Source: Nannobrachium achirus
Taxonomy: Eukaryota; Chordata; Actinopteri; Myctophiformes; Myctophidae
Assembly (NCBI GenBank): GCA_963921795.1
Contig: OY997653.1
Coordinates: 25,042,658 to 25,106,657 of the forward strand
Direction: 5' to 3'
DNA length: 64,000 bases
This document shows positions 1-64,000 of the stretch, piece after piece (position 1 is the stretch's first letter; each line of letters opens with the position of its first letter). Made by a program: the position numbers and the translations under genes. The notes beneath the pieces are model-generated. The model made no database searches. It saw nothing but the letters and a program-made list of their open reading frames with translations, and was not told the DNA's origin.

Positions 1-193
1 CCTATTTTTGGGTTGTGAGTAAATATCCATTTTCTTATGTTTCCTGTATATACTTTTTTAAATTATTATTTTAATAGATTTTCAAACATTAATTAAAAAA
101 TTACAATACAATAAGAATATATGTGTACTTACTTTAAATGTTTTTAAAATGTTCATAAGAATTTCAGACAATTTCATAAAACTTAATTAGCAG

Positions 194-268
194 AGAAAAT
201 AGCTGACCTACAAGCTCACATCGCGTCTCATTGTGACGCGTTGTGAGCTTGTATATCTGTAATTTTCA
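194..268. repeat. Palindromic module
   Basis: Runs GAAAATAGCTGACCTACAAG ... CTTGTATATCTGTAATTTTC with inner arms CGCGTC/GACGCG. No recognised host element. Confidence 0.75.
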
Positions 269-452
269 CTCTGAAATAGTGCTTAAGGGAACGCTTAGGG
301 AATGTTCAAAGGTTTGGGTTCCCGGGAGACACCAAAATGTGTCTTTTGGATCCCGAGCTGAAAAGGTTTGGGAAACACAGTTACTGGCCAAATAAAGGGA
401 TGGATTCATCAAGCATGGTCACCAAGAGCAGCTATGTAATTCATTGTTTTAT

Positions 453-894
453 AACCCATTTAGGTCCAGAATTATTGACTGCTTTAACTGTTGAAAAATA
501 GCAGATATACAAGCTCACAGCGCGGCACCGAGTGCCGCGCTGCGAGCTTGTAGATCTGCGAGCTTGTAGATCTGCTACGACAAGTCGTGAAAATGTGTGC
601 AGATCTTTGAATATATGTATTTTCAAAGCAAACGTTTGTAACTCAAATTTTGCTTCTGGGGGGGTCCCTGGAACTAAATATTTTGAGATGGGGGTCCATT
701 GCCAAATAAATATGATTTTGGGGGTCCTTCGCATGAAAAGGTTTGAGAACCACTGACATAGTAGTCTCTCAAGAACAGACTAACTGAGCTCCAGCTAAGT
801 GAAAAGGACCTTTTCTTTGACGATGGCTATAGCCAGATTGCTGACATAGAAACATAGGTTTTTCAAAAAACCTTAGAAGGATTCAAAAGACACT
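453..894. mobile_element. Hairpin-bearing MITE, family D copy 1
   Basis: Shares its whole length with 35303-35728. Contains the palindromic module at 493-577, GGGGTCCCTGGAACTA and TTTTGAGATGGGGGTCC blocks and an end reading GGTTTGAGAACCACTG, the reverse of hAT-type CAGTGGTTCTCAAACC termini. Copies in the other direction lie at 25590-25800. Confidence 0.7.
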
Positions 895-916
895 CTACTT
901 TAACCACTTAAACCAT

Positions 917-1134
917 ATATCGCCGTTGTCGGGTGGAAACCTTGTAAAATATAAAAAAATAAAGAAGCTACAAGCACACAACACCTCGCACCGCGAAGCG
1001 TTGTGTGCTTGTAGATCTGCTATTTTCACTTGTTTTGTGCAAGAGTCTTATATGATGAGGCAGGGCATTCATTTATGAATAAACATGCACATTGAAACTT
1101 GGAGATACAAGGTTTCTCCCGGACAGTGACGATA
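917..1134. mobile_element. Hairpin-bearing MITE, family C
   Basis: Terminal inverted repeats: left CGCCGTTGTCGGGTGGAAAC and right GGTTTCTCCCGGACAGTGAC, with the palindromic module (964-1027) between. The same termini recur at 22828-23038 and 38899-40022, and inside the family B hAT elements. Confidence 0.65.
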
Positions 1135-1180
1135 CGTTTGACTTAGTGTATTTTATGTTATTGTGGGGAAAGCTTTCACT

Positions 1181-1228
1181 GGAAATAGCCGATCGTCAGC
1201 CTCACAAGCTTGTCAATCTGCTATTTTC
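1181..1228. repeat. Palindromic module, shortened
   Basis: GGAAATAGCCGATC left arm and GTCAATCTGCTATTTTC right arm with the inner part deleted. It lies just downstream of the family C copy. Confidence 0.55.
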
Positions 1229-2214
1229 TGCTAAAACCTTTCTCACAATATGCTGGCGTTTGAGTGGTTGGTTGATGTGCATACTAAAAGTATTCGAATA
1301 AAGCAATAAGCTGTGCGAGGCCATGGTTTACCATGCATTTTACAACGGCCCTCATAGCGTATTGCAATGTGACATGATGTGAGCCTATAGATTGGCTATT
1401 TCTACCCCAAATTTCATCACAGAATAATACATTGAACTGAAGGTCGCTGCCTTTTACTCTTGCTACACCAGGTGAATGGGAGAACCACTGGACTATGTTA
1501 GAAGTAATAGCTCCTACAAGGCTTCTAACTGAAAAATCGTATTAATAGGTCTAGACAGCCGATGATCATGCACTATGTTTGCACCTAGACCTCGAGTCAA
1601 AATGTACCATATCAGAGTTATGGTGGTCATTGCAAATGAAATGTTTGAGAACCACTAGTACTAGTGGACTCTCAAGGTTCCATAGTGTCTTTGTAAATCA
1701 GTGTCAAACATATTCTGAAGAAAACCTGGAGACTTGAAGTTCAGTAATTGGGTCTTATGATCAAAATAAGAACATTATAATGGTGTGTAAAACAGTGTAA
1801 TGGACAAGACCAAGTATTTGCCACGGACACATTTTGTCTGTGTATTGTATGGATATATTGATGACCCCTGACCATATCTTATACCATAACATATAACATG
1901 TAATGACTTGGCAACGTTGGCATATAAATGTGGTATGTAAACATGTTTATTTGAAATGTAAATATTTTTCTAGAAATGATTTATGCTCCCCTTGTGAAAA
2001 TGTGTTTGCCACAGGTGCTGTGACTATCTTATTTTTGTCCACTGTGAAGGCCAATATTAAATGCCAAGATCAACCACAAAAGCTGAAATGGTTCACATTT
2101 GATTATAGTGCGCAATGATTGTGTGAAGACTCCAGAAAGGCTAGCTAGTAAACGGATGGTATTTTAGTTGCACTAACTCGGCTCAGATTTGTGGTGTGAA
2201 GGTTTTCAGTGGTT

Positions 2215-2345
2215 TAAACTAACTAAGTACATTTAGTACAATGTTGAGGTATTTTTACTTTACTGGAGTACTTCCAATGTTCAATCATTTCACTTCTACT
2301 CCACTATTCATCTCAATGGTAAATATCCTATAGTAGTTGAATAAA
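2215..2345. repeat. AAGTACATTT-type MITE fragment
   Basis: Contains ACTAAGTACATTTAGTACAA and CACTTCTACTCCACTA, matching a fuller copy at 40955-41300. Other sequence between 1135 and 2800 shows no gene and no clear repeat apart from short degenerate hairpin arms. Confidence 0.45.
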
Positions 2346-2812
2346 GAAGAACTCAGATGATTGGAGCCTTTTTATTTTGATAACGGTGCAAAGCAGTATT
2401 TAGGTCAGATTACATCTTCATCAGGTCATCATGACCTGACAGTGTGGTCAGTATCATGGTCATTATTAAGTATTTCAGTATCATGTCCAAATGAAATCAA
2501 AGGGGTAATTGTAACACCATCCAAATCATGTCAATAAAGATGCCAGCACATGTATCATCGTCTGCTTCAAATAACAATGTCCTACCTCACCAGGTTCCAA
2601 AAACATATCTCAATGGAAACTGGTGATCATAGGGAGACCAGATTGTAGCTCTTAAGGGACTAGTTGTTTTCACACCAATATACAGGGTTGCCAACATTGG
2701 ACTGTCAGAATCCAGGAGAAAAAAAAAAGTGAATGGGAAATTTACAGTGTTTTCCAGGTGGCATGGTAATGGCGGTTTATTTTTAATTTTTAGTGAAATA
2801 GGCAATAGTGTG

Positions 2813-3652
2813 AGATGGTGTAGAGTGGTGGTGAAGATTTAACTCAGAGGTTAACTGCAGAGGTTACATGTTCAAATCTCACTCCTGCTACGTTACTTTC
2901 GTTCAAGGTTAAAACACTAAATAAATAGTCAATATCACTAGATATCAACTTTCACTAGGTTCCAAATGAAAGTTGGTCTAGTGGTTTAAAGATTGGACTC
3001 TCAGTTCAGGGGTCTCATGTTTAAAATCCTAGTTCTCATATAGATCATTGCTGTGTTTCATAAACCTTTTCAAAGTTAAAATACTAAATAACTAGTCGAA
3101 AAAAGTGGGTTGTGAGAGACAGTAGTGGTTTAAAAATCAGACTTTCACCATTGAAGTTTCAGGTTCAAATCTCCCTCCTCCTACATTGCTGTTATTGGAC
3201 CTTTTCAAGGCTAAACTACAAAATAATTACTTTAAAGCACCAGAAAATATTTGTAATGAGAGATGGTGTAGTGGTCTAAAGATTTGACTCTCAGTGCAGG
3301 TTACAAATTTCACTTCTGCTATGTTACTCTAACATTTTGTTCAAGGTTAAAATACTAAAGGAATTAGTCAAAAGCACTGGGAATGCCTCAACTGTGGTCT
3401 AAAGTTCAGAGGTCACATGTTCAAATCCTGGTTCTCATACAGATCACTGTTGTGTTACTTTTCAAGGTTAAAATACAAAAGAATTAGTCTAAAGCACCAG
3501 CAATTACCTGCTGAGATGGTGGAGTGGTTTAAAGGTCACACTCAATGAAAAGGCCACATGTTCAAATCCCAATCCACCCATAGTTCATTCTTGAAGTACT
3601 TTAACCTTTTCAAAGCTAAAATAGAAGAGAACTCAAAAGCACCAGGAGATAC
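2813..3652 (+). repeat. Tandem array of six tRNA-like (SINE-type) units
   Basis: Six diverged units of about 115-145 bp. Each has a box A-like GATGGTGTAGTGGTTTAAAG about 50 bp before a box B-like AGGTTCAAATCTC, then a tail ending TCAAGGTTAAAATACTAAA. Starts lie near 2813, 2967, 3112, 3255, 3392 and 3510. The spacing of the two boxes suits a leucine/serine-type tRNA ancestor. Some units have a damaged box B (TGTTTAAAATCC, AGGTTACAAATTTC), so they are probably not active Pol III genes. Confidence 0.65.
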
Positions 3653-3673
3653 CTGTCGAGGGCCCAAATGTGC

Positions 3674-3925
3674 CTTGGCTCAATGGTGTGGTGCGCTTGA
3701 TCGGTTGTCCCTGCTACAGACAGGTTTCAGACAGGTTCAAGTCCCATGCCCAAGGTACATAGAGGACCATAGGGAGGGGTGTCCCTCCCCCTGTTTCCTG
3801 AGAAGTAAATGTTGGCTCAATGGTGTGGTGCGCTTGATCGGTTGTCCCTGCTACAGACAGGTTTCAGACAGGTTCAAGTCCCATGCTCAAGGTACACAGA
3901 GGACCCTGTTTCCTGATAAGTAAAT
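3674..3925 (+). repeat. Two-unit direct repeat with tRNA-like boxes
   Basis: Two nearly identical copies (about 3677-3760 and 3811-3895) share GGCTCAATGGTGTGGTGCGC, CAGACAGGTTCAAGTCCCAT and AAGGTACA. TGGCTCAATGG and GGTTCAAGTCC resemble tRNA box A and box B. A 130-bp period unlike the array just before it. Confidence 0.6.
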
Positions 3926-4092
3926 GTGTAGGGTTATGTCTGATAGAACTCTGTCCAGCCATACTTTTACAGGAAGAAGTAATAAATGGTGAAATTCAAC
4001 TGACTTTATTTAGTTCCGAATTCTAGCCTTGAAAAGGTTAAAAATACACCAGCAATGAACCATAGGAGGACTGGGACTTAAACATGGAACCT

Positions 4093-5422
4093 CTAAACTT
4101 CCTCACCTCCATCCATTTCAGATTCTTCTCCCTCAGTTTCCTCCCGGATTAACTGAGGTTGCAAGTTACAAAGCCCTGCACAAATAGCTACGATGTCATC
4201 AACATGTTGTACCCTACCAGGGATTACATTACTCAAAATTTTAAAAGCCTTTAACCTCCTAATAGCTCTCTCCACATGAATTCGTGTAACTTCATGCTCA
4301 GGAAGTTCTTTACAGCCAGGTGTAAAGGCAAGCATGGCCAAAGTCACTCCTGGAGGCAAAAAATCTGTAATAGTGAACCCACGGTCTGCTAAAACTTGAT
4401 CACCAGGAAGCAGGTTGCCGATAAGACCGCTGTTCTTTGTGATAAAAGTATCACTGGCACTCCCACCAAACAATTTAGAAGCAAACATCACAAAACCATT
4501 GGGAGCAATGCAATAAAGGGCTTTGTATGTGTTGTGAGATTTGTAATTGCTATATGTTTGTGATCGCTTCATGTAGTTCTTTGGCCTCTGTACAAATATT
4601 TCAGTACAGCCTATGATGCATGCTGCTTTGGGATAATTTATACTGAAATTCTGAGGCCTTATTCTTTTCAGAGTATCTCTAGGCAACCAAGCAATTATCT
4701 TTTCATTCATAAACCTTGCTAGTATTGATCTCCAGACAGCAAATATATCACAGGCTGTGGTCCTACTTATTCCAAACCTTTTTCCCAAGTCTGTGAACAT
4801 CAAACTAAGACGGAGCCTCATTAGAACTAATAACAGTTGGTCATGCACTGCCAAATTGAAGGTCTTTGAGTGTGGGAGAAAAGCTGTGACAGCATACAAA
4901 AGCCACCAAAAACTGGCAATACCTATGCCTGTGAAAAACCTACAGTCACTGTCATCTAAATCATAGGCTGAGACTGATGGTGCAGGATCTGTTTGTGTTG
5001 CGCTGTCCTTTGTTGACTTTGTGGAATAGTATGAGAGATCCTCTTCTGCATGAGTAGGTTCAGCAGCACATCTGTTAACCTTCGAGGCGTTGACTGTAAG
5101 GGGTGCGAGACATCTTTTGGGCGGGGCACGGACAGATGTCACAATCCCCTGTGTAAAGAGACAGAAGAAGAAGAGAAAGAAATATGGCATTCATTTTCAA
5201 ACTGCATTTCTTGCTAGGCTGGCAGGTATTGTCTGGCAATCCCAGCATTCTCTGCAAGATCCCTGCCCCATCCCATAATGTTCCTTGCCCCACTGCCCCA
5301 GATATGAATATGCCAGGAAAAGAAATAAAACTTACAATATGATGATGTTTATATCCCATGTGCAATACTGGGTAGGGGTGCTCTTTGGTTGGTCTGCCAT
5401 CAATGAAATGTATTCCACACAC
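4093..5422 (-). pseudogene. PIF/Harbinger (ISL2EU-like) transposase, two exons, decayed
   Basis: DDE transposase relic with an N-terminal THAP-like zinc finger half. Exon 5422-5336 encodes VCGIHFIDGRPTKEHPYPVL, containing the C-x2-H half of the finger, with an AG acceptor and gtaag donor. It joins in phase to exon 5148-4093. That exon has a helix-turn-helix region (LGKRFGISRTTACDIF) and a DDE_Tnp_4 catalytic domain ending in an acidic tail. Numbering from the first Met upstream of the splice, the catalytic sites read IIGCTEIF (residue 194), LADRGF (Asp269) and HVERAIRRLK (Glu307). Relatives have Asp at the first site, so Gly194 breaks the catalytic triad. The exon for the first half of the zinc finger was not found upstream. 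The frame is open, so decay is recent or the protein is kept for a non-catalytic role. Confidence 0.75.
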
Positions 5423-5667
5423 CTTGAAAATAATAATACAATAGTACATAAGTTAACCCAACAATACACCCTTATCCATGATTAGGCTACATTACATTAA
5501 GCGTGCTACTGGTAGTGTTTCATGTTGACTCGACAATCGACATTGCTTTGCAATAACGTTAGCAAAAGGTTAGCTGACGTCCGATATGGACAGTGCCAGT
5601 GGCCAACTGACGTTAAACTAGGCTATCTAGGTAACCAGCTAACTAGGTTACCAGCCAGCTACGTTAA

Positions 5668-6555
5668 GGCTGCCAAGTCTCACGCTTTGAGCGTGAGAGT
5701 CACGCAATTTAACCTCTTCTCACGCCACACGCCACACATGCCATTTCTCACGCATTTTTACAGCCATCCCACCGACCTCTCCCGAAAGTTGCGGGGGTTT
5801 TCTCACTTGGTAAAAGTCGCACGGAGAATTCTAAGCGCAGTGAATGCAGCAGAGCTGCTCTGCTCCTCCACTCTCTCTCCCCTCTACACATACACACATG
5901 CAGGCGACACAGCGAGACGGAGAGCCCTACAGACGGCTGCGATGCTTTCTCGCTTTGATCTGCGGAGCCGGGGATCGCGCCGCCCCCGCGGTGGAGAAAC
6001 ACACTCGCTCCGGGACAAAACGCTGGGCGATATTTCACAAAGATGACCACAATCCAGCTCTTGCCTCCCGCGAGCGCATGCACGAAAGAGCCCACGCGCA
6101 ATAATTTCATGGGTTTAATACTATATCCACTTGTCTTGAACCCTAAAATCCCCATATTCTGAGGAGGACTTTAGAAGAGATAGGGCGGTTTGCACTAACA
6201 CTACCAACACTACTCTACTAGAGGGAAGAATACCAGTAGCCCAGTGGTTCTCAACCTGTGGGTCGGGACCCCCAGGGGGGGGGGGGTCCCCAAATTTTGT
6301 TCTGGTCATAATTTTGAAACTTGAACTGAATAAGGTGCTATTGGTTGACATTTTACTAATAAATGTATATTTATTGGTCATTCTTGTTACAAGTTTATTT
6401 CTACTTGTGCTGGTCACTCAGTTTGAATGCTTTATAAGCATGAGGTAGTGACTCCGTCTGCGCCAACCAACTTAAGCCTCACACGCCACGAAATCGCTCT
6501 AAATCGACGTTAAAAAGGCCTCACTCTTCAAAATTTCTGGAACTTGGCAGCCCTG
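5668..6555. mobile_element. hAT-type element with GGCTGCCAAGT ends
   Basis: Left end AAGGCTGCCAAGTCTCACGC is matched by ACTTGGCAGCCCT at the right. A CpG-rich interior (5930-6070) resembles a transposon promoter. A second hAT fragment starting CAGTGGTTCTCAACCTGTGG (6242 on) is inserted in it. No transposase frame is readable. Confidence 0.45.
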
Positions 6556-6679
6556 GCCTACAGTACACGTTAGGTGCCCACATTGAGAAATAAAATTCGT
6601 AGCGTTAGGCAATTATGAGATTCAATGTTGCAAAACATACATCTGCACATGTTGGATCGTCTCTGTTATAGTTCATTTT

Positions 6680-6792
6680 AGCCATAAATTATAACTTCCA
6701 GGAGAGGGTGCTAATATTCGGAGTCGGACGTTATGAGAGACATAACGTCCGAATATTAGCGCCCTCTCCTGGAAGTTATAATTTATGGCTAA
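6680..6792. repeat. Fold-back element, ~45-bp arms
   Basis: TAGCCATAAATTATAACTTC is mirrored by GAAGTTATAATTTATGGCTA. The loop holds a second inverted pair, CGGACGTTATG/CATAACGTCCG. Arms are nearly perfect. Confidence 0.8.
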
Positions 6793-7403
6793 GTTCATTT
6801 TATTAAATATTAAGCACAGCAGTAGCCTACCTGCGTTTACAGCTACTGCTGGTGTGCTTGATAATTAACAAAGAACAATCAATGAGAAGATCCAGTGAGT
6901 GTGGATGTTTATTTGTTATGTATCCTTACTACGAGTCGACCCTCCTGTCCTTGCCGGGGCTTTTGTTCCAGCAGGACTGCTACGAAGAGATTCAATTTTG
7001 TTAACCAAAACTCACCCTGCTGTTCTGAGTTGGAACAAAGTCCTTTCTGTTGATATTTTTCACCCACGTTTTCCTAACTTCTTGGTCCTCTGCGCGTCCA
7101 GGAAATCGGTGCAAACTGTATGGCAAAAGACAGGGGCATTCTTGGTGCAGTGTAGGCTTGTGTATTTCACATACTTTCTTCTTCCATTGTACGAGTTTCA
7201 CGCTATTGTTGAAACAGTTTATTACGGAACATGTCCATCCACTCGACATCATAAAAAAATATATTTGCAGAAAAAGAAAACAGAAAGGTCGTATTCCGTT
7301 GGCGAATTTCGTAAACAGTGGAAAGCTGCTGCTGCCTGCTTCTGCTGCGACACAAAGCATCAATGGCGGACGGGTACTTCCGGTCTGTTTGTTCGGATTA
7401 GTG

Positions 7404-7727
7404 TTAAAGGAGTAGTTCACCCCCAAAATGACTTTTTTTCTATTGATTACTCACACCATAGAGACTTGAGTTCAATGATATTTTTTGTTTTTTGTGGCAT
7501 TCCTAAGACAAAAAATTGATTAGAGTAAATTTACCCCATTGATTCCGGATGGGGACCCGAATCCATTTGGGTCCCCATCCGGAACGAATGGAGATACATT
7601 TATTGTAATCACATTTTTGCCTTAGTCAATGTGACAAAAAAAACTAAAAATATTATTGAACTCAAGTCTCCATGGGGTGAATACTCAATAGAAAAAAAAG
7701 TCATTTGGGGGTGAACTACTCCTTTAA
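7404..7727. mobile_element. TTAA-flanked MITE (Kolobok/piggyBac type)
   Basis: Begins TTAAAGGAGTAGTTCACCCC and ends GGGGTGAACTACTCCTTTAA. Inverted arms are about 95 bp, with a central palindrome GGATGGGGACCCGAAT/ATTTGGGTCCCCATCC near 7545-7583. TTAA at both outer edges fits a TTAA target duplication. Confidence 0.8.
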
Positions 7728-7734
7728 GCCCCTC

Positions 7735-7899
7735 TCAGAGTCCAGGGCGTGAGGGCGAAGAGCTATTCACTTCACCGCGGTGTAGTTTCCTAGCTATCAC
7801 CTAAAAATACATAACAAAGCCTAGGTGATAGCTAGGAAACTACAGCGCAGTGAAGTGAATAGCTCTTCAGTATTCACCCTGGACTCTGATAGAGGCTTT
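7735..7899. repeat. Fold-back element, ~75-bp arms
   Basis: CTCTCAGAGTCCAGGGCG ... CCTAGCTATCACCTAA is mirrored by TAGGTGATAGCTAGG ... CCCTGGACTCTGATAGAG. Lies 8 bp from the TTAA element before it. Confidence 0.8.
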
Positions 7900-8182
7900 A
7901 TTCTCTCACAAAATAGTTGGTGGTGCCTGCACAATCCTTAAAGTTATCCTACAGATTTCATATGAGTTATCCTCTGCCCCACTTTAACGGGAGGGACACC
8001 AACTTGACTCTGCTTTCCGTGCTGTTTTTAACTTGTTCTTCTGGAAGTCAGCATGCATAAGAAAGCTAACAGTAAAAAGATGACTGGGTTTGAACTGTCA
8101 ACCTGCAGATCACACAAATGGCATCTCTACTCCCTGAGCCATTTGCTAGATGATTTTATTCAGGTGTTTGTCTCTTTTGATT

Positions 8183-8191
8183 ATCTATCTA

Positions 8192-8264
<73 letters not shown>
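8183..8264. repeat. (TCTG)n/(TCTA)n microsatellite
   Basis: Tetranucleotide array; the Ser/Val/Cys/Leu frames over it are artefacts. Confidence 0.98.
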
Positions 8265-8265
<1 letters not shown>

Positions 8266-8441
8266 ACTAAATACAGAGCTGCTCCAGACACAATTCATAT
8301 TTTTATTTGAAGAAGAAGAAAATAATATATTTATAGAGGTGCCCTGAGCCAAAAGGTTTTGGGAACCACTGGTCTGCGTATATATTCAAATCCTGGTCGT
8401 CCTGTGGTTCAATGTGGTGTCTGTTGTTCAATCATTTAAGG

Positions 8442-8851
8442 CAGGGGTCTTCAACAGAGGGTCCTCAGAGTTACTACAGGGGGGCCACCAAATCTTTGTG
8501 ACAGGATCATTCTTTTAAATTAACTACTTGAACCCTCGTATCCCGAACTTTAGCCAAAAAATAGCAGATCTACAAGCTCTCAACGCCTCGCAGCTGTAAA
8601 TCGGCTATTTTCGGCAAATAGGTTTGGTGTAGAGGTAAAAAAGAGCAGAACAAGTACAGAGTGAAAGGTCAAGTTAACTAAAAACATGAATCCAACATAG
8701 GCTGATGACAGTGCTGTCAAACAAGTCTATGAATCTATCTATGAAATCGATGAAAATCTGCATCACAGATTTATACAATATGTAGAGGGGTCCCTGCTTC
8801 ATCTCTCTCTCAGCTAAGGGGTCCTTGGCCTGAAAATGTTGAAGGCCCCTG
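8442..8851. mobile_element. hAT MITE family A, complete, with 8-bp target duplication
   Basis: Starts CAGGGGTCTTCAACAGAGGG and ends ATGTTGAAGGCCCCTG. Both sides carry ATTTAAGG (8434-8441 and 8852-8859), a perfect hAT-type duplication. The interior has the palindromic module at 8556-8612 with its right arm partly lost. Confidence 0.9.
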
Positions 8852-9495
8852 ATTTAAGGAACCAGTTGTTTTCACATAAATCTTAAGTAGGCCTATTCTT
8901 TTCTGTAGGCCTAATGAGTGCTTTCTTATCCGTGTCATCGTAAATCAGCGTCACACACAGCTTTCTGGACACGACCCCTGTGATTTGAGGAACAAGGCAC
9001 CTCTCTGTGTGGGGAATCTCTCAAAACAACACCATCTTTTATTCTCAGGAAACCTCGGCTAATCCACCACATTGGGCTCCAACACAGCTGGCAGGGCAGC
9101 AGAGAGAGAGAGAGAGAAGTGGAACATAACTGGCCAAGAACGCACACACACAAGCCTGGATAGGAAATAACGGATTTAGCAAGCTGCAGCCATGTGAAGA
9201 CACGTATCACTGTGGGGTCATAAACAGGACACAAGTAGCCATTTTAAATGTCCACAAAATGGTCGATGGCTGAGAATCTGAATTGATGATTGAACATGTT
9301 CTAAAAAGAAGAAAGAAAACAAAGTTCAAGGTGTATTTTTGGTTGCAGGGCTACTTTAGATGGAAATGATTACAAACAGGGTTGGATTTGCTGAAGGGGG
9401 GATGGGGGAGAAATCTATGCCTCTGCTATTGATATCCTTTCTCTGGTCATTGCTTTTTATATATTTATCCTTGCTTCTAGGCAGACAGGCTTGCT

Positions 9496-9560
9496 GACTG
9501 ACTGACTCACTGACTGACTGACTGACTGACTGACTGACTGACTGACTGACTGACTGACTG
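9496..9560. repeat. (GACT)n microsatellite
   Basis: Tetranucleotide array within otherwise unremarkable sequence. Between 8860 and 11690 I see no supported gene. 9960-10090 looks like a retrotransposon scrap and 10108-10430 has about three weak ~110-bp repeats (GAGTCC...ATAGTTA...TGAGGCTAA). Confidence 0.9.
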
Positions 9561-11694
9561 AATGACAGACAGCACAGACAACCTAATCCCTCACCTTTTG
9601 CCATTCCAGCCTGGCGGGGATAAAGACACAAGTGGACACAGGTATTCAGTGTGAAGCTATATCGCAGTGCAGTCTAGTGAACACAAAGGTTCCATGTCCT
9701 AGGCCTGTAGTACATTTGTGTGGCTATTCATACAAAAGATGAACACATCAAAACAACTAGACATTTGTTGAGTTGGAAAGTGTAGTGGTCTACTCTAATG
9801 CTCAGACTCACCGCATGAGTTGCCATGCTTGAGGCCATAGTTGCTAAATGAGGTTAACATAAAAATAACGGTGAGTACTAAATGCCCTTCATGCCGGTTG
9901 GCACAAAGGGCAACAGCAAAGGATTACCAGGACTGTCTCTTTATAGAATAGAACCCCAAGAATGATGCCGGCCGGGTCTTCAGCTCTCCCTCCACTGTCC
10001 TACGCCAGGTGTTCTTGGGTGGCCTCTTTTACATCTGGCGTCCAGTGAAGGGCAGTTCAGGCGATGTTGTCTGGATGACATGGTCAATTAATTTACGCCG
10101 CTAGGGAGTGAGTTGTGTGCTGAGTGTTTTGTCTTTGAACACAGACATTCCTTGTTTGAGTCTCATACCTTCCATAAATTATGTTTTAAGGATAACATAC
10201 CAAAGGAGACTTAAAAAACACTACCACAGAGTTTCTATGTTTGAGTCCGAGTCTGCCCATAGTTACATTCTGAGGCTAACCTACAACTTCAAAAACATGA
10301 GTTCCCTGTTCATTGTGTGGCATTAGAGTGCAGTGGTTTACTGCCCTCTTTCTGAAATCAGTTTCCTTGAGTCCCAGACATTCTGTAGTTATGTTTTGAG
10401 ACTAAGATACAAAAAGGAAAAAAAAAGAAAAACGGATAAGATGTTTGTCGAATCCAACCACATCAAAAACCAGAATGTCTCCTTTATGATGTCCTCCTGT
10501 CCCCAAAGCCCACGAGGGCCTGCCAGGCTTCAGCTCACTCTCAACCGCTGTGTCACTCTCCAAGCTCTCTAAAAGAACATCTTTTCTCAGTGTCTTTATA
10601 ACTCTCTTGCCCAAGCCAACCCCAGGGGTCCCATGACAAAGAAACAATAGGTGTGGCATGGCCTTTTACATAACGGGCTGATTCAATTAAAGGCAGGCCT
10701 TCAGGGCAAGGCGTTTATTTATTATTCCTTTAACAAAAGGAAGGAACACCTTCTAAATGATTACATATAGAATGGACCCACAACAGCACCCATAAATGAT
10801 GAATAATAACAGTCAAATACTGCCATAACAGTCAACACCCAAACACTTCCCACCAAGCCTAAAACCTAAACAAGAATACCTAAAAAAAACCTTGTAGCCT
10901 CCTTTGTATTTTTCTCTTTTCAACATCCTTTAAGAAAAATGTTTAATGTGTCGACACTGAGGACTCTGTCACAGTTGTGTGTCTGTGAAAGTACTATAGG
11001 CATAGTCCTTGTCGCGGTCACAGCCTCCTCTCCCACTGTGCAAACCAAGTATCAGAAACTACCGGTATTCAGCATGGCGGTGGTTACAGCCAGGCCTAGT
11101 TTAAAGGAATCATTTACCCAAAAACTAAAATGTTTTACCTTGTTTTTTGCAACAATCAATGTTCACATAGTAATGTTAGACAATTATAAAATAAACATTA
11201 CCCCCCACCACCTCCAGAAAGAAGCAGAGAACACATCTAGCCCTTATTATTTTAAATTGATATTAATGAAAGACTTACTAAAAAGGAATATGAAAAAGAG
11301 AAATGACAGTTAATTCAATAAATATAATCTTTATTTATATGTGTATGTATGTATGTATTAGTGCTTCGTGATACATTGGAATGTTGAGATGGCTCCAGGG
11401 ACAGTGTAATGAGTTTAGTAGTGCACTTCAATAAAGCCGCTTGTCAAGGACAGACTGTAGCACATCTTCCGTTTCATATCTCGGTAGAAATCGCCTTGGC
11501 TCCCTGCAGTCAACACAAAACACACTGCGTCAGTCACTTCCAATTCCTAAAACAATACATTACTTGTGTCAGTCACATCCTGTTAAGTCTTTAGACAGCA
11601 AGATGCAACAAGCTGGGGGGACAAGTTGGGAGGAATACGGATGGAAACGAGCATCCTTGCTAAATCCGGTGTATTTGCATTACATCATGTACAG

Positions 11695-12154
11695 CAGGGT
11701 TCCCCAATAGGCGGCCCGTGGGCCATTTGCAGCCCACGGGGGGCTACTGTCTGGCACACACCAACCCCAGTAATAATGGTGGTATAAGAGCAGCAACAAC
11801 ACTAGTATATCGTTGTTGTCGGGTGGAAATCTCGTATCTCCAAATTTGTACGTTTTGCAAATCATACAAGGCCGTCGCACAAAAGTAGTGAAAACAGCCG
11901 ATCTACAAGCACACAACGCCTCGCACCGCGAGGCGTTGTGTGCTTGTAGATCGGCTGTTTTCACTAGCTTAAATCATTTTTAATATGATAAATTCAAAAC
12001 GAACGGTTTTGGACATACGATTTTCACCTGACAACGACGAAAACTGTCGCTGGAGTAGTGGGAACACCACCGTCGCCCCCTGCAATGTTGTGGCCCTCGG
12101 CTTGGTACCCTAGACATAATTCGGCCCTTGGGGAAAACTAATTGGGGAACCCTG
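11695..12154. mobile_element. hAT MITE family B, complete, with 8-bp target duplication
   Basis: Starts CAGGGTTCCCCAATAGGCGG and ends ATTGGGGAACCCTG, flanked by perfect ATGTACAG (11687-11694 and 12155-12162). Inside lies a family C-like unit (GTTGTCGGGTGGAAATCTCG ... ACCTGACAACGACG), and inside that the palindromic module (11886-11966). The second copy is at 39449-39922. Confidence 0.92.
11886..11966. repeat. Palindromic module, perfect 39-bp arms
   Basis: TAGTGAAAACAGCCGATCTA ... TAGATCGGCTGTTTTCACTA with a 3-nt loop. The inner arm reads CACACAACGCC, differing from the usual CTCACAACGCC, with the matching change in the opposite arm. Confidence 0.92.
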
Positions 12155-12280
12155 ATGTACAGTATGTATTGTTCATTAATATGCACTGTCCCGTCCAAAT
12201 AAACAAAGAAACAAACGTGGATTATCTTTGACTCAGAGAGTGTACGAAGATGAACGAAGAAAGGGAAACAACGATCTTAT

Positions 12281-12520
12281 TAGGGATGCACCGATATGTC
12301 GGTCAATATCGGTACCGGCAAATAAAGTTGACCGATGGCAGTAGCTGATATTTATCTGTTCATGGGAAGCTTACATTTTGTGTTGGATAATGTGGTGTGT
12401 TGTTTTAATAATGAACATTTATTTGTTTCCCTGGCACACAAGTGGGAAATAATAACACCAAAAACGAGATAAATATCGGTCTAGTTATCGGCCAATCATT
12501 TCCAGATCGGTGCATACCTA
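12281..12520. mobile_element. hAT MITE with TAGGGATGCACCGAT ends
   Basis: Starts TAGGGATGCACCGATATGTC and ends CAGATCGGTGCATACCTA. Flanks GATCTTAT and GCTCTCAT match at 6 of 8. It has no palindromic module. Confidence 0.65.
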
Positions 12521-12639
12521 GCTCTCATCCTTTTAGCATTATTTTGGTAGTTTACTGCTGTACTGTTTTCAATCTTGTTAATACAGTATACAAAATACAG
12601 TATTCAATTAATCAATCAAACAAACCAAATGTAACTGTA

Positions 12640-12800
12640 AAGGTTCATTCCCACGCAATAAAGATAACGATATGTCGATCTTCACATCAATTATGACGGC
12701 TTCATCATTGTGGTGTGGACACTGCCATCCACTTCAAATGAAAACGATATTCTTTATCGTTATATTTATCGTTATCGCGCCCAGTGGGAAAGGGCCTTAA
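12640..12800. repeat. Inverted-repeat MITE rich in ATCGTTAT motifs
   Basis: Left part AATAAAGATAACGATATG is mirrored by ATATTTATCGTTATCGCG. Outer ends CATTCCCACG and CCCAGTGGGAAAGGGCCTT resemble hAT-type termini. Confidence 0.45.
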
Positions 12801-13246
12801 CACTGTGTATTGTAGTCTGCTGGCGAGAGAGGGAAAGTGACAGGTAGGTTTTGGATTGCCTTGTGGATTTTGGTACAGGTCTCTGTGTTCACTGTGTGAA
12901 TATTGATTTCACGTGTTAAAACCACTACGGCGCCAGAAGACAGGTTAAACAAGGAAGTGCAAGTCAATATTAGGCACACACAAAAAAACTAAACCTGACC
13001 CAAAGTAAACAACCACACAGAACTAAATGTTTCTTTTAATGCTGCCATGAGCTGAATAAACTTGTTTTTCTACCTTGAACTGAACGGAGCTGCCTTGGAT
13101 TTTTCTTAGTTCCCCACTTTATCAGTGCACTGTTTTCTGTTACAATGGAATGGAACTAGAATCTTTTTTGCCTAAATGTTTACAGCCCATAACCATGAGG
13201 TCTGCTTGCATCACTCTGTGATGTCCTGCAGGGTTTCTGGGCTTAC

Positions 13247-40159
<26,913 letters not shown>

Positions 40160-40182
<23 letters not shown>

Positions 40183-40565
40183 TCCAATGCACACTGTATG
40201 TCAAAATATATACATACACATGAAATATGTCTGTAGTACTCTGTTACTCCAGCCATCATTTCAATGAACACTGAATGACATAATATATACACATGAAATA
40301 TGTCTGTAGTACAGTGTACTTCATCATTTCAATGCACACTGTATGTGTATGACATATGTATGACAAAATATACACATGAAATGTGTATGTAGCACACTGT
40401 ACTCCAACCATAATTTCAATGCACAGACACTGTAGGACATAATAAACATGAAATATGTCAGTACTCCAGCCATCATTTCGATGCACACTGTAGGACAAAA
40501 TAAACATGAAATATGTCTGTACACAAGCCGTCATTTCAATGCACACTGTAGGACCAATACACATG
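40160..40565 (-). repeat. Minisatellite overlapping the SNX14 start codon
   Basis: About six units of 50-80 bp. Each has, on the plus strand, AAATATGTCTGTA ... CTCCAGCCATCATTTCAATGC ... ACACTGTA or a variant. The first unit (about 40158-40200) is the SNX14 exon 1 start itself (ACTCCAGCCATCATTCCAATG), so the ATG and first codons belong to the repeat unit. Confidence 0.8.
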
Positions 40566-40954
40566 AATCAACCACATAATCCTATTCCTTACGGTTCCAT
40601 TTGTACGATCTCAGAGTTACAGACTTGTAAGGGTCGATCAATTTGGTTTTCCCAACAACTATTAATCATTTAGCTGCAGTGGGGACCCCCTGGATACCCC
40701 TTAAGGACCACTGCTGGTCCCCGGACCCAACATTGAGAACCAGTGAACTAATTCAAATGAGTTATTAACAAAAGAGTTACTTAGATTAAGGGTCCCTAAG
40801 GCGTGTCCCTACCCAAAAGCGCTTTAAAATAAATCTAGCTTGCTTGAAGATCTTCCATTTTCACAGAATGCTCAATGCTCGCTTGTTTTCAAGTATTATG
40901 TGCAATGTGGGTTCATGTGGTTATAAATCTGCAGTAGCCAACATCTCCCAGTGG

Positions 40955-41300
40955 TATAAAGTTACTAAGTACATTTATCCAGTATTTCCAATTTTCAGTA
41001 CTTTTACTTCTACTCCACTACATCTCAAGATGCAAATATTGTACTTTGACTCAACTACAATTATTTAATAACTTTAGTTACTAGTTACTTTGAAGATGTT
41101 GCTTATTATGAAAAAACACACTACCATACCATACATTTTAGCCATTTGAAAATAGATGATCTACAAGCTATTTATACATTTGGAAACTTGAAATGGGACA
41201 TTCTGCATAATGAGTAGGTCTACTTTTACTTTTGGTACTTAAAGTACATTTTTATACCAATACTTTTGTACTTTTACTCAACTAAATGTACTTGTAACTT
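40955..41300. mobile_element. AAGTAC-type MITE with half a module
   Basis: CAGTGGTATAAAGTTACTAA start and inverted GTACTTTTACTCAACTAAATGTACTTGTAAC end. A left-arm remnant GAAAATAGATGATCTACAAGC lies at 41147-41170. Confidence 0.6.
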
Positions 41301-41345
41301 GTAACACAGTAGCCTACTTCTACATAGCACACTTCCACATTGGTA

Positions 41346-41545
41346 NNNNNNNNNNNNNNNNNNNNNNNNNNNNNNNNNNNNNNNNNNNNNNNNNNNNNNN
41401 NNNNNNNNNNNNNNNNNNNNNNNNNNNNNNNNNNNNNNNNNNNNNNNNNNNNNNNNNNNNNNNNNNNNNNNNNNNNNNNNNNNNNNNNNNNNNNNNNNNN
41501 NNNNNNNNNNNNNNNNNNNNNNNNNNNNNNNNNNNNNNNNNNNNN
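41346..41545. other. Assembly gap, 200 N
   Basis: Exactly 200 undetermined bases, the usual placeholder for a gap of unknown size. It lies between the SNX14 upstream region and the probable SYNCRIP 3' UTR. Confidence 1.
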
Positions 41546-41629
41546 AGCCCTCTCTCATCAGATAATCATACATTTTTATAGCGGACATAACTTTGTTGTC
41601 TTTGTAATGAACCACACAACACTGATCAA

Positions 41630-44600
41630 AGTCAATAACTTTATTAGAAAAATAATTTACACTCGCCTCACTGTACAGTATAAAACAATTTGCAAGAATG
41701 CAAACACACTGGTTAGCAATTAACAAAAACAAATAATGTTTTGACTGATAACATCTCTTCAAATGAAATGTGATAACAGAGAGTGAAAAGTACAAAACCT
41801 ACAAAAACCTGTTCCTCTCATGGAGAACGAACAAAATGTGACAACAAAATGTGAAATTGGATCACTGGTTCTCAATGTGGGGTCTGGGGGAGAACCCCAT
41901 GAAGTCCCCAACTAAATAGTTAGGAACCAAATGGACCCTTATAGATCTGTAACTTGTTGAGTGACAACACTCTCATTCAGAGTTCAATTAAAGGTAAAGG
42001 ATTGAGAACGAGTGCTGCTGCTACGGAAATGCTCAACATGACGCAGATAGGCAGACCTGTCAAAATATTGACAAATATGCTGGGAGCCAACAGAATGGAA
42101 AAGCAAATCCTACTTTTCCCATCAAGACACCATGAATTATGAGTTGTGTTCTGTGTTAAGTGACTGGAAAGGTATGCTGAATGTGATAAAAATTTGTTTA
42201 GTTTTTTTCCTAATTGTATCTCGAATTAAATGAAAACAGCAAACGTTCACAATGTGCAAAAATAAATATGCACGTCTGTTGCCTTCGAGGCATCAGACTA
42301 CCCTCCTCTCCAGATCTGAATCGTCACTGTATCTGTCAAGAAATTTGGCTGGTGCACTATAAGGCCTTTTCCACCGGCAAAGAACTGGTTCTGGCTCTTT
42401 CTCCCGCCTATGGGATGAACCAGAGGTGTGCTTTTCCACTAGGAACCGGAGTTGGTTCCGAACCGTAAAAGTTGGTTCGGAACTGGAACCACAAAATCCT
42501 TGTTTTTTGTGGTTCCAGAGCCAAATCCTTGGCTTTGGTTCAATCTGGTGGAAACAAGCTGGTTCGCAAGAAGGAACCAAGGTTCCAAGAAAGTTGAACC
42601 GGCACTGGTTCTGGAACCGGTTCTTTGCCAGTGGAAAAGGCCCTAATGTGACAACGGATGAACATCTCTGTAAGCCGTTATATATTACTTCATAGAACTG
42701 AAAGTTATTACTTACAACTACTCAGTACAATATATTAAATGTAAAGTAGGTCAATGCCTACATAAAATGTTTACCAAATTGGGGCTCCAGGCTTCCACAA
42801 TCCTGTGTAGGAATCCACAGTAGTTGGCATTGCATTTCATCCATCATTATTCATGATAGTGGGACACATATATAAAATAAGCAGACTGTTCAAATGCAAT
42901 TTAGCGCACATCCTTCCAATGATGGGTACAAAAACATAAAATAAAATTAAGACTTGTTTTCCCCATAATGGAAAGAGCCAGGAAGACCGATGCCTCTACT
43001 GAGGTGAATATTTTCAACAATGCATTGTTAAAAAAAGAAAGAAAGTCACATTTCCCCTCTAAAACTATTATACAACCCAGCAAAACTATATGATCACATG
43101 GTTCAGACAGCAAGGAGGTCTTGTTTTATTCAAGCTCATTTCATGAGATGACGCTCACACGATGTCTATGGCTGCTGCTGCTTGTAGTCAAGAGCCAAAC
43201 AGCACACATACATCTAAAATCTATCAGTTAAGTGCTTGTTTGTTGCGTGTCATGTGCATATCTCTGAAGAGAGGAGTTCAGACACAGGCAGGCAATTCCT
43301 CTTTAGACTGAGGTAGTAGACCAAACCCTTTATCTATTTGACAAAGTCCTTAAAAGAACCATTCATTCTCCTGGAATGCCCAAAAGAGGGGGGGGGGGAA
43401 CTAAAAACAAAAAGGTAACCACAAGTTACACATTAGACCAGTTTGTTCTCAACTGGTGTCTCACAACCACAGTGAGCTGGAGCAAATATATTTTAGAATA
43501 CAAATACATGTATTACTATTTTGAGTTTGTCTGCAAATCTGCCAGAACATTTTTGAGTCTTGACCTGACCCACTACATAAGAAGCATAACTTTAAATTGC
43601 TGTCTTTTAAAGCCCAGCAATCCTATAACAAATTCAAATATAATCACATTTATTCCATAAAAATGCAATTACAGACGCCAATTAAGAAGTTAGACACCCC
43701 CCACCAATTAATTTATCAAGCTCCTCTGAGCCACAGCAAACGCAGACCCCAGAAAGTGCATAAAGGACATTTCCAGTCAAGCTTCCTATAATTTCGTATT
43801 TACGTCTTTCACCAGAGGGGACAGAGGGAGATCAGGGCTTTACTATGTAAATGTTTACAATAAGAAATTCTCTAAAGCAGCAGCTTCAAACTTTATTCTT
43901 GCTCTTCTATTTTTTATCTTCGTGTGAATGTGATAATGTGTTATGTTGGGGCTCCTCATAAGGCGGTGACATGACCTGACGGTATTGTCAGTCATTTGTA
44001 AATACCATTGGACCATTCAGTCAAGTCTGTCAGTCACGTGAACCTTACCATTCCATCCAATCCTTTGGCAGCTTTGCAGTGTGTAAGCCCCCATATACTG
44101 GTCAGTCTCTTCATAGTGACACTTCAGCACCGGCCTCTCCCCCTTTTCCCTGCTAGTCAGGTAACAAAAGGAGCCAGTTAGAGAATAGAACAGGAAGGGA
44201 CAAATGACATCTACACACGTCTACCTGTCTCTCTCTCACACGCGCACAGAACCACAGACACAGACGATACGATGCATTAACTGTCGAGAAAAGCCTGTGT
44301 CGAAAAAAAAAGGTAAAAAGAAAATATGCGTTACATCAGAAGCCAAAGATACTGAAGCATTCCCGGGGACTTCCACGACCTACAACTTCACACATGCACA
44401 TCACAATGCCTTTAAAGACAAGGCCAAGAAAGAGCAAAGAAAGGCCTTGCCGTTTTCTGTTTTTTTTTTTAAGGCAGTAATAGAGCAGTGATTGAACGTT
44501 GGGGTAAGGGTGGGGGGAGTGAGATGTTAAAAGCAGCCATTTATACTACCAAAGCAACAACAAAACGTGTTTACTAAAGCACAACAAGCAAATACATGCA

Positions 44601-45735
44601 CTTGGAATTACTTTCCCACCATTGCACAATAATTAAAACTTTACATGCAAAGATTAGTATCCAGGCTTCCAACAGTTAGATAGATCCTTCTGGGTCAAAA
44701 CAAACTTAATTTTAAATCTGGATCAAATTGTGCTTTTCAGTAGGGAATGTCAATAAAAAGGACAAGTATGGAGGCTCTCCTAATTTCTCTTTTCTTAATA
44801 TAACAATGCATTTAATTTGGAACACCAATTTGTGAAAACTAATCTCACCAAGTATGTTGTTTTTTTTGGACATGAGAGAAACTCAAGGATGGAATATGTA
44901 ACTACACATACATAAAAGCACTCTTGAGATGCCGACTATATTAGGTGAAGAGGAAATTTGATGGCATGCAAGGTGACATTTGTAACATGTGGCCAACATT
45001 ATGCCGGCAAACCTTTGGTCCTTTTTCCTTCCACAAGGAGCCTTTAGAAATTTTGAAGACGAAATTTGAAGAGAAGAATTTGCCGAAACATGAATTTGCA
45101 ACACAATTTGAGGTTTTTTTGTACACGTGTGCGTGTAATGTTTATTAGAGCAGACAAACAGCAAAAGGATACAAGCCAAAAGGTCAAGCCAAAAAATAGG
45201 ACTGCTGAGGTCCTTTTTTTTCTTCAATAACAAGACACGCATTTACTTTGACAATACAAATTGTAGATTCATTTGTTTTAAATACATGTTTAGGAGACAT
45301 TGAGCTTTGCTGCTGTAAGCTACTTAAAACATGATAACCATAATTACTATAAAACATACATAAAGCTATAAGCCAAATAGACAGCTCCAGCACATGACTG
45401 CAATCTAATTATTCTTTTTTTTTTCTTCAAACTTTGTAATGGAAAACTTATCGACCAGCTTAAAAAACAAACAAAAAAAGGAATAAAATAAAATAAAACC
45501 AGTTCGCCAGAAGCAGGTGGGAGTGTGAGCTACTTGTTTTGAGTCCAAGCGGATTAAAATATGTACAAAAAGATACCTTGCCAGATGTCACCATTTTTTG
45601 GGGGGAGAAACAATACAAAAACAAGAACAGAAACAGGCAACCGTATGGAATTTTTAGGGCCCGATCAGATCAGAAAGTCTCTAGAAAAAATGGGTTTTGT
45701 TGTCGTTATATCAAAAAGCCCTATTTTGCATCACT
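41630..45735 (-). other. syncrip: Probable SYNCRIP 3' UTR region
   Basis: About 4 kb downstream of the SYNCRIP stop is AT-rich and mostly free of recognisable repeats, apart from a MITE at 42359-42645. This suits the long 3' UTR known for SYNCRIP. Minus-strand AATAAA signals occur near 45140, 43125 and 41640, but which one is used cannot be told. Small frames in both directions look random. Confidence 0.4.
42359..42645. mobile_element. MITE with AAGGCCTTTTCCACCGGC ends, no module
   Basis: AAGGCCTTTTCCACCGGCAA is mirrored by TTGCCAGTGGAAAAGGCCCT, with many GGTTCCGGAACC-type inner repeats. A familiar fish MITE type. No target duplication was identified. Confidence 0.75.
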
Positions 45736-46384
45736 CTACTTCCACTGTTGCCCAAAAGAATCCTGATAGAATTCCTGGTTGTCAGATTTGTAACCATAGT
45801 TACCAGAATGATCGCCACCCAGCGGTTGCTGAGCAATGGGTTGCGAGCCCCAGTTCTGACTATTGGTCTGCCGGCGTTTGGAATCGGGCTGGCTGTACCC
45901 GTCAGCTTTGCGCTTCCCTCCTACATTTCCACCGCGGCCACCACCCCGAGCACCACGTACCCCGCCGCGGCCTCCGCCTCCTCCAGCTCTCATCGGCACG
46001 CCTCCTCTGCCGCCTCCCCTCATTCCTCGGCTGGGCCCGCCGGGACCTCCTCCTCGCGGGGAGAAGCCGCCGCGGCCACGAGGAGGTCCACCTGCTCCGC
46101 GTGCCCTCCCGGCAGGCGAGGCCCCTCCGCGTGGGCCCCCTCTGGGCCCCCCACGGCCCCGGCTGGGGGCCTGGAAGTCGTCGTAGCCATAGTAGGGGTC
46201 TTCGTAGCCACCACGGTAGTTGTGGTAGTCATAGCCGTAGTAGTCATAGTAGTCGTCGTAGCCGTAGTAATCGGGCGCGTAGGGGGCGTAGCTGCCTCCC
46301 CGGCCACCGGGGGCGCCTCTGCCCCGGCCCCTGGCAGGAGGTGGCATGGGTGGGGGAGGCCCGTAGTAGTAATAGTCATCATAC
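45736..46384 (-). CDS. syncrip: SYNCRIP last coding exon: Tyr-rich and RGG tail with NLS
   Basis: The exon starts [20 protein letters not shown] and continues with a Tyr-rich block ([19 protein letters not shown]). Then comes a long Gly/Arg/Pro region with many RGG and RGGP motifs, a bipartite-type basic signal (KRKADGY...DSKRRQ) and the stop TAG at 45738-45736. The RGG segment is richer in Pro and Gly than mammalian SYNCRIP, matching the longer total length. GC content is far above the surroundings. Plus-strand reading frames here are shadows of this exon. Confidence 0.95.
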
Positions 46385-49300
46385 CTGTGGAGGGGGAAAA
46401 AGGAAAATCACACAGTACAGTTACAACTCTGAATGCAAGTCTTCAAACCACTTTCGACCTGCCTGGAACCACTTTAAAACTGGCAATCTACAAACTCAAA
46501 TCGCATCATTCATGACACATTGTGAGAGTGTAGAGTAGCAAATTTTCGATTAGTCATACAACAACGTATAATGGCTCCGTTGCGTGACAACAAAGCAAAT
46601 TCATTAGTAGAATCTAGCAGAAAATGTAATGGAAAAGGGAGGAAAAAAAACACTCTGGATCTTGCTTACATTTGTGTTTTGGCTGCTTGTCTCTGGGCCT
46701 TGCGTTCTTTCCTCTTCTGGTCAGGCGGCTTGGCAAATACAATCTCAATGCACTCTCCCTCCAATTCCTTCCCATTCATCTCGTCCAATGCCTAAGAAGA
46801 ATATTGAACATTAAATATAAATATTTTATAGGCAACTCAAGAGGTGTGCATAGTTAAGCTGCATGGCTGTTTCAAGTCAAGAAGTCTAGACCTGCTATGA
46901 ATAGCAGGTCTGGACCCTGAAAGTCAAGATTTTAATAATTTGTCAGAGAACCATCAGTCAACAGATTCTTTGAGTCAAGCAGTCTTTCCCTATTGACAAT
47001 TATGCCAGACAAGAAAAGATCTATTGATTTTAAATATTTTCAAGACTGTTGCACTTGACTATGTTAACTCTTATATCTCTTATATCAGCACTGAAACACA
47101 CAAGCGTGATTAATATTTAACTGCTGAATCCAATTAGATAAAAGGTTCTTAGTGGGCCACAGACCTAACCTATACACAGACAGACAAAGACAACTACATT
47201 ACAATAGTTCCACTCCTGTACTTTGGGCAGGTCATACCAATTTTACTTTACCATTTTATTATTCAATTACTTTTTTTGTGTGCACACAAGCTGTGATAAT
47301 GTTCATTTTTCAATAAAATGCTCAACTGCTGCAGAACCGTACCTTGACTGCACCATCTCTCTCTTCATAGTGGATGAAGGCGTAATCCTTCAGCTTTTTC
47401 ACCCGCTCCAATTTGCCGAACTCGCCAAAGGATTTTTCCAGGATTTCTTCTGTGACGCCATTTGCAAGATTTCGCACAAATAAAACCTTGACCTACGGAT
47501 TGGACAATGAAAAAAATAAGTAAACAACTCCTGTTACATATTATAAAGCATCCTTTGATTTAATCAAGTCAGTGATTTAAATCAGCCAGTTTTAGCTGGT
47601 GGCATTTTCATGCAGTTAACAAAATGATCTGCTCATTACATTAAAAATAATACAAATTACATTTTAAACTGGTTTTCATCCAATGAATTCCCCCCAGACC
47701 TACCTTTGACATCACGTCGGGGTCAGGGTCTTCGATGGGGTCAGCCCATTCCACCGTCACAGTGTTGCCCCAAACTTTGACCTTGCCACTCATCAGCCGG
47801 CGTCGAGCCTGAGCTGCGGTTTTATGGTCTTCGTACTCAAGGAAGCAGAAGCCCCTGTTCTTCTTCTTGTCATCCGGTTGGTGATAAAGGATGACATCAG
47901 TGAGACCCTCTGTGTTTAAGAAAGGGTGGGATGGAGAAAGGATTTGTAACAGGAATAAATTAAATATCGTGGTATGTGATCAATAATTCTAATAAATAGC
48001 TGTGTGTGGAGGAGCAAAATGCCCATCAATATAAAGTGCCTTATGTATTACTCCTGAGTGACCGAATCCCCTTTCGTTCTCAAAAATGTGTTGACTAAAG
48101 CCTGTCCAAGAATAGCAGACCTACAAGCTTACAATACATCGCAGATGCGAAGCCCTGTGAGCTTGTAGGTAAGCCATTGTAACTCAGTTTGACTGAGCCT
48201 TAAACAATTATAAAACGGTATACAATTAACAGGAATAAGATTACACAAAAACACACTTATGCAAATGTAAGCAAGTCAAGGTGAAATGCAGGATTATGGT
48301 TTCAATACACTTTTACTACTAGCAGAAAGATGACTCACCTGTGACTTTACTAAACTCTTCAACAATCTGTTCCTTTGTTTTACTTTTGGGGATGGAACCC
48401 ACAAAAAGCCGGTTATTGGCTACAGATATGCACACTCCAATGTGCTTGCCGGGGCGAATTTCGTGGTTATTACACTGTGGAATGAACAAAAACAGGTAAC
48501 GACTTTTAACCTGCTGTTCCCAATTTGGTTATGTCAAGGGGGTGGGGGGTGAAAAATTGAAGATCTACAAGCTCACGTTTCTCAACACACAGGGAGCTTG
48601 TAGATGTGCCACTTTTGCCATTTTTGAAAAGGGGCTTAAGTAGTTAATGAGCAAGTATGAATGTATGCAAGCCACATACAAATACAAACGGATTACGGCA
48701 TTGTTCTTTATGTCTGAAAAAGTGGTTGTTTAACTATGATCGCTAAATTGCCATTTCACTTTACATCACTCCTATCAATCTGCATCCTCGGGACAGCCTT
48801 AAAGGCAGGTGACCGTCTATAATCATCCAATTCTAATCCTCTACTCTGCAATCAATTACATACACTTATCGATGGGAACTTAAAAATACAGTTGGCCACA
48901 GAAAACAGCAAATCTACAAGCTCACAAATCATGACTTGCTAGGAGCTTGCAGATCTGCTACCATCACCATTCTTTCTATAACTAATTGTATAGGGCTTAA
49001 GTGGTAACTAAACCTGACAAACCTTCTTGATAACCTAGGCATTTTTTTCCTGTGTAAAATAAACACTCACCAATTTGACAGCCTCCTGTGCTGCTTCTTT
49101 TGTGCAAAAGGTCACAAAGGCGTAGCCCCTGTTCAAACCACTGAGGGGGTCCATCATTAGCCTCAGGTCCCAGATTGGACCTGCCTTCTCAAACAGGGGC
49201 ACCAGCTCATCTTCAAACAGGTCACGAGGAATCTTGCCCACAAAGATCTGAGGAGAAGTGTGCAATCATAAATACAGGAAACTAGCGACCCATCTTATTC

Positions 49301-52300
49301 TTCTCAGGATATAAGAATTCCATGTGAGTTTACAATCATTTCATCACATCCGTCCTGTGCAAACAAACTACCTTTGCCTAATAAGTCTACTTTTAACAAC
49401 TTTAAGGGGTGTCGGACTGTCGGTCAGCATTTAAAAAATGTAAGAATTAATGAGGTGCCATTTGTCTTTGGGAAAAAATCAAACCAAGTTTGAAGTGAGC
49501 GGTGGTGCGTGTGTGTGGCCGTGTAGCAGTTCATTTCAGGGTCGCATGTGTGCGTGTATATGCGTGTGTGTGTATGACGCAGCAGGGGCAACTTGGTCAC
49601 CAGCGGTATTGCAGGTAATTCTCAGGCTACATACACGCATAGTAACATAGATAGCTACACACACACACGCTTACGAGTGGTGTGACCACCACCGCTCAAA
49701 AACATTCAAAGGAATAACTGCAGCCGAGCACACTCCTCATAGTTAAAACAACATTTATTCACAAGCCCACGTTTTGGCTACAAACACCCTGATGAGGGTT
49801 TCATGGTCAAATCTTTCATGTATAAAAATTAAGTGGAGCTGGTACCTCTGTTCCGATGGTGGGCTGAACGCCTGTGTGCACAGACTCTGGTGGAGGGCCG
49901 CCATACTTCCGCTGTCCTGTCGTGACATCTAGCGTGTAGTTGGTTCTATCTAGGAGCTCTTTGATTTTACTCTCATCTGGCCCCTTGGTGGAATCTGCAA
50001 CTTTGGTCCCTTGTTTCTCCCTCTGTCTGTAAGTCTTCATTACTCCACAGAGAAAAGCACTTTTGTTCTGCAAGATAAAGCATGGATATCCAACATTAGA
50101 TAACTTACATTGAAAAAAATAACACCCGTGTTTAGATTATTATTTTTTGTAACATGCTCACAAATATTTCAGTAGACTTTTGTTAACCATTTCACACCCC
50201 TAAATACAAGCACATGATCCAACTTCGGCCTACTCCATGACCAACTTACTTGCACGTGTGACAGGTCACTCTCTTTGAATTGGACCAAGACTTGTAGAGC
50301 TCCCTCCTCGTTGAATTCTTTCAAAGCTTCAATCGCCCTCTCATCTAGGTCACTATGTGCTACCAGTCCTAGGGACAGAAAGTGAAACAAAGTATAAATA
50401 CACCAATGGGGGACAAACGCAAATACATGCTTTCATTACAAGACCATGGCAGAGACATAACACAATGACGATGCTTTGCAGATTCGCTTTAATTTAATTG
50501 TAAGACATTTGTCAAAATCTATAACTTTAGTCACAAGAACAACATTTGGGTGGAATATTACCTAAATGTATTGTACTGAAATCATGAGTGATTTTTAAGA
50601 CAATTATTGATTTAATCTGTGCTACCGTTCCCAGCGACTAGGGTTGAATTACAGCAGTCCAAAAAGATGTGAAAGTGATCACCAGTATGTTCGCACACTT
50701 CCTACCGCAGTGACCACATCCTGGTTTAGCACCATTTATTTTCCTTTTTCCATCTTTGGGGTGATGAAAAAGCAAGGTGCAACAATTGACAAAACCAGGT
50801 GTCTAGATTCATTTCCTGCTTTTATCACATATTGTGTTAAATACATGACTTTCAATTACTTGTGCAGTCGTAATTGAGGGAGAACATTTCATTTACTTCA
50901 TAATGTCATACAACTAATCTGCAAATGCATTTTGGAGCATCCAAAGTCATTTTACAATATCAAAGTTATTACCCATTTCACATATTACTGCTATTGTGCA
51001 AATATATACACTATTAACATACTTGGTCAACAGTAAAAAAAAAAAAAAAGACTGCACATATAAATTAGATTAGCTAGATTCTGCTTTGAAAAGTACCCAA
51101 GATTGAGGGGAGGAGAAACAGTAAAGGTGTGTGCTGTCAATCCTTGGATTTGCAATGAGGTTTCACAATACTTTGTAATAACCAGACTCCCACAATAAAT
51201 ACATATTTTTCTTTAGATAAATAGCTGGTTTGCCATTGATACATGACTGCTGTATTACATTATTATAGTTCTGCTTAACAGGTCCCACCGCTTGTATTAA
51301 TTACGTGAGAAATAAAACCTTTCAATCCTAATCAAGTGCTCAACTTTAAAGTCAGCAGTGGGGTACAGACAGTGTTAACACTAGAAACCAATAATGTTGA
51401 ATAATACCATGTTCTGCAGAAACTGATGCGTGACCCCAAACCTAAAATGCATTTAACTAAAGCCACCTGAACATACTTTGAGCTAGCCGTACACGTTACA
51501 GTCTAGTCCTGTTTAACAAGTTCCTGCCATCTGCAACGGTCACACAATCACTTCTATTGTTCTCAACATTCTACTGATCCGGTCTTGATGCCAGCTGGTC
51601 TTGTACCAACCCCCTTGAACCCGATTAAAGACAACACCCACCCTTTCACCAAAGTGAAACTAATTCATATGAATGACAATGGCATGCTGCTCCAACAGTG
51701 ACCTGATAATTAACGTTAGAAAAGACAGACCACCTTAAAAACCGTGGTGGGTTAATGCAAAGGAGAGATAATGATCAATACATAGCTTCAAAGAACGGAT
51801 GCCATCTGTGAATACAGTAAAACCTCCAGTGCTTTAGAGAAACTTTAAACGAAGGGACTTTACTGTATTTTATCGGTCTATAAGCTGCTAACCGTAACTT
51901 TCATGCCCCGTCAGGTAGGGCTGTCACGATATGACATTTTACATGACGATTAATTGTCACTCAAATAATTAATAATTAATAATTGGCGATTTAATTTGAT
52001 TTAATTGTGTTTTTGTCGTTGATAATTACATTTCTGTTTGGCTTTTAGGCTTTGAACTTGTACATTGCAGATATGACACATAACCTAAATACACAAATAA
52101 ATTACAGACATATTTGACAATGTACTACTTAAAAAATAACATTGATAGTGGAAATAGCCGATCTACAAGCTCACAACGCGTCGCAATGCGACGCGTTGTG
52201 AGCTTGTAGATCTGCTATTTCCACTATTTCTGTCATTTTTCAATATTCACGATTATGACGATTATGACAACATAATTGCGATAATGTCAAATAATCACGA

Positions 52301-53288
52301 TTAGATGATTATGTAATAATTGTGACAGCCCTACTGTTAGGGATGGGAAACCATGTATTCTACAAGTTTCTACCGCCAGATGCCAATACAGCATCTGTGC
52401 TTTGGTCAGGAGATATTGGACTACGAGCTTCAGGCAGGGCTGCAAGTCAAGCAGTAGGTGGCCTACAAGACACAGGGTGTCGATTTCACAATGAAAGGGA
52501 TAAGGATGAATACCCCTCCCCCAACAACAGACATGCTAGTAGTAGTTAACATATTGCATGCACACATACTCTATAACAGTGGTTCCCAAATTATTTGGGG
52601 GGATCCCCTGGTTGATAATTAGCTTTAAGTGCAACATCGTTTCTCAATCAACAGTTAACAAACCAACATACAGTATTTAAATGTACATGGGGTTACGGGT
52701 ATCTGTGCATTTCCTAAGACCTTTTTTAATAGAAAGTTGTCAAATATTAAGTGAGAAAGAGGCGATCTACAAAACTCAAAGCCTTGCAGTTGTGAGCGTG
52801 TAGATCGGCTATTGTCACAATATTTATCTGTGGAATCGAGTCAAACTAAATGCCTACATTTCCAAGTGTGTGTGTGTGTGGGGGGGGGTCCCATTTCAAA
52901 TATGAGTATTTTGGTGGTGGGGGTCGAGGCCTGAAAGGTTTGGGGAAACCTTGCTCAACTATACAGAGTGGTTCAAATAAGTTCCGGATTGGAGCTTTAA
53001 CTCTGTGATTAACTCAAATGGAACAAAGTTTCACATAGGATGTTACTCGGTCTGTTTGTGTTGTGTGTTATGGTGCATTCGACTGATGTGTTAGAAACCA
53101 GTTGGCTCTTTACCTGCAACATAGATCTCGTCTAGTTTCTCAGCAACCTTCTGAGGCAGCCCAGCCTCTAACAGGGTCTCGAAGTGCTCCGAGCGGGCTA
53201 CTACGACAGGCTCGGACGTCTCCATCGGTTCCTGCTCCTCTGTGCCCCCGTTCCCATTAACATGATCTGTAGCCATGTCGTCAGACAT
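45736..53288 (-). CDS. syncrip: hnRNP Q / SYNCRIP, three-RRM RNA-binding protein, 9 coding exons
   Basis: Nuclear-cytoplasmic RNA-binding protein acting in mRNA processing, transport and translation. Exons in transcript order: 53288-53114, 50368-50250, 50067-49846, 49247-49071, 48474-48339, 47909-47704, 47492-47343, 46791-46670, 46384-45736. All junctions are AG/GT and in phase, total 1956 nt (651 residues plus stop). Vertebrate hnRNP Q is about 620-630 residues, so the extra length lies mainly in the RGG tail. Start: ATG at 53288 ([14 protein letters not shown]), directly after an AG acceptor; an in-frame ATG four codons on matches the usual family start. The end [14 protein letters not shown] and the SNX14 neighbour favour SYNCRIP over the paralogue HNRNPR. 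Confidence 0.96.
46670..49247 (-). CDS. syncrip: SYNCRIP exons 5-9: RRM1, RRM2, RRM3
   Basis: RRM1 starts at exon 49247-49071 with RNP2 IFVGKIP and RNP1 RGYAFVTF. It ends in exon 48474-48339, which also opens RRM2 with RNP2 LFVGSIP. Exon 47909-47704 supplies RRM2 RNP1 RGFCFLEY. Exon 47492-47343 opens RRM3 with VLFVRNLA and DYAFIHY. Exon 46791-46670 closes RRM3 with [20 protein letters not shown], a basic stretch. The first residue of exon 48474-48339 is Cys where relatives have Tyr (CNNHEI versus YNNHEI). Three palindromic modules sit in the two introns beside this exon. Confidence 0.95.
48107..48180. repeat. Palindromic module in SYNCRIP intron
   Basis: AAGAATAGCAGACCTACAAG ... GCTTGTAGGTAAGCCATTG. 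No surrounding transposon ends recognised. Confidence 0.65.
48556..48620. repeat. Palindromic module in SYNCRIP intron
   Basis: GAAGATCTACAAGCTCACG ... GGGAGCTTGTAGATGTGCCAC, with TTTTGCCATTTTTGAAAAGG after it. Short loop, AT-rich flanks. Confidence 0.65.
48900..48966. repeat. Palindromic module in SYNCRIP intron
   Basis: GAAAACAGCAAATCTACAAG ... AGGAGCTTGCAGATCTGCTA. Third module within 860 bp. Confidence 0.65.
49846..53288 (-). CDS. syncrip: SYNCRIP exons 2-4: acidic N-terminal domain
   Basis: Exon 53288-53114 gives the acidic start and [20 protein letters not shown]. Exon 50368-50250 gives [20 protein letters not shown] and [14 protein letters not shown]. Exon 50067-49846 gives [20 protein letters not shown] and [19 protein letters not shown]. 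This is the hnRNP Q/R N-terminal unit (NURR-type fold). The first intron is large (50369-53113) and contains two hairpin-bearing hAT elements (51916-52333 and 52579-52945). Confidence 0.94.
51916..52333. mobile_element. hAT MITE family E, copy 2
   Basis: Starts TAGGGCTGTCACGATATGAC and ends TTGTGACAGCCCTA. Flanks CCGTCAGG and CTGTTAGG match at 6 of 8, both differences C to T. The module at 52145-52227 has 41-bp arms. Confidence 0.88.
52145..52227. repeat. Palindromic module, 41-bp arms with one mismatch
   Basis: ATAGTGGAAATAGCCGATCT ... AGATCTGCTATTTCCACTAT. Inner arms CACAACGCGTCGC/GCGACGCGTTGTG differ from the CCTCGC type in a paired way. Confidence 0.92.
52579..52945. mobile_element. Family F MITE in SYNCRIP intron 2
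   Basis: CAGTGGTTCCCAAATTATTT start, GTGCAACATCGTTTCTCAATC block, module about 52765-52818 (shortened), GGGGTCGAGGCCTGAAAGG end. Confidence 0.65.
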
Positions 53289-54713
53289 CTGTGTGTGGAG
53301 AGGATGAGATTAGAGGAAACGGGGGAAACGAAGATTAGAAGCAAATAAACACTCATTACAAACAAAGCAGACACACAGTGGTTTAACCAGTGGCCCAGAG
53401 ACCACCAGTGGTCCTTGAGGGGGTTCCAGGTGGTCCCCAGGTAACCAAATCGACCCTATTATAAAGCTTTCATGTTATGCTCTCAAGAGTGAAAGTATTG
53501 TTAAACATCTGCAATACTTGATTTACAAGAAGTCTACACAATTAGAAAATGTAAAATAATTGTTATTTTGTTCGTCTGTTATCTCTCCTATGGCACATCG
53601 ACAGCGAGCATGGAATTGTGGACACAATCTTATCCAACAACAACAAATAAATAAGTCTTGGGTCTGAGAGGCAAAATCTCATCAAACGGGGTCCGTGGCT
53701 CAAATGCCGAATAAATAATGGACCCTGATGTGAAAAAGGTTGAAACCCAATGCCACAACAGATAAGCCTGCACGCCGAAAATGTGCAGATTGGCGCCACT
53801 GATATTATGCCGTTTTTGAAACAGGATGATGATCCACGTTCAAATACAGTATCATTCATAAGTCTGGATCCGATTGTGTTAAACCTGCAAAACCGATGAT
53901 TTGACGATAGTTTACCATTAAGACCTGGAACGCATCTGTGTCACTTGAGATTTTAACCACTTTAGCTATTATTTGATACTTTTAGCTATTCAAAAATAGC
54001 AGATCTCATGTAGATGTAAAATCTAGACGATATGTGCAAATCTGGTTATGTTTTAAAACGAATATTTGTTAAGTCAAATCTTTCTTTCTCGGGGGCCTTG
54101 GAACAACATATTTTGAGATGGGGGAGTCCTCGGTCAAATACACATCATTCTGCGGGGGTCCTTGACATGAAAAGGTTCGAGCACCACTGATATCGAAACA
54201 CAGGTTTTTCAGAAACACGTTAGGATTTAGAAGACATTTTTTTAGGTCTTAAATGGGCCAGTTTGCATTTACTAACTGGACCTCTTATATGGATTACTTG
54301 AGGGGTAGCTAATTATCATCCGCATCCACCACCACGCCTCTGCATGCTAACCAGCCTTAGCTCTTAGTGTGGATGAACAGGCCTCACCCACGTCTTGAGT
54401 CGGCGTGCGGAGGAAGCTAACGACTAACGAGGTACTAAGAAAGAATAATAACACACACCCATCACCATGTTACTAATACGAGTCATACATGTTGTATGTA
54501 AATAACAGGCAAGGGGGAAACAAATTAAAGTTACAGAAATGAGGAGGGAAAAAAAGCGGGACGGCTTTTCAAAATGCCGGCTGGACGACCAAACAAGCCT
54601 CCTTTATGGTCATGCTAACGCTAGCTAGCTAGCTGCGTGAAACACACTCCACCCGTGGCTTTGAACGGATGTTTAGGTTTCGTCTATTAACCTCCGTCCG
54701 CTCAAACACTTAC

Positions 54714-54905
54714 CGTGCGAAGATGAGGTAATAATGCACACGATGCCAATTCGCGTTGTCCCGAGGCTGCTGCAAAGAAATAAAGGAAGAAAGATGTTGT
54801 TGAGGCCGGTGGTGTTGGTGTTGCTTCCTTTAGTCCCGGTTGGTTGGCGAGGAGGCAAAATGGCGGAGACCGTAACGTCGCGAGCTCTCTCGCTCTCTCA
54901 CTGAC
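54714..54905 (-). promoter_or_regulatory. syncrip: SYNCRIP non-coding first exon and GC-rich promoter
   Basis: A good donor (gtaagtg on the minus strand) ends at 54713, and the coding exon at 53288 begins exactly after an acceptor, so a separate 5' UTR exon is needed. The sequence has the CpG-rich, CGAGCTCTCTCGC-type content and the AAAATGGCGG motif (YY1-like) typical of housekeeping-gene starts. The 3' limit at 54714 is supported. The transcription start near 54905 is a guess from base composition. Confidence 0.6.
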
Positions 54906-54954
54906 TGCACGGGGTTTCTGCAGCCGCTGCTCAGGGGCTACGCTCGAGGGGAGG

Positions 54955-56240
54955 GATTAGCACTACTCCTCCCCCCTCCTCCATCCTCCCCCCTCCTCCA
55001 TCCTCCCCCTCTTCTTCCAGTGATACCTGCCTGACTGACACTGGAAAGAAAGAGACACCCAAAACCAAAGCTAAATAAATGGAATGCTATCTAGCATTAA
55101 AAAGAGAATATACATTGTCAGAATCATAGATATATCTATGATTCTTATATTCTTTTATATATAAGAATGAATGCCAGGGCAGGAAGGCCATCAAATAAAA
55201 CGTGATTTTGGTCCATTGAAATAATGAATTGAATTTAAGGGTTAAGGATGATTTTAAATTGAATATGTAGACTATCTGCAGTGAAATAAATAAATTGTGG
55301 CATTTACAATCTGATCCAATCTGATTTGGGCCCATTGCCCCAAAAGAACGTGGCAAGAAAACACATGACAAGAAAGAGAGTAGAGACACTGGTGTCTAGA
55401 GGGTATGCGCATGCATAAAGTGAATGGGAAATCGAGTGGCAAAGTGAGTTTAACGTTGTTTAAGGTCATTTAATGCAATAAGGTAGGACTTTTCTGTTTG
55501 GCTGTCTAGGCCACAAAGTAGTTTTTTGCCACTCAGTAGGCGTTCCTGCATAACTTCCGGGTATGATGATGATGTCACGCGCATACCCTCTATTGACAAG
55601 AAAGAGACACTGGTGTCTACATATTGACAAGACAGAGACAGAGGAAAAGGTGGTACAGTCAGCTACGGCATTAAGGCCACTGTGGCCTCAGGGAATGCAA
55701 TTTTTTGGGGTGGCAACGACGGCCTTCATGGCCTCCCTGAAATTCCTGCCCTGGTCAGAATACCTGACCACAGTAAATGACACAAAACGTAGGAAAGCTG
55801 TGACTAGGTACAGATGCAGCGAACCCAGCCTTGCAATAGAAAAAGGTTGCCACAGACAGACCCTGCTCCCAAGACAGTACCAAGACACCAGAGACACATA
55901 CTTCCCACAGATTACACACACGTGAGTTTGAAGACATGACCAACAACAAAAAACTCCCATACCTACTGGGAGAATCTTTTTTTGTATACTATTTAAATCG
56001 TTTTGAGAAAAAAAGAAATGCTGCAATTTGTTCCAAAGCGACTGCATAAGATTGCTGCTCTTTGTTTCAAAAAGCTTATATCCTGTGTAGGCTATAACAT
56101 GTAGGTAGGCTATAACGACACAATGTTACATAAAGTACACAATACTGTAACCCTCAAACTGTATAGGCCTACGTTCCCATGTGTCCCCCAACTGTTTTTA
56201 TTATATGTTGACATTGCTTTGGCAATGTAAACGTATGTTT
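54955..56240. other. Intergenic, no supported gene
   Basis: Upstream of the SYNCRIP promoter. Two perfect palindromes at 55119-55165 (AGAATCATAGATATATCTAT type). A 120-codon plus frame at 55563-55925 has no recognisable domain, no splice context and low-complexity flanks, so I do not call it. Confidence 0.6.
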
Positions 56241-56440
<200 letters not shown>

Positions 56441-56984
56441 GAAGATGAAGAGCAAGAGCTCCTTGTCTGTCATATAAATGCTTAAATATAGACAGAGACA
56501 GATATGTCGTTCTATAACATGAAGATGCCTCATCAGTTTCTACAGAATAAGGTCAGGATCACTTCCATGAGGGAGGAAGAGCAGCAGAGGAGTCAGATGA
56601 TGGAGATCATGGAAGCATTGGAAGGTCTGAACAAAGACATCAACAGTTTCAAAATCAGTCAGAGGAGGAGCTGGGATCTGATCACACCTTGGAAGCTTTC
56701 ATCCAATCTCAACAGTAAATAATACATGATTTTTTTTTAACAACATTTTTTTTTTTCAATCTTTTTTGAAGACGTACAAGACAACAAATACATGCCAATA
56801 AACAGACTACATACAGACAAAACAAAAAAGAATACATCAACATACAAAAAACAACCAAAATATCTGACACTAACACGACATATACGAATATTAAATAATT
56901 ATGATACAAAGAGCACATATACCATCAACATTAACAACCAGAGTCCTATGCCATAAGGCCGGACAAGTGACTGCAGAGAGAATG

Positions 56985-57440
56985 CGGCTACCCTACTCCT
57001 GATTCCTCCATTAAATAAGAAAGAGCCTTGACATACTGAATAAAATTCTCCCATATTTTCTCAAATAGTTCTTGTTTGTTTTTGAGAGTGTATGTGATTC
57101 TTTCTAAAGGAAGGCACAAAGATAGTTCCTTAAACCACTGAGCGATGCTAGGTTTCCCTTTCTTTTTCCATGAAAGGGCGATAACCCTTTTGGCTTGTAG
57201 GAACCAAAAGGTCCAGAAATTTTATCTTGCAGTTTTTTTATCTTATGGCCAATCGGATAAAGGCCTAAGAAGAGTTTTGGATCTAGCTTAATGTTAATAA
57301 GTCTGTTGTAGCTCCTTTCTAACCTCCTCCCAAAACTCCTTTATTCTTGGACATGCCCACAAACAATGGAACAAGTGCCTTTATCATTGTTACATCTGAT
57401 ACAAGTGTCCAGGATATTAGAATTAAATGTGTTTATTTTT
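56985..57440 (-). pseudogene. L1/Tx1-type LINE ORF2 C-terminal remnant
   Basis: Minus-strand frames read HLFHCLWACPRIKEFWEEV, then after frameshifts KRVIALSWKKKGKPSIAQWF, LPLERITYTLKNKQ and LFEKIWENFIQYV. These are familiar blocks from the extreme C-terminus of fish L1-type ORF2. Stops and frameshifts show it is dead and 5'-truncated. Confidence 0.7.
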
Positions 57441-57582
57441 GCCTCAACATAATTTGAGCTAAGTTAAATCGATACAGCTACAGCTTGTGTAGAGGATAGC
57501 ACAGTAGTCTTCTTCTGTTGTTACAGTAGTTGGGTAGATTGTGTTACATTGGTGTTTCCCTTTGCCCTTAGCACAATACCCC

Positions 57583-57639
<57 letters not shown>

Positions 57640-57808
57640 TGTCTGTCATTTAATTTAATGAAATTAGTAAAAAGGACTCCAATGTAATCAAGCCACAGAG
57701 CTTTCTTGGGGGTTTAAATCTTATTAGTAGACCTTGTATCTGAACTGTACTGTCCTGAGCTTTTCTTATGCAAACTAGAACTTCTAATGAAGTAGTCAAT
57801 CAAACAAA

Positions 57809-57878
<70 letters not shown>
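57583..57878. repeat. Two (CA)n tracts
   Basis: (CA)n at 57583-57637 and 57811-57878. From 57880 to 59020 I see no gene or clear repeat. Confidence 0.95.
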
Positions 57879-57879
<1 letters not shown>

Positions 57880-59030
57880 TTTCATTCTGCTAATAATATA
57901 ATGTATGTATTACGTTTTATGTAACCATACTCAAAAGTGGGCTGTGAATATTCCAGTTACTAACATTCACCAAAATTGTTGTTTGCGTCTGTGGGGGTGT
58001 TTGTAGTGGGGTGGCATAACTCATAAATCGTTCAATTTTGCAATAAAAGCACCAAATTTGGCAGATATGTTGATTGATATATTGGGAACAACCCTGGTCG
58101 GCGTGGCAGCCATTTTTCAAAATGGCCACCAGTGGTTGATCAAATCGTCCTAGTTTTTGTCCTAGTAGGCTGAAATGTTGCTAAAGTAAGTGAGTATGAA
58201 GGTGTGTGGGTGTGTTGGTGTGTTCTACCGTGATACTTAGTGTGACCTGGAGAAATGTTTTGTAGCAAAAGCATACTTAAAACAGTCTGAGAAAGCGTAT
58301 CTAATACGCATCTGATACACCGGAGGAGGGGCTGGGGCAGCATGAATGTGGACTTCAGCCTAGTCTGAGGTGAAGGTGTGGCTATTGTCTTTATTGAGGT
58401 GATACTGGCTGCTGGCGAAGGAATTCACACATTAAACAAAAGACCTGCCACACTTCATAGTATTCAAACTTCATTCACTATATGCGCGAATGTGAGCATG
58501 CTGTGCGTGGGTGGTTTGGGAGGGAGGGAATAATTAGATGCCATCCAAAAGAATCTAGAACACCACTGGTTCATGCTAATTACCCAACAGGGGGTTGCAA
58601 TGGGAGTGGCCTAGATAACAGCAATATTTGTGGAGATTTGTTCAAATGGTAATACAAACTGGAAATTTGGTACAAAACATCCTTAGAGATCACATTTTTC
58701 GATTTATGAAACTGGGCCATTTTTTGCATTTCTGCATATATAATTTTGTGAGGTCAATCAGCAAATCACCATCACCCCCTTAGGTTAGAGTTCTCAAATT
58801 CTGCCCGAACTCGACCCCTTAATAGGCTTGATAGGCCATTTTCAGGATGGTTGAGAACTCAAACTTGGCGACCTCATTCTCATATCCTATATTCGGCAAC
58901 GACGTCTGTGTCGTCTTGGCATTGACTTCTCCAGTTTCAAGATGTATTAGTAATATTAAAAATGTTACATTGATATAAAATATTGGTAATAACAGGAAAT
59001 CTTTTCAAAAATAATATTGTATACTAGTAA

Positions 59031-60872
59031 GACACCTCAGGGTGACATGCGACCTCGCCCCCCAATTCTTGGCCATCAGGCCAGTGATGTATATCGGACC
59101 AGGGGGAAATCTCGTTTTTCTGACGTAGCGATAAGGCGAAGTGTAATAACAGCAGGAGTAGCTGCTACGCATCACGCATGCATTACGCACGCACCAAGCT
59201 CTTTTTTTCCCCGCTGTAAATCTGATCTTAGACCAGCATTATCATCTCACAGTTACACAGCCATTCTTCATGTCGCTGCCTCGCGGCTAATAACGGACCT
59301 GAATCTGATCCTAGGTCAGCCTAAACACAGCACAGTACACACGTTAAACAGAACTCCAGTTCGTTCCGTATCCTGATCATAGCGCAGCAGCGCATGCCAG
59401 CGCACACACACACATTGATTGATTGATTGCTTTCTTTACAGTCTGTTGGAAAGGCTCCCCGTTAGTACATTTCGCCTTATCGGTACTAACAGCAACCCTG
59501 TTAGTACACTTGTATTTCGCCTTATCGCTACGTTGCCTTAACGCTACGTCGGCAAAACGGGATGTGCCCTCGGACCAGTTACCCATATATGGAGACCCCT
59601 GCATGATAGTCAATCATTTTATGTCAAAACATGATTACCAAACATGGGCATTAATCCCAGATATGTCCTCAATATTGATGACATTGGGACAGGGATCTCC
59701 ATACATGGGCATAAAATGTATGTTAATTAGTAAAGCCAAGCAGGGCCTTGGCAATTTAGGGCATGGGTTTGATGCCTGGGGATCTCCATATATATTAGGC
59801 ATAAGGAGGTACCCTAACAGGGCATCATCTGGGAATGCCCATACTGTATAGACATTTTATTTATTTTATCCTTTATTAAAATATATCCACATACATATGG
59901 ACTTAATATTAACGTTTTCGGGAAAGGTAGGGTGTAAATCAGAGTAAAGCAGGCTTTTGGGCAGTTAGGGCCTGGGTTGATGACATCAGAAATCTTCATA
60001 TATGGGCATAAAATGGATTTTGTTTCTGGGAATGCCCATATATGGACCTTTTATTTTATTTATTTATTTTATTTATTTTCCTTTATTAATAATAATATGT
60101 AATAATATGCATACACTGTATTTTATGCCCATACATGGATATCCCTATCAGAACCAGCCACATATATGGGCCATGGCTTGGACATCTGGCCAGTGATCTA
60201 TATCGATGACATCAGGGATCTTCACATATGGGCATAAAAGAGATTCTGGGGAATACCCATACTGTATATGGACTTTTACCAACCAATAGACAAAAATGTG
60301 TACTGACTGACTGACTGACTGACTGACTGACTGACTGACTGGGAGACAAGCTGCAACATTTCTCATGGTATACTGCGACCTTCGGTCGCAATAATTGGGA
60401 GGGACACTTTGACCACCTGTTCATGACCTTTAAACACATAATGGCCTTCTGTCTGCTTCTATGAATGCATTTTATCATTTGACTCCAAAAGTTGGATAAT
60501 ATTTCTCTAGGGAAAGCAGCTATTGACAGTGGACTCCATGCGGCTTGGTAATTAAAGTTCTTCTTCTCTGACTTTAATGGCATGTTGCAAACATTGCCTT
60601 ATGTCTGTCCGTCCTTCTGAAGATCAAGACACTGACCTCATCAAACCCTGGATATCCATACAGATGACTGGATCATCACCTAGATCTCCATATGGTCTAC
60701 ATCTGACCTCACAGACTCCTGTTCTTCTGACATCACAGTGATGACTTGACCAGCTCAGCAGAAGGGTATACAACTATACATGCCAAAGCGCCCATGCATG
60801 TGCACGCACCCATGTGCATGACCTCGCCCTTGGCGGGGTCGCTTCTCGCCCTTAGGGCGTCTTACTGGTGAT
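59031..60872. mobile_element. ~1.84-kb non-autonomous element with GTAAGAC inverted ends
   Basis: Left end TACTAGTAAGACACCTCAGG then TGACATGCGACCTCGCC pairs with the right end GGCGGGGTCGCTTCTCGCCC then TTAGGGCGTCTTACTGGT, about 35 bp with mismatches. It contains an inner inverted-repeat element (59090-59582, TCTGACGTAGCGATAAGGCG arms), many CATATATGG/GGGCATAAAATG units and a (GACT)n tract (60300-60342). No transposase frame. Confidence 0.6.
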
Positions 60873-61239
60873 ATTACTTGCTCATTACAAATTGTGTGTG
60901 AGATGCTCTATTTTGTCCACTAGAGGGCTCTGTGAGATTAGTCCACAGCACACACACAAGACAGGCGGTGCTCCATTCATAATACCTTTCAAACTTAACT
61001 ATTTCTCAACTGGCAGACAATGTCTCTTAATAATAACTTTGTTTATTGGATTTGAACTATGAAATGTTATTATTGTGTTTCCCCTGATAGATTCATTACA
61101 CTTGGAAGAAAGGTATAGCCTTCAAAAAGCCTAAAAATAAATGAATAAATAAACAAATGTTAAAATCAATTTATTACCCATTGTTTTTTTTGTTTTTTGA
61201 AGCGGTGGAAACCGCTTCCAATGAATGGCTTTGTGTGTA

Positions 61240-61425
61240 TCACGCCCATATATGGTCATCTCAGTCCAGAATGAACAGGCTTTTTCAAAAACAGAATGTC
61301 CGTTTAATTACCATATATGGTGATCTCAGTCCAGAATGAACAGGGTTTTTCAAAAACAGAATGTCCGTTACCTTATGTCCATATATGGTCACTCCAGGCC
61401 AGAATGAACAGGTTTTTCCTGTCCT
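61240..61425 (+). repeat. Three tandem units with CArG-like cores
   Basis: Three ~67-bp units, each with CCATATATGG followed by TCCAGAATGAACAGG or a variant. The first two add TTTTTCAAAAACAGAATGTC. Confidence 0.8.
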
Positions 61426-61523
61426 GTACATATATAGGCTTTATATGTCCTGTACATCTAGAATATGTGTGCGTTGTCCCTCCCGGTCAGATGAATGGAT
61501 ACTTTGAGGATTGGTCAAGCTTC

Positions 61524-61575
61524 ATAAAATAGATTAAAACACATACATTAAAAATGTATGTGTTTTAATCTATTT
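61524..61575. repeat. Palindrome, ~25-bp arms
   Basis: ATAGATTAAAACACATACAT is mirrored by ATGTATGTGTTTTAATCTAT across a 4-nt loop, about 450 bp upstream of the THAP-chromodomain start codon. Confidence 0.85.
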
Positions 61576-61879
61576 TATTTTTTAAACCTATTATACCAAC
61601 TGTCATACCAGCTCTCCAAATACATTCAGAATAGAAGTTTTATCTGTCCACCGCTTCAATTCGAACCGAGGTTTTTTTTTTTTTTTACAATATCTACTGC
61701 ATAGTACTGTGTTCTATCCGTCTGTCATTCAATGTTATATAGCATACATAAAGGTTTCCTGTGCAAATAAGCCGTAAAAGCTTACTAGGATCTCCTTTTA
61801 GTTGACCTTGTAGTACCGGTGATTTGTAGTTTTGTACTGTCATGAAACTGTACCTTTTCCTATGAAGTGAACACAGCGG

Positions 61880-62024
61880 AGCGCTCCCTAAACTCCGGTT
61901 CAGCCAATCAGAAGCTTCCGCGGGCGGGTCTTGTCTTACCCAGTTTTGTGCGCGCCACAGTCCACACTCTGGTCTGGGAGTCTCTGTTCAAAAGTACCGT
62001 GCTAAATAGATAAATAAGGCTATA
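61880..62024 (+). promoter_or_regulatory. Promoter of the THAP-chromodomain gene
   Basis: The 145 bp before the ATG contain a CCAAT box (AGCCAATCAG near 61905), a GC box (GCGGGCGGG near 61922) and a GCGCGC stretch near 61951. The start codon context is ATAATGG. This supports a TATA-less, housekeeping-type promoter. The transcription start was not determined. Confidence 0.5.
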
Positions 62025-63249
62025 ATGGTTCGTCATTGCGCAATTTGCGCTTACCCGGGTTGTGCTAATAGAATGACAACATCATGTACGAATCCGATTA
62101 GTTTCCATGGACTGCCTTTACAGTGTCCACAGACGTTGGAACTATGGCTCATTATTCTGCAAATAGACGTAAAAACACCAGCAGAAGAATTGAGGGCTAA
62201 AGACTTTAGAGTTTGCAGTGCTCATTTCGACGACGAAGACTACGTTCTTAGCACAACAAGAATGGAAGAAGAGGGAATAAAACCACTGAAGCTTTATCTG
62301 AAGCTAGATGCTGTTCCAAAAGCTGGTAAACACGAGGTAAATAATCATTCTTGATATAATGAGGTGTGTTCCTTTGGCAAATATAATAGAATATCCGGTG
62401 TTAGAGCTAGCAATTCCGGTTTGATTCATTCGCCTACAAAATAAAACCCCAGTAATTAATGCCACTGAAAAACAATGAATTTGCACATTACATGCACATT
62501 AAAAATATTAATTAAGCTTTTAAACAAAGTTATACAATAACAATTATGTTTATGTGTAAAAAATGTTTTAATAACAAAAGAATAATATATCTAAATAGAT
62601 AAATTCTGTTCACTGGAGTGCACACACACATTATTATTTTACCATGATAGATTTTTATCATGATAAACAATATTATTGTGTATCGTCCCATCCCTACCTG
62701 GTGACCTCTGACGCCCTCCTAATCATAGAGCTCCTAATACGTTAGCTGGCCATGTTTTTGCTACACACAACACCACTGACCACTTTCACCAAGTGTATTT
62801 TTTTAATTATTACTAAAGACCTATTACGCAGCTATAAACAACAAACCACTAAATGTGTGCGGATGGTTACAGAACTTTTATCATCAACCGGAGTTGCATG
62901 TTGCGTTGCATCACTCACGCAGAAACTATTTAAAATGTGGTTGTAATGTCGAACATTGCTAAACGTCTTTGGTATCTCTTTACTAGTTGGAGGAGAAGCC
63001 TCAGACTGCAGTGGCGGTGTGGGACTCGGATTCGGAGGGAGAAGAGGAGTGCCATCCATATAAACCCACATACTATCTACCTGCTAGGCCTACTATGGTT
63101 GTAGCGACCGTGAAGGAGGAGGAGGGGGAGGAGTCTCAGCCAGCAGTGACGGTGACAGTGGAGCAAGACCAGGAGGTGGAGAAGGTGCTGGATCGACTTG
63201 AGATGAATGGAAGGGTGAAGTACCTCCTCAAATGGAAAGGTTTCTCAGA
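62025..63249 (+). CDS. THAP zinc finger - chromodomain fusion protein (5' part of gene)
   Basis: Exon 1 (62025-62336) encodes 104 residues with a complete THAP domain: Cys8-x4-Cys13 (CAYPGC; Cys5 is an alternative ligand), ISFHGLP, Trp41, Cys64-x2-His67 (VCSAHF) and the closing AVP at 96-98. Its donor (gtaaat) is phase 0. After a 650-bp intron, exon 2 (62987-63249) starts in phase 0 with LEEKPQT, runs through an acidic linker (SDSEGEEE, KEEEGEE) and ends EVEKVLDRLEMNGRVKYLLK plus WKGFSE, the first half of an HP1/CBX1-3-5-type chromodomain. The GT donor falls after GFSE, a position I recall for HP1-family genes. The rest of the chromodomain lies beyond the window. Expected role: sequence-specific DNA binding joined to chromatin binding. 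I know no named gene with this layout. The joining of the two exons is inferred from phase and splice sites. Confidence 0.7.
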
Positions 63250-63331
63250 GTGAGTCCAACTCCAAGCCTCCTTTCTCCCAACGTGATAAACATTTTATTG
63301 CAATCGTCAGGTCGCAAGGTACTATGAACCC

Positions 63332-63921
63332 GATCCCCAAGTTATCATCCCATACATTGGGCACTAATCACTATCATCCCATACATTTGGGCCAGTTGGG
63401 CCCATCTACTCAACTAGTTGGGGCTATTTGGGGCTTATCAACACATAGCTATAATCGAATTGCTATCTTCCCTGAGTGGGAAGCGAACCCGGGTCCTGGT
63501 TTTAGTGGCCTACGTGCTCTACCTACTGAGCTACCGTACGGCTGGCCAACCGCCATTTTTTAGGGGGGTATTATCTTTGACAACGTGGATACTGGGGGAC
63601 GAAGATTTACTATTCTGTCCATAACGGCACATAACCCTAACCCTAACCCCAAACCTAACTCTAACCAATGTAGGACTAATCAGATGTAGGACACATTTCC
63701 ATTGTGGATCCTGTGGCGTGAGCAGCAGGGTCGGGTGGCTGTGAATTCAAAGCTCATGGTTTTGAATCCCACTCTGGGAATGTATTTTTATTTATTTTTT
63801 CTTCTTAGACCACATATTGAATCAGCCTTACAAATGGTTGATAAGCCCCAAATAGCCCCAACTAGTTGAGTAGATGGGCCCAACTGGCCCAAATGTATGG
63901 GATGATAACTTGGGGATCGGA
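63332..63921. mobile_element. Long inverted-repeat element with tRNA-like interior
   Basis: Arms of about 90-110 bp: GATCCCCAAGTTATCATCCC and GGGCCCATCTACTCAACTAG at the left are mirrored at 63833-63921. The left arm has an extra internal duplication (CTATCATCCCATACATT). Inside, a minus-strand tRNA-like SINE (box A TAGCTCAGTAGGTAGAG, box B GGGTTCGCTTCCC; about 63470-63545), a (CCCTAA)n stretch (63633-63650), and plus-strand GGTTTTGAATCCC at 63757. It lies in the intron after the chromodomain exon. Confidence 0.7.
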
Positions 63922-64000
63922 TGGGTGGTCAGTCAGTCAGTCCCTTCGTCAGTCCCTCCGGCTGTCCGTCACATCACATCAAACTTTTGTGCCTACTCTT

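Follow-up and report, generated by a model that had tools for sequence, protein, structure and literature searches.

Gene structure at the locus

Does a THAP zinc finger that lies ahead of half an HP1-like chromodomain belong to the same gene, and what would such a gene encode? The question was raised by a prediction made on a 64,000-nucleotide stretch of Nannobrachium achirus DNA (the window; C16:25042658-25106657), and we pursued it by searching the species' own 1.66-Gb assembly. Both predicted exons are present in the same phase. Exon 1 (62025..62336, + strand; 104 codons) encodes a THAP domain (Pfam THAP 48.3 bits; cut-off 23.9) and ends at a phase-0 donor, GAG/GTAAAT. A GT-AG intron (62337..62986, +) separates it from exon 2 (62987..63249, +; 87 codons plus 2 nt), which encodes an acidic linker and the first half of an HP1-type chromodomain between the acceptor ...TTACTAG/TTG and a phase-2 donor, TCAGA/GTGAGT. 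In a weight matrix built from consensus frequencies, the donors at 62337 and 63250 rank 22 and 54 among the 3643 GTs of the window and the acceptor at 62987 ranks 56 among its 3756 AGs, each being the best of its stretch. Exon 2 has no start codon of its own at its 5' end, and an in-frame TAG overlaps its acceptor. The sole N run of the window is at 41346-41545, which rules out an assembly gap between the two exons.

Intron 2 opens inside the window (63250..64000, +), where it holds a fold-back element (63330-63920) with arms of 71 and 32 nt and CCCTAA-like repeats between them. The second chromodomain half, expected from the original prediction to lie downstream, was found beyond the window about 1.5 kb 3' of exon 2, as exon 3 (C16:25107377-25107491, equivalent to L010:2720-2834; +). 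It is followed by an acidic exon 4 (C16:25108503-25108626, +) and by exon 5 (C16:25109185-25110041, +), which carries C2H2 fingers, an AT-hook-like motif (GRPRGRPKR) and the stop codon. Joined together, the five exons, whose phases are compatible and whose introns follow the GT-AG rule, form a single open frame of 556 aa with its own ATG and stop, in which a THAP domain (42.6 bits in Pfam), an acidic linker, a complete HP1-type chromodomain (53.6 bits), the C2H2 fingers (zf-C2H2, 49.4 bits) and the AT-hook-like motif follow one another. The gene model therefore places THAP and chromodomain in one protein, as had been proposed. We infer splicing as modelled, and are confident that the THAP exon, the chromodomain exons and the finger exon constitute one gene.

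A CCAAT box (61904) and a GC box (61922), together spanning 61904..61927 (+), lie 98-121 bp 5' of the start codon and appear promoter-like; the surrounding 61850-62000 has a GC content of 0.543 and a CpG o/e of 0.82, against 0.411 and 0.53 for the whole window. A 65-nt tandem repeat of 2.6 copies (61246-61437) also lies 5' of the gene, whose minus-strand neighbour is hnRNP Q-like. An Rfam scan gave no match at gathering scores. A transposon around the THAP exon was considered and set aside, as no flanking inverted repeats of at least 20 nt, the shortest detectable, occur within 61000-64000.

Paralogous loci

Exon 2 matches nine places in the genome: itself, five paralogs at 77-84% identity (four on C13, one on C16) and three more distant sequences at 42-50% identity (L018, L019 and L009). 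Six core loci are known, and the four that were modelled all read from ATG to stop over five exons uninterrupted, with phases 0, 2, 0, 1 and GT-AG sites; besides the 556 aa of the window copy, the models measure 561 (C13_14), 550 (C13_44a) and 573 aa (C13_44b). Six tandem C2H2 fingers are found by pattern in each of them, and both full models scanned with Pfam, the window copy and C13_14, match zf-C2H2 and zf-H2C2_2 (C13_14: THAP 48.0, Chromo 56.6, zf-C2H2 66.8 bits). By sequence, the window gene thus belongs to a small gene family of this genome. C13_44a has an intron 2 of about 10.8 kb and an extra, interrupted THAP between exons 1 and 2. Two loci lie outside the modelled set: C13_11 has core exons and fingers, lacks a good exon 2 acceptor and shows a repeat expansion in the charged tail of its exon 3 (L016 5532-6023), and at C16_19 two THAP exons precede a divided exon 2, and the finger exon is shortened.

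THAP frames lie 5' of the core on the same strand at five of the six loci, the sixth (C13_11) having a distant THAP alone (27% identity). Such an arrangement could also come about if THAP genes merely stood ahead of chromodomain-zinc finger genes to which they are not spliced, a reading favoured by the fact that the joining is read from genomic sequence rather than from RNA, and by THAP exons that are old and of differing types beside a core that is young (see below). However, at all four modelled loci a phase-0 donor faces a phase-0 acceptor on the same strand, exon 2 opens with L-(E/K/Q)-E-(K/E) directly at that acceptor, and the missing start codon of exon 2 likewise speaks against an independent gene. 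We regard separate neighbours as very unlikely and retain the single, five-exon gene.

An HP1-type chromodomain

Exon 2 alone reaches 19.9 bits against Pfam Chromo (positions 2-27 of 53), below the cut-off of 25.1 because it encodes only half of the domain. Its single-domain matches in the PDB, obtained with a query that ran one base beyond the donor, include CBX5 (8.3e-7) and CBX1 (1.3e-6), the top row (CBX5, 4.7e-9) incorporating a weak second stretch. The complete domain from exons 2 and 3 matches CBX5 at 3.7e-24, CBX1 at 1.3e-20 and CDYL at 3.1e-10; the CBX1/3/5 and HP1 rows score 55.7-88.7 bits and the next best, CDYL, 43.2, which identifies the domain as HP1-type.

Two ordinary HP1-like genes of the same genome (L018 and L019) have a phase-2 intron after WKG(F/Y)S, as does the window copy, which bears out the earlier suggestion that the exon end after WKGFSE is an HP1-family intron position. 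This common position suggests that the window gene family probably acquired a pair of HP1 exons by capture, again in line with what had been put forward. Chromodomains of retrotransposon integrases occur in fish and could in principle have supplied the domain instead; yet the HP1 rows are far above all others scored, in a comparison that had retroelement chromodomains outside it, and the intron is common to HP1 genes. We have rejected a retroviral origin, to which we give next to no chance. The third distant match (L009 1582-2055) is an HP1-like sequence in which the two chromodomain halves adjoin and a chromoshadow-like piece occurs; it is a possible retrocopy.

The likeness to the HP1 family (CBX1/CBX3/CBX5) thus extends over the complete chromodomain and the position and phase of its intron, whereas the window gene has a THAP domain in front and C2H2 fingers behind. 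A chromoshadow domain was not detected by Pfam in either of the two full models, in which C2H2 fingers occur instead.

The aromatic cage of HP1beta consists of Tyr21, Trp42 and Phe45, as given in PMC7465696. With the register taken from the CBX1 alignment, the window copy has the Trp and the Phe and is without the first aromatic, Tyr21. At the corresponding site (63170..63175, +) all five paralogs have Tyr-Val before VEKV (QDYVVEKV, including the cage Tyr) and the window copy is two residues shorter; two missing residues agree better with the paralog comparison than a pair of substitutions, Tyr by Gln and Val by Glu. The methyl-histone reading originally envisaged therefore remains credible for the paralogs, which keep the HP1beta cage residues, and is probably compromised in the window copy: the family could be able to read methyl-H3K9, while the window copy probably binds it weakly.

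The THAP domain

The hallmarks of a THAP domain are the C2CH ligands, conserved Pro, Trp and Phe residues, and the AVPTIF box. The window THAP retains the ligands (C8, C13, C64, H67) along with P31, W41 and F68, and half of the box, A96-V97-P98; it is a THAP domain by these features and differs from known THAP-domain proteins in being joined to an HP1 chromodomain and C2H2 fingers. It retains three of the 16 basic residues that THAP1 has in the aligned stretch, and its pI is 5.5. DNA binding by the THAP domain and the fingers is plausible. A single-sequence AlphaFold model of the exon (pLDDT 40.2) was set aside.

Other THAP-like sequences were seen in the window and elsewhere in the genome. 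A transposase is encoded on the minus strand at 4096-7450 (DDE_Tnp_4 138.7 bits, HTH_Tnp_4 54.2 bits), accompanied by a THAP first half that stays under the cut-off (7004-7450, 22.8 bits) and, by eye, a second half at 5078-5452 on the minus strand; this THAP and the one at 62 kb share a single match of 10 residues (E=2.7). Of the genome's 88 THAP matches, 33 are half-THAP pieces (approximately residues 7-49) on the + strand of one C14 stretch (58.43-62.08 Mb), a repeat cluster or large THAP gene; a 10-kb sample of it (L046) had no chromodomain exon.

Old THAP exons and a young core

At C13_14 (C13:14275643-14282458), four THAP frames stand in tandem ahead of one chromodomain-finger core; all four have an ATG near their start and a phase-0 donor (scores 8.1, 4.9, 7.8 and 7.8), suggesting variable THAP starts on a shared core. 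The layout at C13_14 and C16_19 looks like a set of putative alternative first exons. Protocadherin-type genes have variable first exons before a shared exon set, and the resemblance is one of layout only, known here from the genome alone.

Synonymous divergence separates the THAP exons into types, with a within-type dS of 0.21-0.24 (window copy and C13_44a), 0.32 (C13_14 and its neighbour) and 0.42 (C13_44b and C16_19), against 1.6-2.6 or saturation between types. Across the four modelled loci, dS is 0.03-0.11 for the chromodomain and 0.11-0.28 for the fingers. By these estimates the core is young and the THAP exons are old, of three types, so that either THAP starts were exchanged or cores were homogenised. 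Gene conversion among cores, as opposed to the joining of new THAP exons to duplicated cores, agrees with the adjacent C13_44a and C13_44b, whose cores are the most similar (dS 0.03 for the chromodomain, 0.11 for the fingers) and whose THAP types differ (dS 1.78). It sits less well with a similar core on another chromosome, that of the window copy, and with similarity that spans parts of the introns and downstream sequence. We give homogenisation a substantial chance, somewhat short of even.

The finger region evolves at a dN/dS of 0.50-0.67 in all six pairs, the THAP of the window copy against that of C13_44a at 0.83-0.92, and the C-terminal tail at 0.63-1.30. Selection is not strong: the ratios are only slightly under 1 and, for certain regions, about 1 or higher, so that relaxed constraint on the family is possible. 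Diversifying fingers were rejected, as the contact positions are no more variable than the rest (9 of 24 versus 22 of 60, p=1.0). The window copy, with its lost cage residue, shortened exon 3 and the THAP ratio just given, might be taken for a decaying paralog; its 556-aa frame is nevertheless complete, and its splice sites and THAP zinc ligands are all intact, which makes decay rather unlikely.

Relatives in other fishes

Three percid proteins, two from Sander lucioperca (P0001, P0002) and one from Perca fluviatilis (P0003), labelled Chromobox 1 or hypothetical, have the chromodomain in common with the window gene family. P0001 also shares the GSKRKK tail of exon 3 (score reached by 2 of 2000 shuffles) and matches C13_44b as a whole at E=5.9e-25, and the WDSDS linker of the window copy occurs in all three (3, 15 and 9 of 2000 shuffles, respectively, with exon 2 residues 1-36). 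They are annotated with neither THAP nor fingers, and may be truncated models of family members.

In three protein searches, a single one of 125 candidates passed E<=0.001, and at the looser threshold of E<=10 the other two yielded 3 of 265 and none of 11; the pairing of THAP and Chromo domains that was to be sought among proteins did not appear within their length limits of approximately 105-334 and 148-472 aa. These limits exclude relatives as long as the gene models (550-573 aa), and ordinary HP1 was missed within them too, so the negatives say little. A literature search, likewise a weak test that did not pair chromodomain with C2H2, found no description of THAP, HP1 chromodomain and C2H2 fingers in combination, and the portions available of PMC12062965, PMC10027918, PMC7776569, PMC7465696 and PMC11603059 contain no THAP-chromodomain protein.

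Proposed function

Reading frames, intron phases, splice sites and domain content, seen at the window locus and at three of its paralogs, make it likely that this is a host gene of five exons whose protein carries an N-terminal THAP finger and, after it, an HP1-type chromodomain, C2H2 fingers and a tail resembling an AT-hook. Its likely role is that of a sequence-guided chromatin regulator. In the mechanism that we infer, the THAP and C2H2 fingers would pick the DNA site, and the chromodomain would retain the protein on H3K9-methylated chromatin or favour such sites. Differing THAP first exons would give one chromodomain-finger core differing targets, and the window copy, lacking the first aromatic of the cage, would lean on its DNA-binding parts.

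By analogy, KRAB-ZNF/TRIM28/HP1 silencing and the FiNZ-ZNFs of fish also tie zinc fingers to heterochromatin machinery, whereas here the chromodomain is inside the finger protein itself. Ray-finned fish are reported, in PMC11603059, to be without TRIM28 and KRAB-ZNF. More tentatively, these HP1-chromodomain C2H2 proteins with exchangeable THAP starts might be fish-specific, built-in heterochromatin guides in that lineage. A single protein would combine two kinds of DNA-binding finger with an HP1 methyl-histone reader, coupling sequence directly to heterochromatin in animals reported to be without the KRAB/TRIM28 route. The THAP first exons, standing in tandem, hint at a means of switching targets.
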